Shown here piece by piece: positions 1 to 64,000 of a DNA stretch of 64,000 bases. The stretch is from Lyngbya aestuarii BL J (GTDB lineage Bacteria; Cyanobacteriota; Cyanobacteriia; Cyanobacteriales; Microcoleaceae): assembly GCF_000478195.2 (NCBI RefSeq), contig NZ_AUZM01000001.1, positions 124,001 to 188,000 on the forward strand. The letters are read 5' to 3'. Numbering within the stretch: position 1 is the stretch's first letter; each line of letters starts with the position of its first letter. The notes beneath the pieces were generated by a model, which made no database searches, was not told the DNA's origin, and worked only from the letters and a program-made list of their open reading frames with translations. Position numbers and translations under genes: made by a program.

Positions 1-1215
1 CCCTTGAACACGATTATTAGCTTCTTCTTCTGTTAATTTTTGACCATCAATTTCATAGTGAGGTATACCATCAGGTTGCTTGAGAATGTGTTGAACTCGC
101 CAAAGAATTCCTTTTCCGAGGGAAACAACCCGGCTGAGTTTTAGTCCTCCTGCGGTAGAACCTGCGGCGGCACCTGTAAATAATCCTATACTCAGGATTA
201 ATTTTGCGGCAGCACTCCAGTCTTGAATCTTTACGGTATTAAAGCCACAAGTTCCCAAAGCAGAAACCCATTGAAATATTGTATCTAATATTAAAATTCT
301 TCCTTCAAATTGTCTATTTTCCCAAGCTAAAACGAGTATTCCAAAAAACAAGATTAACCAGAATAAGCGATGTTGGGAGTCACTCCAAAGCACTGAAATC
401 CGCCGTTCTTTGATCAGCTTTGAATGAATATAAAAACTAATAGCTCCCGCCGTCATAATCATAATCGTGGCAATTTGAATAATTGGATCATAACTCCCAA
501 TACTGTTATCTTTTATCGAAAAACCCCCTGTAGAAATGCCTGTCATCCCATGATTAATCGCATCCCACCAAGGCATTCCAGCAACTCGCAATAAGATAAT
601 GCTAATAATCGTATAAAGTAAATAGATTTTCCAAATCCATCGTACGGTATCCGTTACTGAGTCAGCCAGATTTGTGTTGCGTCCTTCGGCGGAATAAAGT
701 TTATAATTACTTAGACTAGGTTCGAGTATCGAGAGAATTAATACAATTACTCCTACACCCCCAATCCACTCCATAAAAGAACGCCACCATTGCAAACTAT
801 GAGGAAGTTTACTGGGGGAAACAGCCATCGATAAGCCTGTACTGGTAAAGCCTGAAAATGCTTCAAAAAAAGCATTCCAAGGATTATTAAATCCTAAGAC
901 TGTTAATGAAATATCAGGAGAAGATTGAGAGACAGTTAATAAAAAAGGAGTAGCTCCTATCAAGGGAATTAATCCCCAACTTAACGCTACTGTCAGCATC
1001 GCTTCTCGCAGATGAGTTTCTGCTTTTTTCCGAAACAAACGATAGAATAGTTGACCCAAACCCACTGAAATAATAGCGGTTACAATAAAAGGTAAAATAC
1101 AATAGAACTCTTGAAAGATTAGACAGATGGGTAAAGATAAAAGTGCCATTCCTCCAGGAATATGAACCAATAAACCCGTATTACGAATAACAGTTTGCGT
1201 TTCAGCTTTGATCAT
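1..1215 (-). CDS. TrkH/KtrB-family K+ transporter membrane subunit (3' end off the left edge)
   Basis: Ion-conducting subunit of a Trk/Ktr potassium uptake system in the plasma membrane; it normally works with a cytoplasmic TrkA/KtrA NAD-binding subunit, which is not in this window. The frame is open from an ATG at 1215 to base 1 (405 codons) without a stop. Many hydrophobic segments are visible, together with a selectivity-filter-like loop (FTSTGLSM) and the following WWRSFMEWIGGVG segment, both typical of TrkH/KtrB. The last residues seen (HYEIDGQKLTEEEANN) resemble the cytoplasmic tail near the end of such proteins, so only a few dozen residues are probably missing. Family assignment is firm; Na+- or H+-dependence cannot be read from the sequence. 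Confidence 0.88.
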   Translation of the reverse strand, partial: MIKAETQTVIRNTGLLVHIPGGMALLSLPICLIFQEFYCILPFIVTAIISVGLGQLFYRLFRKKAETHLREAMLTVALSWGLIPLIGATPFLLTVSQSSPDISLTVLGFNNPWNAFFEAFSGFTSTGLSMAVSPSKLPHSLQWWRSFMEWIGGVGVIVLILSILEPSLSNYKLYSAEGRNTNLADSVTDTVRWIWKIYLLYTIISIILLRVAGMPWWDAINHGMTGISTGGFSIKDNSIGSYDPIIQIATIMIMTAGAISFYIHSKLIKERRISVLWSDSQHRLFWLILFFGILVLAWENRQFEGRILILDTIFQWVSALGTCGFNTVKIQDWSAAAKLILSIGLFTGAAAGSTAGGLKLSRVVSLGKGILWRVQHILKQPDGIPHYEIDGQKLTEEEANNRVQG

Positions 1216-1440
1216 TCCTTTTGAATACTTAACTAACTTCTTTGTCTCAAATTTTTGATCGACTATAAATTCTCAATAATAAAATTTAGTGATTAAATAG
1301 ATGAATCCGACGGTGAGACAAAAAATGCACAACATTTATCTATCTATCTTAAACTTTATTCTGCAACTTAACCGTCCACAGAAAACGAGTTAATACCGTC
1401 GGAAATCTAATTCAAATCAGACTTGAATTAAATTAGAATA

Positions 1441-1812
1441 TTATTCCAGGTTAGCTTCTGGATATCTTTCTACAAAGTAGTTCGTTAACAGAGTATTAAC
1501 GAAAGACAAAATTACTGGCCCTAAAAGAAAAGACAGAATACCAGTTACTTGAAACCCAGGAACCGCAATGGAAGACAACCAAAAGCACAGTCCGTTTACA
1601 ATCAATGAAAAGCCTCCCAAGGTGACAATATTGACAGGTAGGGATAGAACTTGCACAACGGGTTTAACAGCCCCGTTAACAATTCCGATAGAAGCCGCAG
1701 CGATTAACGCAGCCGGAAAAGTTGCTAAATTTACACCCGGAAAGATAATATCAACAACCAGCAAACTTAAAGCTGTTGCTAGTAGGGGCAAAAGTGTCTT
1801 CAAAATCATCAT
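1441..1812 (-). CDS. Phage holin superfamily IV-like small membrane protein (PF04020 type)
   Basis: Small integral membrane protein of about 123 residues with four hydrophobic segments, matching the 'mycobacterial 4-TMS phage holin' family common in cyanobacterial chromosomes. The motifs INxxVKPVVxxLxLPxNxxTLG and SFVNTLL are typical. Despite the name there is no evidence that it lyses cells, and the function is unknown. The frame extends upstream to a TTG at 1854, but a GGGAG ribosome-binding sequence lies just before the double ATG at 1812/1809, so I start at 1812. No phage genes are nearby. Confidence 0.8.
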   Translation of the reverse strand: MMILKTLLPLLATALSLLVVDIIFPGVNLATFPAALIAAASIGIVNGAVKPVVQVLSLPVNIVTLGGFSLIVNGLCFWLSSIAVPGFQVTGILSFLLGPVILSFVNTLLTNYFVERYPEANLE

Positions 1813-2051
1813 AATTATTTTGATCTCCCTGTTAAATTTTTCAAAAAACTTCAATCTTTATGACTCTTACTTATAATAAGTTAAACTCGTTCCAAATGAC
1901 TTCCTCACTTCGATAGATTTTTATACTTAATCTTTTTTAACAGAAAGAAAAGATTATCTCAAACAATATAGCTAAAGATAGAGGTAGAAATCCGTTTAAT
2001 TAGAGATAATATAAATTAGTGAAAACATTAAAGTATAGGATTTAAGAAAAA

Positions 2052-2237
2052 ATGAGACTTTTAAGAATTCTTTTGGGTATTTTAGTTCCTCCCTTGGGCG
2101 TTTTCCTCACCGTTGGAGCGAGTTCGGCTCTAATCATTAATATTTTACTCACCCTTCTGGGTTGGCTTCCGGGTTCGATCCATGCAGTTTGGGTGATCAC
2201 AAAACACGCCGAAAGAGCAGATGAAAGAGCATACTAA
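2052..2237 (+). CDS. YqaE/Pmp3 family membrane protein
   Basis: A 61-residue protein with two transmembrane segments, of the UPF0057/Pmp3 (YqaE) family. The signature is the hydrophobic ILVPPLGVFL stretch, then a polar break, then a second hydrophobic stretch ending with PGSIHAVWVI. In plants and yeast, relatives affect membrane potential under salt or cold stress; the bacterial role is not established. It is a single-gene unit followed at once by a rho-independent terminator. Confidence 0.87.
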   Translation: MRLLRILLGILVPPLGVFLTVGASSALIINILLTLLGWLPGSIHAVWVITKHAERADERAY

Positions 2238-2271
2238 TCTTAGATTAGAGTGAGTTTAATAAAGTTTTTAA

Positions 2272-2309
2272 AGCCCGGTTCTTTGAGAAAAACCGGGTTG
2301 TTATTTTTA
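2272..2309 (+). terminator. Rho-independent terminator after the YqaE gene
   Basis: CCCGGTT and AACCGGG form a 7-bp stem, extendable by a G-T and an A-T pair, followed by a T-rich run (gttattttt). It lies 35 bases after the YqaE stop codon and just before the 3' end of the convergent gene. Confidence 0.75.
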
Positions 2310-2313
2310 TCAG

Positions 2314-3153
2314 TTAGACGGATTTATTTTTTCCCTCTAAAACTTTAGGATTTTCTCCTTCTAAAGATTTGGAACTCCCGTCAGACTTACGGTTAAAGGA
2401 CTCAGATAGAGAGTCCCATAACTCTTGAAGACGGAGTTTAACTTGCCGTTCTTTTTTGGCGATCGCACTTCCGGTTTCACCCAGTTTTTGTTCAAAGTTT
2501 GTGCGAGTTGCGGCGACTTTATCATTAACAATATCTGGATCTTCTTGGGCTTTTTCATACCAAGTTTTAGCGTCGTCTAGATAATCCTTAACTTGCTCGT
2601 ATTGTTCTCCATAACGAGCTGATAAATTGGCTTGAACAATCGCGAGTTGAGCTTGAAGTTGAGCATATCGCTTTTTCATCAAAGCCACTTCTTCACTATT
2701 TTGAACGGTTTCAACAGCCGAATTAATAGAGGTTTTAACTTGCTCAGATTTATCTTGACTAGACTCGGCAAGATCGCTTAAGGTGCTGTCAATTTCTGCT
2801 TGTAATTTATCTTCTTCGCTGTCAATCTTTTGTTGAAGCTGTTTAACTTCAACTTGTGTTTTAGAAATAGCTTGGCGTCGGGTACGACTAATCGCTTCAA
2901 TCGCCCCCTCAATCGAAGCGGTAACTTCTTCCTTGAGTTCTCCGCCTTTATCACCTAAACTTTCAACCACCGCAGAAATAGCATCTTTAACAACAGAACG
3001 AATTTCACTCGAACCTGCTTTGACTTCTGATATACTTTGAAAAATGGCGTCTTGGACAATTTCTCTAATTTTTTCTGAGCGAACTTGGCCTTCTGTTTTC
3101 GCTTTCTGTAAATTGGTTGTAATTTTCTGTTTAACGTTTTCAGATTCCGACAT
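2314..3153 (-). CDS. Hypothetical amphipathic/coiled-coil protein, LEA- or apolipoprotein-like
   Basis: A 279-residue highly charged protein with no signal peptide or membrane segment. Residues about 20-100 contain repeated amphipathic blocks built on 'V-x-D-A-I-x-x-x-I/V' (EIVQDAIFQSI; SVVKDAISAVV; EEVTASIEGAI). A long heptad-rich coiled coil follows (about 95-215), then a Ser/Lys-rich tail. Such repeats are seen in cyanobacterial stress or structural proteins, but I do not recognise a family with a proven function. It is monocistronic and convergent with the YqaE gene. Confidence 0.75.
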   Translation of the reverse strand: MSESENVKQKITTNLQKAKTEGQVRSEKIREIVQDAIFQSISEVKAGSSEIRSVVKDAISAVVESLGDKGGELKEEVTASIEGAIEAISRTRRQAISKTQVEVKQLQQKIDSEEDKLQAEIDSTLSDLAESSQDKSEQVKTSINSAVETVQNSEEVALMKKRYAQLQAQLAIVQANLSARYGEQYEQVKDYLDDAKTWYEKAQEDPDIVNDKVAATRTNFEQKLGETGSAIAKKERQVKLRLQELWDSLSESFNRKSDGSSKSLEGENPKVLEGKNKSV

Positions 3154-3350
3154 AGTTAATGATTCCCCAAATCAAACTCAATCCAAGGTCTATTCCTATT
3201 TTGACAAAATCTAAGTTCAACTCGGTCATCCTAAAGATAGAATAACCGCTTACTTCTTCAAATTTATGTCTTTAGAGAGAGGACTGAGCAGCGAAGATGG
3301 TTTGATTCCATCACTTTATGCGTTCAGCCTGAATACTTGAAAATCAATTT

Positions 3351-3833
3351 TTATTTTTTAGTGCGATCGCGCGCTTGTTTGAGCAATTCTACAACTTCTG
3401 AATGTCCCTCTGAGGAAGCCCAAATTAAAGCAGTCCAAGTATTATTATCTTTCAACGTTAAGTCCGCATTATGATCCAGTAAAATCTGTACAATCTCTCG
3501 ATAACCTTTCGCCGCCGCCGTCATTAAAGCCGTTATTCCAAACTGACTGGTAGCGTTAACATTAGCCCCCGCATTGAGTAACTGTTGAGTCACTTTTCTT
3601 CGTCCGGCGGCGGTCGCTTCCATCAAAGCTGTCCAACCATCGGGATCACAACCATTGACCTCGGCACCTGAATCAAGCAATGCAGCCACCAGATCCGTTT
3701 TTCCAGTTCCAGCGGCGGCAATCAGCGGGGTTGTCCCTTCCTCATCCGGGGCGTTAACTTCTGGATTAGCTTTTAATTGGGCTTGAACTTCAGCCAAATT
3801 ACCTGTTTTTACCGCTTTAACTAACTCCGTCAT
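3351..3833 (-). CDS. Ankyrin-repeat protein
   Basis: A short, soluble protein of about 160 residues consisting almost only of ankyrin repeats (four to five, about 33 residues each). The consensus pieces are 'GTTPLIAAAGTGKTDLVAALLDSGAEVN', given here only as pattern TPLxxAAxxGxxxLVxxLLxxGAxVN, and 'ALMTAAAKGYREIVQILL'. Ankyrin stacks bind protein partners and the partner here is unknown. The frame also opens at ATG 3878 (15 residues longer), but a GGAG sequence 8 nt before the ATG at 3833 favours the shorter form. Confidence 0.85.
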   Translation of the reverse strand: MTELVKAVKTGNLAEVQAQLKANPEVNAPDEEGTTPLIAAAGTGKTDLVAALLDSGAEVNGCDPDGWTALMEATAAGRRKVTQQLLNAGANVNATSQFGITALMTAAAKGYREIVQILLDHNADLTLKDNNTWTALIWASSEGHSEVVELLKQARDRTKK

Positions 3834-3948
3834 GCTTACTTCTCCGGTTTTTTTATCCGATACTTTTATTCTTTTCATCGACCACAGTTAAGCTGACCTA
3901 AGAAAACCTTTGGTCAACAAAAGTCAGGTTAAAATTACCAGAATAAAG

Positions 3949-4275
3949 TTAAGCCGGGATCGATAATTGCAGTTGATAAATCATCGCAACTGCTGCGGCT
4001 AAACCTCCAATAATCATTAATAAAGCTGGCATTAACTTACGAGTTTTAATCAGACGAACAATAAACACAACGACTAATAAAATAGAAATGGCCGTTGCTA
4101 AAATTAATCCCCAAGGGATACCCTGCCACTGCAAGACTCCGCCTGCGATCAGCAAAAACCCACAAATTCCGCCAGAAATCAAGGAAATTTTACTGTTTCC
4201 TTTGGTATATCCCAAAACCCCGCCGACTAGAGCTAATAACCCATAGGCGATCGCTGCTACAATGCCAATATTCAT
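3949..4275 (-). CDS. TMEM14-family small membrane protein
   Basis: A 108-residue protein with four predicted membrane helices and the glycine-rich arrangement of the TMEM14 (Tmemb_14) family: YGLLALVGGVLGYTKGNS, then SLISGGICGFLLIAGG, and a C-terminal helix with MPALLMIIGGLAAA. Eukaryotic relatives move haem precursors or fatty acids across organelle membranes. In cyanobacteria the substrate is unknown. ATG start at 4275. Confidence 0.82.
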   Translation of the reverse strand: MNIGIVAAIAYGLLALVGGVLGYTKGNSKISLISGGICGFLLIAGGVLQWQGIPWGLILATAISILLVVVFIVRLIKTRKLMPALLMIIGGLAAAVAMIYQLQLSIPA

Positions 4276-4522
4276 CTGCTACTGTCTCTGACTGGTCATC
4301 TCGAACTTCAGTTATACAACCGATGTTGTCAAACACTCTGTATTTTTCCAGAATTTATCAAATCTTGACACCAAACTGACACAAAACTTATCAAAATTGT
4401 AAATTCAGTTGAGAAGCTCCGTTATCCGATCCACGATCCGATACAATACAGTAGCATCAACTTTTCAATCACTTAAACAGCTTTTTTCTTTTTAACTTTC
4501 AATTAAATTTAAAATTAATCGA

Positions 4523-5866
4523 ATGTCTTCTCTTAATCCTCAACTCATTGCTCAGGTGCGTTTTCTACAACGTCAGGCTGCCTCTTTACTTCTCTATCAA
4601 TCGCTGCTAACTGATGCAATAGGACAAGCATTTATTAACTTACTTGTTGCTTTAGAACAGGAAAGTAATGCTTTAGATTGTCTACAAGCTTATGGAATTT
4701 TCTTCCAAGAACAAGCGGCTAATCAACAATGTTGGCAAGACTATTTAATTGCTCAAATTCTCCGGGCGGATAACCCTTTTACCCAACAAGCTCAACAAAC
4801 AGATTTAAAGAATTTGCCTTCGTCTTTAGTGGCAGCCGCAAAGTCAGATTTACACTGTTTACAAAGTCTCTATCAATGTAGTGGTGAACAACTGAGTCAA
4901 TGGATACAACAGTTGATTCCGTTATCTGTTGCCCCGGTGGTTTGGCAACCAGAACCGGATCGCGTTGAAAAAATAGAAGAATTGCCCCTAAAATCTCAAT
5001 TCGCTAAGTTGGAAAATTGGGGGGATATAATAGAAGAATTAGCGGCTCACTATCGACAGTTTGGCATCGGTTTATTTGCAAAGTCTCAAGCATTTCGTTG
5101 GCAGAATAGAGAATTGCTCGGTATTTTTCATCCTGATCCGGTTCATTTCAGTCAATTAATAGGTTATGAGTCTCAACGGCAAATTTTATTACAAAATACT
5201 GAGTTTTTGTTAGCGGGATATGCCGCGCAAAATGTGTTATTATATGGGAGTCGGGGTTCAGGAAAGTCGTCTTTAATTAAGGCATTATTACATCAATATG
5301 GCGATCGCGGTTTACGTTTAATTGAAGTCGCGAAGTCCGATCTTCAAGATTTACCGATCGTGATCGAACAGTTGCGGGGAAGTCCTCACAAATTTATTAT
5401 TTTTGTCGATGACCTCTCCTTTGAGGAAGATGATGATACATTTAAAGCCTTGAAAGTCGTACTCGAAGGTAATATTACCGCTCGTCCTCAAAATGTGGTG
5501 GTTTATGCCACCTCCAATCGTCGTCATTTAGTGCGAGAATATTTTGCAGACCGCCCCCAACCCCGAGAGGTAGATGAAGTTCAAGCTTGGGATACCGTCC
5601 AAGAAAAGCTGTCTTTTAGCGATCGCTTTGGTTTGACCTTAACCTTTGAACCGCCCGATCAACAAACATACCTGAAAATGGTTGATCATCTAGCGGCTTT
5701 AGCGGGTATTCGTCTGGAAACTCAAGAATTAGAATTTCGCGCCCTCCAATGGGCCACTCGTCACAATGGCCGTTCTGGACGCAGCGCCCGTCAGTTTGTA
5801 GACTTCCTCACGGCTGAACTCGCCCTATTTTCAGTCACCAGTCATCGTAGAGATCATGAATCGTAG
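4523..5866 (+). CDS. DUF815-family AAA ATPase
   Basis: A 447-residue cytoplasmic P-loop ATPase of the DUF815 family. The C-terminal half holds Walker A (YGSRGSGKSSL, about residue 240), a Walker B-like FVDDLSFEEDD, sensor 1 (VVVYATSNRRHL) and an SGRSARQF segment near the end, all typical of DUF815. The N-terminal 200 residues are a helical, Gln/Leu-rich domain seen in cyanobacterial members. The biological role is unknown; the ATPase class is clear. The stop codon lies in a 16-bp tandem duplication. Confidence 0.88.
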   Translation: MSSLNPQLIAQVRFLQRQAASLLLYQSLLTDAIGQAFINLLVALEQESNALDCLQAYGIFFQEQAANQQCWQDYLIAQILRADNPFTQQAQQTDLKNLPSSLVAAAKSDLHCLQSLYQCSGEQLSQWIQQLIPLSVAPVVWQPEPDRVEKIEELPLKSQFAKLENWGDIIEELAAHYRQFGIGLFAKSQAFRWQNRELLGIFHPDPVHFSQLIGYESQRQILLQNTEFLLAGYAAQNVLLYGSRGSGKSSLIKALLHQYGDRGLRLIEVAKSDLQDLPIVIEQLRGSPHKFIIFVDDLSFEEDDDTFKALKVVLEGNITARPQNVVVYATSNRRHLVREYFADRPQPREVDEVQAWDTVQEKLSFSDRFGLTLTFEPPDQQTYLKMVDHLAALAGIRLETQELEFRALQWATRHNGRSGRSARQFVDFLTAELALFSVTSHRRDHES

Positions 5867-5875
5867 AGATCATGA
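5844..5875. repeat. 16-bp perfect tandem duplication at the 3' end of the DUF815 gene
   Basis: ATCGTAGAGATCATGA occurs at 5844-5859 and again at 5860-5875. The stop codon of the ATPase gene lies in the second copy. Without the duplication the protein would end one residue earlier, so the effect on the product is negligible. Confidence 0.85.
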
Positions 5876-6020
5876 ATAGAATTATCCCTACACTGCTTCC
5901 TCTGGCTTCCCCGATGCGCGTTTCTTAACTCTATTGGAAAAAATCGCCATCCTTGCTCAACATCTATTATCGTGAGGAAATACTCTAAGCTAAAAAATAG
6001 TAGCAAGTAGGGATAAATTT

Positions 6021-6446
6021 ATGTCTTCTAGCATGACCAATACTATCGAACTCACTCCTGCTGAAGCTTTTGCTGCGATCGCATTAACCGCCGTTGCTGC
6101 TGATGGTATTATTACCGATAGTGAATCGCAAATTATCAAAAGTACCTTAGCCCGGATGGATTTATTTGGTGAGTACACCGCAGAAAATAAAACTCAAATG
6201 ATCCAGCGATTGTTGGAACAGATTGAAAACCACGGCTATGAGTCTCTGATGCAGTCTGCGATCACCAAATTACCTGCAAATCTCAAAGATACAGCGTTTG
6301 CTGTGGCGACTGATATTATTCTCTCAGATGGAGATCTTGCCGATGAAGAAGAGGAGTTGTTAAATGCTCTTTATAATGCTTTAGGGATATCAGAAGACAT
6401 AGCAACAAAGATCATAGATGTCATGTTGATCAAAAACAAGGGGTAA
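6021..6446 (+). CDS. TerB-like tellurite-resistance family protein
   Basis: A 141-residue acidic helical protein with the internally duplicated TerB fold. An 'AAxALTAVAADGxITDxE' segment at about residues 17-35 is echoed by 'DIILSDGDLADEEEELL' at about 97-113, and the DG-x-x-x-x-E acidic loops fit TerB metal-binding sites. Family members are linked to phage, tellurite and stress systems, but a lone TerB gene like this one has no known specific role. No other ter genes are present here. ATG start at 6021; an alternative ATG lies four codons later. Confidence 0.82.
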   Translation: MSSSMTNTIELTPAEAFAAIALTAVAADGIITDSESQIIKSTLARMDLFGEYTAENKTQMIQRLLEQIENHGYESLMQSAITKLPANLKDTAFAVATDIILSDGDLADEEEELLNALYNALGISEDIATKIIDVMLIKNKG

Positions 6447-6660
6447 TTTCACCCAATTTTGGTGTCAAAAATTAACTTGTTTGTCCCTGGTTGATCCAGG
6501 GCTTTATTCAAATACTTTAGCCAAAAGCATTATTGACCGTTTTAACTTTCTTAATTTCTGAAATTAGGGTAATATTCTCCTGGTTTTCTGAGTTTAATTA
6601 ATCTATAATTAGATTTTTATCTAAAATTCTGCCTTCTCTAATGTGTAATTTTAAAAGGTT

Positions 6661-7710
6661 ATGGCTTACATCCGAACAGTTCGCTTTCAAGATACGGATG
6701 CTGCTGGAGTGGTGTACTTTGCCAATATTTTAACGATTTGTCACGAAGCTTATGAAGCTTCCTTAGCAGCAGCTAAAATTAATCTCAAAACATTTTTTTG
6801 TAACCCCGACTTTGCGATTCCCATTGTTCATACAAGTGTTGATTTCTTTCAACCGCTTTTTTGTGGCGATCGCCTCCTGATTCACTTAATGCCTCAACAG
6901 ATTACAGAAAACACATTTGAAATTAACTACAATATACTTCTACATGATTCCGAAAAATGGGTTGCTAAAGCCATTACCAAGCACGTTTGTATTCATCCAA
7001 ATAGCCGGATCAGACAGCAACTTCCCGATGAAATTTTGCATTGGTTAAATGTAGAAACAATTGAACGCATCTTGAATAGTGTTGATGCAGTTGTTGTTTG
7101 GAATAATGGCAAAGCCTACTTTTTTAAAGACGATGAATATCTCAGTTATGATCTAAATTGGAACTGTATTGATTACGGTTATCCTCAGAAAATTAGTCAG
7201 GGAAGATGGGCAAGTTTTCCCGCCCGTTTTACTCAAGGAATTGATGCCGGATTAGTGTGGAATAATGGCAAAGCTTACTTTTTTAAAGGAGATGAATATG
7301 TTTGCTATGATTTGTATAAAGATCAGGTAGAAGCAGGTTATCCTCAAAAACTTAATAGTGGACTTTGGGTGGGATGGCCAAAACATTTTTATAGTGGTAT
7401 TGATACAGCCGCATTGTGGAAAAATGGCAAAGCTTATTTTTTCAAAGGAGATGAATATATTTGCTATGATTTGTATCGAGAAGTCACTGAATTAGGCTAT
7501 CCTAAAAAAATAGCAGATACTCATTGGCAGGGATGGCCAAAACAATTTACTCGTCGTATTGATGCCGCAGCCGTCTGGAAAAATGGTAAAGCTTATTTCT
7601 TTCGAGATGATGAATATATTTGTTATGATGTTAATCGAAATTGCACCGATCCAGGTTATCCTAAAAAAATCAAGGACAACTGGTTAAGTTTTTGGTGTCA
7701 ACTCTTATAG
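6661..7710 (+). CDS. Fusion: DHNA-CoA thioesterase (hotdog) + four hemopexin-like repeats
   Basis: Residues 1 to about 138 are a 4HBT-type hotdog thioesterase. [15 protein letters not shown] near the N-terminus carries the catalytic-type aspartate (D13) and matches cyanobacterial 1,4-dihydroxy-2-naphthoyl-CoA thioesterases, which act after MenB in phylloquinone synthesis. The normal protein ends at about 140 residues. Here the frame continues through four repeats of about 52 residues, at about 143-349, each with the pattern A-x-x-W-x-N-G-K-A-Y-F-F-[KR]-[GD]-D-E-Y-x-x-Y-D, then GYP-[QK]-K and W-x-x-[FW]-P. This is the hemopexin repeat, and four make a complete beta-propeller. No signal peptide, no gap and no stop interrupt the join. 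menE, menC and menH follow within 10 kb, supporting the pathway assignment. What the propeller does is unknown. Confidence 0.88.
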
Positions 7711-7747
7711 AAAAATTGAACGTCTAAGTTTAGATTAATCTAGATCC

Positions 7748-8695
7748 ATGTCAACTCGCAGCTATGCTATTTTAGGAACAGGAGCAATTGGAGGATTTTA
7801 CGGTGCAAAACTACAACAGCTTGGACTCGATGTACATTTCCTCTTAAATAGTGACTATGAACAGGTTTGTCGTCAGGGTTTATTGATAGAATCTCCGACG
7901 GGAAGTTTTACTCTCTTTCCCGTTCAAGCTTATCATGATCCTCAAAAAATGCCTGCTTGTGATGTTGTGATCATCGCGTTAAAAACAACCCAAAATCATC
8001 TTTTACCCCAACTTTTACCGCCCGTTCTCAAAGAAGATGGTGTCGTGATCGTCTTACAAAATGGATTAGGAATAGAACCCCAAGTTGCTGAAATTGTGAA
8101 CTCTAAACGAATCATTGGGGGAATGTGTTTTATCTGTTCTAATAAAGTCGGAAAAGGTCATATTCGTCACTTAGATTATGGGATGATTACCATAGGAGAA
8201 TATCAGGAAAATTATCAACCGATAAAAATTACGCCCCGAATTCAAAAAATTGCAGAAGACTTTAATCATGCCGGAATCCCTACAGAATTAAGTGAAAATT
8301 TACTTCTTGCTCGTTGGAAAAAGTTGGTTTGGAATATTCCCTATAATGGACTGTCTGTAGTTCTCAATGCAAAAACAGATGAATTGATGAACTCTCCAGA
8401 TAGTCGAATTTTAGTTGAAGAAATTATGCGAGAAGTGGTCAACGCAGCCAAAGGATGTGATTGCATCATTCCCGAACAATTTATCCAAAAAATGCTGAAT
8501 CATACGGAGAAAATGACACCTTATCTTACCAGTATGAAACTTGATTATGATAGAAAACGCCCTTTAGAAATTGAAGCAATTATCGGAAATCCTTTGCGAA
8601 TGGCGACAGAAAAAGGTGTTGATTTGCCTCATATTGCTATGCTATACCGACAACTCAAGTTTCTTGATTTTAAAAATCGATCACCTGACTCCTAA
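7748..8695 (+). CDS. Putative 2-dehydropantoate 2-reductase (ApbA/PanE family)
   Basis: A 315-residue NADPH-dependent oxidoreductase of the ketopantoate reductase family. It has an N-terminal Rossmann motif (GTGAIGGFYG, residues 10-19), the LQNGLG loop, a catalytic-type lysine in ARWKKLVWN, and the EAIIGNPLR segment near the C-terminus carrying the conserved glutamate. PanE reduces ketopantoate in coenzyme A synthesis. Many genomes carry several paralogues of unknown substrate, so the substrate is not certain here. It lies 37 bases after the thioesterase fusion on the same strand and may be co-transcribed. It converges with menE, with 10 bases between the stop codons. Confidence 0.83.
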   Translation: MSTRSYAILGTGAIGGFYGAKLQQLGLDVHFLLNSDYEQVCRQGLLIESPTGSFTLFPVQAYHDPQKMPACDVVIIALKTTQNHLLPQLLPPVLKEDGVVIVLQNGLGIEPQVAEIVNSKRIIGGMCFICSNKVGKGHIRHLDYGMITIGEYQENYQPIKITPRIQKIAEDFNHAGIPTELSENLLLARWKKLVWNIPYNGLSVVLNAKTDELMNSPDSRILVEEIMREVVNAAKGCDCIIPEQFIQKMLNHTEKMTPYLTSMKLDYDRKRPLEIEAIIGNPLRMATEKGVDLPHIAMLYRQLKFLDFKNRSPDS

Positions 8696-8705
8696 ATTGA
8701 TGAAA

Positions 8706-10139
8706 TTAGCGAGAATCAGTCGCACGATTGAGAAACTTTTCAGCCAGTTCTTCTAACTGTTTCAAGTTGAGTTTTCCTTGAACATTCCGAGGTAAAGACT
8801 CTACAGCTACCCAATATTTAGGCTGTTTAAACTTACTGAGTTTGTCTTGCAACGCGGTTTGCAAACTGGAGATAGAAACATCGGGAAAAGTAGGAACATA
8901 AACCGCAGTAATCACCTGTCCCCAATGAGAATCACATAAACCAATTACTCCTACATCCGCCACCAAACCCGTTGAACGAATCGCCCCTTCTACTTCCACC
9001 GGATACACATTTTCACCCCCAGTTAGAATTTTATAGCTATTTCGCCCTACAATTGTTAAATATCCCTGTTCATCGAGATAACCCAAATCATCAGATTTGA
9101 GCGTTTGCATTCTACATTTGGGATTGTATGTTTGACCATAATATCCTAACGTTAGAGAGTCTGCTTCTATCGAGATAATTCCCAGTTGATTGATACCCAA
9201 TTCTTGATTATTTTCAGTGTAGATTTTGATTTTAGCATGGGGTAAAACTTGACCATAACTGTTATTTCCTGCTAAAAACTCATCAGGTTTTAAAGTGGCA
9301 ATTTGAGCGGCTGTTTCTGTCATTCCATAGGTAGGAGCCAGTCGAATTTGATGCAATCTAGCCTGTTGTAATAATTCTAACCAAGCAGGCGCTCCCCCTA
9401 ACAAAACGGTTTTAAACTGCGACAGCCAACCAGGAGTTTGAGAGCGATTGAGAAGACGTTGGAGTTGAGTTGGAACAAGAGAAATGAAAAATTCTGAAGG
9501 ATTAAACTCAATCAATTCTCCGGTTTCTACCGCTTTAAACGGAAAAATTGCTAACCGTCCTCCCGTCGTAAAAGAACGCATAAATTGCATTAATCCACTG
9601 ACATGATATAATGGTAATGTACAAAAAGAATTGACTTTTTTTAAGTTAAAATACTGTTGAAATCCTTGCACCGAAGCCGTTAATGTTTCCCAAGTATGAA
9701 TCACAAACCGGAGATTTCCTGACGAACCGCCAGTGGGAATCATAATTGAGTTGGCAGGCGTCGGAATAACAGAATTAGTCTGAATGTAGGACGGGTTAAA
9801 TTCCTCTAAATTGCCGAAAATAACATCGGGATGAACGATTTTAAAAACCTGTTTCCATTCCGCTTTCACCCAGTTGGGGTTACACAAAAAAACCGGACAT
9901 TTGGCGACAACTGCGGCTAGAAACGTCGCTAAAAAAGCAATGGGTTCGGGTTCGGCGAGGATAATTTTCGGACGAACTCCCTGAGCGTTAATAAATTCGG
10001 TCAGGTCTTGAAGACGCTGTTGATAGATTTTATTAAACTCAAAGCTATTATATCCGATCAACCAATCATCGGTTCTCAAATTGATATAATTTTTAACATC
10101 AGTAGATGGGCAACTGATTTTCACTTGAAAAGATACCAC
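8706..10139 (-). CDS. menE: 2-succinylbenzoate-CoA ligase (MenE)
   Basis: Cytoplasmic adenylate-forming enzyme that activates o-succinylbenzoate with ATP and CoA, giving the substrate for MenB in phylloquinone synthesis. The ANL superfamily motifs are in order: phosphate loop PTGGSSG, aromatic/adenine motif PTYGMTETAAQ, GYLTIVGRNSYKILTGGENV with the hinge region, and near the C-terminus a lysine in NVQGKLN. At 477 residues it has the usual length. The start is a GTG at 10139, with no early alternative methionine. In cyanobacteria menE usually lies next to menC; here a CHAT/STAND cassette separates them. Confidence 0.92.
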   Translation of the reverse strand: MVSFQVKISCPSTDVKNYINLRTDDWLIGYNSFEFNKIYQQRLQDLTEFINAQGVRPKIILAEPEPIAFLATFLAAVVAKCPVFLCNPNWVKAEWKQVFKIVHPDVIFGNLEEFNPSYIQTNSVIPTPANSIMIPTGGSSGNLRFVIHTWETLTASVQGFQQYFNLKKVNSFCTLPLYHVSGLMQFMRSFTTGGRLAIFPFKAVETGELIEFNPSEFFISLVPTQLQRLLNRSQTPGWLSQFKTVLLGGAPAWLELLQQARLHQIRLAPTYGMTETAAQIATLKPDEFLAGNNSYGQVLPHAKIKIYTENNQELGINQLGIISIEADSLTLGYYGQTYNPKCRMQTLKSDDLGYLDEQGYLTIVGRNSYKILTGGENVYPVEVEGAIRSTGLVADVGVIGLCDSHWGQVITAVYVPTFPDVSISSLQTALQDKLSKFKQPKYWVAVESLPRNVQGKLNLKQLEELAEKFLNRATDSR

Positions 10140-10477
10140 GCTAATTTTTAACTCTAATCTTCCTGTCTGTAACTTTATCAGATAACTTTATCAGAAAAAC
10201 GATAAAAAAGTTCGGGGAATTCCCCCAAGTTGAACGACCCTATAAAATCGCCAAATCAAGATAAAAAGGTATTTTCAGCAGTTGAACACAGTCGCTTGCT
10301 TCGGGGCTGTTATTGCATCTATTTTGGAGATGGGCAGACATCTAAACATAAAGAGTTAATGAGATTCGTCTTGAACTCATTAGACATCCCTTAATATTGG
10401 AGGAAAAATCGAGTTAGATTACCAATACTCAGCAACGTCTATCCCAAGCCCTCTATTTAACTCTGTGCATCTAACCT
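10140..10477. other. Intergenic region between menE and the CHAT cassette
   Basis: A 338-base divergent spacer that should hold the menE promoter (minus strand) and the cassette promoter (plus strand). I see a perfect 12-bp palindrome, GGGGAATTCCCC, near 10215, and no open frame, tRNA or terminal inverted repeat. It is one of the two junctions of the inserted cassette. Confidence 0.6.
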
Positions 10478-11098
10478 ATGAAAACTATCTTAATTCTCTC
10501 GGCTAATCCCGCAGATACAAGCCGTTTACGTTTGGATACAGAAGTCAGGGAAATTCAACAAACTCTCAGACAATCACATCACAGAGACGAATTTACTGTG
10601 ATTCCAATGGGAGCGGTTCGGATTGATGATTTACAACAAACACTCTATGATCATCATCCCACCATTGTACACTTTTCGGGTCATGGTTCGGGAAATAATA
10701 GGTTAATTTTAGAAGACAATTCGGGTCGAAGCGTATTGGTGAGTGAGAAAGCACTAGCCCGATTATTTAAAGGGTTTCAAACAAAAGTTGAATGTGTTTT
10801 GTTAAACGCTTGTTATAGTGAAATTCAAGCCAAAGCCATTCATCAACATATTGATTGTGTTATCGGGATGAATCAAGCGATAGGAGACGAAGCCGCGATT
10901 AAATTTGCAGTCGGTTTTTATCGGGCGTTGGGGGCGGGAGAACCCTATGATAATTGTTTTGAATCGGGTCAAACTTTAATTGATTTAAACGCTATTTCTG
11001 AAGTTGATAAACCTCAAATTAAATATCGAGACAGAACGCAAAATTTAGCCATGAGTTCTAATCAGGAATCTAACAAAGCGATACCATCTCCTCAATAA
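10478..11098 (+). CDS. CHAT-domain caspase-like protease
   Basis: A 206-residue protein that is mostly a CHAT (caspase HetF-associated) domain. The catalytic dyad is visible: H69 in VHFSGHGSG and C112 in LLNACYSE, followed by the IGMNQAIGDEAAIKFAVGFY-type segment (positions about 129-148) that closes the fold. The N-terminal ILILSANPADTSRLRLDTE is the usual beginning of cyanobacterial short CHAT proteins. CHAT proteases are effectors in bacterial NTPase-based conflict systems. Here the next genes are a small protein and a STAND NTPase, so it is most likely the protease arm of one system. It appears intact, unlike its two neighbours. Confidence 0.88.
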   Translation: MKTILILSANPADTSRLRLDTEVREIQQTLRQSHHRDEFTVIPMGAVRIDDLQQTLYDHHPTIVHFSGHGSGNNRLILEDNSGRSVLVSEKALARLFKGFQTKVECVLLNACYSEIQAKAIHQHIDCVIGMNQAIGDEAAIKFAVGFYRALGAGEPYDNCFESGQTLIDLNAISEVDKPQIKYRDRTQNLAMSSNQESNKAIPSPQ

Positions 11099-11110
11099 AA
11101 TCCTGCTACT

Positions 11111-11506
11111 ATGAACAAATCTCAATCTTTTGGTAACATAACCATTAGTGGAAATAGTGGAACCCATAATCAAGGTTTTCAAGCAATCAATACGGTAGAT
11201 TCTGAGGTTAATCTTGATCAAAGCTATACCCAAACCGTCGGAGAAAGTTCTAAGTTATAAACAGCATTAAATGAACTGCAAAAGCTGAAACAGGAAATTT
11301 CTGCAACAAATGCACTCAACTCTATTCAGAAAAAACAAGCAGAGTTACCTGTTGAAATGATAGAAACAGAACTCAAGAAACCGCAACCCGACAAAGGTTT
11401 AATAGATGAAGCAGTTGAGGCACTTAAAAAAGGATTAGAAGGTGTTGAAACCCTGGCTGAACCTGTGATGAAAGTGGCGGCAATTTTAGCAGGGGTTTGG
11501 ATTTAA
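11111..11506 (+). pseudogene. Small CHAT-cassette protein interrupted by an in-frame TAA
   Basis: An ATG at 11111 opens a 132-codon frame broken by one TAA at 11258-11260 (codon 50). The frame then continues to a TAA at 11504-11506. The first part has the motif NKSQSFGNITISGN followed by an Asn/Thr-rich stretch. The second part is helical (NELQKLKQEI) and ends with a hydrophobic helix (VMKVAAILAGVWI). The stop could come from a CAA glutamine codon by one base change. Either the gene is newly inactivated or only a 49-residue motif peptide is made. The same 14-residue motif opens the next gene, suggesting that the two products interact. No named family recognised. Confidence 0.7.
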
Positions 11507-11637
11507 CGCCCCCCAGCCCCCAATTCTGGGGGAGTAAAATACAGCACTATAAAAGTTTTACGAATTCGCAAATAGTATCAGAATTGGGAGTATTAACTCA
11601 AAGTCCCCCATTATTGGGGGATTTAGGGGGCGAGGAT
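11507..11637. repeat. GC-rich imperfect inverted-repeat element between the cassette genes
   Basis: The left part (CGCCCCCCAGCCCCCAATT, then CTGGGGGAGT) and the right part (AGTCCCCCATTATTGGGGGA, then TTTAGGGGGCG) are imperfect reverse complements, each also hairpin-forming, around an AT-rich core of about 70 bases. It resembles the small palindromic dispersed elements of cyanobacterial intergenic DNA and encodes nothing. Confidence 0.65.
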
Positions 11638-11671
11638 TTAGGTTTAACAATAAACTGTATATCTGGAGTAA

Positions 11672-14308
11672 ATGATGAGTGAAGAAACAAACGATAAACC
11701 GCTCTTAAATAAAAGTCAGAGTGCAGGAGATGTAACAATTTCAGGCAATGAAGATCCGCTTGTGAACTTCGTGAATACAACGGAGGGAACCACAAGTATT
11801 AATCAATCTCGGACTATTATCTACAACTATTTTTATGAAAAACGCACCGTTACCACATCCACCGAAGATGATCTCGATGATAACTTAATCTGTCCCTATC
11901 AAGGCTTGTATCATTTTAATCCAGAAAATTCTGAATATTTCTTTGGGCGAGAGGTCTTTGTTGAAGAACTCTATCAATATACCGAAACCCGCAATTTTAT
12001 TCCGGTGTTGGGTGCGTCTGGGAGCGGTAAATCTTCGGTCATTTTAGCGGGATTGGTGCCGAAATTAGTCGAAGCCGGACGCTGGCAATTTACCCATTTT
12101 CGACCGGGAAACGAGCCATTTCTTGCCCTCGCACAAGCATTAGTTCCGCTCTATGAACCCAACCTTGAGAAAACAGAACTCATTGCACAAGCTCGTAAAT
12201 TATCAGGATATTTTCAAGATAATACAGTTCCTTGATCGGATGTTTTTTCAACTATTCAACAGAATAATCATCAAAATCGTACTTTATTAATTGCCGACCA
12301 ATTTGAGGAAGTTTACACCCTTTGTAACGACGAAAAAATCCGACGAAATTTTCTAGATTTACTCTTAAATACTTTTAAAACTCTTGCCGAACAATCTTCT
12401 TTATCTACTGTCTTAGTTGCCACGATGCGGGCGGATTTTCTTGGAAATGCGCTGTCTTATCGACCTTTAGCTGATGTATTGCAACAAGGTAATATTATGT
12501 TAGGGCCGATGAATGAAAATGAACTGCGAGATATTGTTGAAAAACCCGCGCAAAAATTGGGGGTGAGTTTTGAAGGCGGACTGGTTGAACGCATTCTCAA
12601 AGATGTGGATAAAAATCCAGGAAATTTACCCCTATTAGAATTTGCCCTAACCGAACTTTGGAAAAAACGAAACGGCAAACAATTAACTCATAAAGCTTAT
12701 GAAGAAATTGGGGAAGTTGACGGCGCATTAACTCGCTACGCTGACGATAAATTTAGTAAACTAAAAGTAGAAGAAAAAGAACAAGTTCGGCGAATCTTTG
12801 TGCAGTTAGTACAACCCGGTGCGGGAACCGAAGACACCCGACGAGTGGCAACAAAAGCAGATGTAAACGAGCCAAATTGGAATTTGGTAAAAAAATTAGC
12901 AGATGAGCGGTTAGTTGTTACCAGTCGCACGGTTATCGCCCGTGAAACAACAGAAAATTCCCAACCCCAACCGGACAATATCAAAGAACAGGAAACCGTC
13001 GAAGTCGTCCACGAAGCGTTAATAAAAAACTGGGGTCAACTCAGACAATGGATGGAAACCGACCGAGAATTTAGAACCTGGCAAGAACGACTGCGGGAGT
13101 CCGAACGTCAGTGGGAAGAAATGAACCGAGATAATGGGTTATTGTTGCGGGGGGCGGCGCTGCTTCTGGCTTCCGAACAACTCAAAAAACGGGGTGATGA
13201 ACTGTCTCAAAACGAACGAAAATTTATTCAAAAAAGTCAGAAATATAAACAACGTCAACATCAACGCACTATCGGCTTTTTGACCGCAAGTTTTGTAACC
13301 ATTTCTGGAGTAGCAGCAGTAGCAGTATGGCAGTGGCGAGAAGCAAATATCAGCAAGGAAAACGCACTTATTGGGGAAAACAATGCTAATTTCAGAGCCG
13401 AAATAGCAACCTTAGAACCTCGCTTAAATTCTAGCTTGGCTGTGCAGATGGATGTTATCAAACTCAATCAAAAATTGCAGCAACGGGCAATAGCAACAAC
13501 ATCAGATATCGAGATACAAGGTGCAGACTTGCTGCGACAAATCGTTGACTGGTCGGGACATAAAGAAATCAACAGCCTCAAAGGGCATGAGAGTCCTGTC
13601 AACAGTGTGGCATTCAGCAGAGACGGGGATATGATCGCCTCTGGGAGTGATGACAAGACGGTGAAACTGTGGAACTTTAACCGAGATGAACTCCTCAAAC
13701 ACGCTTGCAGTTGGATGAGTGACTACCTGAAAAATAACCCGAATGTCACCGAAGATGAACGTCGCTTTTGTGAAGTGGAAGCTTCGGCAACCGCTTTGTT
13801 TTTGCAGGGTGAACATCAAGCCGCACAGGGTAAAATTGATGAAGCGGTTTCTCAGTTTAAAGAAGCGGTTAAACTTGACCCCAAGTATAGTTTAGATTGG
13901 GCAGCAGCGAGTTTTGTTAGAAGTGGAAATTTGTTAGTAAGAGTTTATAAATTTGATGAAGCAATTGCAGCTTTTAATCAAGCTCAAGAATTTGATTCTA
14001 ATATTGAAATTACAGCTTCAGATTGGAATAAACTGTGTTGGCAAGGAAGCGTTAATAAACAAGCTGAGAAGGTGATGTTTGCTTGTAATAAAGCCGTTGA
14101 ACTCGCCCCTGAGAATGGATGGATTTATAGTAGTCGGGGTTTAGCTAGGGCGTTAACGGGTGATTTTAATGGCGCTGTTGAGGACTTTGAAATGTTCGTT
14201 CAGTTGGGGGGAAATGAGGAGGAAAAAGCACTGCGAAACGGTTGGATAGAGTCTCTGAAAAAGAATGAAAATCCGTTTACCGATGAGATATTGGAAGGGT
14301 TGCGTTGA
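11672..14308 (+). pseudogene. STAND/NACHT-like NTPase with one WD40 repeat and TPRs, interrupted by an in-frame TGA
   Basis: An 879-codon gene split by a single TGA at 12233-12235; both parts share one frame. Part 1 (187 residues) has the N-terminal motif NKSQSAGDVTISGN, then YQGLYHFNPENSEYFFGRE and Walker A (GASGSGKSSV). After the stop come Walker B (LLIADQFEEVY), an arginine motif (MRADFLGNAL) and the winged-helix region (LPLLEFALTELW), then one hydrophobic helix (near 13280), a single WD40 repeat (SVAFSRDGDMIASGSDD) and TPR-like repeats. This is the cyanobacterial nSTAND-WD40 type, but the propeller is reduced to one blade. The stop probably arose from a TGG tryptophan codon. Separation of Walker A from Walker B should abolish ATP hydrolysis unless the stop is read through. 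The second half could restart at an internal ATG (12425 or later), but without the P-loop. Confidence 0.8.
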
Positions 14309-14405
14309 CCTCTCCCCCAACCCCTCTCCTACGAGGCGAGGGGAGTAGAAGGCGAGGGGAGTTCAAAAGTCGCCTCCTCCTTTTAGGGGGAGGTTGGTGG
14401 GGGTA
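14309..14405. repeat. GC-rich dispersed repeat (CCTCTCCCCCAACCCC family)
   Basis: The sequence CCTCTCCCCCAACCCCTCTC, followed by CTACGAGGCGAGGGGAG, fills the gap between the STAND gene and menC and ends in GGGGGAGGTTGGTGGGGG, a rough reverse complement of its start. The same unit recurs at 58495-58620. It is a dispersed non-coding element of this genome and may also end transcription between the convergent genes. Confidence 0.75.
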
Positions 14406-14408
14406 AAA

Positions 14409-15344
14409 TTACCAATGTTCGACGCCAAAACCAACCGCACGTTTGGGATGAGAAAGTTCAGCAGCCAAATTCAAAGCCGCACGTCTACCCACCGCCGTTT
14501 CAAACACCGATGAAAATACCGCATCAATTTGATTTTCACGGCACAACTTTCGCAGTTTTCGCGGAGAACCCACAATAGCGGGTTTTATCACAAAAATACC
14601 CCGCCAACCCCGTTGATAACAGTCTCGAATTTGGGATAAAGTTGCAACAGATTCATCCAACGCGATAGAAGTCAAATACTGCCGACTCAACGCCAACATT
14701 TCATCAAACTGTTCGATGGATAAAGGTTGTTCTAGATATTCAATTTTGAGAATATCAGATTTTATTTCATCGCAAACCGATAACCATTTGTTCGCCTCCT
14801 CCCAACTGAGTCCCCCGTTCGCATCCAACCGCAAATTAACCCATTCTGTCTTATCCGTTTCCGAGTTAATTGTGGTTAATATCAGTTCGGTTAACTGTTG
14901 AAAAAGTTGTAGTTCTTCAGAAATTGGATGAACCGCGATTTTCCATTTAAACGTTCTAAACCCTTGCTGAAATAGCGTTGGAAAAACTGGTAACGCCGCG
15001 TTTCCAGACGGTAAAAGTCCGCTAAATTTAAGTTTGCTTAAAAACTCGCTGTTTTCTTCCAAAGCCGACTCAAACCCAAACTGACAAGCCGGAAAGTTAT
15101 CAGGAATTTCGATAATATCTTCTAACGTTAACGTTTGGGGAAGTTGCTGACAAAACTCCAACGCCTGTCCCAACGTTTCCGAACCAAACCAACTCAACGG
15201 TGCAATTTCACCATCACCTTTTTTTCCTTGTTTGTCGGTAAGCTGAAGAATAATTCCCTCCCGTTTCTCCCAAATTCCGTGATGGGTTTTCAACGGTTGT
15301 TTGAACGGACGAGAATAGGGAGAAAATTGAAACCGATAAACCAT
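14409..15344 (-). CDS. menC: o-Succinylbenzoate synthase (MenC)
   Basis: Enolase-superfamily enzyme that dehydrates SHCHC to o-succinylbenzoate in phylloquinone synthesis (cytoplasm). All active-site residues are visible: the K-x-K pair K133/K135 (FKWKIAV), metal ligands D174 (LRLDANGG), E205 (EYLEQPL) and D230 (ALDESV), and K254 (FVIKPAIVG). At 311 residues it has the normal length. Its ATG at 15344 directly abuts the menH stop codon (no gap), so the two are surely co-transcribed, with menH first. Confidence 0.94.
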   Translation of the reverse strand: MVYRFQFSPYSRPFKQPLKTHHGIWEKREGIILQLTDKQGKKGDGEIAPLSWFGSETLGQALEFCQQLPQTLTLEDIIEIPDNFPACQFGFESALEENSEFLSKLKFSGLLPSGNAALPVFPTLFQQGFRTFKWKIAVHPISEELQLFQQLTELILTTINSETDKTEWVNLRLDANGGLSWEEANKWLSVCDEIKSDILKIEYLEQPLSIEQFDEMLALSRQYLTSIALDESVATLSQIRDCYQRGWRGIFVIKPAIVGSPRKLRKLCRENQIDAVFSSVFETAVGRRAALNLAAELSHPKRAVGFGVEHW

Positions 15345-16142
15345 TTAACTTAACAAAAACCCTTGCACAACTTCCACCCACCGTTGGGGATTTTCTACAT
15401 GAATATTATGACCGCAACCGGGAACAATTTCAAGCGTTGCAGTCGAACAAATATTAGCCATTTCGCGATTAATTTTGATAAACTTTTCGTCCAACTCCCC
15501 CGCCAACAATAAAAGCGGTATTTCCGACGTTGATAGTTTATCCCAAAGCGGGGGCTGATTTCCCGTTCCCATCCATCGCAAAGATTTCGCTAATTCGGTT
15601 GAATTATTTTGCAGGCGTCGTGCTAAAATAGTATTAAAGTTGGGATGAGTTTTAAACGTTTTAAATAACGGCTTGTCGTACCAACAGGTTAAAAATTCTT
15701 CTAAGTTTAATTCTTCCAGTTCTTCAGCGAGTTGAAGATCGGATAGATAACGTTCAGTTCGTTCTTTCTCGGTTTTTAATCCCGGAGAAGCAGATTCTAA
15801 AATAACTTTTTGAAAATATTGGGAATAATTTAAAGCCAAATAAAGCGCCAACCGTCCCCCCATCGAATAACCAACGAGAAAACACCGTTTAATGTTCAAT
15901 TCTTCCAGCCAGCAAATTAAACCGTTAGCCGTATTTTCTAGGCTGTAAAATTCATCAGTTCCGTTAACTTGGGTGTTTCCGTGTCCCGGTAAATCAACCG
16001 CCAAACAATTAAATTTTTCTGATAAAAGGGAAATGACCGCGTTAAAATCCTTGCCATTTCCCATAAATCCATGTAAAAACAAGAGAATTGGTAAGCTGGT
16101 GTTTTCCGTGCGAAAATAGTGAAAGTTATAAGTTTGTATCAT
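15345..16142 (-). CDS. menH: SHCHC synthase (MenH), alpha/beta hydrolase
   Basis: An alpha/beta-hydrolase-fold lyase of 265 residues that removes pyruvate from SEPHCHC to give SHCHC, the MenC substrate. The triad is visible: S93 in VGYSMGG, an aspartate in LAGELDEKF and a histidine in GCGHNIHVENP, with the oxyanion loop LFLHGFMGNGKDF. Hydrolases of this fold are hard to tell apart by sequence alone; the direct fusion-like spacing with menC makes MenH by far the best call. ATG start at 16142. Confidence 0.9.
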   Translation of the reverse strand: MIQTYNFHYFRTENTSLPILLFLHGFMGNGKDFNAVISLLSEKFNCLAVDLPGHGNTQVNGTDEFYSLENTANGLICWLEELNIKRCFLVGYSMGGRLALYLALNYSQYFQKVILESASPGLKTEKERTERYLSDLQLAEELEELNLEEFLTCWYDKPLFKTFKTHPNFNTILARRLQNNSTELAKSLRWMGTGNQPPLWDKLSTSEIPLLLLAGELDEKFIKINREMANICSTATLEIVPGCGHNIHVENPQRWVEVVQGFLLS

Positions 16143-16180
16143 CTACACCGAGTATTTATGAAGCTGAAACTCCACAGAAA

Positions 16181-16369
16181 TCAATCATAAATCCAGTGCA
16201 AAAAAGGAACAGCCGCCGCACAAAATGCCATAAAAACAAATAAACCTCCTAACATCCCAAATAAGAAAAATTCTTCGCCTCGTTCTTTTGCCAATTTAAC
16301 GATCAGATAGCTATAACCATAGCAGACGAGAAAGAAAATAACCGTGAAAGCTGTGAAGTAATATGCCAT
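16181..16369 (-). CDS. Small two-helix membrane protein, unknown
   Basis: A 62-residue protein with two hydrophobic helices (AFTVIFFLVCYGYSYLIV near the N-terminus; GMLGGLFVFMAFCAAAVPFL in the second half) joined by a charged KLAKERGEEF loop. It lies 38 bases upstream of menH on the same strand and could share its transcript. I do not recognise the family. Confidence 0.65.
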   Translation of the reverse strand: MAYYFTAFTVIFFLVCYGYSYLIVKLAKERGEEFFLFGMLGGLFVFMAFCAAAVPFLHWIYD

Positions 16370-16604
16370 AAGTTAGATCACCACAAACTTGTCTGAAAAC
16401 GTTTTCAATTCAGCTTTAATTTTTCCCACTGACTTGAGACGTTTCATTTTCTATTGTAACGAAATTTCAAAAAAAATGATGCTACAAAAGGTGAATAATA
16501 TTAAACTATTATAATTTTTTTACAAAAGTTTGTATCACACCTTTGTCTATCGAATAACCGGAGATTTAGGAGAAATGCCTGTTCTCCTTTATTTAAGGTT
16601 TCTA

Positions 16605-18104
16605 TTAAGCAGAACCACTTCCGAGAATATATAAACTCAATAATGTGCCGCTATTCCACAAACAATGCAACAACATAGATGATAACAAATTTCGCGATCG
16701 CGTATAGACAAACCCCAAAACAATTCCTAAAGTCATTAACGGAATGATTTCAGAAATATTCATGTGGGCGACAGCAAAAAATAAACTACTCAGTAAAATT
16801 GCACTCCCCATCGACATATATCGAGTCAGAGACGGGAGTAAAAACCCGCGAAACATAATCTCCTCAAACACAGGTGCCGCAATAGAAGCCGTTACAAAAA
16901 AGATGATCAAAGCAACCGGATCTCGATTTTCCAAAGCAATCGGTAAAAGCGGATTACTTCCCCCCTGTCCATTCCATAATTGTTGGTTAATTAAAGAGAC
17001 TAAAATCACCAAAGGAAGTGCAGAAACATAACCGCCTAACCCCCAAAAAAACCAGTTTTTCTTCCAATCAACATTAAACCATCCTTCAGGTAATGGGAAA
17101 AAAGGTTTCAAAGAGAAAAATAAAACCGAGAATCCACCCGCCATCAAAAACCCATAATTTGCCCAGACATAAAAGGCTTTGCTGCGAACATCAAAACTCG
17201 CCGGACTGAGATTTAAGAAGTTAAAGATTAAACCTAATGTTAGGGGGACAACTAATTGTCCAACTAAGAAAAATCCCACAACAAATACCTGAATCATTGT
17301 TTCTGCATCCCAAGGCGTTAACCAAGTGACATCAGTATTTTTAGCCAGAATAGATTCTTTTCCCTTCAATAGCAATTGAATCCCTAAAACCACCAACAAA
17401 ATCACACCCGTAAGCAATCCAATTCCTGGAATTGCACTGATAATTATAAGTTTAATTAATGCTTGTTCAGCAATTTGTTGTTCTTTTGCTTGCAGTGCTT
17501 GTAAATCTTCTTGCCGTTCTTGAAGTTCATAAAGCCGAGACAACGCTTGATAACTAAACCAGCCTTCTAAGTTGTTTTCTAGAGTGGATTCAGCCTCCGG
17601 TAAAATCTTCGCTGGATCGCTCCAAATTCCCCGTAAAACTTGAGCAATTTTAATCTGTTGTTGAGTCTTAGAAGATTGATTCGATTCAATAAAAGTCTGC
17701 CAAGTGTTTAATGCTTTTTCTGTTTTTCCTTGTTCAACTTGTAAAATTCCAATGCGTATTTCTAACTCATCCTGTAATTTTTCTAACTGATTAATGGATG
17801 TAGAATCCGGTTCTAAGGTTTGAATTCGTTCGAGATTATCTTGCGCCGCTTCTTGTAAATTTTCATATTGTTTTAATGCAGATTTGGGAGCATTTTCACC
17901 AATTAAATTAGTTTTCAGCGTGTTAAAATCTTGTTTAAACTCTGGATCAGATTGCCATTCTGTTGCGTGAAGAATAAGATTGGTTTGATAGAGTTCTAGA
18001 CGGCTTTGAATTTGCGGTTGAGTAATACTATCAATTAATGAACTCCCCACCAGTATAATCGTCAGTAATGTCAGAATCCCTAAAATAATTCGCTTCGGTG
18101 TCAT
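16605..18104 (-). CDS. CPBP-family (Rce1/CAAX-type) intramembrane metalloprotease
   Basis: About 499 residues. The N-terminal half is one membrane anchor plus a Gln/Glu-rich helical extracytoplasmic-type region (about 30-215). The C-terminal half has about eight membrane helices carrying the CPBP motifs: EEIMFRG (catalytic EExxxR), FAVAHMN (His) and LLHCLWN (His/Asn). Cyanobacteria have many such proteases with unknown substrates. The frame opens at a TTG at 18116, but GGGAG lies 5 nt upstream of the ATG at 18104, so I prefer that start. Confidence 0.88.
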   Translation of the reverse strand: MTPKRIILGILTLLTIILVGSSLIDSITQPQIQSRLELYQTNLILHATEWQSDPEFKQDFNTLKTNLIGENAPKSALKQYENLQEAAQDNLERIQTLEPDSTSINQLEKLQDELEIRIGILQVEQGKTEKALNTWQTFIESNQSSKTQQQIKIAQVLRGIWSDPAKILPEAESTLENNLEGWFSYQALSRLYELQERQEDLQALQAKEQQIAEQALIKLIIISAIPGIGLLTGVILLVVLGIQLLLKGKESILAKNTDVTWLTPWDAETMIQVFVVGFFLVGQLVVPLTLGLIFNFLNLSPASFDVRSKAFYVWANYGFLMAGGFSVLFFSLKPFFPLPEGWFNVDWKKNWFFWGLGGYVSALPLVILVSLINQQLWNGQGGSNPLLPIALENRDPVALIIFFVTASIAAPVFEEIMFRGFLLPSLTRYMSMGSAILLSSLFFAVAHMNISEIIPLMTLGIVLGFVYTRSRNLLSSMLLHCLWNSGTLLSLYILGSGSA

Positions 18105-18236
18105 TGAGTCTCCCAAGAATCTTCAAGTTCACAAAGACATTTATTATAACAAATTTTATGCTTCTTTATTATAAGCTATATTAGCCCTCGAATCGACATC
18201 TAAACTTCTCTTAATTGAATCCTTGTGTGAATTGCT

Positions 18237-18253
18237 ACTTATAGTCTGTAGAC
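18237..18253 (+). promoter_or_regulatory. Candidate controller-protein operator (C-box-like)
   Basis: ACTTATAGTC at 18237-18246 resembles the GACTTATAGTC half-operator bound by restriction-modification controller proteins such as C.Esp1396I and C.AhdI. It overlaps an inverted repeat, GTCT-gt-AGAC, at 18244-18253. It lies about 30-50 bases before the start of the controller gene, where autoregulation would act. The resemblance is by eye only. Confidence 0.4.
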
Positions 18254-18284
18254 AGAGGATCATCAGAGATAACATCATTGCTGA

Positions 18285-18503
18285 ATGAAGCATGAGCCAA
18301 GAAAAAAGTTAGGGAGCAATATTAGACAACTTCGTATGGAACAAGGACTTTCACAGGAAAAACTAGCAGAAAAAGCAGATCTACATCGAACTTATATTGG
18401 TGCAATTGAACGAGGTGAGCGAAATGTTAGTTTGGATAATATTGTCGCTATAGCTCATGCTCTGGATGTCCCCGCCAGTCAACTTTTAGAAGGAGTTGAT
18501 TAG
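18285..18503 (+). CDS. Xre-family regulator, probable restriction-modification controller (C) protein
   Basis: A 72-residue single helix-turn-helix protein with GSNIRQLRMEQGLSQEKLAE, then HRTYIGAIERGERNVSLDN, the classical C-protein layout. Controller proteins delay nuclease expression until the methylase has protected the host. The nuclease frame begins immediately after this stop codon, so the two are translationally coupled. The role follows from size, motif and context. Confidence 0.85.
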   Translation: MKHEPRKKLGSNIRQLRMEQGLSQEKLAEKADLHRTYIGAIERGERNVSLDNIVAIAHALDVPASQLLEGVD

Positions 18504-19097
18504 TTGCTCACCTCTCCCTATACAGGCTATCCAGAACGTGAATGGTCGGCAATCACAACACAACTGATCGATGAATTTCCACTTTCTAGTGAAGTTATAA
18601 TTTCTACGGTTGAGGAAGCATGGAAAGATCTTTATTCTTCGAGTTTTGGGGATTTTAGATTACAAATTGGTCGAGATATCTTTTTACCCGCTCAAGCCAT
18701 TGGAGTTATTTTAGAGCGTTTGATCGCCGTTCGTCTGGCTCATCAAAACTCGGGCTGGAGAGGTGGTCAAACAAAATCAGAAAAAGATATCGTTTGTACT
18801 TTTAATGATCGTTATTCCTTTGAAATTAAAACATCTTCGAGTAAAAATAGCTTTTATGGAAATAGAAGTACAGGTTATCGTTCAGATAATCGCTTGAAGT
18901 CCAGAACAGGGTATTATCTAATTATTAACTACAAACTCCCCAAAGAAGATAATTTAGAACGAAAAATATGGAAAATACGTTTTGGTTGGATTGATGATCA
19001 AGATTGGGTTGGTCAAAATAAACCAACAGGACAACAAGCATCTATCGCCAGTAAAATCGCTGGTTTGAAGTTAGTTACAATCAAGAGTAGTCAGTAA
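18504..19097 (+). CDS. Type II restriction endonuclease, ScaI-like
   Basis: A 197-residue protein whose opening SPYTGYPEREWS and overall pattern recall the ScaI endonuclease family (AGTACT). A PD-(D/E)xK active site fits: D95 (KSEKDIVCTF) with E107 and K109 (YSFEIKTSS). The start is a TTG directly after the controller stop codon, and AGGAG inside the end of the controller gene is correctly spaced for it. Its 3' end overlaps the convergent methylase by 17 bases. Specificity is inferred, not proven. The gene looks intact. Confidence 0.8.
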   Translation: MLTSPYTGYPEREWSAITTQLIDEFPLSSEVIISTVEEAWKDLYSSSFGDFRLQIGRDIFLPAQAIGVILERLIAVRLAHQNSGWRGGQTKSEKDIVCTFNDRYSFEIKTSSSKNSFYGNRSTGYRSDNRLKSRTGYYLIINYKLPKEDNLERKIWKIRFGWIDDQDWVGQNKPTGQQASIASKIAGLKLVTIKSSQ

Positions 19098-19950
19098 GTA
19101 ACTCAAATAAACTTTTTTGTTCAACTCCATTTGATTGTTCATCACGAAATGCTTTAATTCGCTTGATTGCCATATCAATATATAAATCATTAATCTCAAA
19201 ACCTATTATCTTGCGACCATTTCGGATAGCGGCTTCTGCGGTTGAACCCGAACCCAAAAAAGGATCAAAAACAATATCTCCTAAATTACTACTGGCTAGA
19301 ATAATCCGGCTAACAAGCTGAATTGGAAATTGAGCAGGATGAGGAGTTCTTTCTTTTGAACTGCGATTTTTTCCCGATGTCACTTTGGGAATTTGCCAAA
19401 CATCGGTAGGATTTTTACCTTTTGTATTACATTTGAGCTTACCGTTTTTCTTTTGATGGGGATATTTAACATTTGGATCGCGCACATCATCCAAATTAAA
19501 TGTATAATTATTGGCATCTTTAATGTACCACAAAAACTTCTCATTTCGCGGAGAAAAAAATAATTTCCCTGCCACACCTGCACTATAATTCCAAACAATT
19601 TCTTGAATTAAATAAAAAGGAACTTTATCCCAAATCAAATAAGGAATCGGAATAGCTTTAGCTTGATTTGGAAGGGATAGATATCCCAGATTTAACCAAA
19701 AAGCTCCATTTGTTGATGTGCAATAATAAACTTGAGCAATCCATTCAGTCATCCAGGCAATATAATCCTCTACAGATAACACCGATTCATATTCTTTTCC
19801 AATGTTATAAGGAGGAGAAGTTACCGTCAAACAAAAACATCCTTCAGGCAATTGATTCATTAACTTTAAACAATCACCCGGATAGATTAATACATCCTGA
19901 TCTTCATAAGCAGGATTTCCTAAAAAAGACTTAAATTCACATAACTCCAT
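19081..19950 (-). CDS. Type II DNA methyltransferase, probably N4-cytosine (beta class)
   Basis: A 289-residue site-specific methylase. Catalytic motif IV (TSPPYNIG, residues 44-51) precedes the AdoMet-binding motif I (FDPFLGSGST) near the C-terminus, which is the beta-class order. TSPPY is typical of N4-cytosine enzymes, the type found with ScaI. A variable target-recognition region lies between. It protects the host from the neighbouring nuclease and is transcribed convergently. ATG start at 19950. Confidence 0.87.
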   Translation of the reverse strand: MELCEFKSFLGNPAYEDQDVLIYPGDCLKLMNQLPEGCFCLTVTSPPYNIGKEYESVLSVEDYIAWMTEWIAQVYYCTSTNGAFWLNLGYLSLPNQAKAIPIPYLIWDKVPFYLIQEIVWNYSAGVAGKLFFSPRNEKFLWYIKDANNYTFNLDDVRDPNVKYPHQKKNGKLKCNTKGKNPTDVWQIPKVTSGKNRSSKERTPHPAQFPIQLVSRIILASSNLGDIVFDPFLGSGSTAEAAIRNGRKIIGFEINDLYIDMAIKRIKAFRDEQSNGVEQKSLFELLTDYS

Positions 19951-20036
19951 GCGTCATGTTTCACTCATCAAATCAAGATAATATCAGTTCAAGTCGGGTG
20001 CAAGATCAAGTTTGCAAGCACCCTACATTGAATCAA

Positions 20037-21719
20037 TTAACAGTCTAAATCCGTCACCGCCCCCACACTACTCGAAGACACTAACTTCGCATATTTAGCT
20101 AACACCCCTTTTGTATAACGAGGTTGAGGCGGTTGCCAATTTTGACGGCGTTGTTCTAATTCCTGATCGGAAATATTCACCTGCAATAACCGTTGTGAGG
20201 CATCAATCGTAATACTATCGCCCTCTTGAACCAACGCAATATTACCACCAACGGCAGCTTCTGGGGCAACATGACCGACAACCAAGCCATAAGTTCCCCC
20301 CGAAAACCGTCCATCGGTAATCAAGCCCACAGAATCCCCTAAGCCTGCCCCAATAATTGCGGAAGTTGGTGCCAACATTTCTCGCATTCCGGGGCCACCT
20401 TTGGGGCCTTCATAACGAACCACCAAAACATCTCCGGCTTGAATTTTACCCGCTAAAATCGCCTCTAAACACAGTTCTTCCGACTCAAATACCCGTGCGG
20501 GACCCGTCATTTGGGGTTTTTTCACGCCCGTAATTTTAGCAACACTGCCTTCTGTGGCGAGATTTCCCTTTAAAATCGCTAAATGACCTTGCTGGTACAT
20601 CGGATTATTCCAGGGGCGAATCACCTCTTGATCCGCAGAGGGTTGAGAGGGAATATCAGCCAACTGTTCGGCAACCGTTTTCCCGGTAATCGTTAAAGCA
20701 TCACCATGAATCAAACCCTGTTCGAGAAGCATCTTCATAATCAGGGGAACTCCACCCGCTTTGTGAAAATCCGTTGTGACAAATCGCCCACTGGGTTTAA
20801 GATCACATAAGACCGGAACCCGTCCCCGAATCGTTTCAAAATCGTCAATCGTCAGTTCCACACCTGCTGCATAAGCAATCGCCAACAAGTGTAATACCGA
20901 GTTTGTCGAACCCCCTACCGCCATAATCACAGCGATCGCATTTTCAAACGCCTTGCGGGTGAGAATTTGCCGAGGTAAAATCCGTTGACGAATCGCCTCG
21001 CGCAATACAAACGCAGACTTTTCGGTACTATCAGCCTTTTCCGCATCTTCAGAAGCCATCGTCGAGGAATACATTAAACTCATCCCCATCGCTTCAAACG
21101 CAGAAGACATAGTATTTGCCGTAAACATTCCCCCACAAGACCCCGAACCCGGACAAGCTTGGCGTTCAATATCGAGTAAACGATCATCATCAAGTTTCCC
21201 GGCGCTGTGTTCGCCGACTGCCTCAAACGCACTGACAACGGTTAAATCACAACCGTTTAAATTCCCCGGTTTAATCGTACCGCCATACACAAAAATTGCC
21301 GGAATATTCATCCTCGCGATCGCAATCATCGCCCCCGGCATATTTTTATCACAACCGCCAATCGCTAAAACGCCATCCATACTCTGCCCATTACAAGCGG
21401 TTTCAATCGCATCGGCGATCACCTCTCGGGAAACCAGAGAATATTTCATCCCCTCGGTTCCCATGGCAATGCCATCACTAACGGTAATCGTCCCAAACAT
21501 TTGAGGCATCGCGTCGGCTTGTTTTAATGCCGTTTCTGCACGATGCGCCAAATCGTTCAATCCAATGTTGCAGGGAGTAATGGTACTGTAACCATTAGCA
21601 ATGCCGACAATAGGCTTATTAAAGTCCTCATCCCCAAACCCTACCGCTCGGAGCATCGCCCGGTTCGGTGTGCGTTTCTTTCCTTGGGTGACGGCTTGAC
21701 TTCTAAAGTTATCTGACAT
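20037..21719 (-). CDS. ilvD: Dihydroxy-acid dehydratase (IlvD)
   Basis: Fe-S dehydratase of valine, isoleucine and pantothenate synthesis, converting 2,3-dihydroxy-3-methylacids to 2-oxoacids. The 560 residues are complete, with cluster cysteines in GGCDKNMPG and [15 protein letters not shown] and the C-terminal [11 protein letters not shown]. Single-gene unit with ATG at 21719. Downstream, GGGTGC/GCACCC near 19998-20025 could form a hairpin but lacks a T-run. Confidence 0.96.
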
Positions 21720-22056
21720 GAGTCTCTCCTGTCTCCAGGTTTAATGGTATTGTGGTCTGTTGCAAGTGGGGCGCGATTCTCCCATCTATCGGTGGTACGC
21801 GATGATCTACCAATCGGGTTAAACTCAATTGTTACCCCGTTTCCTTTCTCTATATTTCTATTGTCGCAGAGTGTGGAGATTTCTTTTCAACCAAGTTGAG
21901 GTTGTTAGAGTGCAAATGAGTGACGATGCCAATCTCACAGTTAAGATGGCAGTATTTTATCCTCAATCCTCTGGGAAGATGGGAGTATCGGAAAACGATA
22001 GCAGAACGAGAAGTATAAACTCGAACTCTTAAAAAGAATCAATAGAGGTAAATTCT

Positions 22057-22890
22057 ATGCAAGTTGATGAACTTTTGGAACGATATAAAGCAGGCGAACG
22101 GATGTTTCGAGCCGTTAACTTAATTGGAGTAGATTTAAGAGGTGTAGACTTAAGCGAAGCCATTCTAGTCCGAGCAAACTTACAAGATACAAGCTTTATT
22201 AATGCCAACCTAACTCAAGTGAATTTCCGCGAAGCCAAATTGATGGGGGTTGATCTCAGTGATGCGAACTTAATGGAAGCCAATCTGATCGGCGCTAACC
22301 TCACCAATGCTAAATTTGATCGCTGTGATCTCACCGGATCAAATCTGCGGGGATCTTCCTCTAAGTTGGTTAGTCTCACCCAAGCCAATCTCACCGATGC
22401 GAACCTCACCGAAGCCAATCTCGCCGAAGCCAATTTTGTCGGGGCAAATCTCACCAATGCGACCCTAATTCGGACTAACTTAATGAAAGCAAACCTGACG
22501 GGGGCGGTTCTCGAAGGGGCAAATCTCACCAACGTTATTCTCAGAGAATCTCTCTTAGAAGGAGCGAATTTAATTAATGCGACGCTCAGTGGTGCATTAT
22601 TAATTAGTGCCAACTTCACCGACGCTGATATGAGTCGCGTTACCATGATTGGAGCTGATTTGAGCGATGCCAACTTGAGTGGAGTCAACCTACGTGCGGC
22701 GAATGTCAGTTGGACAACCCTACGCGGGGCTAATCTCAGTCGGGCGCGACTCTACCGCACTAAACTGAGTTGGTCAAACCTCAGCGGTGCTAATCTGATT
22801 GAAGCGGTACTGCTTGATACTCGCTTAGATCACGCCAATATGAGAGATGTAGACATCCGAGGCGCAATATTACCTGATCGACGGGAATAA
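22057..22890 (+). CDS. Pentapeptide-repeat protein (paralogue 1)
   Basis: A 277-residue protein made of A(D/N)LxX pentapeptides forming a right-handed quadrilateral beta-helix. The N-terminal cap is LLERYKAGERMFRAVNLIGV and the C-terminus ends without a membrane segment. Function unknown; most cyanobacterial family members are cytoplasmic or thylakoid-lumenal. It shares its N-terminal cap with the next gene, so they are tandem paralogues. Confidence 0.93.
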   Translation: MQVDELLERYKAGERMFRAVNLIGVDLRGVDLSEAILVRANLQDTSFINANLTQVNFREAKLMGVDLSDANLMEANLIGANLTNAKFDRCDLTGSNLRGSSSKLVSLTQANLTDANLTEANLAEANFVGANLTNATLIRTNLMKANLTGAVLEGANLTNVILRESLLEGANLINATLSGALLISANFTDADMSRVTMIGADLSDANLSGVNLRAANVSWTTLRGANLSRARLYRTKLSWSNLSGANLIEAVLLDTRLDHANMRDVDIRGAILPDRRE

Positions 22891-22975
22891 ATAACTGTGT
22901 CAAATCGTAACAAATCTGAGTAACTTCCCTAGTGAGGCGTGCCACAATTGAAGGAGAACTTGGAGACCCTAATTA

Positions 22976-23998
22976 ATGGAGATTAAAGAACTTCTACAGC
23001 GTTATGCTACTGGAGAACGAGATTTTAGAAAAATTAATCTGATTGGGGCGCGTCTTATTCACGCTAATCTACAAGGGGTTAACTTTGAGTCAGCTTCCCT
23101 GGCGGGGGCGAACCTCACCCGCACTAAACTCAACGAAAGTAATCTCAATAATGCTTTCCTCTACGCGAGTAATCTTCATTATATTCAACTGGGTAAAGGA
23201 CAACTCGTCGCCGCTGATCTCACCAAAGCCAACCTCGAAGGCGCATTTTTGGTGAAATCAAACTTACAGGGAGTCAAACTCAGTGGGGCTATTTTGCGCG
23301 GGGTTAATTTGCGTTCAGCGAACCTCACCGGGGTAAACTTATGTGGGGCAAATCTCAGCGGGGTTAACTTACGTTCAGCAAATCTCACCGGGGCTAACCT
23401 CTGTTGGGCAAATCTCAGCTATGCTCGTTTAAATGGTGTCACACTTGATGAAACTCGTCTGACGGGGGTGATTTTGAATCATGCTCATTTGGTGGAAGTA
23501 GACTTCTCAGAAATGGATTTAAACGGGGTTGATTTCTCCGAAGCAAACCTCAAAAAAGCTAACTTACAAAAGACGGATCTCACCGCCGCTAACTTCCATC
23601 TCGCCCAAATGACACAAGTGAACCTCACAAAAGCCACTCTCAATGGAGCAAACTTAACTGAAGCTATTTTAAAACACAGTAATCTCACCGAAGCTGTTTT
23701 ACTTCGAGCGGATTTAACAGACGCCAATTTAACCAACGCCAATTTAAGTGGGGCAAACCTCAATCTGTCAACCCTTGCAGGGACAAACTTCACAAACGCA
23801 AAACTTCAACACACTTATTTGTGGAAAGCTGATTTACGCGGTGCAAATCTAGAAGGCGCTCAGTTACAAGGTGCAAGTTTACGCAGTGCAAATCTAGAAG
23901 GCGCTAATCTCACAGGAGCCAATTTAACCGATACTATTATGCCAGATGGTTCGACTTATCATGATGTCGCGAATTTAAGTCTGTGTTCCTCATTTTAG
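22976..23998 (+). CDS. Pentapeptide-repeat protein (paralogue 2)
   Basis: A 340-residue pentapeptide-repeat protein with the same cap (LLQRYATGERDFRKINLIGA) as the preceding gene. Nearly the whole length is beta-helix repeats, with a degenerate segment at about 55-75 (YIQLGKGQLV). Function unknown. It lies 85 bases after paralogue 1 and 21 bases before the RNase D gene on the same strand, so a three-gene transcript is plausible. Confidence 0.93.
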   Translation: MEIKELLQRYATGERDFRKINLIGARLIHANLQGVNFESASLAGANLTRTKLNESNLNNAFLYASNLHYIQLGKGQLVAADLTKANLEGAFLVKSNLQGVKLSGAILRGVNLRSANLTGVNLCGANLSGVNLRSANLTGANLCWANLSYARLNGVTLDETRLTGVILNHAHLVEVDFSEMDLNGVDFSEANLKKANLQKTDLTAANFHLAQMTQVNLTKATLNGANLTEAILKHSNLTEAVLLRADLTDANLTNANLSGANLNLSTLAGTNFTNAKLQHTYLWKADLRGANLEGAQLQGASLRSANLEGANLTGANLTDTIMPDGSTYHDVANLSLCSSF

Positions 23999-24019
23999 CT
24001 TCAAATCTGCTCAAAATTT

Positions 24020-24949
24020 ATGTCTTATTTAACCGCACCTGAATCCATCAAAGCTGTTATTTATCAACTGTCTTCGGCTCAAACATTATGGCTCGATACC
24101 GAAGTTGCAGATTACAAAAACAAACCTCGGTTATCTTTGATTCAAGTGTTGACAACACCCAACGAGATCAAGAGCGATCATCTCTACCTCTTTGATGTTT
24201 TAGATCAACCAGAATTAACGACTCTGTTTATTGAGAACATCATGGCAAATCCTGCCATTGAAAAAGTCTTTCATAATGCCAACTATGACTTAAAGTTCTT
24301 AGGAAAAAAACAGTCTAAAAATGTCACCTGTACTTTGGTAATGGCAAAAAAAATCCCCTATTATTTGCTTCCCGTTCCCAACTATCAACTCAAGACATTA
24401 GCTACTCAACTCGGTGACTTTACCAATATTGATAAACAAGAACAAAGTAGCGATTGGGGACAACGCCCACTTACCGAAAAACAGCTTGAATATGCTCAAA
24501 TGGATGTAGTCTATTTAGCTCAGATTCATCAATGTTTGCTCAAACTCCAACCCCTCGCCGCACCCGATCCCACAACAGAAGATCTCAACAAACTCGCCAC
24601 TCGTTATCAGGAAATTGCCCATCAATGGAAACAACTAGACTCAGAAATAACTCACATTCAAGATCGTCTCAAACAAGCGATGAAAACTCAACACGTTGAT
24701 CAGACAGATAGCTTTAAATTATCCAGTTCCCAACGCAAAACCCTAAAAACCACCTTTGCTCAACTCTCAGAATTTGTACAGACTCAAAACCTAGAGCTTG
24801 ATTTCCCCCTAACCTTAACTCAAGCCTTACAAAAACAACTCGGAGAAACAATTCAACAACTTCCTACCCAAGAAGAAAATACAACCGTCTGGCGTCTCAT
24901 TCCCAAAGCAAAAGATCACAATTCTGAGTCCGAGTTTCCCCCATTCTGA
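24020..24949 (+). CDS. rnd: Ribonuclease D (DEDDy 3'-5' exonuclease)
   Basis: A 309-residue exoribonuclease of tRNA and small RNA maturation. DEDD motifs: D26 and E28 in WLDTEVAD, an aspartate in FHNANYDLKFLG, and YAQMDVVYL with the DEDDy tyrosine and last aspartate. The C-terminal 100 residues, after about 190, are a helical region rather than a recognisable HRDC pair. Cyanobacterial RNase D is often short. Convergent with pgsA. Confidence 0.88.
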   Translation: MSYLTAPESIKAVIYQLSSAQTLWLDTEVADYKNKPRLSLIQVLTTPNEIKSDHLYLFDVLDQPELTTLFIENIMANPAIEKVFHNANYDLKFLGKKQSKNVTCTLVMAKKIPYYLLPVPNYQLKTLATQLGDFTNIDKQEQSSDWGQRPLTEKQLEYAQMDVVYLAQIHQCLLKLQPLAAPDPTTEDLNKLATRYQEIAHQWKQLDSEITHIQDRLKQAMKTQHVDQTDSFKLSSSQRKTLKTTFAQLSEFVQTQNLELDFPLTLTQALQKQLGETIQQLPTQEENTTVWRLIPKAKDHNSESEFPPF

Positions 24950-24961
24950 TCTTCTTCTGTC

Positions 24962-25480
24962 CTAAGTTTCTGTCTCAGGTTTAGCGGGTAACAGATAAAT
25001 TATTCCTGAAATTAACGTTAAAGCCACCGCCGCCCAAAACCCGACTATACTTGCAATTTCCCACTCAGAAGGTAAAGGTGCAATTAACAAACAAATCGCA
25101 ATAATCTGCACAACCGTTTTGAGTTTTCCCCAAATATTCGCCCCTGAAATTTTAGTTTTATTGACTCGCCAACCTGCGATCGCCAATTCTCGCGCTAAAA
25201 TCAAAAATACACCCCAAGCTGGAACTTGTCCAAGTTCAACCAACGCCAAAAGTGGCGCCAACACCAGCAATTTATCCACCAACGGATCAAGAAATTTCCC
25301 GAGATCAGTTACTTGGTTGAGTTTCCGGGCGAGATAGCCATCTAGCCAGTCTGTAGAAGCCGCCACAACAAAAACCGCAAAACAAATCCACCGACTTTCT
25401 AACGTCGGTTCATGTAGCCCATAAAGCAGTATGGGAACACCCAATAAACGAGAGAACGTGATCCAGGTGGGTAAATTCAT
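24962..25480 (-). CDS. pgsA: CDP-diacylglycerol-glycerol-3-phosphate 3-phosphatidyltransferase (PgsA)
   Basis: A 172-residue membrane enzyme that commits CDP-diacylglycerol to phosphatidylglycerol, the only phospholipid of cyanobacterial thylakoids. The CDP-alcohol phosphotransferase signature DG-x2-AR-x8-G-x3-D-x3-D is present (DWLDGYLARKLN, then DLGKFLDPLVDK), with four to five membrane helices and the N-terminal NLPTWITFSRLL. Family membership is certain; the glycerol-phosphate acceptor follows from similarity and length. Confidence 0.92.
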   Translation of the reverse strand: MNLPTWITFSRLLGVPILLYGLHEPTLESRWICFAVFVVAASTDWLDGYLARKLNQVTDLGKFLDPLVDKLLVLAPLLALVELGQVPAWGVFLILARELAIAGWRVNKTKISGANIWGKLKTVVQIIAICLLIAPLPSEWEIASIVGFWAAVALTLISGIIYLLPAKPETET

Positions 25481-25651
25481 CTCTAACTCCTCGCCTTCTA
25501 TTCAACAACCAGAAAACCAATTTTCTCAGACCGTATCTATGAGTATATAACTTTTGCAAAATTAAAATCTAGCCAGGAGTTCCTCAGCTAGACTTGGGGT
25601 GATCACAGATTTAAGGGGTTCTAGGACAACTGATGGAGTAGTGAAGGGTGA

Positions 25652-26350
25652 TTAATAAGCTCCATTTTTATTGAGAACGGCTGTAATTGTTTTGATGATC
25701 AGCACGATATCATAGAATCTAGACCACTTGCGTTGATAGTTAATATCCATCATCACAATTTCTTCAAAATCATCAATACTTGAACGACCATTTGCTTGCC
25801 ATTCTCCGGTAATTCCGGGTTTAACATCTAATCGTCGCCAGTGATGATCTTCGTATTTCTCAACTTCATCTGGAGTCGGAGGACGAGTTCCAACGATGCT
25901 CATTTCTCCCTGCAAAACATTCCAAAATTGCGGAAACTCATCGAGGCTTGTCTTTCTTAAAAATTGACCTAAATGAGTAATACGGGGATCGCAATCATTC
26001 TTGAAAATATGACCTTTAGCTTGGTTTTCTACCAAATGTTTCATTTGATCGGCGTTCACAACCATTGATCGAAATTTCCACATCCGAAAGGGTTTCCCTC
26101 TAAAACCACAGCGAACTTGACTGTATAAAAGCGGCCCTGGATCATCAAAACACATGATTATTTTAATCGGAATAGCCACAATAATAGTAATTGTTAATCC
26201 AATTAATGCAACAAAAATATCAAGAATACGTTTGAATTTTGAACGAACTGAAGGATGTATTCTTTTCCCAAAAGAGAAAGGATTTGAATGGTATCCTTTC
26301 ATTAAATATTTGTCTGCTGCATGGATAGAGGACTTAAAAATACCAGTCAT
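25652..26350 (-). CDS. Undecaprenyl-phosphate sugar-phosphate transferase (bacterial sugar transferase family)
   Basis: A 232-residue monotopic sugar-1-phosphate transferase (PF02397) that starts a lipid-linked oligosaccharide for exopolysaccharide. It has one membrane helix near residues 42-65, [17 protein letters not shown], the catalytic [15 protein letters not shown], and [13 protein letters not shown]. It is the short, catalytic-domain-only form (no WcaJ-type N-terminal region). No other polysaccharide genes are adjacent, so its pathway is unclear. Confidence 0.9.
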
Positions 26351-26754
26351 AACACTTAACCCCGGTTATTTATCAAGTGTGAGTTGTACTCCATTTTCAT
26401 TCTAAATAGAATTGTTATTTAATGAAAGTTTTGTATTGAGGTTTGACTAAATTTTTACGAAAGCTTTAAAAATTTGATTCGTTTTTTCACAAATACCTCA
26501 TGTTTGTAAATATTTAGTGGTTAATATTTAGAGATAGATTGGTGAACAGGACAGAAAAGAGGATAAAGCAGGCGGAAATAAGCAACGGGACGGACTCCAA
26601 CCTTTTATACCAAAATCAAATTAAACCAAAAAATGTAACTTAAAATACAGTTTATTGGTTATTAATATGTATTTTGCTACGCATCGGTAAGAAGTAAAGA
26701 ATCCATTCCCATCAACAAGACTGGAGTTTAAACGGAGATTTGAGGATATTATGA
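26351..26754. other. Intergenic region
   Basis: About 400 AT-rich bases between two minus-strand genes. It should hold the promoter of the sugar transferase and the 3' end of the symporter transcript. I found no convincing small gene, terminator or RNA. Confidence 0.5.
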
Positions 26755-28125
26755 TTAAAAACGAGAAAAATAATCCTTTAAATCTTGAGAAACTTGACTC
26801 GCAAGAAAATACATCCCTAACAAGTTTGGTAATGCCATTGTCAAATACATCGCATCACTAAATTGAATCACAGAATTGGGATTAGCAACAGACCCCATGA
26901 AAATCGCCAGTAAAAACAGAAGTTTATAAATAATAGCTGTGCGACTTCCTAATAAATACTCCCAACAAAGTTGACCATAATAGCCCCAGGAAATCATCGT
27001 CGAAAAGGCAAACAAAAACACGGCCAAAGCCAAAATATAGGGAAAGCCCGGAATAACCGTAGAAAATGCCGCAGAGGTTAATTCTGAACCGCCTAAATTA
27101 GAAAATTCTGGATTATTATAAGCACCCGTGAGAATAATCACCAAAGCCGTCAAGTTACAAACAAGAATCGTATCAATAAAAGGTTCTAAAACCGCAACAA
27201 TCCCCTCCCGCACAGGTTCATCCGTTTTAGCTGCCGAATGGGCGATTGCTGCAATTCCCAACCCGGCTTCGTTAGAAAAAGCCGAACGTCTAAACCCTTG
27301 AATAATTGCCCCTAATGTTCCTCCTGTTGCCGCTTTAAAACTAAAGGCGCTCGTTAAAATTGTGGTGATTGCAGCCGGAATTGCGGTAAAATGAGTTAAG
27401 ATGACATAAGCTGCGCCCAAAATATATATCCCACACATAAATGGTACAATTGTCGCCGCCACAGAAGCAATCCGACGAATCCCTCCCAAAATTACTAACC
27501 CCACTAAAAATACCATTAAAATTCCATAAATCCAGCCCCGTTCTGCTATAATTGGAATAACCTGGGCAACGCCAACTTTAGACTGATTTGATTGATAAAT
27601 ACTCGAACTTCCTAACGCCCCGCAAATCGCTAAAATAGCAAATAAAATAGATAAAATTTTGCCAAAAAACGGTAAGCCGAGTTTGGATAACCCCTCAGAA
27701 AGATAATACATCGGCCCTCCGGCAACGGTTCCATCCGGCTTAACTAAGCGATATTTTTGACCTAAAGTACACTCAACAAATTTAGTGGTCATTCCCAAAA
27801 AACCCGCCAAAGTTAACCAAAAACAAGCCCCAGGCCCTCCTAAACGAATGGCAATTGCAACTCCGGCAATATTCCCCAGTCCAACGGTTGCAGATAAAGC
27901 CGTTGCCAATGCTTGAAAATGGGAAACTTCCCCCACTTCATCGGGGTTATCATATTTTCCTCGAACAATATCTATGGCGTGTTTAAATGCCCGAATATTA
28001 ATAAACCGCATCCAAACGGTAAAAATAGCCCCGCCAGAAATTAACCAAATAACAATTAAGGGCATTCCCCCAATTTCCAAAAAGATGATATCATTAATCA
28101 GTTTGAGAAGTTGGGAAATAGTCAT
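26755..28125 (-). CDS. Sodium:alanine/glycine symporter (AGCS family)
   Basis: A membrane amino-acid transporter of about 456 residues with about ten helices. The motifs are TALSATVGLGNIAGVA, GGPGACFWL, KFVECTLGQKYR and FRRSAFSNEAGLG, diagnostic for Na+/alanine (glycine) symporters. The open frame runs up to a TTG at 28221. ATGs at 28185 and 28125 are more likely starts; the one at 28125 gives the usual family N-terminus, but no clear ribosome-binding site decides it. Confidence 0.9.
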   Translation of the reverse strand: MTISQLLKLINDIIFLEIGGMPLIVIWLISGGAIFTVWMRFINIRAFKHAIDIVRGKYDNPDEVGEVSHFQALATALSATVGLGNIAGVAIAIRLGGPGACFWLTLAGFLGMTTKFVECTLGQKYRLVKPDGTVAGGPMYYLSEGLSKLGLPFFGKILSILFAILAICGALGSSSIYQSNQSKVGVAQVIPIIAERGWIYGILMVFLVGLVILGGIRRIASVAATIVPFMCGIYILGAAYVILTHFTAIPAAITTILTSAFSFKAATGGTLGAIIQGFRRSAFSNEAGLGIAAIAHSAAKTDEPVREGIVAVLEPFIDTILVCNLTALVIILTGAYNNPEFSNLGGSELTSAAFSTVIPGFPYILALAVFLFAFSTMISWGYYGQLCWEYLLGSRTAIIYKLLFLLAIFMGSVANPNSVIQFSDAMYLTMALPNLLGMYFLASQVSQDLKDYFSRF

Positions 28126-28295
28126 TGAAAGGTGTTCGATAAAGTTGAAGTTAGTTTGAGGGTTAATTGTTGTTACCGTTAACATAAAATAAGTGAGCAA
28201 AATAATTCGCCAAAATACCAATCAATAATATAACAGTAAATGGCGCGAAAAATTTTCTAGGTTCTGAAAAGATCTATGCGGGTTGGTAAAACAAA

Positions 28296-28322
28296 TTAGG
28301 GCGCTCTTGCTTGCGCCCCTAC
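28296..28322. repeat. Palindromic GGGCGC...GCGCCC element
   Basis: GGGCGC and GCGCCC form a stem around TCTTGCTT, flanked by TTA and CTA. Related 'TAGGGGCG(C)' palindromes occur at 36721-36741 and 56572-56594, so it is a dispersed element. It lies just after the DUF3370 stop codon and may also stop transcription. Confidence 0.6.
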
Positions 28323-28330
28323 AAGTTGAA

Positions 28331-29797
28331 TTATTTAGAGGTTTGAGGATCAGTTTCAACGGTTAAAACTTGCGGTGGAGTTGCATCGGGAGGATAACGA
28401 AAATCAACTCTAACGGTTCGTTTTTCTTGGGGTTTTAACGTAACGGTTAACAACGGTTCAACCTGTTGACCTCGACGTTGCCACAAATGAACATAACGAG
28501 TTCTGCTTTTATTCTGTTCATTTCGATAACGTAACCGTACTGTTCCCCGAAAATAGGGAAAATCCCAAGACGGTTGACGAAACATTAAGCCCCCTTGCGA
28601 AAGACGTTCTTCTTTATTGGGTGTTGCTAACGTTACCGTCACCGTTTGTGATGTATTCGTGGGGTTCAATAACGGTAATTTCAAATCATAATGTAACCCA
28701 TAATTTCCATGAGACTCATAGGCTGTATCGGGATATCGAACTAATAATTTTGCCGCTTGAACTTGTTTCGTTCCCAACGTTCCCGCCCGAACTGTACTAA
28801 TTACATAAGAAAATCTTTTTCCAACTTCAGGAATTATTAAACTCTCTTGACCCGCATCGACTAAATTCGCCACCCACCGAGAACCCTGCTGAACTCCCGC
28901 TACTCGACTATAAATTAACTCACCCCCAATTTGATCGGGAGGAGTTGGCATTTTATCACGAGGTTGTGCTAAAGTTTCTCTGTTGAGTAATTGTTGCCAC
29001 TCAACTAAAGTCGGGGCAATCTCTCTACCGTCCGGGTGCTGCTTCGCATACATAGCCAAACTGGCAACATAAACCCCAGCAGGGGAATTGGGTGTATCGC
29101 CCCGGCTATTTAATTTCATAAAGGTAGAACGACCATTGACAGGACGTTCTAAGCCCTTAACCGGAATGGGATGATTGAGTAACATTCGACTTTCCCCAGG
29201 CGGAATTACCAACTTTTCAGGAAAACCCGCTTGTCGAACCCCTCGTAAAACAGTATCTACAGCCCGAATACCCGGGCCAGAATAAACCTCTCCTTTCGGG
29301 TTTTCACTCAGAGGTGGTTTCTGTTTAAATGGTGCATCCGGTTCCATTAGATAACTCGCCGCTGCTAAAATATCGAGTGTTACTTTTTCTGTTCCGGGAT
29401 TATTAACAATTATTCCCAAATATAATGTTTTTGACTCCGGTGGCGTGTGAACAAAATGATGGGCAAACAGTTCAAATTTGCTGTTAAAAGAATAGTTTAA
29501 ATGTGCTTCGGGAAAGGCTTTCCCGTCCCTTGGAAAGGTCGAAAGTAAAATTCCTTCTTTTTTTACCCATTCCGGACTATTACTATTAAACATCGCAATA
29601 CTATCCAGTTTTCCCGGTAACGAACGCACTTCACCTGGCTGAATAATGACTTCTGGTGTCGCCGCTTGTAAGGGATACGGCTGCGGTTCCATTTTTAGAA
29701 AAATACCACAACCACCACACAATGTTAACGCCGCAACCAGAATAGAAACAACAGGATTTTTCATAGGTTTTAAACCGTTGGGAGATGGGAAAAGCAT
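28331..29797 (-). CDS. DUF3370-domain protein, probably exported
   Basis: A 488-residue cyanobacterial protein of the DUF3370 family. A hydrophobic signal or anchor (VVSILVAALTLCGGCGIFL) follows a short positive start. Two cysteines sit in it, but no standard lipobox is formed. The rest is beta-rich (GRSTFMKLNSRGDTPNSPAG, YGLHYDLKLPLLNPT), typical of the family. Location is probably periplasm or cell surface; function unknown. ATG at 29797 or, eleven codons later, at 29764. Confidence 0.87.
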   Translation of the reverse strand: MLFPSPNGLKPMKNPVVSILVAALTLCGGCGIFLKMEPQPYPLQAATPEVIIQPGEVRSLPGKLDSIAMFNSNSPEWVKKEGILLSTFPRDGKAFPEAHLNYSFNSKFELFAHHFVHTPPESKTLYLGIIVNNPGTEKVTLDILAAASYLMEPDAPFKQKPPLSENPKGEVYSGPGIRAVDTVLRGVRQAGFPEKLVIPPGESRMLLNHPIPVKGLERPVNGRSTFMKLNSRGDTPNSPAGVYVASLAMYAKQHPDGREIAPTLVEWQQLLNRETLAQPRDKMPTPPDQIGGELIYSRVAGVQQGSRWVANLVDAGQESLIIPEVGKRFSYVISTVRAGTLGTKQVQAAKLLVRYPDTAYESHGNYGLHYDLKLPLLNPTNTSQTVTVTLATPNKEERLSQGGLMFRQPSWDFPYFRGTVRLRYRNEQNKSRTRYVHLWQRRGQQVEPLLTVTLKPQEKRTVRVDFRYPPDATPPQVLTVETDPQTSK

Positions 29798-29983
29798 CGC
29801 TTTTTTGTAAAATATGCTTTCATCCTATGATTGACGTTTGCCGGATAATTTTTGAGCCTTTTCGGTTGTGGAAATCACAAATTAATCCGGGGTTATCTTA
29901 TTAACGATTAAACTTGATCAATCCCAACTAAAAATTCGTGATAAAATAAGATTAATTTGACCCCTAATATAAACAAGTTTATT

Positions 29984-30544
29984 ATGTCAGTTCAACAATT
30001 AAAACGACGGTTTACTATTTCTGAATATCATCAAATGGCAGAAGTTGGAATTTTAACACCAAGCGATCGCGTTGAACTCATTAACGGAGAAATTATCGAA
30101 ATGTCGCCCATTGGAAAACGTCATGCAGCTTGTGTCAATCGGTTAAATCAGTTATTTTCTCAAAGCTTAGGTGATCGCATTTTAATCAGTGTTCAAAATC
30201 CAATATTACTGAATAATTTATCCGAACCCCAACCCGATATCGCTTTACTCCAACCTCGAAGTGATTTTTATGCGTCAGGACATCCTCAAGCCTCGGATAT
30301 CTTTCTGATTGTTGAAGTCGCCGATAGTAGCATCAACTACGATCAAGAAGTCAAAATCCCCCTTTATAGTGCGAGTGGAATAACAGAAGTTTGGTTAATA
30401 GATTTGAATCAAAATATTTTACAAGTTTATCAACAACCGACACCTAACAACTATCAGATCATTCAACAATTTCAACCCGAAAACAGCCTATCTTCTCTCG
30501 CCTTTCCAGAAAATAACTTTCGAGTTGATCAGATGATTTTATAA
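29984..30544 (+). CDS. Uma2-family (DUF820) restriction-endonuclease-fold protein
   Basis: A 186-residue protein of the Uma2 family, highly multiplied in cyanobacteria. The PD-(D/E)xK core is present: ELINGEIIEMSPIG, then PQPDIALLQPR (Asp) and IFLIVEVADSS (E-x-x). Usually annotated as a putative nuclease with unknown role. The frame opens at a TTG at 29957; the ATG at 29984 gives the usual N-terminus. Confidence 0.9.
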   Translation: MSVQQLKRRFTISEYHQMAEVGILTPSDRVELINGEIIEMSPIGKRHAACVNRLNQLFSQSLGDRILISVQNPILLNNLSEPQPDIALLQPRSDFYASGHPQASDIFLIVEVADSSINYDQEVKIPLYSASGITEVWLIDLNQNILQVYQQPTPNNYQIIQQFQPENSLSSLAFPENNFRVDQMIL

Positions 30545-30684
30545 TTCAATTGAGAAAAATTTTAAATTCATCAAAACCAGACTCACCAAAGGTCAGTTAC
30601 AGGACTACAATAGAGATTACACGATTTACGGGTATTAAAATTTTTTTACCCGATATTATTGTACTGTATTGACCTTTAGCGATT

Positions 30685-33318
30685 ATGTCTTTTTCTCCAC
30701 AGTCTCTTAGCGGTTCAGAAATTCGGCAAAAATTCCTTAACTTTTATGCCGAACACAGTCATAAAATTCTCCCTAGTGCTTCGTTAGTTCCAGAAGATCC
30801 GACGGTACTTTTAACCATCGCCGGAATGTTGCCTTTTAAACCCATTTTCCTCGGACAACGCCCTCCAGAAGTTCCTCGCGCCACCACCTCGCAAAAATGT
30901 ATCCGTACCAACGACATCGAAAATGTGGGACGCACCGCCCGCCATCACACCTTTTTTGAGATGTTAGGCAATTTTAGCTTTGGTGATTATTTTAAACCAC
31001 AAGCGATCGCCTGGGGTTGGGAATTGTCAACAAAAGTTTTTGGTTTACCTCCCGAACGTTTGGTGGTGAGTGTGTTTGAAGATGATGACGAAGCCTTTGA
31101 AATTTGGCGCGACAAAATAGGCATTCCCGGCTATCGCATCCAACGCATGGGAGAAGACGACAACTTTTGGAAGTCTGGCCCGACTGGTCCCTGTGGCCCT
31201 TGTTCGGAAATTTACTATGATTTTCATCCCGAACTTGGTGATGATAACATTGATTTAGAAGATGATACCCGGTTTATCGAGTTTTATAACTTGGTTTTCA
31301 TGCAGTATAACCGGGATGCAGATGGAAATTTAACCCCATTACAAAACAAGAATATTGACACGGGAATGGGGTTAGAACGAATGGCGCAAATTCTCCAAAG
31401 CGTTCCCAATAATTACGAAACCGACTTAATTTTTCCCATTATTAAAACGGCGGCGGATATTGCGGGAATAGACTACAAAAAAAGCGATGATAAAACCAAA
31501 GTTTCGCTGAAAGTAATTGGCGATCATGTTCGGGCTGTGGTTCATTTAATTACTGATGGGGTAACAGCATCTAATATTGGTCGGGGTTATATTCTTAGAC
31601 GGTTAATTCGTCGGGTGGTTCGTCACGGGCGGTTAATTGGAATTGAGGGGGAATTTACCACCAAAGTTGCGGAAACGGCGATTCGTTTGTCCGAAGAAGC
31701 TTATCCTCAAACTCGGGAACGAGAAACGTTAATTAAAACAGAATTGCAGCGGGAAGAAGAACGGTTTTTGGAAACCTTAGAACGGGGCGAAAAACTGTTG
31801 GCAGAAGTTCTGGATAAGAAACCGAAAAAAATCTCCGGTAAAGATGCGTTTGTTTTATATGATACTTACGGTTTCCCCTTAGAATTAACCCAAGAAATTG
31901 CCGAAGAAAATGGGTTAACGGTGGATGTTGAAGGGTTTGAAGCGGAGATGGAAGAACAGCGCCGACGCTCTCAAAATGCCCACGAAACGATTGATTTAAC
32001 GGTTCAGGGCAGTTTGGATAAATTGGCAGAAAACATTCATCCAACGGCATTTTTAGGCTACTCGGAACCGATTTCGGAAGCGTTGGTTAAAGCAATATTA
32101 GTCGAAGGAAAATCTGTAGAGTCCGCAGAGGCGGGAACAAAGGTGCAAATTGTTCTCGATCAAACGCCTTTTTATGCAGAGTCGGGCGGACAAATTGGCG
32201 ATCGCGGTTTTCTCAGTTTTGGGGAGACTGTGGTGCGAGTCGAAGATGTACAAAAAGAGTCGAATATCTTCATTCATTTGGGCAAAGTTGAACGGGGAAT
32301 ATTAACCGTTGGGATGACCGTAAACGCCCAAATTGATCGGGCTTGCCGACGTCGCGCCCAAGCCAATCATACCGCAACTCACCTATTACAAGCGGCGTTA
32401 AAATTAATCGTCGATCCGACTATTTCTCAGGCGGGTTCTTTGGTATCGTTTGATCGCCTGCGGTTTGATTTTAACTGTCCCCGTCAGTTAACACCGGAAG
32501 AGGTTCAACAAGTCGAAGATCAGGTGAATACTTGGATAGCGGAGGCGCATCCGGCTGTGGTTGCAGAAATGCCATTAGAAGAAGCGAAAAAGAAGGGTGC
32601 AACCGCAATGTTTGGCGAGAAATATGCTGATGTCGTGCGGGTAGTTGACTATACGGGTGTTTCGATGGAATTGTGCGGCGGAACTCACGTTAATAATACC
32701 GCCGAAATTGGGCTGTTTAAAATTGTCAGTGAGACGGGTATTTCTTCGGGTATTCGTCGCATTGAAGCGGTGGCGGGACAGTCGGTTTTGGATTATCTAA
32801 AAGTGCGGGATAATGTGGTGAAAGAGTTGGGCGATCGCTTTAAAGCCAAGCCGGAAGAATTGCCGGAACGGATTACAAATTTGCAAAATGAGTTGAAGGC
32901 GACTCAGAAACAATTGGAAGCCGCAAAAGGGGAATTGGCGATCGCAAAATCCGATCAATTGTTAGCAACAGCAGAAACAGTTGGTGAGGTTAAAATACTG
33001 GTGGCGGAACTTCCCGGCGTCGATGCGGACTCGTTAAAAACGGCTGCGGAACGGTTGCAACAAAAGTTAGGAGAAAGTGCGGTTGTGTTGGGTTCTTCGC
33101 CGGAAGAAGGAAAGGTGAGTTTGGTTGCGGCGTTTAGTTCAAAAGTTCACAAAGAGAAGAAATTACAAGCCGGAAAGTTCATCGGAAATATCGCCAAAAT
33201 TTGCGGCGGCGGCGGCGGCGGACGTCCGAATTTTGCCCAAGCCGGGGGACGGGATGCCAGCAAGTTATCAGAGGCGTTAGAGAGTGCAAAAACTCAGTTA
33301 GTTGAGGGGTTGAAGTAG
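30685..33318 (+). CDS. alaS: Alanyl-tRNA synthetase
   Basis: Complete 877-residue class II aminoacyl-tRNA synthetase. The catalytic core begins [19 protein letters not shown], with [20 protein letters not shown]; the editing domain has the zinc motifs HTATHLL and CGGTHV; the C-terminal C-Ala domain contains [16 protein letters not shown]. Single-gene unit; ATG at 30685. Confidence 0.97.
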
Positions 33319-33327
33319 TTCGTGTTT

Positions 33328-33344
33328 GGTGGGCATTGCCCACC
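33328..33344 (+). terminator. Hairpin after alaS
   Basis: GGTGGGC-att-GCCCACC makes a 7-bp stem with a 3-base loop ten bases after the alaS stop codon. The following tract (ttaaaattaaaa) is weakly T-rich, so it is a possible, not a strong, terminator. Confidence 0.45.
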
Positions 33345-33373
33345 TTAAAATTAAAATTAAGGGAGTATAGGTT

Positions 33374-33559
33374 ATGACATCCAACCCAACTTTAAAACAA
33401 GTTCAAGAGTTAATTCTCAAGTTACCCATTACCGAGCAAATTATTTTGTTTGAAGACTTAGAAGAAAGACTGGAAACCGTAGTTATGATGAATCTAGCAG
33501 AAACGGGTTTTCAAGAATGGAATGAACCAGAGGAAGATATTTACAATGTCGAATCCTAA
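33374..33559 (+). CDS. Putative antitoxin of the PemK/MazF-type pair
   Basis: A 61-residue acidic protein (LKQVQELILKLPITEQIILFEDLEERLET region, residues 7-35) of the helical type found upstream of cyanobacterial MazF/PemK toxins. Its last 14 bases overlap the toxin start, giving translational coupling. No DNA-binding motif is obvious. Antitoxin role is inferred from position and size. Confidence 0.7.
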   Translation: MTSNPTLKQVQELILKLPITEQIILFEDLEERLETVVMMNLAETGFQEWNEPEEDIYNVES

Positions 33560-33896
33560 AGCACAAGAAATTTGGTTGGTTCGGTTTCCATTTAGCGATT
33601 TAACTTCTACTAAAGTTAGACCAGCACTAATTATTGCTGTTCATCGAGAGGAGTTAATTATTCTAGGAATATTCTCAAAAGTTTCTCTCGAAATTTTACG
33701 CGAAACTTGGGTAGTTGTGGAAGAAGATTACCCAAGTTTTTCCGATACAGGGTTAAAAAAGAGATCGCTGATTAGAGCAGAAAAAATTGCAACTGTTAGC
33801 ACCTCGGTTTTTCAGAAAAAAATTGGAACTTTACCTGATGATCTTTTCGTTTCGGTACAAGAAGCATTAAAAAAAGCTCTCAATATTTCCAATTAA
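33546..33896 (+). CDS. PemK/MazF-type toxin (endoribonuclease family)
   Basis: A 116-residue protein with the PemK/MazF N-terminal core: EIWLVRFPFSDLTSTKVRPALII, seen as the pattern G/EIWLVxFPFxDxxxxKxRPALI (residues 8-29), and KKRSLIRAEKIATVS later. MazF-type toxins cut mRNA when the labile antitoxin is lost. The ATG at 33546 fits; the frame also opens earlier at 33522, inside the antitoxin. Confidence 0.85.
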   Translation: MSNPKAQEIWLVRFPFSDLTSTKVRPALIIAVHREELIILGIFSKVSLEILRETWVVVEEDYPSFSDTGLKKRSLIRAEKIATVSTSVFQKKIGTLPDDLFVSVQEALKKALNISN

Positions 33897-33932
33897 TCTT
33901 TTTAAATTCGGTTTTTTGGAGGAATTTAAGTT

Positions 33933-33957
33933 AATAAAAAAATGGGCTATTTGCCCA
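33933..33957 (-). terminator. Rho-independent terminator of the secreted small protein gene
   Basis: On the minus strand TGGGC-aaata-GCCCA is followed by a run of seven T. It lies about 50 bases beyond the stop of the minus-strand gene 34006-34416. It may also act on the convergent toxin transcript. Confidence 0.65.
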
Positions 33958-34005
33958 CTTTTAAGAATCTTGTTTAGACAATTAAATTGATCGTTGAAGC
34001 GAAAT

Positions 34006-34416
34006 TTACCATGCTAATTTCTGGAGTGGTAATTTCTTGATCCAAGTTATCCAATCTGTATCTAGTACGGGGCCTGTTGCTCCTAAGTTGCACATCGGTG
34101 CCATTGCAGCTAGAGGAGGAAAGACAGTAGATCCACCTGCATTAACTATATAGCAAGTTCCAACAATTATACCTGCTTCTGCTACTTGTTTAGCAACATT
34201 ACAACTTATCTCCTCTAATCCATTTTCTGGAGTGCTAAATAGACAGCGTGTAACGAAGCCACCAATGTCAGAAACAGTCTGAGCAGATGTATCAAACAGT
34301 GCTGAGGTATCTAGAAAGTTCATACTCGGAGCAGCATGAACTGGTTGCACATTTCCTATAAAACTTATAAAAGTAATTGTACAAGCGACAACTATTGCAG
34401 TAAACTTGCGTAGCAT
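34006..34416 (-). CDS. Small exported protein, unknown
   Basis: A 136-residue protein with a classical Sec signal peptide: MLRKFTAIVVAC, a hydrophobic core, and a probable cleavage at VHA-AP (about residue 29). The mature part has four cysteines (positions in TRCLF, ISCNVA, GTCYIV, PMCNLG), which could form two disulphides, and a hydrophobic central segment. No family recognised. ATG at 34416; a terminator follows. Confidence 0.7.
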   Translation of the reverse strand: MLRKFTAIVVACTITFISFIGNVQPVHAAPSMNFLDTSALFDTSAQTVSDIGGFVTRCLFSTPENGLEEISCNVAKQVAEAGIIVGTCYIVNAGGSTVFPPLAAMAPMCNLGATGPVLDTDWITWIKKLPLQKLAW

Positions 34417-34678
34417 TGGATGTTTGCTCCTGTTATAAGTTAATTGATTTGCAGGTTAACTAACTTTAGTATTGCAAGTTTTTTATTCTCCGTCTTCCGT
34501 AGGTTCACGGATTTTAAAAGATTTAATTAGTTACGTGTATTTACGGATAAACTCTCTAGGATATGATCTTGGCTTGATTTCTTTAGTCAGAGGTACATCA
34601 GCATACCTAAATACTCAAAACCTCATAAATTTGACACAGTTAACACTAAACTTTGCGATCGCATTTAACAAAAAATCT

Positions 34679-34778
34679 TTAATTGTCCGTCAAGTCAACA
34701 AGCCCGAAATCATCGGGAATTTCCTCTAAAGATTCAATTTTCAATATCCGTATCATCGCTTTCTACTGACGGGGAGTT
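34679..34778 (-). pseudogene. Truncated copy of the Xre-regulator 3' end
   Basis: About 95 bases are nearly identical to the 3' end of the intact regulator at 36373-36645: they encode KAMIRILKIESLEEIPDDFG, then LVDLTDN and stop. A tryptophan codon in the intact gene (QWKAM) is TAG here, and the rest of the gene is missing. It is a broken duplicate lying just beyond the PIN gene. Confidence 0.85.
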
Positions 34779-34791
34779 GGCGATCGCTATC

Positions 34792-35268
34792 TTATACTCT
34801 AATATTCATCCATTCCAGAGCATTATCTTGAGCAAATATTTTCATGTGTCTTAAATTTTTAGTAGCAATCAATACCGCTCGACCGGGAAAGGTTTCTTTG
34901 AGAATCATCCACTGAGCAGAAATAATCATATCTGCATCAATATTTTTGTCATCTGCTGTTGAGATATGATTCTGACGAGCATCAGCCCACAGTTCAGCCG
35001 CTTTCATCATTACTTCTGTTGTGAGAGGGAGAAAATCAATCGTATTTCTCAGATTATCTAAAATTTCTAAACCTTGACTTTTAATCCGAATTAATTCCCG
35101 CCTCACTTCATAGTCAGAAATATCTGAGGTGACTACATAAACCGATTTTGCCAAGAGTGAATAAAACCATTCTCTACATTGATATATTTCGCTGTCTTCA
35201 GCTTCAGATGTATCTCGAATAGGAGTTGCAAGTAAGCCAAGCACTCCTGAATCTAATATAACAATCAT
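34792..35268 (-). CDS. PIN-domain protein, putative VapC-like toxin
   Basis: A 158-residue single PIN domain, probably a ribonuclease. The acidic residues are in place: D6 (VILDSGVLG), the Glu of DYEVRREL, and Asp in NIDADMIISAQ. It ends with LIATKNLRHMKIF as in VapC proteins. It is the second gene of a pair: only 3 bases separate it from the upstream gene, which is far larger than a standard VapB antitoxin. Confidence 0.8.
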   Translation of the reverse strand: MIVILDSGVLGLLATPIRDTSEAEDSEIYQCREWFYSLLAKSVYVVTSDISDYEVRRELIRIKSQGLEILDNLRNTIDFLPLTTEVMMKAAELWADARQNHISTADDKNIDADMIISAQWMILKETFPGRAVLIATKNLRHMKIFAQDNALEWMNIRV

Positions 35269-35271
35269 GTG

Positions 35272-36018
35272 TTAAATTTTGTTCCCGTTTCGCTTATCTT
35301 CTATTTCTTGAAGTCTCGATTTTGCCCAAGCCATAGCCGCCTGATTTTTTTCAAGTTGTTCTTCTGGAGTTCGTCCTAAATGTTTTAAATAAGGTAACAA
35401 ACTACTGGGCTGTTTGACATTCATTGTTTTGACTTGCTTGAGCAAAGTTTGAGCAGTTATCCAGAGTTGAGAAGTCGATTTTGATTTTCTCAGTTCAATG
35501 GCTCTATCTACGGCTTTTGGTATCAGCAAAAAAGAATCTTTGTATTTTTTGTATAAATTTTCTTGTGTCTTAAGAGAAGGAATAAGGAGTTTAAGCTGAA
35601 TCATAAATCCTTGAAAACCGAGAAACTTAGAATTTGCTTGACGGGTAAATTGATATGCCCAATTAATAAAAAATTGGCGGCTCTCATCTGAGAAAAGATC
35701 CCAACATAACTCTATCCCGACCGCAAGCTTTTCAAGCTTCTCGACATACAGATTGATATCGCTGGGAAGGTCATCTTCAAAATCTATCTTTGTATCAACA
35801 GCTTCTAGATATTTGCGAGTTCCCTCCTTCATTTGCTCTATTGTATTTTCAACACTTTCGCCTCTGAGTGCAGCAATTTCTCGGAAAAACTCATCAATTT
35901 CATCGGAGAATGAATGTGGATTTAGATAGCTATTTAAAATCAACTGTATACTATTAACATCGGCTGTACTTTCACATAACCGATCTGGTTCTTTTTCTAG
36001 CAAAGTTCCATTAACCAT
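35272..36018 (-). CDS. Unknown helical protein paired with the PIN gene
   Basis: A 248-residue acidic, all-helical soluble protein with no recognised domain. Visible features are RLCESTADVNSIQLILNSYL near the N-terminus, a central FLGFQGFMIQLKLLIP segment, and a Gln/Glu/Lys-rich C-terminus (LEKNQAAMAWAKSRLQEIED). It lies 3 bases upstream of the PIN gene, so co-translation is nearly certain. A regulator or antitoxin role is possible but only by position. Confidence 0.65.
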   Translation of the reverse strand: MVNGTLLEKEPDRLCESTADVNSIQLILNSYLNPHSFSDEIDEFFREIAALRGESVENTIEQMKEGTRKYLEAVDTKIDFEDDLPSDINLYVEKLEKLAVGIELCWDLFSDESRQFFINWAYQFTRQANSKFLGFQGFMIQLKLLIPSLKTQENLYKKYKDSFLLIPKAVDRAIELRKSKSTSQLWITAQTLLKQVKTMNVKQPSSLLPYLKHLGRTPEEQLEKNQAAMAWAKSRLQEIEDKRNGNKI

Positions 36019-36084
36019 TTTTATATTTCTCCCATTTTTACTTAGCTATTATTCACTTTAGTTCATATTATATCTGTACAACAT

Positions 36085-36339
36085 CTAATCATCCGATGGC
36101 CCAAAATGATCCGGTAAATCTTCTATCGTTTTTCCTTTCGACTCCAGCAAACGTGCTAAAGCCTTAATTTGCGGAACCGTGAACGTCGGTACATTATCCC
36201 CCGCTTCCCAACGGCTGACGGTTCGCGAAGAAATACCCAACTGTCTGGCTAACTCCTCTTGAGACATTCCCAGTTCATCTCTTAGCTTTTTCAGGGGTGA
36301 TTCCCCCACTCCTTCTCTTGATGGTCTTCGTTGAGGCAT
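36085..36339 (-). CDS. Xre-family helix-turn-helix regulator
   Basis: An 84-residue HTH_3 protein: LGMSQEELARQLGISSRTVSRWEAG is the helix-turn-helix (about residues 25-48). The tail IEDLPDHFGPSDD resembles the tail of the neighbouring regulator (IPDDFGPVDLTDD). The frame opens at a TTG at 36354; the ATG at 36339 is the better start. It is probably a transcriptional regulator or antitoxin whose target is unknown. Confidence 0.8.
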   Translation of the reverse strand: MPQRRPSREGVGESPLKKLRDELGMSQEELARQLGISSRTVSRWEAGDNVPTFTVPQIKALARLLESKGKTIEDLPDHFGPSDD

Positions 36340-36372
36340 AGCGCAACATGACAAAATCCAAACACGTTAATC

Positions 36373-36645
36373 CTAATCGTCCGTCAAGTCAACAGGCCCA
36401 AAATCATCGGGAATTTCCTCTAAAGATTCAATTTTCAATATCCGTATCATCGCTTTCCACTGGCGGGGAGTCGGTTTGGCTTCGGTTTCCCCAGAAATCC
36501 AACGCTGATAGGTTCGCAGGGGAATCCCACACAACACGGCAAATTCCGCTTGAGACAGTTGAGTTCGTTCAAGTCTGAGTGTTTCTATTGGTGAGGGACT
36601 GTCCTGGGGTCTTCGATCTTTTTTCATGCCAAATTTATGCGTCAT
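36373..36645 (-). CDS. Second Xre-like helix-turn-helix regulator
   Basis: A 90-residue DNA-binding protein: QLSQAEFAVLCGIPLRTYQRWISGE is the helix-turn-helix, and WKAMIRILKIESLEEIPDDF and the DLTDD tail follow. ATG at 36645 or, six codons later, at 36627. It is tandem with the regulator at 36085. Part of its 3' end is duplicated at 34679-34778. Two palindromic boxes overlap and precede its start, suggesting self-repression. Confidence 0.78.
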   Translation of the reverse strand: MTHKFGMKKDRRPQDSPSPIETLRLERTQLSQAEFAVLCGIPLRTYQRWISGETEAKPTPRQWKAMIRILKIESLEEIPDDFGPVDLTDD

Positions 36646-36678
36646 ATTGACATAACCAAATTAGCACGTCATAATGAC
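36641..36678 (-). promoter_or_regulatory. Paired palindromic boxes, candidate operator of the Xre gene
   Basis: GTCATAATGAC at 36668-36678 is a perfect palindrome around a central base. GTCATATTGAC at 36641-36651 is the same with one mismatch and includes the ATG start codon of the regulator. The centres are 27 bp apart. This is a typical layout for an autoregulatory repressor site. Confidence 0.5.
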
Positions 36679-36720
36679 ACTGTTAGCTCACATATAAATT
36701 TTCCGACTTCTAAGAGTCAA

Positions 36721-36741
36721 GACGGGGCAAAACTGCCCCTA
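36721..36741. repeat. Short GGGGCA/TGCCCC palindrome
   Basis: GGGGCA-aaac-TGCCCC followed by TAC; part of the same dispersed palindrome type as at 28296 and 56572. Confidence 0.5.
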
Positions 36742-36785
36742 CTTTCTAGTGTCTCATTTTGTTTGTCACTGATCGCAACAAAACC

Positions 36786-36989
36786 ATGAATTACCAACAA
36801 CAACTCTATCCTTGGGTCATCTATCGCCTGTTACCCAACCTGAAACGCCTGATAGTTGCTCGGTTTCGCCGTCGCAATCATGCCGAAGAACACCTCAAAA
36901 TCCTAAAACGGTTGCTTCCTCAAGTCAAATTTGCCATTACATTTGAAGTTTGTTCCGATGAAAATTCTTCCGTTGATTCAATAAATTGA
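36786..36989 (+). CDS. Small conserved cyanobacterial protein, unknown
   Basis: A 67-residue basic protein beginning MNYQQQLYPWVIYRLLPNL and continuing with an Arg-rich stretch (RFRRRNHAEEHLKILKRLLP). This opening is familiar from small conserved proteins in cyanobacteria, but no function is known to me. The frame opens earlier at 36759; the ATG at 36786 is the natural start. Confidence 0.6.
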   Translation: MNYQQQLYPWVIYRLLPNLKRLIVARFRRRNHAEEHLKILKRLLPQVKFAITFEVCSDENSSVDSIN

Positions 36990-37044
36990 GTGCATTCACA
37001 AGTTTAATATTAGCAAAAATGCGATTTTAACTGTAGGATATTGC

Positions 37045-37103
37045 TAACACAAAACTTAGCGATCGCTTACAACAAAAAATCTTTAATTATCCATTAAATC
37101 AAC
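37045..37103. repeat. Second copy of the sequence downstream of the truncated Xre fragment
   Basis: About 59 bases (starting TAACACAAAACTTAGCGATC) match 34641-34697 with about ten differences, including the shared AACAAAAAATCTTTAATT block. The minus strand of the right end would encode a VDLMDN-type tail like the Xre proteins, so it looks like the remains of a third regulator gene end. Confidence 0.6.
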
Positions 37104-37162
37104 CTGGTGAGAATAGGATATTTCCAGTATCCCATTTTTTGTTAAAAACTTATTTCAAGCAA

Positions 37163-37600
37163 TCACAGAGAATAATAAGATGATGTTGGTTTAACCCGCT
37201 TCATTAACTTCAATTCACCGACATCGCTGGTAAACCCTAACTTTTCATAAAAAGGAATTGTCTCGGGTAAACAAACCAAAAGAAAAGCTTCTATCGATTG
37301 TAGCTGAGGATGATCTAAAAGAGACTGAATCAGAGTCTGTCCCAATCCTTGCTTTTGATAAGTCGAATCAACAATCACATCCCAAATCACAGCCCGATAC
37401 ACATAATCGGTTAAGACTCGCGCAAACCCAATTAACTTTTGATGATCTGGGTGATTAATTCCTATAATCAAATCAGAATGCTGCAACATCTTGTTAACAT
37501 CTTCAGTTGTTCGTCCTTGACCCCACCAAGTAGACTGATAGAGTCGAACTAAATCCTGAACTTGGGATTGATTAAGTTGACTGATGAATTCTATATTCAT
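37163..37600 (-). CDS. GNAT-family N-acetyltransferase
   Basis: A 145-residue single GNAT domain. The acetyl-CoA pyrophosphate-binding motif Q/R-x-x-G-x-G/A appears as YQKQGLGQTLIQSLL (about residue 85), preceded by the beta-strand AVIWDVIVD and followed by the PFYEKLGF signature. The substrate is not predictable. Single-gene unit; ATG at 37600. Confidence 0.88.
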   Translation of the reverse strand: MNIEFISQLNQSQVQDLVRLYQSTWWGQGRTTEDVNKMLQHSDLIIGINHPDHQKLIGFARVLTDYVYRAVIWDVIVDSTYQKQGLGQTLIQSLLDHPQLQSIEAFLLVCLPETIPFYEKLGFTSDVGELKLMKRVKPTSSYYSL

Positions 37601-37747
37601 AAATTAATGGAGTCTCTCAGAATCGATTGTCTCCTCAACAGGGAAAAGCGTCAACTCCCGAAACTATCGAAGTCACAACCTAGAACGCTACAATAGCCTA
37701 GTAGCCGGGGTGATGCTATCCTCACTCATCCCATCCTACAGCACCCA

Positions 37748-37770
37748 ACTCTATATATAAGGTATAGAGT
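37748..37770. repeat. Inverted repeat ACTCTATA...TATAGAGT
   Basis: A perfect 8-bp inverted repeat with a 7-base loop, in a 700-base stretch with no intact gene. No T-run follows, so it is more likely an operator or relic than a terminator. Confidence 0.45.
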
Positions 37771-37915
37771 CAGCGATCGCCATTATTCGGGTCTAGATGA
37801 GAGCTAGCGATAAGTTTAGCTAATATTTGTAATCATTCTAACTTGATTTATCAGTAATTTGTTATCCATTTTTCCCACCTATAAGTAATAGCTTATCAGT
37901 CTGATTGAAAATTCA

Positions 37916-38141
37916 TTGTTGATGATTACTCATGATATTGATGAAGCATTATTCCTTGCAAATCGATTGGTAATGATGACAAATGGCTCCCATGCAACCA
38001 TCGGTGAAGTGTTAGAAATTCCCTTTGAACGAACGAAGCGATCGCACACAAATCATGGAGGACCCAGAGTATTATAATCTTCGCAACTATGCGCTTGATT
38101 TCCTCTATAATCGGTTTGCTCACGATGATGATGCGGCTTAA
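37916..38141 (+). pseudogene. 3' fragment of a nitrate/taurine-type ABC transporter ATPase (NrtD-like), frameshifted
   Basis: Translation gives LLMITHDIDEALFLANRLVM, then MTNGSHATIGEVLEIPFERT, the H-loop region of NrtC/NrtD-type ATPases. After one frameshift near 38040 it continues as IMEDPEYYNLRNYALDFLYN, then RFAHDDDAA and a stop at 38139. All of the N-terminal part with Walker A is missing and no nrt genes are nearby. It is a dead remnant and also proof of a rearrangement here. Confidence 0.88.
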
Positions 38142-38183
38142 ATCAAGTTAAAGTTTTTTGACTCGTCAGCCGAAGATCAGTTA

Positions 38184-38226
38184 CAGGTAGGAGAGAAGTT
38201 AACCTTTTCTACCTGGATTTTTATTG
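38184..38226 (+). terminator. Rho-independent terminator after the NrtD remnant
   Basis: CAGGTAG/CTACCTG (7 bp) extends by five further pairs, two of them wobble, around an 8-base loop and is followed by GGATTTTTATTG. It lies 43 bases after the remnant's stop codon and before the large kinase gene. Confidence 0.65.
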
Positions 38227-38302
38227 TTCAACAGAAGACGGAGACTGTTCTTTCCAGGGTTCATTAAAATATAATGATATTAACTCTTGTGAGTAACACT
38301 TT

Positions 38303-41300
38303 ATGAAACCCGTCATTGGCTACCAGTTCCACGACCAAGTTTATGTCAGCTCTCGTACATTAGTTTATCGCGCCCTCCGAGAATCTGATCAAAAACCTGT
38401 TGTTGTCAAACTCTGTCGCCATCTCTATCCCAGTTTTCGTGAGCTTGCTCAATATCGCAACGCCTACGCCTTAGTCGCCAATTTAGATGTACCCGGAGTG
38501 GTCAGAATGCTGGCTCTTGAACCCGTTGAGCAACGTTTAATGTTGGTGATGGAAGATATGGGTGGAGTTTCTTTGAGCCAATACCTGAATCAACGGGGTA
38601 TTCATTGGGGAAATGATAGGAATAGTTTAACAGAATTTCTGCAAATCGCGCTACAACTCGCCGAAATTTTAGAACAGTTACACCACCATCAAATTATTCA
38701 CAAAGATATTAAACCTCATAATATTATTATAAATCCTCAAACTCAAAAAATTCAACTGATAGACTTTAGTTGTGCGTCTCAACTTCCCAAGGAAACCGCC
38801 GAAATTTGCAGCCCTAATCGTTTAGAAGGAACGCTGGCTTATCTATCGCCAGAACAAACCGGACGGATGAATCGAGGCATTGATTATCGCAGTGATTTTT
38901 ATTCCCTGGGGGTGACGTTTTATCAATTGTTAACGGGTGAACTTCCCTTTTATTCTGATGACCCTATGGAGATCATTCATGGTCATATTGCTCGTCAACC
39001 TCAACCCATTATTAAACTCAATTCTAATCTTCCCAAAGTCATCAATGACTTTGTACTTAAGTTGATGGAAAAAATGCCAGAAGCACGATATCAAAGTGCA
39101 TTAGGAGTTAAAAAAGACTTAAAAAAATGTTTGTCTTTATTGCAAAAAACAGGGAAAATTGAAAAGTTTGAGTTAGCTAAAAACAAAACAAAAAATCAAT
39201 TTTTTATTTCTGAAAAACTGTATGGTAGAGAGCAAGAAGTTAAAATATTATTGGCTGCTTTTGAGCGAATTTCTTGCCGATGTCATCGTGAACAAAACAG
39301 TGGTCAGTCCAAACTAGAATTAATGCTCATTGCTGGATTTTCAGGGATTGGTAAATCTGCACTGGTTAACGAAATACATAAACCGATTGTTGAAAAAAAA
39401 GGATATTTTATCTCCGGTAAATTTGACCAATATCAACGAGATATTCCCTTCTCTGCTTGGATTAATGCGTTACGAGATTTGATTAAGCAGATTTTGAGCG
39501 AACCTGAAAATAAAGTTCAAGTAATTACTGCAAAATTACAGCGTGCTTTAGGAGAAGAAGGACAGGTTTTAGTTGATGTTATTCCCGAGTTAGAACTGTT
39601 AATCGGTCAACAATCACCTGTGACTGAACTTTCTTTTTCGGCAAGTCAAAACCGTTTTAATTTATTATTTCAAAAGTTTATTAGTGTATTTGCTCAAGTC
39701 GAACATCCTTTAGTCATCTTTTTAGATGATTTACAATGGTCTGATTTAGGTTCATTGCAGTTAATACAGTTGCTAACAGAAGTGAGTGAATCCTGTCATT
39801 TATTATTGATTGGTTCCTATCGAGATAATGAGGTAAGTTCTTCCCATCCTTTAATGGGGGTGATTGACAATATTAAAAAATTGGGAGTTGCGGTGAATCA
39901 AATTACATTACAGCCTTTTTCTCAATCTGCATTAAATCAGTTAGTTGCTGATAGCTTAAACTGTCCTCTAGAGAAAGCATTACCTCTGACTCAACAGGTT
40001 GAATGTAAAACCCAAGGAAATCCCTTTTTTACGGCTCAGTTTCTCAAATCTCTCCAAGCAGAAGGATTGATTTTTTACGATTTAAAATACAATCAATGGC
40101 AATATAAACTTAACCCTATAAAAGTTTTAGCTCAAAATCAAGATATTATCGAGTTAATCGCGAGTCAACTCAAAAAGTTACCCCAAGAAACTCAGGAAAT
40201 ATTACAACTAGCGGCTTGTATTGGTCATCAGTTTGATTTAGCAACCTTGTCACTGATTTGGGAAAAAACTTGGCCAGAAACAGCTTCAGGGTTGTGGTTT
40301 TCATTACAAGAAGGGTTTATTTTACCCGAGGATAAAAGTTACAAATTTTATCAACAAGGCTGTGACGAAAGATTCCCTTTAACCATTCAAGAACTCAATA
40401 ATCCCAGTTATCATTTCTTACATGATCGAGTTCAACAGGCGGCTTATTCATTGATTCCTGAAGATCAAAAAGCCTCAACTCACTTAACGATTGGTAGAAT
40501 TTTGTTACAGAATCTTTCCTTGGAAAAACAAGAAGAAAAAATTTTTGATATTGTTAATCACCTTAATTACGGTATTGAACTTATAACTCAGCCTGAACAA
40601 CGAGAAGAATTAGCACGTCTAAATCTACAAGCTGGAAAAAAAGCAAAAGCATCAATAGCCTATCAAACATCAAGTTATTATTTAGATTTAGGTATTAATT
40701 TATTAGATTCTCTATGTTGGAAAACTCAGTATAATCTTGCTCTTTCATTATACGAAGAAGCAGCAGAAGCTAACTATTTAAGTGGTGAGTTTGAACCCAT
40801 GAGTTTATTGATCGATACCGTTCTAGAAAACAGCCATAACATTTTAGATAAAATCAAAGTTTATGAAATTAAAATTCAGGCTGAGATTGCTAAAGGCAAA
40901 ACTCGAAGTGCTTTGCGAACGGCTTTATCTGTTCTAGAAATATTAGGAATTTCATTGCCAGAATATCCCTGTAAATCAGAGATTTATGAATACATAAAAG
41001 CAACACAAATGGCTCTCACAGGTAGAGAAATACTAGATTTATATAACTTACCATTACTTCAAGATGAATTACAATTAGCCCGGATTAAAATATTATCAAC
41101 TTTGTTTTCGATTACATTTGTCAGTCAACCGAATTTATTACCTATAGTCGTTTGTGAGCCAGTTCGTTTATACTTAGAAGCAGGTATTTCTGAAAATTCA
41201 AGTTTTTCTTTTGCTACTTATGGCTTAATTTTATGTAGCTTAGAACAAAATATAGAAGCCGGATATGAATTTGGAAGATTGGCTTGTAAACTGTTAGAAA

Positions 41301-43855
41301 AGTTTAAAAATAAAGACAACAAAGCAAAAGTAATAAATGTTGTTTATTGTACAATTGAGCATTATAAGAACAAGGTTAGAAATACATTAGATCCTTTTAT
41401 AGAAGGTTATAAAGTGGGTTTAGACACTGGAGATTTGGAATATGGAAGCTACTGCATTCTCCATTATTGTAATTACTCTTTCTGGGCTGGAATCAATTTG
41501 AAGAGCCTAGAAACAGAAATCTCTCAGTACAGTAATTCTTTACTCAAGTTAAAACAGTACAACAACTATTACTATAATGAAATCTGTCATCAATCTGCAA
41601 TAAATTTGATTGAACCATTTAAAGATGTAGACACTCTTTTGTTATCGGGTTCTATCTACGACGCTCAAAAATTTATTCCAATTTATAAAAAGAATAATGA
41701 TCGCTATGGATTATTTCAAACTTATTTGCATCAACTTGTTCTTTCTTTTTTATTTTATAACTTCAGTCAATCTCAACACTATGCTGTTTTAGCAGAAGAA
41801 TATCTTGATGGAGTCACGGGAATGATTTATATTCCTGTTTTCTACTTCTACAGTAGCCTTTCACAACTTGCAACTTCTTCTCAAACCGAGCAAAATGATC
41901 AAGATAAAATCTTAACGCAAGTGACTAAAAAGCAAGAAAAAATAAAATTTTTTGCAGATCATGCTCCGATGAATTACTTACATAAATATCATTTAGTTGA
42001 GGCTGAATATCATCGAGTGAAGGGAGAAAAAATAGAAGCAATTGAAGCATATGATCGTGCGATTACCTTAGCCAAAGAAAACGAATATTGTCAAGAAGAA
42101 GCACTGGCGAATGAACTAGCGGCTAAATTTTATTTAGACTGGGGAAAAACTAAAATTGCTCAAACCTATCTAATCGAAGCATATTATAGTTATCTAGCTT
42201 GGGGTGCCACTGCAAAAGTTCAACACCTAGAACAATATTATCCAGATTTACTGACTCCTATTTTAGTTCGAGAGAGCGAAGATGATCCTTTACTCAGTTA
42301 TAGCTCTATTTCATCAACTGGATATTCAAATAGTTCTAGCAATAAAACGCAGAATTTACTCGATTCCAGCACCGTCATTAAAGCGTGTCAAGCTCTTTCT
42401 AGTGAGATTCAACTCGATAACTTGCTTTCTACCTTAATGCAATTGGCTATCGAAAATGCAGGAGCGCAAAAATGTGCTTTAATAGAATATAAAAATGAGC
42501 AGTTAATCTTAGAAGCAATCGCTTATGCTCCTGATCAGACTTCAAAAGATCAACCCCTTTCACGACTATCTTTTGATCGTCCTTCTCTGGCGGTAGAAAC
42601 CTGTATTAATATTCCTCAAGCTGTGATTAATTATGTTTGGCGAACTTCAGATGCTTTAGTCTTTGAAGATGCGGCAACTCAGGCGACTTGGATGAATGAT
42701 CCCTACTTACAGCAGCAACAACCGAAGTCGGTTTTATGTTGTCCAATTGCCAAGCAAAATCAAATTATTGGTATCTTGTATTTAGAAAATAATTTAATTA
42801 CAGCCGCCTTTACTCCCGAACGGTTACAACTTTTAGAGTTAATTACAACTCAAGCTGCAATTTCTCTAGAAAATGCTCGACTCTATAACAATTTAACAAC
42901 AGCTAAAGCCGAATTAGAAACAGTCAACCAAACTCTCGAACAAAAAGTGCAGCAACGCACCCAAGAACTTCATGACAAAAATCAAGATTTAGTCGAGACA
43001 CTCAAAGCATTAAAACAGACTCAAACTCAACTGATTCAAACGGAAAAAATGTCGAGTTTAGGACAGTTAGTAGCGGGAGTTGCTCACGAAATCAATAATC
43101 CAGTTAACTTTATCTATGGTAATCTTGTTCCGGCTCAAGAATATACTGAAGATCTATTAAAAGTGATTACAGCTTATCAGCAATATTATCCTGAACCCAA
43201 TACATTTATTCAAAACTTAATTGAACAAGTTGATTTAGAGTTTCTGATTGAAGATCTGCCTAAACTGTTAAATTCTATGAAAATTGGGGCAACTCGGATC
43301 AAAGAAATTGTTGAATCTTTGCGAAACTTTTCTCGTTTAGATGAAGCCGAAGTCAAATTAGTCAATGTTCATCAGGGGATTGACTCCACTTTAATGATTT
43401 TGCATAATAACCTCAAGGCAAAAGCGGATTCACCTGAGATTAAAATTGTCAAAAACTATCGAAATTTATCACAGATTGACTGTTATCCAGGCCAGCTAAA
43501 TCAGGTATTCATGAATATTATTGTCAATGGAATTGATGCTCTAAAATCCGGTCAACCCAAAGCTGACACTCCGGCAACTATTACGATTACCACAGAAGAA
43601 ACAATCAATCAAACGGTACGAATTCGCATCGCGGATAATGGCATCGGTATGAGTGAACAGGTGCAGAAACAGATTTTTGATCCGTTTTTCACGACTAAAC
43701 CTGTGGGGAAAGGAACCGGGCTAGGCTTGGCGATTAGCTATCAAATTATCGTTGAACGTCACCGAGGTCAATTACATTGTGTTTCAACTGTGGGTGAAGG
43801 GACAGAATTTATCATTGAAATCCCACTCCGACAGTCTGCTACGAGCAGAACCTAA
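38303..43855 (+). CDS. Giant Ser/Thr kinase-AAA ATPase-GAF-histidine kinase protein
   Basis: An 1850-residue multidomain signalling protein. Residues about 10-275 are a Ser/Thr kinase: VVVKLC (Lys36), HKDIKPHN catalytic loop, and DFS in place of DFG. Residues about 305-620 are an AAA/STAND-type ATPase with Walker A ([10 protein letters not shown], near 348) and Walker B ([11 protein letters not shown], near 471). A long helical/TPR-like region (about 700-1330) follows, then a GAF domain (about 1355-1535), a coiled coil, and a histidine kinase: H-box [12 protein letters not shown] with H1595, then N, G1 (DNGIGM) and G2 (GTGLGL) boxes. Cyanobacteria carry many such proteins and the signals are unknown. 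It is a single gene with ATG at 38303. Confidence 0.92.
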
Positions 43856-43859
43856 TCTT

Positions 43860-45119
43860 TTATGGAAGATTTGCCGGAGGAAGTCTGGGGATAGATTTTC
43901 GGAGTCGCATGGCTTCGCCGACAGTCACGTTAACTTGAGCGCCAATCAACATCACTAATGAACTAATGTAAAGCCACAAAAGCAAAATAATAAACGCACC
44001 AATCGCGCCATAAGTGAGGTTATAATTGCCAAAATGGGTAACGTATAGGCGAAACAAATTAGAAATCACAGCCCATGAAATCGCGGCTAAAATTGCCCCC
44101 GGAACAAGAGGCGTTTCGGGTTGTCGTTTACTCGGCCCAAAGCGATAAATTAAAGCAAAATTAGTCGCCACAATTCCCAAAGCAATCGGCCATCGTAACT
44201 GTTTCCAGGTATTGGGTAAGGTTTTGACTAACAAACATTGCTGTACGGGGGGTTGTTCCAGACAGTCTTTAATTTGATCGAGGGGACAAGTTCCCACGGT
44301 TTCGAGAATACAACTTTGACGGGCGATAATATCAACGACCAGATCGCTGATAAAGACTAACCCACAAGCAACAATCAGCAATAGAATACTACCCAACGCC
44401 AGGGCGATCGCAATTAATTTGGCTTCCCAAAACGGTCGAAGCCGATCTCTAGGGACTCGATGAATGTGGTTGAGGGCCACCATCGCCGAACCGATCACCG
44501 CAGAAAACAGCCAAATGGAAACAACCAAACTAAAGGAAAACACCTCCCCGCTGCTGTTGAGCAACATTCGTTCCCAAACCGTCGCGATCTGAACTTGTAC
44601 TTCTTGGGGAACAATAACGGCGACGAGAGTTGCCAATTCCTGAAGGGTATTCTGCAAGGACTCCGATAAACTAATCGCCGCAATAATCGCCAATAAAGCC
44701 GGAAACAGACCTAAAATAGAGTTATAAGCCATTTCTGCCGAAAGACCATTCAGGCGTTGTTCAGCAGTGCAAATCGCGACTTGCTTGATCGTTGTCCAGT
44801 TGATATAAAGAAAAAAGCCAAAAAAGCGAAAGATCACCTGGGGGATTTTTCCGAAAATGCGTTTGAGATAGCGGTACAGACGAATCAAAAGATCGGCCGT
44901 TGTCTCCGCTGCATCTTCGAGTGAAGTCTTGAGTTTGGAATGAGAGAGGGTCTGCCATTTTGTTCGGTTAAACTCAGGTGAGATCCCAAACAGTCGAGCC
45001 ACTCGTTCAAATAAGGTTTTGAGAATAGCCCAAACCCAGGAAAATAGAGTGACTAAGAGATTGGCGACTAGCTCTGCCAACCGTTCGACGAGCCGATGAA
45101 TCGAGATCAGGTTGAACAC
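43860..45119 (-). CDS. YihY/BrkB-family membrane protein
   Basis: A 419-residue protein whose C-terminal 300 residues are the YihY fold with six membrane helices: AEMAYNSILGLFPALLAIIA, IGSAMVALNHIHRVPR, GAILAAISWAVISNLFRLYV, and YGAIGAFIILLLWLYISSL. The N-terminal 110 residues contain a hydrophobic helix and an amphipathic linker not found in the shortest homologues. The family was once misnamed RNase BN; it is probably a transporter. Start is GTG at 45119. Convergent with the giant kinase, 4 bases apart. Confidence 0.86.
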   Translation of the reverse strand: MFNLISIHRLVERLAELVANLLVTLFSWVWAILKTLFERVARLFGISPEFNRTKWQTLSHSKLKTSLEDAAETTADLLIRLYRYLKRIFGKIPQVIFRFFGFFLYINWTTIKQVAICTAEQRLNGLSAEMAYNSILGLFPALLAIIAAISLSESLQNTLQELATLVAVIVPQEVQVQIATVWERMLLNSSGEVFSFSLVVSIWLFSAVIGSAMVALNHIHRVPRDRLRPFWEAKLIAIALALGSILLLIVACGLVFISDLVVDIIARQSCILETVGTCPLDQIKDCLEQPPVQQCLLVKTLPNTWKQLRWPIALGIVATNFALIYRFGPSKRQPETPLVPGAILAAISWAVISNLFRLYVTHFGNYNLTYGAIGAFIILLLWLYISSLVMLIGAQVNVTVGEAMRLRKSIPRLPPANLP

Positions 45120-45185
45120 TTGCCGAAGTCTAAACTATCCTCATTTTAAAATGTCAGTATTAAACAGTCCCCAGAAAATTTTGAT

Positions 45186-45821
45186 ATGTCTCAGGATGTC
45201 CGGCAGTGGTTAGATGAGATTAAACGGTTAAAGCAGCAGTTGACGCAGGTGCAACGGGATCTCGATGCGGCGATAGAGAGTGCTAACCAGTGGCGTCAGC
45301 TTTATAGTACCGAAGCTCAACAACGACGTGAAGAAGTCAAACGTAACCAAGAGATGATCGCAACTTTGCGATCGCAGCTTGAACAGTTGCAACAAAAGTT
45401 CTCGGTTCCGACGTCTGAAATTTTATCGAAGGTATCGATTAACCGGGAGATTGAGCAACTGGCCTCTATAGATGAGTTGAAGGCGAAGTTAGTGGAAGTG
45501 ATGCTCGATCGCGATCGCGCTCGGGATCAAATTCGTGACTTAAGCGAGTCCCTCGAACAAGAAAAGGCGAATCATCTCCAAACCCGCAATAGTTTAACGA
45601 CGGCTTTGGGAGATACTGTGGATTTGTTAACCAAAGCCCAAGGTCAATCTTCATCGGCTCATCGGGATCAAAAGAAACCCCAAATTGAACTGTTATCTCC
45701 GCAGGCTTTTGAGGAAGAAAGTTCTTCTCAATTTGCTCAACTTCCCGAAGGGACTCAACTGCCTTTACCTCAGCTTCCGCCAACGGATGAGTCTACCTCT
45801 GAGTCTGAAGATGAAGACTAG
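45186..45821 (+). CDS. Coiled-coil protein, unknown (cyanobacterial)
   Basis: A 211-residue protein. Residues 1-75 and 95-135 form heptad-rich coiled coils (IKRLKQQLTQVQRDLDAA; LRSQLEQLQQ) and the C-terminus is Pro/Ser/Glu-rich and probably disordered. No known domain. It lies 66 bases from the divergent YihY gene and they may share a promoter region. Confidence 0.78.
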   Translation: MSQDVRQWLDEIKRLKQQLTQVQRDLDAAIESANQWRQLYSTEAQQRREEVKRNQEMIATLRSQLEQLQQKFSVPTSEILSKVSINREIEQLASIDELKAKLVEVMLDRDRARDQIRDLSESLEQEKANHLQTRNSLTTALGDTVDLLTKAQGQSSSAHRDQKKPQIELLSPQAFEEESSSQFAQLPEGTQLPLPQLPPTDESTSESEDED

Positions 45822-45851
45822 ACAGTGGGGTGCGGCGCGGGTTGAGGCAAC

Positions 45852-46943
45852 TTAAAAGCCCATAACTTTAGCCACTTCTTCAATATTGGGGGCGATCCCT
45901 TGTTTAAAGGGGTTATTGCAGTGTTCGATAGCGGTGCTAGGATCTTTTAAGCCATTTCCAGTCAGGACACAGACAATTGTGGCTCCTGTGGGGACTTGAT
46001 CTTTGACTTTGAGTAAACCTGCTACCGATGCAGCACTGGCAGGTTCACAAAATATGCCTTCTTCTGAGGCCAGTAGTCGATAAGCGGCTAATATTTCCTC
46101 ATCGGTGACAGCGGAGAAACTTCCCTGACTGGCTTGTTGGGCGGCGATCGCTAGGTTCCAACTGGCGGGGTTGCCGATGCGGATGGCGGTAGCTAAGGTT
46201 TCGGGTTGGGCAATGGGATGACCTTCGACAATGGGGGCGGCTCCGGCGGCTTGAAATCCCATCATCTGCGGGAGGCGATCGCAACGGTTATCGGCGTGAT
46301 ATTGACAAAATCCCATCCAGTAGGCGGAAATATTTCCGGCGTTGCCCACAGGGATACACAGCCAGTCGGGAGCATTGCCTAAAGCATCGACGATTTCAAA
46401 GGCTCCGGTTTTTTGACCTTCTAAGCGGTAAGGATTGACGGAATTGACTAAGGTGACAGGATAATGATCCGCGACTTCTCGGACGATATTAAGGGCTTGG
46501 TCAAAGTTGCCTTCAATGGCTAAAACTTCGGCGCCGTAGAGCAAGGCTTGGGCGAGTTTTCCCATCGCCACATAGCCATCGGGAATGATCACAAAGGCTT
46601 TTAATCCGGCTCGACGTGCATAGGCGGCCGCTGAGGCGGAGGTGTTTCCGGTACTGGCACAGATGACGGCAGAGCATCCTTCTTCCTTGGCTTTGGAAAT
46701 GGCCATCGTCATGCCTCGGTCTTTGAAGCTGCCTGTGGGGTTGAGTCCGTCGTATTTGACGTAGACTTGGACTTGTTTTCCGATGATTTGGGCAATGGTC
46801 GGGACTGGAAGCAAGGGGGTGTTGCCTTCTTGCAACGTGATCACGGGTGTTGCTTCGGTGACAGGCAGGTAGGGGCGATATGTTTCAATTAAACCAGGCC
46901 AGTTCTTGAGTTGAACTTGATTTGGCGATAGAGTCAGCGTCAT
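45852..46943 (-). CDS. thrC: Threonine synthase
   Basis: A 363-residue PLP enzyme converting O-phosphohomoserine to threonine. Hallmarks: [10 protein letters not shown], the PLP-lysine motif [26 protein letters not shown] (phosphate-binding), and [10 protein letters not shown] at the C-terminus. It is the short form common in cyanobacteria. Single-gene unit; ATG at 46943. Confidence 0.95.
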
Positions 46944-47198
46944 CTCAGTTTGGGGTTTGATGTACTTTTTAAGGGGGTTGACAAATCAAAGATTAAGTGC
47001 AGTGTGGCGAATCATTGAAGTTTTCACCGTTAGGATGCTCAATCAGTTGACAGAGGAGAGGGTAAAATGCGATTCTTAATCCCAGTTTACCGTGTTTATC
47101 ACAACTGATTAGAAAAACAAAACGATTTTGCACTGCTCTTAATCAGAGTTTACGTTTAGGTTACGGTATAGTTAACACTCGTAAGTAAATATATTTAG

Positions 47199-47486
47199 AT
47201 GCCTAGTCAACTGCTGATGTCAACACATTCATCTACTTTATCCCGGCCTGAGAACTTGAATGAAACGGTTAAACAGGCTAGCCGTCCGGCAGACTCATCT
47301 GCTTCTAGACCCCTACAACTCGGCTTGATTAAGTGTCCATACAATGTTGATCAGCAAGTAAAATTGCTTCACCTGCAAGCTGAGGTGGACACGCTGCTAT
47401 TGCAACTGCAAACTCTCAAGCAGCAACGCTTGATTACTCCGATGTCAGAAGATCTCGACACCGTATCAGGCCAACACCAACAGTAA
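47199..47486 (+). CDS. Small conserved cyanobacterial protein, unknown
   Basis: A 95-residue soluble protein with a Ser-rich N-terminus and a conserved-looking block IKCPYNVDQQVKLLHLQAEV, followed by a leucine/glutamine coiled coil (DTLLLQLQTLKQQR). I recognise this block from short hypothetical proteins in cyanobacteria but know no function. ATG at 47199. Confidence 0.65.
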   Translation: MPSQLLMSTHSSTLSRPENLNETVKQASRPADSSASRPLQLGLIKCPYNVDQQVKLLHLQAEVDTLLLQLQTLKQQRLITPMSEDLDTVSGQHQQ

Positions 47487-47783
47487 GAGTACAATTTGAT
47501 TGAGCAAATGTCATTGCTCTTGTAAACTGGGAGAGGGTAACATTGCATCATCGATTTAACCTCATTCTTAATCGTCGGTTAAATTGGGTTTATCCCTGCT
47601 TTCTCGGGTGACAAAAGTAGGAAAATTGCTCTACAATTATTTTGAGCTTTCACCTCAACCCTTTAATTCCTATCTGGGAGTTAGAGTCTTTTCCAGGGTT
47701 AATTTTCCTGGTCATTGAAAACTGTATTAAGAACACGCCAACTCCACTGTTTGGTGTGGTGATTCTACTGAGAAAAATCATCC

Positions 47784-48827
47784 ATGACCCTATCTATCGA
47801 AAGTCCAGAGAGTCTAAAATCGACTCAAAACAAGTCTGATTTGCGTTTGAGAGATATTATAAAAACTTTGCCTCGTGAAGTTTTCGTCAAAAACAAACGT
47901 AAAGCTTGGAGTGTAGTCATTATCAATGTCAGTCTCGTGATTTTAGGCTACATTGCCATTGCCTTTTCTCCGTGGTACCTACTTCCTATAGCTTGGATTT
48001 TTACCGGAACTGCATTAACCGGTTTTTTTGTGATTGGCCACGACTGCGGTCATCGTTCTTTTGCCAATCGTCGCTGGGTGAATGACTTAGTGGGTCATCT
48101 GGTCATGTTACCCCTAATTTATCCGTTTCATGGGTGGAGAATTGGTCACAATCACCACCACAAACACACCAATAAAATGAGTGAGGATAATGCGTGGCAT
48201 CCCTGGACGACTGAAGTTTATGAAAACTTTGACCGAGTGACTCAGGTAGCCTATCACTTAGGTCGAGGACGGGCCTGGTGGATTGCTTCTATTTTACACT
48301 GGGGAAATGTCCATTTTTACTGGCCAGAATTTGAAGGCAAACAACGAGAACAGGTGAAGTTTTCGGCGTTAGTGGTGATTGGATTTGCTGCCATTGCCTT
48401 TCCCACAATAATTGCAACTACCGGAATTTGGGGATTTGTTAAGTTTTGGTTGGTGCCTTGGTTGGTCTACCATTTCTGGATGAGTACCTTTACTTTAGTT
48501 CACCACACTTTTCCTGATATTCCGTTTAGCACTCCCGAAAAGTGGCACGAAGCAACCGCCCAATTATCTGGAAGTGTTCACTGCAATTATCCGGGTTGGG
48601 TAGAGTTTCTCTGTCACGATATTAACGTTCATGTTCCTCACCACGTCTCCACTGCAATTCCGTCTTATAACCTGCGAAAAGCCTACAGCAGCATCAAGGA
48701 AAATTGGGGAGAATATCTCTATCCTGAACAGAATTTTTCTTGGGAATTGATGACGGAGATTACCGATCAATGTCACTTCTACGACGAAGAAAACTGTTAT
48801 AAATCTTTCAAGGAATATAATCGATAA
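47784..48827 (+). CDS. desA: Acyl-lipid omega-6 (Delta-12) fatty acid desaturase
   Basis: A 347-residue membrane di-iron desaturase that puts the Delta-12 double bond into glycerolipid-bound oleate using ferredoxin, important for low-temperature growth. The three histidine boxes are complete: GHDCGH (85-90), HNHHH (122-126) and HVPHH near the C-terminus, with the [16 protein letters not shown] context typical of DesA. The ATG at 47784 fits. Followed by a good terminator. Confidence 0.94.
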
Positions 48828-48852
48828 AACCTTGATTTCAAGTTGATTGTAG

Positions 48853-48880
48853 AGGCGTTCTCCGAGAGCGTCTTTTTTTA
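48853..48880 (+). terminator. Rho-independent terminator of desA
   Basis: AGGCGTTCT and AGAGCGTCT form a 9-bp stem (two wobble pairs) with loop CCG, immediately followed by seven T. It lies 26 bases after the desA stop codon. Confidence 0.85.
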
Positions 48881-48936
48881 TTTAGAGGAATTATGACTTA
48901 GACCTCCTCGCTGTAAATAAACTTCATCGCTTGATT

Positions 48937-49086
48937 TCAAAGTTTTTCTTGATTAACAAGTTGTTCTAATTCTTGCGGTTCATAGCGTCCTTCTTCAACC
49001 TCTAGAGAGGCTTTGTTAATGGCTTGTGGATAGGCTTTCTCTAAAATACGATTTAATTCTTCAAAAAAATGAGCAAGAAGGAAGTC
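48937..49086 (-). pseudogene. Gene fragment, unknown
   Basis: A 49-codon open stretch without a start codon: it contains HFFEELNRILEKAYPQAI and EPQELEQLVNQEKL and ends with TGA at 48937. The regular helical composition suggests real protein sequence rather than chance. No family recognised. It lies at the left border of the island with the nuclease-ParA gene. Confidence 0.4.
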
Positions 49087-49149
49087 TCATGGTAGGATAA
49101 AAAAATTACCAGTCAATCCGATCAGATTAACATGATACGGAGTTAACCC

Positions 49150-50676
49150 TTGAGTTTTAATCCTGCATTGTGCCGAAATGAAAGGGAAGTCGAGAGTAAA
49201 CTGATTGTTAGTTATTTGTTACCGCAGTTGGGATATACCCCCAACACTTGGCATCAAGAGGTAACATTCGGCAATATTCGGTTAGATTTTTTATCCTTTG
49301 CGGCACAAGTTATTCCATTTAGAGTTGATGCTGATTCTCCATTAAGTGTTGTGATGGAGGCGAAGCATCCCAATCAAAATTTGAATCGTCACGTTCAAAA
49401 ACTGCGGCGTTATTTAACCAGTTTGAGCGTCAGATATGGACTGCTTACCAATGGGAAAGAAATCCGAATTTATCAACGGGTTTCTGATAATATTCAGTTA
49501 GTTTTTCAATGTCGTGGGGAGGAAATTGAAGCAAAAATAGAGGAAATTCGAGGTTTAATTGGTCGAGAATCGCTCAAACCTAGACCCGAAATTACTTCAT
49601 TATCTTCTGATGAATCAGATGACAAGAGTTCAGTTATTGTCGAAAATGAAGACATAAAACTGACTCAGATTTCCGAAGAAACTTTTGAACAGACTCCAAT
49701 CTCAACAGAAAACGAACAAACAGAATCCAATCAAGAATTATCTCCATTTCCATCAGTTGTATCTCAAGGTTCTATTCTGGAAAGGACAAGTAACATGAAA
49801 ATTATTGCCGTTTATCATAATAAAGGTGGTGTCGGTAAAACCACCACTGTTGTTAATTTAGCAGCAGCTTTCAGTAAAAGAGGCTATCGAGTTTTAGTGA
49901 TTGACTTAGACAGTCAGGCTAATACAACCTTTGCAATGGGATTAGTAAAGTTTCAATTTGATGAAGAAGATAATATTAAAGATAGCTATGTTTATCATTT
50001 CCTAAAATCTGGAGAACTTGACTTTGTTTCTGATGTTGCCAGAAAGTCTAATGGGTTTAACGATCCAGAAATTGATGTCATTCCTTCTCATATTGACTTA
50101 ATTCAACATCAAGATTTTTTAAAGAATATTCAAGCCACTCCTTTCAGACTACCCAGCAAACTTAAACGGGCAGAGAATGACTATGATATCGTGATTATAG
50201 ATACTCCTCCCTCTCGTGATTTATATGCACAACTCCCTCTGATTGCTGCTGATTATTTAATTATACCATCAGATCTCAAACCTTTTGCGAATCAAGGATT
50301 ATCTAATGTTAAAACTTTAATTAAAGACGTTAACGATTTTCGGGAGTCAAGCGGACGAACCCCCATTAATCTTTTGGGTGTTTTACCTTCTAAAATAGCC
50401 ACTAACGCTCGATACTTACAATATGTATTTCCGCGACAAAAAAAAGTAATTCCTGAAAAATATGAACTTCCACTCATGGATAGTGTTATTTTTGAAAGAA
50501 CAGCTTTATCTCAATGTCTAAATGAGACAATTCTATCAGAAGAATCAGAAATTGCCGAACCCCAGTCTATTTTTAAATACGCAGAAAAAAATTCCTCAGC
50601 AAGTAATGCTGCTAGTCAATCTATCGAGGAATTTGAAGCACTCGCTACAGAAGTTTTAAGAAAAATGGGAGTTTAA
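49150..50676 (+). CDS. Fusion: HsdR-N-like PD-(D/E)xK nuclease domain + ParA ATPase
   Basis: A 508-residue protein of two parts. Residues 1 to about 120 look like the N-terminal nuclease domain of Type I restriction enzymes (HSDR_N_2): LIVSYLLPQLGYTPNTWHQE, IRLDFLSF with D46, and VVMEAKHP giving E70-x-K72, then YGLLTNGKEIRIYQR. An acidic linker (about 140-212) follows. From about 216 it is a full ParA: deviant Walker A NKGGVGKTT (224-232), VLVIDLDSQANT, and DIVIIDTPPSRD. ParA proteins move DNA or proteins on nucleoids, normally for plasmid partition. TTG start at 49150 is supported by GGAG 7 nt before it. It is 2 bases from its ParB-like partner, and no replication gene is nearby. Confidence 0.87.
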   Translation: MSFNPALCRNEREVESKLIVSYLLPQLGYTPNTWHQEVTFGNIRLDFLSFAAQVIPFRVDADSPLSVVMEAKHPNQNLNRHVQKLRRYLTSLSVRYGLLTNGKEIRIYQRVSDNIQLVFQCRGEEIEAKIEEIRGLIGRESLKPRPEITSLSSDESDDKSSVIVENEDIKLTQISEETFEQTPISTENEQTESNQELSPFPSVVSQGSILERTSNMKIIAVYHNKGGVGKTTTVVNLAAAFSKRGYRVLVIDLDSQANTTFAMGLVKFQFDEEDNIKDSYVYHFLKSGELDFVSDVARKSNGFNDPEIDVIPSHIDLIQHQDFLKNIQATPFRLPSKLKRAENDYDIVIIDTPPSRDLYAQLPLIAADYLIIPSDLKPFANQGLSNVKTLIKDVNDFRESSGRTPINLLGVLPSKIATNARYLQYVFPRQKKVIPEKYELPLMDSVIFERTALSQCLNETILSEESEIAEPQSIFKYAEKNSSASNAASQSIEEFEALATEVLRKMGV

Positions 50677-50678
50677 AA

Positions 50679-51428
50679 GTGATTAAGTTTTCCTATGTGG
50701 ATGTTAAATCAATTACCTCAGATGTTCCGCGATCAGAATTTTCTGAAGCTGAAATTGACACTTTAGCCGATTTGATTCTAGAGTGTGAGGGAGTGTTAAA
50801 ACCGATATTCTTACAACAGGTTGATTTAGAACACTACAAAGTGATTGAGGGAGATTTAGAATATTATGCTGCGGTGAGAGCGAAGGAAAAAAACTTGCGT
50901 CAAGGAGAGATGATTAATGCAATTATTGTTTCTCCCGCTCAAGAACAATCTATCAAGCAACAACTCAACTTTTTCAAGAAATCTCAATCTTTAAATGTTC
51001 CAGAAAAAAGAGAGAATAACGCCAGTACAACGAATTTTGATGGCGTTGAGTCTCGAATATTGAATATGGAGTCTCGCCAAAATAATCTAGAATCACGTCT
51101 AAATCAAGGCTTTGATCGACAAAATTCAATTGTCCAAAACATTAATCAAAAATTTGATCGGGAGATACAAGAGATCAAATCTCAAATCCCGAAAAAATCG
51201 CAACCACTTGAGGCTTTTAATACTTTGAGTTTATCTGAACTCGCCTTTCGCTTGAAAACTGCTAATATCACCGGAAAAACGGCTGAGAAAATTATTCAAA
51301 ATATAGAACGTGAACGAGCTAAAAAGCCGTTTGAATCTCTAGGAGATATTATCGAGCGTATTGAAGGATTAGGCGATAAGAGGATGATCTCAATTCTTGA
51401 TACTTGGTCAAGAACACTATTTTTATAA
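50679..51428 (+). CDS. ParB-N-like partner with coiled coil and C-terminal helix-hairpin-helix
   Basis: A 249-residue protein. The N-terminal 90 residues resemble a ParB/Srx nuclease-fold domain (EAEIDTLADLILECEGVLKP, then VIEGDLEYYAAVRA). A coiled coil follows (about 125-165, NLESRLNQGFDRQN). The end is a helix-hairpin-helix-like segment (FESLGDIIERIEGLGDKRM). No classical ParB central HTH is evident. GTG start, 2 bases after the nuclease-ParA stop, so the pair is one operon. It probably binds DNA through the HhH end. Confidence 0.78.
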   Translation: MIKFSYVDVKSITSDVPRSEFSEAEIDTLADLILECEGVLKPIFLQQVDLEHYKVIEGDLEYYAAVRAKEKNLRQGEMINAIIVSPAQEQSIKQQLNFFKKSQSLNVPEKRENNASTTNFDGVESRILNMESRQNNLESRLNQGFDRQNSIVQNINQKFDREIQEIKSQIPKKSQPLEAFNTLSLSELAFRLKTANITGKTAEKIIQNIERERAKKPFESLGDIIERIEGLGDKRMISILDTWSRTLFL

Positions 51429-51440
51429 TAGCCAAAACGG

Positions 51441-51505
51441 GTAGGGTCTGTCAAACCGATTTATTTGAAAATTCACAAAAATTGTGAGAATTTGATGCAC
51501 CCTAC
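51441..51505. repeat. Small inverted-repeat element GTAGGGT...ACCCTAC
   Basis: Seven-base terminal inverted repeats bound a 65-bp AT-rich segment with an internal inverted repeat (AATTCACAAAAATTGTGAGAATT). It could be a tiny MITE-like element or a terminator-like hairpin just after the ParB-like gene. Confidence 0.45.
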
Positions 51506-51510
51506 ATGGG

Positions 51511-51729
51511 TTAATTGATAAAATCCAATAAATTTTTATCGGCAATAACATAGGTTTTTGCTGGCTTTTTAAGCTTTTTAACTTTATCTTCTTCTACCGC
51601 TTTTTTTAACCATTCTCGCATTTGTCCGATTTGTACATCTAAACGTTCGGCGAGAGATTTATCATCTAACGGTTCTTGTAGATGTTTTAATAGAATTGGT
51701 AGAACCGCTTGATAAATTTCTTCAGAGTG
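51511..51729 (-). pseudogene. C-terminal gene fragment with winged-helix-like sequence
   Basis: About 70 codons without a start: it contains LLKHLQEPLDDKSLAERLDV and QIGQMREWLKKAVEEDKVKK, ending LLDFIN and TAA at 51511. The pattern suggests a winged-helix DNA-binding tail of a larger protein. Upstream (51730 onward) the frame is closed and the sequence changes character. I do not recognise the parent. Confidence 0.5.
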
Positions 51730-51827
51730 TTACAAGCATTACCCCGCAATATTCCCGCTTTGGCTACAACCGCCACCGCAAATAATCGAATTGAAATGAC
51801 ATCATGTTATTTAGCATTTAGAACCTC

Positions 51828-51935
51828 TCCCTAAATCCCCCCTTGATCCCCCCTAACCCCCCTTATTAAGGGGGGTGGCGAAGCCGGGGGGATTCCCTTA
51901 AAAATGGGGGTGGGAGGTAAGGCGAGGGACTTTGA
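51828..51935. repeat. GC-rich palindromic dispersed element
   Basis: CCCCCCTTATTAAGGGGGG is a near-perfect 19-base palindrome inside a longer arrangement of C-tracts on the left (CTCCCTAAATCCCCCCTTG) and G-tracts on the right (GGGGGTGGGAGGTAAGGCGAG). It belongs to the same general class as the repeats at 11507, 14309 and 58495. Confidence 0.7.
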
Positions 51936-52030
51936 GGCATGGCGATCGCCGAAGCGATGAAAATAGATATATTACAATCAGATAAGCTTGTAGGCTTGTC
52001 TCAAGAATGTCTGCTAGGATCACGAAGCTA

Positions 52031-52366
52031 CTACACTATACTATACTTTATGAAGGGTCGTTTATAGGGATGCTGTAATCCTAAGATAATATCTTCTTTA
52101 GGCATACCCATCTCTACCAATTCTTCAGCAATAAGAATATCCGTTGTATTCCGTTGAATCCAAATTTTCCCATCTTTAATATCAAGATGAATGATACAAT
52201 TGTAAATCCGATCATAATCTTCCCAACCCAACTCTAAAATTTGATAATGGTCTCGTTCAGTATCAAATTTTAACTGAGTTTCAATATTTTCTTCTGACGT
52301 TTTAAACTGACTATACTTCATTAATAATGATTGAACAATTTGACGATATTTTTCTAGTTTATTCAT
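52031..52366 (-). CDS. xisI: XisI-family fdxN-element excision controlling protein (orphan)
   Basis: A 111-residue protein of the XisI family (MNKLEKYRQIVQSLLMKYSQ; FDTERDHYQILELGWE; IWIQRNTTD; LGLQHPYKRPF). In heterocyst formers XisI with XisH helps excise the fdxN element, but xisHI-like pairs are spread widely in cyanobacteria and their function there is unknown. The usual xisH partner, normally directly upstream, is absent here. ATG at 52366. Confidence 0.88.
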   Translation of the reverse strand: MNKLEKYRQIVQSLLMKYSQFKTSEENIETQLKFDTERDHYQILELGWEDYDRIYNCIIHLDIKDGKIWIQRNTTDILIAEELVEMGMPKEDIILGLQHPYKRPFIKYSIV

Positions 52367-52533
52367 TGTAATATCACCTCATTAATAGAATCATAAACAA
52401 TTTTACAAATCAGCTAACATTGCTATCGGACTAAAAATGAGCAGCATTTGAGTCGGTTTTCACCGACTTTCTCTATTAGCCTGGAACTTCAGTCTCAGGT
52501 CAATTTATTGTTAAAGCCGCCCCGACAAACGTT

Positions 52534-54378
52534 TTACCATCCCCGCCACAATTTAATCGTTTTGTCATAACTCCCACTGGCTAAGGTTCGACCATCGGGA
52601 CTGAAGGCGACAGAGTAGAAAAAATTTGAATATCCGGTGAGCGTGGTAATTTGCCGTTGAGTCTGCACATCCCACAATTTGATCGTGTCGTCAGAACTCC
52701 CACTGGCTAAGGTTCGACCATCGGGGCTGAAAGCGACAGACATGACCCTATTTGAATGTCCGGTGAGAGTGGTAATTTGCCGTTGAGTCTGCACATTCCA
52801 CAATTTAATCGTATAGTCATAACTCCCACTGGCTAAGGTTCGACCATCGGGACTGAAGGCGACAGACTCGACAGAATATGAATGTCCGGTGAGCGTGGCA
52901 ATTTCCCGTTTAGTCCGCACGTTCCACAATTTGATCGTGTCGTCAGAACTCCCACTGGCTAAGGTTCGACCATCGGGGCTGAAAGCGACAGACATGACCC
53001 TATTTGAATGTCCGGTGAGAGTGGTAATTTGCCGTTGAGTCTGCACATCCCACAATTTGATCGTCTTGTCATCACTCCCACTGGCTAAGGTTCGACTATC
53101 GGGACTGAAAGCTACAGACCTGACATAACTTGAATGTCCGGTGAGAGTGGCAATTTTCCGTTTAGTCTGCACATCCCACAATTTAATCGTGTCATAACTC
53201 CCACTGGCTAAGGTTCGACCATCGGGGCTGAAGGCGACAGACCTGACCCAACCTAAACAGTAGAAAAAACCTGAATGTCCGGTGAGAGTGGCAATTTCCC
53301 GTTGACTCCGCACATCCCACAATTTGATCGTTTTGTCAGAACTTCCACTGGCTAAGGTTCGACCATCGGGACTGAAAGCTACAGACGAGACAGTATTTGA
53401 ATGTCCCTTCAAAGTCGTGACTAAAGTTGGATTTTGCCAAGAAATCGGGGAAGTTTGAACAACTTTTGGTTGAGGAGAAACGGGAGATTGAATTTTTAAC
53501 GCTTCTAAAACTTCTGCAACCGACGAAAAACGATTTTCAATTTTTTCTTGTAATAACTTATCTAAAATTTCCCCCAATTCTTGACTCACCGAACCCTTTA
53601 AAGACTGTCGCCAGTTTCCCGTCCAACTGTAACCTTGTCTCAGGGATAATTCGTAGGGATTCACATCGGTTAACAGGTGAAAACAGGTGACTCCCAAACT
53701 AAATAAATCACTCGCCGGATAAGCTTCGCCGCCTAACATTTGTTCGATAGGTGCATAACCGAGCGATCCAATTTGAGTCCCGATTTGAGTGGATAACACG
53801 GTTTTTGATAACTCTTTGGCAACCCCAAAATCGAGCAGAACAAACTGACCATCCTCCCGACGCCGGATAATATTTTCGGGTTTAATATCCCGGTGAATTA
53901 CATTTTTTTGATGGATAAACTCGATCACGGGTAATAAACTGAGTAATAGGTCTTTAACTTCCTGTTCGCTCCAAACGCCTTGCTGTTTTAAAAGTTCTGA
54001 TAAGTTCTCGCCTTCAATATATTCTTGAACCAAATAAAGCTGGTTGTTGTCTTCAAAATAGGCCGATAATGTGGGAATTTGGTCATGTTTTCCCAGTTGT
54101 TGGAGTTGTCTGGCTTCCCGTTCAAATAGTTCTATCGCTTTTTGTAATGCTGCGGTTCCCTGCACGCTCGGCACAAACTGTTTAACCACACAAGATTCTT
54201 TCAGTTTATCATAATCTTCTGCCAAATAGGTTCGACCAAATCCCCCCTGTCCCAACAGTTTAATGATGCGAAACCGCCCCCGCAGCAGGTCGGGTATTTT
54301 CACCCCGCAAGCCTGACAGTAAATTACGTTATCGGGGTTGTCGGGTTTAGGACATTGGGGGTTGATGCAGCATCTCAT
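52534..54378 (-). CDS. Ser/Thr protein kinase with WD40 propeller (kinase-WD40 A)
   Basis: A 614-residue protein. An N-terminal zinc-ribbon (CCINPQCPK, then YCQACG) leads into a complete kinase: GQGGFGRTYLA, VVKQF (Lys), HRDIKPENII, DFGVAKEL, and APIEQMLGG. From about 320 there are seven WD40 repeats of 42 residues (SVAFSPDGRTLASGSxDxTIKLW) that should close a propeller; several are nearly identical at DNA level. Targets unknown. Its paralogue lies at 56637-58421. Confidence 0.93.
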   Translation of the reverse strand: MRCCINPQCPKPDNPDNVIYCQACGVKIPDLLRGRFRIIKLLGQGGFGRTYLAEDYDKLKESCVVKQFVPSVQGTAALQKAIELFEREARQLQQLGKHDQIPTLSAYFEDNNQLYLVQEYIEGENLSELLKQQGVWSEQEVKDLLLSLLPVIEFIHQKNVIHRDIKPENIIRRREDGQFVLLDFGVAKELSKTVLSTQIGTQIGSLGYAPIEQMLGGEAYPASDLFSLGVTCFHLLTDVNPYELSLRQGYSWTGNWRQSLKGSVSQELGEILDKLLQEKIENRFSSVAEVLEALKIQSPVSPQPKVVQTSPISWQNPTLVTTLKGHSNTVSSVAFSPDGRTLASGSSDKTIKLWDVRSQREIATLTGHSGFFYCLGWVRSVAFSPDGRTLASGSYDTIKLWDVQTKRKIATLTGHSSYVRSVAFSPDSRTLASGSDDKTIKLWDVQTQRQITTLTGHSNRVMSVAFSPDGRTLASGSSDDTIKLWNVRTKREIATLTGHSYSVESVAFSPDGRTLASGSYDYTIKLWNVQTQRQITTLTGHSNRVMSVAFSPDGRTLASGSSDDTIKLWDVQTQRQITTLTGYSNFFYSVAFSPDGRTLASGSYDKTIKLWRGW

Positions 54379-54617
54379 GGTTTTGAGGGGTGATTATTTA
54401 TTTCTATTTTGCCCGAATTTTCGGAAAATTAACCCTTTCCCGTTCGTTTAATATTATACCCCATTTCGGCAGTTTTATTATCAAGATAAATCAAATAATC
54501 AAGTTTTATTTATTTGCAAAACATACTAATAAAATTTGAAATTATATTGGATGGGGTTTTGGGATGGATTCCTGTTAAAATAATAAAATCACTAAAATTT
54601 TGTATAAATATATTTGA

Positions 54618-56093
54618 ATGCTGACCCAAGATAAAACACAACAACGGAAATGGAAACCGATTATTAAACTATTTGAAGCAATAGTCGGTAAACGGGGCGT
54701 GGTTCAACGCAAGGAAGAATTATTAGTTTATGAATGCGACGGACTCACCAGCTACCGTCAACGACCCGCTTTAGTTGTTTTACCTCGAAGCACTGAAGAA
54801 GTCGCCGAAGCCGTGAAAATATGCGATCGCCATAACCTTCCTTGGGTGGCGAGAGGGGCGGGAACGGGCTTATCTGGGGGCGCTTTACCCGTCGAAGATT
54901 GTGTTTTAATTGTGACGGCGTTGATGCGAAAAATCCTAAATGTTGACCTCGAAAATCAGCGAGTTGTCGTACAACCGGGGGTCATTAATAATTGGGTAAC
55001 GCAAACCGTTAGCGGGGCGGGATTTTATTATGCACCCGATCCTTCGAGTCAAATTATTTGTTCAATTGGCGGAAATGTTGCGGAAAATTCCGGCGGGGTT
55101 CACTGTTTGAAATATGGGGTAACAACCAATCATGTTTTAGGCTTAAAAATAGTCACCCCCGAAGGTGAAATAGTCGAGATTGGCGGACAAGTTCCCGAAA
55201 TGCCAGGATATGATTTAACAGGTTTATTTGTGGGTTCGGAAGGAACGTTAGGAATTGCCACAGAAATCACCTTAAGGATTCTCAAAGCCCCGGAACATAT
55301 CTGCGTTTTATTGGCGGATTTCCCCACAATAGAAGCGGCTGGCGCTGCGGTTTCTGATATTATCGGGGCGGGGATTATTCCAGGGGGAATGGAAATCATG
55401 GATAACCTCAGTATTAATGCGGTGGAAGATGTGGTCAATACGGGGCTTTATCCGCGAGATGCGGGGGCAATTTTGTTAGTTGAAGTTGACGGTTTGGAAG
55501 TGGAAGTTGCGGAAAACAAACAACGAATTGCGGAGATTTGTAAAACGAACGGATCGCGTAATATTACCATCGAATCTGAACCAGAAAAACGACTCAAAAT
55601 CTGGAAAGGACGAAAGGCGGCGTTTGCTGCTGCGGGTCATGTTAGCCCCGATTATTATGTCCAAGATGGGGTCATTCCGCGAACTCAAATGGCTTATGTT
55701 TTGAAAGAAATTGAGGCTTTGAGTGATAAATATGGGTATCGGATAGCGAATGTATTTCACGCCGGAGATGGTAACTTACATCCGTTGATTTTGTATGATA
55801 ATTCTGTTGAAGGGGCGTTAGAAGTTGTTGAAGAAATTGGCGGCGAAATTCTCAAGATTTGTGTGAAAGTTGGGGGAAGTCTTTCCGGGGAACATGGCAT
55901 AGGTTCGGACAAAAGTTGTTATATGCCGGAAATGTTTAATGAAACCGATTTAGACACGATGAAATGGGTGCGAGAGGTGTTTAATTCTAAGGGTTTAGCG
56001 AATCCTGGAAAACTATTTCCAACGCCTCGAACTTGTGGAGAATCTGCTAAAGTTCAGAATGTGAAACAGTTTGAAGGGGCTGAGGTTTTTTAA
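54618..56093 (+). CDS. glcD: Glycolate oxidase/dehydrogenase subunit GlcD
   Basis: A 491-residue FAD-linked oxidase of photorespiratory glycolate to glyoxylate. FAD (PCMH-type) motifs: PWVARGAGTGLSGGALP, DPSSQIICSIGGNVAENSGG, and the later GDGNLHP and GEHGIG segments. The glcE and glcF subunits are not nearby; cyanobacteria often carry glcD alone. Single-gene unit, flanked on both sides by kinase-WD40 paralogues on the other strand. Confidence 0.93.
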   Translation: MLTQDKTQQRKWKPIIKLFEAIVGKRGVVQRKEELLVYECDGLTSYRQRPALVVLPRSTEEVAEAVKICDRHNLPWVARGAGTGLSGGALPVEDCVLIVTALMRKILNVDLENQRVVVQPGVINNWVTQTVSGAGFYYAPDPSSQIICSIGGNVAENSGGVHCLKYGVTTNHVLGLKIVTPEGEIVEIGGQVPEMPGYDLTGLFVGSEGTLGIATEITLRILKAPEHICVLLADFPTIEAAGAAVSDIIGAGIIPGGMEIMDNLSINAVEDVVNTGLYPRDAGAILLVEVDGLEVEVAENKQRIAEICKTNGSRNITIESEPEKRLKIWKGRKAAFAAAGHVSPDYYVQDGVIPRTQMAYVLKEIEALSDKYGYRIANVFHAGDGNLHPLILYDNSVEGALEVVEEIGGEILKICVKVGGSLSGEHGIGSDKSCYMPEMFNETDLDTMKWVREVFNSKGLANPGKLFPTPRTCGESAKVQNVKQFEGAEVF

Positions 56094-56133
56094 GACTAAA
56101 TTTATTTGGGGTTTCTTAGTTCCCTCTAGTGAA

Positions 56134-56538
56134 ATGTCGAAAGCTGCAATTATTCGCTTAACCTTATTATTTCTAATATTAGCGGGTTTGGGTTTATGGA
56201 CAAGACAGTTAATGTCTGGTTCTTCTGTCGAACAACTCAACGAACAAGCCCGAATTTTAGAAGCAATTTACACGCAAGGAAATTATATCGAAGCGGGAAT
56301 TTGGGGTGTATTTGCGGCGGGGTTTGCAGTTGCAGCTTTCAAACACAGGGGATGGGTTCGAGTTCATCGGGCGATCGCTGCGATCACCTTTTTTCTATTT
56401 GGATTATCGGATATTGTTGAAGTAGAAACCGGGGGTTGGTGGCGTCCTTGGTGGTTGTTTGTGTGGAAAAGTAGCTGTGTTCTTTCGATGGTCATTTTGT
56501 TAGCAATCTATTTAAAAAAGCGTTCGACCCAACGATAA
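56134..56538 (+). CDS. Small membrane protein, unknown
   Basis: A 134-residue protein with four hydrophobic helices (LTLLFLILAGLGLW; GIWGVFAAGFAVAAF; AIAAITFFLFGLSDI; SCVLSMVILLAIYL) and the motif ETGGWWRPWWLFVWK before the last. The ATG at 56134 is preferred; an upstream extension overlaps the end of glcD. It is 40 bases after glcD on the same strand and may be co-transcribed. Function unknown. Confidence 0.72.
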   Translation: MSKAAIIRLTLLFLILAGLGLWTRQLMSGSSVEQLNEQARILEAIYTQGNYIEAGIWGVFAAGFAVAAFKHRGWVRVHRAIAAITFFLFGLSDIVEVETGGWWRPWWLFVWKSSCVLSMVILLAIYLKKRSTQR

Positions 56539-56555
56539 ATTAATCCTTTTTATTC

Positions 56556-56637
56556 ACAAAATACCCAACCGTAGGGGCGCAAGGCTTGCGCCCAAAACCT
56601 GATAAAAATACCCCCAAACGCGACAAAATACCCAACC
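56556..56637. repeat. Palindromic element flanked by 15-bp direct repeats
   Basis: GGGCGCAAG and CTTGCGCCC at 56575-56593 form a perfect palindrome around one base. It is bracketed by two copies of ACAAAATACCCAACC (56556-56570 and 56623-56637). The second copy overlaps the stop codon of the kinase-WD40 B gene. The direct repeats could mark an insertion. Confidence 0.6.
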
Positions 56638-58421
56638 TACCGAGGTCGCCACAATTTAATCGTTTTGTCATAACTTCCACTGGCTAACGTGTTACCATCG
56701 GGGCTAAATGCAACATACTTTACCTGATCGGAATGTCCTTTTAATGTGGTAATTTCAGTTTGAGTTTTCACATCCCACAGCTTAACAGTTTTGTCATCAC
56801 TCCCACTCGCTAACATCTGAGCATCGGGGCTAAATGCTACAGAATCAATTGTATTTGAATGTCCTTTTAAAGTAGCAATTTCTCTATGTGTTTCCATATC
56901 CCATAATTTGATAGTTTGGTCATAACTTCCACTGGCTAAAGTGCAACCATCGGGGCTGAATGCTACAGAATAGACACGACCTGAATGACCTTTTAAAAAG
57001 ATAGGAAACTTCCTTGGAGTTCGGATATTGTTCACAGCAGGAATTATGCTTAGAGTTTGGAGATTTTCCCATCGAGGAAGGATACGATTATAGTCCAATA
57101 GAATAGTATTACTAACATTTCCCGTCGCTGAGATGTTACCCTCGTGACTTCTTGCATAATTTCTGGGCTTTATTAGGTTTTTAAATACCATATGCTCGTT
57201 TCTATTTTTAGCTGAAATCTGACAATCTTGTAAGCCAACAATTTGCCACACATAAGATGAATTCGATGGAAAAGTAGAAATTTGGGTTTGAGTTGTGATA
57301 TCCCACAATATTATAGTGTTGCCACAATACGACAAACTGCCTAAAATGCGACCATTGGGGCTGAATGCTAGAGAATCAACCCAATGTGAATGTCCTGTTA
57401 AAGTTCCAACACAGGTTGCATTTTTCCAAGAAACAGGTGAAGCTAAGGTTTGAGAAGGTTTGGAAACAGAAGTTGGTTTTGGATTTTGATAAACGGGAGA
57501 AGATTTAGGAGTTTGATAACTTTTTGTAGAATGCGATCGCAAAGCTGTTAAAATATCAGAAACAGACTGATAACGTTGCTGAACGTCTTTTTGCAGTAAC
57601 TTTGTGAGAACTTCCTTTAATTCCTGACTAACAGATTGCTTAAGATGTTGTTCCCAGTTGCGAGTCCAACCATAACCTTCTTCTAAAAACAAATTATAGG
57701 GAGGAACTTGAGTCAACAGATAAAAACAAGTTACCCCCAAACTAAATAAATCACTCGCCGGATAAGCTTCCCCGCCTTGCATTTGTTCGATAGAAGCATA
57801 ACCATCCGAACCAATACGAGTCCCAACTGTTGTTTGTAAAACCGTTGTAGATAACTGTTTGGCAACCCCAAAATCAATTAACACAAAACATTCATCACCC
57901 CGACGTTGAATAATATTATCCGGCTTGATATCCCGATGAATAACCTTTTGTTCGTGAACAAACTTCAGAACCGGTAACAAATCCTCTAACAGTTGTTTAA
58001 CCTGCGATTCTGTCCAAACTCCCTGCTTTTCAACTAATTGAGATAACGTCTCGCCTTCGATATATTCCTGAACTAAAAATAACTGTTTCCCTTCCTCAAA
58101 ATAGGCGTATAATGTGGGTATTTGGGGATGTTTGCCGAGTTGCTGAAGTTGTCGGGCTTCCTGTTCAAACAGTTGTGTGGCTTTGTTTAACGCCCCGGTT
58201 CCCTGAACGTTTGCGGTGAATTGTTTAACTACACAATATTCATTCAGTTTATCAATATCTTCCGCGATATAGGTTCGACCAAAACCCCCTTCCCCTAACA
58301 GTTTTATTACTCGATAATGACCTCTCAAAATAGGAATTAATTCGACGCCGCAAGCTTGACAATAACGGTTTACGTCGGGGTTGTTGGGTTGGGGACAATG
58401 GGGGTTTAAACAGCACGTCAT
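56637..58421 (-). CDS. Ser/Thr protein kinase with degenerate WD40 region (kinase-WD40 B)
   Basis: A 594-residue paralogue of the protein at 52534-54378: zinc ribbon (CCLNPHCPQ, YCQACG), kinase with GEGGFGRTYIA, VVKQF, HRDIKPDNII, DFGVAKQL, and a Ser/Pro-rich linker (about 297-330). The propeller is irregular. One N-terminal WD40 repeat and three C-terminal ones are clear, but about residues 390-470 between them have no WD40 pattern, so the propeller may be incomplete or partly rebuilt from other sequence. Confidence 0.9.
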   Translation of the reverse strand: MTCCLNPHCPQPNNPDVNRYCQACGVELIPILRGHYRVIKLLGEGGFGRTYIAEDIDKLNEYCVVKQFTANVQGTGALNKATQLFEQEARQLQQLGKHPQIPTLYAYFEEGKQLFLVQEYIEGETLSQLVEKQGVWTESQVKQLLEDLLPVLKFVHEQKVIHRDIKPDNIIQRRGDECFVLIDFGVAKQLSTTVLQTTVGTRIGSDGYASIEQMQGGEAYPASDLFSLGVTCFYLLTQVPPYNLFLEEGYGWTRNWEQHLKQSVSQELKEVLTKLLQKDVQQRYQSVSDILTALRSHSTKSYQTPKSSPVYQNPKPTSVSKPSQTLASPVSWKNATCVGTLTGHSHWVDSLAFSPNGRILGSLSYCGNTIILWDITTQTQISTFPSNSSYVWQIVGLQDCQISAKNRNEHMVFKNLIKPRNYARSHEGNISATGNVSNTILLDYNRILPRWENLQTLSIIPAVNNIRTPRKFPIFLKGHSGRVYSVAFSPDGCTLASGSYDQTIKLWDMETHREIATLKGHSNTIDSVAFSPDAQMLASGSDDKTVKLWDVKTQTEITTLKGHSDQVKYVAFSPDGNTLASGSYDKTIKLWRPR

Positions 58422-58494
58422 ACGGTGTGAGATAGTTGGGGATCTTATCTCTATTTTCTCTTAAATTCACCCCAAACGTAAACCTTGATTGTCA

Positions 58495-58625
58495 CCTCTC
58501 CCCCAACCCCTCTCCTACGAGGAAAGGGAAAAGGATAATTCTTCCCTCCTTTTAGGGGGGACTGAGGGGGGGTAATTTAACCTCTCTCCCAACCCCTCTC
58601 CTACGAGGCGAGGGGAGAATAAATG
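58495..58625. repeat. Two copies of the CCTCTCCCCCAACCCC dispersed repeat
   Basis: CACCTCTCCCCCAACCCCTC at 58494 onward and CCTCTCTCCCAACCCCTCTC near 58580 both continue into CTCCTACGAGG, and between them lies TTTTAGGGGGGACTGAGGGG. The unit matches the one at 14309. Non-coding, between two minus-strand genes. Confidence 0.75.
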
Positions 58626-58663
58626 TTAATTAGGGGTTTTATTTAACCCCTGAAAGTTAAAGT

Positions 58664-59845
58664 TTAATGGTGGTGGTGGTGATGACCATGACTGTGATCA
58701 TGGTGATGTTGGCTGTGTTCGTGATTATGAACTTCTTTGGCTTGAACCGACGCCAATTGTGGATTTACCGCCAAAGCTGTTTCATTTAATAGCGCTTCAA
58801 TCTGCGGATTTGCCCATTCTGCTGCCATTTTCATAAACTCCCGATGATCGTTAGCGCAAGGCATTTGTACATAGGTAATCTCGGGATGTTTGCGCCGTAA
58901 TCCTTCGATAATATGTTCAACATCTAACAGTGTTTCATGGTTTTCTGTTGCAAATCCAATCGGCATAAAGACAACAGATGTTGCACCCAATTCGATTAAG
59001 TTTTGGGCGGCTAATTTAACGTTAGGTTGTGTCCAGTCAATTAACGGGGTGTCATGGTTCAACCAACCAATCGAAATCAACGGATAACGATAAATTAAAC
59101 GTTCACGAATCAGTTCATACATCGCTTGGCTTTCATCAATTCCTGATGTGAATCCTTTGGCTTTGTGAGGACAACCATGATTCATTAAGACAATCGCTGT
59201 TTGTGAGGGTAAATGGGCGACGGCTAATTCTTTTTTGATCTTTTCTTCGACCATGTTTGCCATCAAGTCTAAATAGCCCGGTTCGTTATAAAATGACGGA
59301 ATATAACGCTGACCTTTGACCCAATGTTCTTTTCCATCTGCTAAGTTGGCTAAGGCTTTATTCACCTGTTCGACAGCGATTCCACTGGTGAAAATAGAAT
59401 CAACCACTAACAACGGATAGATCAGAATCTTATCAAATCCTTCTGCTTTTATTTGTTCTAATACCTGTTCGGGGAGGAACGGCTTACAGAAGTTGTAGGC
59501 TTTGAAAACTTTAACTTGATCGCCCCATTTGTGCTTGAGTTCGTGTTCGATTCCCGCCCGTTGCTGTTCAAAAATAGCGTTATGAGGAGAAATAAAATTA
59601 CCGTGTTGATGACTCCATTCATGCAAGTCAAATGCTGCTAAGAGTTTCGCCATCGGCGGATAAATCCATGTGGGAACAGGCGCAAATTTAGCCGTTAACA
59701 AGTTCAAAGCTTGTTCGTTATAATTTGCAAAATCTTCATAACTTTCGACTTCACCGTATCCCATCAACAGGACAGCGACTCGATCTTGAGGTTGACTCTC
59801 GGATACAGAAATATTGTCTTGTGTTTTTTCGGGTGTTGCAACCAC
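58664..59845 (-). CDS. Ferrochelatase-like protein with histidine-rich C-terminal tail
   Basis: A 393-residue protein of the ferrochelatase fold. The first half opens with VAVLLMGYGEVESYEDFANY and the second half has IVLMNHGCPHKAKGF and FMPIGFATENHETLLDVEHI, the last with the catalytic-type His/Glu region. From about residue 372 there is a tail with at least 14 histidines (HNHEH, QHHHDHSHG, then six His). Normal cyanobacterial HemH ends in a membrane helix instead. A tail like this suggests binding or insertion of another metal such as Ni, Co or Zn, but the substrate is unknown. Start is GTG at 59845. Confidence 0.82.
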   Translation of the reverse strand: MVATPEKTQDNISVSESQPQDRVAVLLMGYGEVESYEDFANYNEQALNLLTAKFAPVPTWIYPPMAKLLAAFDLHEWSHQHGNFISPHNAIFEQQRAGIEHELKHKWGDQVKVFKAYNFCKPFLPEQVLEQIKAEGFDKILIYPLLVVDSIFTSGIAVEQVNKALANLADGKEHWVKGQRYIPSFYNEPGYLDLMANMVEEKIKKELAVAHLPSQTAIVLMNHGCPHKAKGFTSGIDESQAMYELIRERLIYRYPLISIGWLNHDTPLIDWTQPNVKLAAQNLIELGATSVVFMPIGFATENHETLLDVEHIIEGLRRKHPEITYVQMPCANDHREFMKMAAEWANPQIEALLNETALAVNPQLASVQAKEVHNHEHSQHHHDHSHGHHHHHH

Positions 59846-59991
59846 GTTGTTATCCTCAAAAATAGTTGTTATTTACAATTGGGAGTATCTAGGACTAAAA
59901 TAATCAAACTCACTCCCCTCCATAGCTTAACATCCCCCTGGGGGGGATAGCTTGATCTACAGTATAGAAGAAGTTGAACCGAATTTGGGTT

Positions 59992-60594
59992 ATGGCGGTT
60001 GTGATTTGTCCGGGTATTCACGATCCGAAGTTAACAGAATCGTTTGTCAGTCAGCTTTTCGGCGATTGGCGATCGCGTTGTCAGTCGGGGAATTTGTTGA
60101 TCTTTCCCACCCAGGATTATCCCGCTTATTCAGGTATTGACATTTTTAACTATTTATGTAGTGTAACGCAAGTTCCTAGCTTTTCCCCTCCTTCTAGCGG
60201 CAGTTTTGGGCAGCATCACGTTAAATTACCGATCGTCTTCATTTGTTTTAGTGCGGGTGTTGTCGGGGCGATCGCTGCGGCCTGGATGTGGGAACAGGCG
60301 GGGGGCCAAGTCAAAGCGTTGATCGCCTTAGACGGTTGGGGAGTCCCTCTGGCGGGCAATTTTCCCATTTACCGTATCAGTCACGATCATTTTACCTATT
60401 GGAGTTCAGCGCTGTTGGGAGGGGGTACTGAAAGCTTTTATGCTGATCCGCCTGTCGAACATCTAGACTTGTGGAGTTCCCCGCAAACGGCTTATGGTTG
60501 GTGGCTACATCGAACCTCAACAGGGGTTGAAACCGCCTCTCCCGCTACCGCAAAAACGGTTTTATCGGATTGGTTAACCCGTCACCATGAATAA
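59992..60594 (+). CDS. Alpha/beta-hydrolase-like protein, unknown
   Basis: A 200-residue soluble protein beginning MAVVICPGIHDPKLTESFV. A nucleophile-elbow-like CFSAGVVGA (centred on Ser) and a late VEHLDLW/HRTSTGVET region fit a reduced alpha/beta hydrolase, but the complete triad is not certain. Resembles conserved cyanobacterial proteins of unknown function. The frame opens earlier at a TTG (59974); ATG at 59992 preferred. Confidence 0.75.
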   Translation: MAVVICPGIHDPKLTESFVSQLFGDWRSRCQSGNLLIFPTQDYPAYSGIDIFNYLCSVTQVPSFSPPSSGSFGQHHVKLPIVFICFSAGVVGAIAAAWMWEQAGGQVKALIALDGWGVPLAGNFPIYRISHDHFTYWSSALLGGGTESFYADPPVEHLDLWSSPQTAYGWWLHRTSTGVETASPATAKTVLSDWLTRHHE

Positions 60595-60599
60595 TCAAA

Positions 60600-60793
60600 T
60601 TAGAGAGGCAAATTAGCCGGAAAATTCGGGAATTGGTGAATATTCCTGTATTTTTAGCTGGGGGGTTGAATTGTGATCCTGTGGCTTCATCGGTTGAAAC
60701 GGTTGCCCCGTTTAGGCTGAATGTGTGTAATGGGGTCAGACCCAACGGTTAATTAGATCAGGATAAACTGGCTCAGTTTTTCAGTCACATTTA
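60600..60793 (+). pseudogene. 3' remnant of phosphoribosylanthranilate isomerase (TrpF)
   Basis: Translation gives QISRKIRELVNIPVFLAGGL, then NCDPVASSVETVAPFRLNVC and NGVRPNG, a TAA stop, and LDQDKLAQFF. This is the C-terminal quarter of TrpF (consensus PVFLAGGL, GVRTNG-K-LD). One stop replaces the conserved lysine and the first three quarters are missing. It starts right behind the preceding hydrolase gene. Confidence 0.85.
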
Positions 60794-60870
60794 AAAATTT
60801 GCTGGAAATCTTAGATATCTATTATACTTTAGAACAAAAACTTAAACCATTATCGGGGTGAATTGATCAA

Positions 60871-61740
60871 ATGCAGTTGGATTTAAAGAGTTCATATATT
60901 AATGTCAACGGGGTTCAACATTATTATGAATGGATAAAAACACCTAGTCAAGACCAGAAAAAGCCTGTGATGGTGTTTTTGCATGGTTGGGGCGGTTCGG
61001 GTCGCTATTGGACGAGTACAGCCCAAGCGTTATCGGATCAATTTGATTGTTTGATTTATGATTTACGCGGGTTTGGTCGTTCAAAAGCACGGGCAATTGA
61101 GGAGTCTTCTTTTCCGGTTTTGAGTTATGAATTAGTTGATTATGCTCACGAACTTAAAGGAGTATTGGATGCGCTAAATTTAGAGAAAGTTTATCTGAAT
61201 GCTCACTCGATGGGCGGTTCAATTGCGGCTTTATTTCTTAATCTTTATCCCGAACGGGTTGAACGAGCGGTGTTCACTTGTAGTGGTATTTTTGAATATG
61301 ATGAAAAGACGTTTACGACGTTTCATAAGTTTAGTCGGTATGTGGTTTTATTTCGACCAAAATGGTTAGCTAAAATCCCTTTAGCTGATAAAGTTTTTAT
61401 GGCAAGATTTTTACATCGTTCTTTACCAACATCTGTTAGTAAAGCTTTTTTAGAAGACTTTTTGCTCGCGGATTTTGACGCGGCTTATGGTACTGTGTTA
61501 ACCTCAGTCAGTAAAGAAGCGACAGAATGGCTCCCTCAACAATTTTCACAATTTACAGTTCCGACCTTATTAGTTGCAGGAGAATATGATCAGATTATTC
61601 CCGCAGAAATGGGGCGACAGGCGGCTGCATTGAATGATAAGATTGAATTGGCTATTTTAGAGAATACGGCTCATTTTCCGATGTTGGAAGATGCACCAAC
61701 ATACCTCGAACGGGTGCGCGAATTTATCAACAATCATTAG
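60871..61740 (+). CDS. Alpha/beta hydrolase
   Basis: A 289-residue cytoplasmic hydrolase with the full triad: Ser in NAHSMGGSIA, Asp in AGEYDQIIP, His in ENTAHFPMLEDAP, and oxyanion loop FLHGWGGSGRYW. It belongs to the broad esterase/epoxide hydrolase-like group; the substrate cannot be predicted. It follows the trpF remnant. ATG at 60871. Confidence 0.88.
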   Translation: MQLDLKSSYINVNGVQHYYEWIKTPSQDQKKPVMVFLHGWGGSGRYWTSTAQALSDQFDCLIYDLRGFGRSKARAIEESSFPVLSYELVDYAHELKGVLDALNLEKVYLNAHSMGGSIAALFLNLYPERVERAVFTCSGIFEYDEKTFTTFHKFSRYVVLFRPKWLAKIPLADKVFMARFLHRSLPTSVSKAFLEDFLLADFDAAYGTVLTSVSKEATEWLPQQFSQFTVPTLLVAGEYDQIIPAEMGRQAAALNDKIELAILENTAHFPMLEDAPTYLERVREFINNH

Positions 61741-62015
61741 AAATAAATGGGATTAAGTACACAAAATAGAGGAAAATCTCGGAGATTCGAGAATGGTATT
61801 TTTCAAATTTGAATAGATTGATCGGGATAATACACCTGCTTATTTTGCTCATCAATGCTCTTTTTAAACCTTTTTAAACTCTGATTAGTCTCGTGATTAA
61901 CAAACAATTACATCAGTCAAAACTGATTTTGATTAATTCTTTAAAATTTGCATCTATTCAATTAAATATCGACTTTAGGCGGATTATTTTAACACCGCAA
62001 AGAGGTAAAATTTAG

Positions 62016-64000
62016 ATGACAATTCCTCCTTATCTTTATCCCCTAGCTGCTCCGCTTTTAATTCCTGTTGCTCGTCAATTGGGTAGACAGTTAATGTCAG
62101 TCATGAATGGTCAACGTTCGCCTCATTCTTCAGAATCAGATCTTCCTTCTATTCCTGAACAAGTGAAAGGAGATCCTCGTTATGTTGAGGCTTTAGTTGA
62201 ATATTCACAACGCAAAGAAACTCGACTTCAAGAGTTTAATACCTTAGAAATAACTCAAGAAGAACGTCGCCTACAAATTCGTCAGCAAGAAATTAATGAT
62301 CGCCGCGAAATTAGTCGGTTACAACGGGAAATTCTCCGGGAATTACAAGCCAATGAAATCCAGCTTAAACTGCATGAACTCGATGCAATTTGGAACCGAG
62401 AAAAATGGTTTTCTAATCTGAGTCGTCAGGAAACAGAACGAATTTTATTAGAAGGACAAGAACACCATCGCTTATTGATGTTTATGGCACCGCCTGATAT
62501 TAGCGAGGATTGTCCGCTAGGGATGCAAAGACATCTTAAAAAAGATATTGGTAATGGTTTAAGACGGTTTCTCAACCAACATTATCCTCAAAACAGTAAG
62601 ATGCGTCCAGTTGAGTTTTATGCTGACTATTTTACGCGATCGCTAGGCGATATTGAAGTGCGAAAATTGCAAATGGTATTATCGCCTGTGCCGACATTTA
62701 TATTATACAGTGATATTAATGATTATGAAGTGCATTTTCACGTCGGATTTTGGGGTCTACAAAATCAAAATGTTTCTCTAATTCCGATTCAACCTTGGAA
62801 CTGGGAAAAAGCACAAGAAGAATTGATTGCTAAAGGATTAAGTCCGGATCTAGCAATTCGTCAAGTCCGGCAATTAATTGTTACAATTCATCAGCTTTTA
62901 GCAACTTTTCTGATTGATTGGTATTATCTCAGTATTGATCCTCACTATCAACCCCATCTGTATAAATTAAGTTCAGAATTTCCGCGAATGTGGGTGAAAC
63001 CTTATGTTTCAGTTCTCAAAGATTTACAACAGCAACGTCGAGATATTTATCGTCAAGAATTACAAGTTATTGTTCAGAATGATAGTGAACAACAACAGAT
63101 CAAAACCAAACAAAACCCTCAAAATTGGAATGCTTTTCTCACCTTAACTGGACATTCTGATGTGGTTAATGTGATTGCAATCAGTCCAGATGGTCAGTTT
63201 ATTGTCAGTGGGGGTTGGGATCATAAAATTAAGATTTGGTCAGTACAAAGCGGACAACTCATCCGAAGTTTAAAAGGTCATTCTAACTCAATTACCGCTT
63301 TAGCAATGACACCGGATGGTCAACAAATTATTAGCGGAAGTGTTGATAGTACGATTAAAATTTGGTCAGCACAAACCGGACAATTATTGCAGACTTTAAT
63401 AGGTCATTCATACTCAGTGAGTGCGTTAGCCGTCAGTCCAAATTCTCAGTTTATTGTCAGTGGAAGTTGGGATAATACGATTAAAATTTGGTCACTCGCC
63501 ACCGGGGAATTACAAAAAACACTCACCGGACATACTAATTCTGTCAATGCGATTACTATTGATACTGATTCTGAACTAATTTATAGTGGAAGTGTCGATA
63601 ATAGCATCAATATTTGGTCACTGGCAACGGGAAAAGTTGAACATACTTTTGAGCCATTTCAAACTTATAAAACGGTGGTGATTAGTTCAGATTCTCGATT
63701 TGTGGTTAGTGGAAGTTGGGATAATACGATTGAGATTTGGTCACTCAAAGATGGACAATTGATTCAAACTCTACCGGGACATGATCACGATCTTTTAGAT
63801 TTGGCTGTAAGTCCTGATTCTAAGTTTATTGCGAGTGGAAGTTCCGATCAAACCATTAAGATTTGGTCACTTGAAACGGGTTATTTACTTCGCACCTTAA
63901 CCGGACATTTTAATAGTGTAAATACGCTGAACTTTAGTTCCGATGGATTATGTTTAGCAAGTGGGAGTAATAATGGAGTGATTATGGTTTGGCGTTGTCA
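62016..64000 (+). CDS. WD40-repeat protein with unusual N-terminal region (3' end off the right edge)
   Basis: The frame is open from the ATG at 62016 to the right edge (at least 661 codons). Residues 1-30 start with a hydrophobic Pro/Leu-rich stretch (YLYPLAAPLLIPVAR). A long charged coiled coil follows (about 55-135, RRLQIRQQEINDRREISRLQ), then a globular domain (about 145-360) with no family I recognise. From about 370 there are seven WD40 repeats, six of them with G-H-x-x-x-V...DGxxIxSGSxDxTIKIWS. The last seen residues (MVWRCQ) look like the end of a final repeat, so little is missing. Confidence 0.86.
   Translation, partial: MTIPPYLYPLAAPLLIPVARQLGRQLMSVMNGQRSPHSSESDLPSIPEQVKGDPRYVEALVEYSQRKETRLQEFNTLEITQEERRLQIRQQEINDRREISRLQREILRELQANEIQLKLHELDAIWNREKWFSNLSRQETERILLEGQEHHRLLMFMAPPDISEDCPLGMQRHLKKDIGNGLRRFLNQHYPQNSKMRPVEFYADYFTRSLGDIEVRKLQMVLSPVPTFILYSDINDYEVHFHVGFWGLQNQNVSLIPIQPWNWEKAQEELIAKGLSPDLAIRQVRQLIVTIHQLLATFLIDWYYLSIDPHYQPHLYKLSSEFPRMWVKPYVSVLKDLQQQRRDIYRQELQVIVQNDSEQQQIKTKQNPQNWNAFLTLTGHSDVVNVIAISPDGQFIVSGGWDHKIKIWSVQSGQLIRSLKGHSNSITALAMTPDGQQIISGSVDSTIKIWSAQTGQLLQTLIGHSYSVSALAVSPNSQFIVSGSWDNTIKIWSLATGELQKTLTGHTNSVNAITIDTDSELIYSGSVDNSINIWSLATGKVEHTFEPFQTYKTVVISSDSRFVVSGSWDNTIEIWSLKDGQLIQTLPGHDHDLLDLAVSPDSKFIASGSSDQTIKIWSLETGYLLRTLTGHFNSVNTLNFSSDGLCLASGSNNGVIMVWRC

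Follow-up and report, generated by a model that had tools for sequence, protein, structure and literature searches.

Fusion of a predicted DHNA-CoA thioesterase of phylloquinone synthesis to a C-terminal hemopexin propeller in a small number of filamentous cyanobacteria

In a handful of filamentous cyanobacteria, an enzyme that supplies a precursor of vitamin K1, a quinone of photosynthesis, has apparently acquired an additional arm, for docking or sensing. The gene in question lies in a stretch of 64,000 nucleotides of Lyngbya aestuarii BL J (hereafter the window), where it occupies 6661..7710 on the forward strand and encodes a protein of 349 aa: a DHNA-CoA thioesterase of the MenI/Slr0204 type followed by a four-bladed hemopexin propeller. 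The propeller is tentatively explained here as an acquired C-terminal part of a phylloquinone synthesis enzyme, most likely a cytosolic docking module and probably gained once.

Both halves are read in a single open frame of 349 codons (6661-7710, forward strand) in the translation of the window. Pfam 4HBT_2 matches residues 7-129 with 57.1 bits against a cut-off of 25.5, and Pfam Hemopexin (PF00045) matches four stretches with 117.2 bits (E 2.8e-34, cut-off 21.3). These matches bear out the original prediction of a thioesterase running unbroken into four hemopexin repeats, and the identity that it gave to each half is upheld further by the match to Slr0204, the structure model and the fold comparison. 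The hotdog thioesterase domain, placed by 4HBT_2, PDB 4k00 and the fold match, covers 6661..7050 (+, residues 1-130), and the AlphaFold2 model predicts a continuous helix between enzyme and propeller (7027..7077, +, residues 123-139). The four blades follow on the same strand at 7084..7242 (residues 142-194), 7243..7401 (195-247), 7402..7560 (248-300) and 7561..7707 (301-349); in a profile search of the genome, the repeats mapped to approximately 7081-7203, 7240-7356, 7399-7518 and 7558-7698. By eye, the protein has no apparent signal peptide or membrane segment. An assembly join or a missed stop, which would have undone the prediction, is very unlikely, since the full-length frame is also open in four other genomes.

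The thioesterase half is of a familiar kind. Among solved structures, its best match by sequence (E 7.7e-28) is PDB 4k00, the Slr0204 protein of Synechocystis; the hotdog domain of the model aligns with 4k00_B at Z 20.6 over 133 residues (rmsd 1.4, 41-42% identity). The catalytic-type motif of 13 residues noted earlier is present intact in the translation. A DTD motif occupies residues 11-13, and D11, T12 and D13 are identical in all 114 aligned thioesterase rows (105 of them different). The catalytic aspartate, which we take to be Asp16 of Slr0204, corresponds to D13 here if the 4k00 alignment is read with a three-residue tag. The protein thus has the sequence and hotdog fold, the DTD motif and the Men-pathway context of an Slr0204-type DHNA-CoA thioesterase (cyanobacterial MenI), and by homology this half would hydrolyse DHNA-CoA to DHNA. 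It scores below the cut-offs of all four NCBIfam models that it matched, and it falls outside the YbgC/FadM acyl-CoA thioesterases (TIGR00051), with 45.1 bits against a cut-off of 68.7. With the whole fused protein as query, no second Slr0204-type enzyme was found in the same genome at E 1e-3. One other 4HBT_2 protein is encoded there; it reads HTDYAGIVW where the fused protein has a different stretch of ten residues, and looks YbgC-like by eye. A second enzyme of the Slr0204 type that would free the fused one was therefore rejected as a candidate, and the fused protein is apparently the sole DHNA-CoA thioesterase of this cell.

The genes around it include several of the same pathway. Directly upstream is a TerB-like gene (6021..6446, +; assigned by synteny and by Pfam TerB, at 24.7 bits against a cut-off of 24.4), preceded by the gene for a P-loop ATPase (4523..5866, +) with a weak, below cut-off Hda-like match. 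Directly downstream is a panE-like gene for a 2-dehydropantoate 2-reductase (7748..8695, +; NF004887 above cut-off, and synteny). On the reverse strand there follow menE (o-succinylbenzoate-CoA ligase, 8706..10139; NF005662), menC (o-succinylbenzoate synthase, 14409..15344; NF002739) and menH (SHCHC synthase, 15345..16142; TIGR03695), all above cut-off, and menB and a cyanobacterial menA are found in the genome. The block ATPase-TerB-thioesterase-panE-menE recurs in several Microcoleus-type relatives, and in many relatives the thioesterase gene is close to menE. The fused gene occupies the orthologous thioesterase place in this block, with the propeller lying between the thioesterase and panE.

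Two other features of the window may be mentioned here. Between menE and menC, at 10478-14308, lie a gene for a CHAT-domain protein and then one for an nSTAND1/WD40/TPR protein in two frames (11672-12235 and 12425-14308); menE and menC adjoin in relatives such as those at loci L058 and L061, and the two genes have the look of a defence-type cassette that was inserted here and may be broken. Further along, at 18504-19950, a ScaI-type restriction endonuclease gene is convergent with an N6/N4 DNA methylase gene, making up a compact type II restriction-modification pair.

How widespread is the fusion? A search for this domain order in cyanobacteria, one of the checks that had been proposed, yielded four more full-length fusions and one broken one, all within the family. 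A match was found in 59 of 61 genomes of the family and the full-length fusion in five (the genome of the window, G047, G050, G052 and G053), the other four proteins being 57-60% identical to that of the window. In a sixth genome, G004, the same two halves lie in broken frames, which may be errors of metagenome assembly. Across the order, 365 of 388 genomes had a match and no further fusion appeared among the matches listed (to about E 7e-47), and the unusual nature of the architecture, remarked on at first, is upheld; stand-alone thioesterase relatives are 58-69% identical. Near relatives of the propeller are scarce in the phylum: it matched in five of 386 genomes, three of these being the fusions, and in 11 of 388 genomes of the class (a sample that overlaps with that of the phylum), two of these being the fusions. 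A profile search of the genome of the window found no other hemopexin repeat. Hidden fusions elsewhere were also considered and rejected: among 34 hemopexin loci, partly overlapping and with limited flanks, a thioesterase match occurred at three, and all three were the known fusions. The gene neighbourhoods compared around matches were the best 80 of 156 and the genome samples were parts of larger groups, and diverged fusions could have been missed by them. A phage or viral source of the hemopexin part was rejected likewise, since no phage record matched, and no viral contig matched peptide patterns of the whole protein. Among the papers listed by literature searches outside subscription journals there was no report of a thioesterase-hemopexin fusion, and the accessible part of PMC4614350 describes none. 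Both halves are of known kinds, and we rate their combination as new, as a domain fusion of a known enzyme. Other cyanobacterial hemopexin repeats occur in quite different settings: a 453-aa open reading frame at locus L154 (730-2091) encodes, by eye, an astacin-type metalloprotease and then hemopexin repeats, an MMP-like layout, and at loci L131-L133 and most of L155-L171 there are giant open frames (approximately 2,300-5,300 aa) with scattered weak hemopexin repeat matches.

The fold of the C-terminal half was examined by AlphaFold2 modelling of one chain on a 47-row alignment in which only five rows cover the propeller. The best of the five models (mean pLDDT 87.2, pTM 0.73) contains the hotdog domain, the helix at residues 123-139 and the strands of four blades; the others had pLDDT values of 83.0, 65.7, 61.5 and 60.1, three of the five thus being poor (60-66). 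(An earlier model from five rows, with a mean pLDDT of 63.7, was excluded from fold claims, and alignment A2, which forced hemopexin-only rows into thioesterase columns, was replaced by alignment A3, which omits those rows.) With four repeats above the cut-off, a four-bladed fold in the model and Z values of up to 26.0, this half belongs to the hemopexin-repeat proteins (PF00045). By sequence, it matches MMP-14, vitronectin and the plant seed albumins of hemopexin fold. By VIA-align, the closest folds are plant seed albumins with a single propeller (21-26% identity; Z 25.7-26.0 over 201-204 residues), with Z values of 20-25 for MMPs and 19.7 for serum hemopexin; ranked by Foldseek E-value, MMPs come first, an MMP-1 entry at the top, and vitronectin is also among the matches.

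Such resemblances raise the question of whether the propeller senses a ligand, be it haem or another tetrapyrrole, Ca2+/Na+ or a polyamine, and so tunes the thioesterase and hence the phylloquinone supply for photosystem I. Serum hemopexin holds haem between two propellers, with histidine ligands. The fusion has one propeller, and H242 is the sole propeller histidine common to the five intact fusions (it is present also in the readable piece of G004), which sets it apart from serum-type haem-binding hemopexins. This lowers the case for a serum-type hemopexin, not for a propeller that may bind a tetrapyrrole. The plant albumins that are its best VIA-align matches speak for sensing, since, according to the accessible part of PMC6934871, DC25 bound a haem analogue, LS24 was seen with spermine bound and relatives have ions in their central channels. 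The invariant H242, the presence among the fold matches of vitronectin propellers that bind calcium or sodium, and the upstream TerB-like neighbor, whose family is named for tellurite resistance and could hint at metals, point the same way. On the other hand, a lone propeller with a single conserved histidine is a poor match for haem binding of the serum type, a central ion may have a structural role only, sister species keep the enzyme without the propeller, and the neighbors (ATPase, TerB-like, panE-like, menE, menC and menH) include no known haem gene. A ligand sensor is an unlikely alternative, though one of the two foremost rivals to docking. The link between quinone synthesis and haem or metal status that was originally envisaged is unsupported, although the propeller may still bind a ligand; an anchor near a membrane, also envisaged at first, is conjectural. 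Less likely again is the specific version in which a propeller taken into the cytosol regulates this essential enzyme, reading a tetrapyrrole or ion signal so that phylloquinone is supplied in step with photosystem I production.

Is the propeller of any use at all? Between fused pairs, its dN/dS is 0.13-0.25, with the 95% bootstrap interval below 0.5 in all six pairs that were bootstrapped. Between the two g10 lineages (g10 being one of the genera with the fusion), the propeller (0.13-0.17) is below the thioesterase (0.31-0.43); the fusions at loci L002 and L003 are alike in the two halves (0.22 for the propeller and 0.19 for the thioesterase); and between the window and g10, the propeller (0.24-0.25) is above the thioesterase (0.16), with synonymous sites near saturation, chiefly in the thioesterase. 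From these comparisons of coding sequence, the propeller is under purifying selection comparable to that on the enzyme half. It is absent from six of the ten g10 genomes and frame-broken in G004, as might be expected of a neutral or mildly deleterious passenger in the course of being lost, but dN/dS values so far below 1 and the possibility that the G004 breaks are assembly errors make such a passenger highly improbable. Because it is under purifying selection, the propeller is a kept functional part and not a passenger; since six of the ten g10 genomes do without it, it cannot be essential, and those sisters show it to be dispensable.

Conservation is uneven along the propeller. Blades 1-3 of the window best match the same-numbered blades of L002 and L004, except that blade 1 ties with blade 3 in L004. 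Blade 2 is the most conserved between the window and g10 (75% to L002 and 72% to L004), and in four sequences its invariant positions amount to 64% vs 40% for blade 1. Blade 4 of the window (7561-7707) resembles blade 3 of two g10 proteins (55-57%) more closely than it does their blade 4 (43-47%); sequence exchange between blades, or drift of the g10 blade 4, could give such a pattern. The preference for blade 2 bears on whether the propeller merely stabilises or multimerises the enzyme. The predicted helix leading into the propeller would suit that role, and fold stability would likewise yield purifying selection; however, stability alone does not predict that blade 2 should be kept more than blade 1, and stand-alone relatives at 58-69% identity manage without a propeller, which leaves this explanation improbable.

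The propeller's history was followed on trees. A three-gene tree was built from 39 of the 114 rows (30 for the ATPase, 29 for TerB and 39 for the thioesterase), ten of them with less than half of the columns. On it, a split supported at 96/95 separates 27 rows from a group made up of the window, G004 and the ten g10 genomes, within which G004 joins the window at 100/96. The fused state needs two changes on this tree, and a single change suffices in none of 200 bootstrap trees; a gain followed by a loss costs the same number of changes as two gains. The tree from the thioesterase alone (114 rows, 129 columns) is poorly resolved, needs three changes and places G004, with its broken frames, apart from the window on a long branch of weak support. 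Among 12 hemopexin sequences, with G004 left out, the propellers of the five intact fusions group together as a clade (100/99), and the junction has the identical position, with no length difference, in all five. The six g10 genomes that lack the propeller keep a stand-alone thioesterase, which stops at the domain edge with differing short tails. A hemopexin remnant behind these genes was rejected: the three forward frames 3' of all six (211-220 bases each) show none by eye. The window's panE-like reductase had no match at E 1e-3 in the same six genomes (L007-L012; G044-G046, G048, G049 and G051, of which G049 is 73% complete), whose pantoate route may differ, whereas panE adjoins the fusion in all four fused g10 genomes. 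In G004, panE and the broken fusion are on different contigs. A single gain is favoured over two gains because the propellers form one clade, the junction position is the same and panE is absent from the unfused g10 genomes. The propeller would then probably have had a single origin, predating the split of genera g1, g5 and g10, and part of g10 would have lost it; the panE pattern suggests that one deletion taking both propeller and panE would account for the unfused state.

The junction and the distribution among genera also bear on whether the propeller has its own unrelated job, for instance as a ligand buffer or a lectin-like deterrent of grazers, and relies on the thioesterase gene for steady expression alone. 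Stand-alone hemopexin-repeat proteins do exist (e.g., one of 194 aa on a Streptomyces plasmid), same-genus relatives retain the enzyme without the propeller, and residues 131-140 diverge strongly between the window and g10, but not within close pairs. However, the fusion is intact in two genera, g1 and g10, and junction length is constant across the five intact fusions. An unrelated job is a minor possibility, on a par with ligand sensing.

What, then, might the propeller do for the enzyme? Hemopexin propellers are mostly known from secreted or storage proteins, and binding of proteins or other ligands is common among them, as in MMPs and vitronectin. MenB makes DHNA-CoA and the membrane prenyltransferase MenA consumes DHNA, and placement of the enzyme between them is therefore a plausible gain. 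The thioesterase step in cyanobacteria is given in the accessible part of a review (PMC5030760). In the docking explanation that is tentatively preferred, the hotdog half would convert DHNA-CoA to DHNA, the helix at residues 123-139 would carry the propeller, and the propeller would dock the enzyme in the cytosol beside a partner, e.g., its supplier MenB or the membrane-bound MenA. Neither a partner nor a co-occurring gene speaks for docking, and the model covers one chain, not a thioesterase multimer.

Whatever its role, the propeller has been joined to what is apparently a photosynthetic cell's only DHNA-CoA thioesterase and has been kept there by selection, while close sisters do without it. 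The fused and unfused sisters amount to a natural experiment on what a propeller adds to a core enzyme of photosynthesis, and the locus lends itself to studying the origin and loss of domain fusions.

Several known systems share parts of this architecture. Slr0204 (4k00) has the same hotdog domain and DTD motif, but its chain of 141 residues stops after the hotdog domain, where the fusion continues with the helix and the four-bladed propeller. The plant albumins DC25 (6ix1), LS24 (3lp9) and CP4 (3oyo) likewise consist of a single four-bladed hemopexin propeller; unlike the fusion, they are seed proteins without an enzyme domain. Bacterial hemopexin-repeat proteins, such as those on Streptomyces and Nostoc plasmids, are 41-46% identical in three plasmid records, the best of the nine, but their loci have no thioesterase. 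The layout is that of the MMPs, in which an enzyme is likewise followed by a C-terminal hemopexin propeller and which, with vitronectin, give the best propeller sequence matches. MMPs are secreted zinc proteases and vitronectin is an adhesion protein, whereas the fusion is a CoA thioesterase and has no apparent signal peptide.
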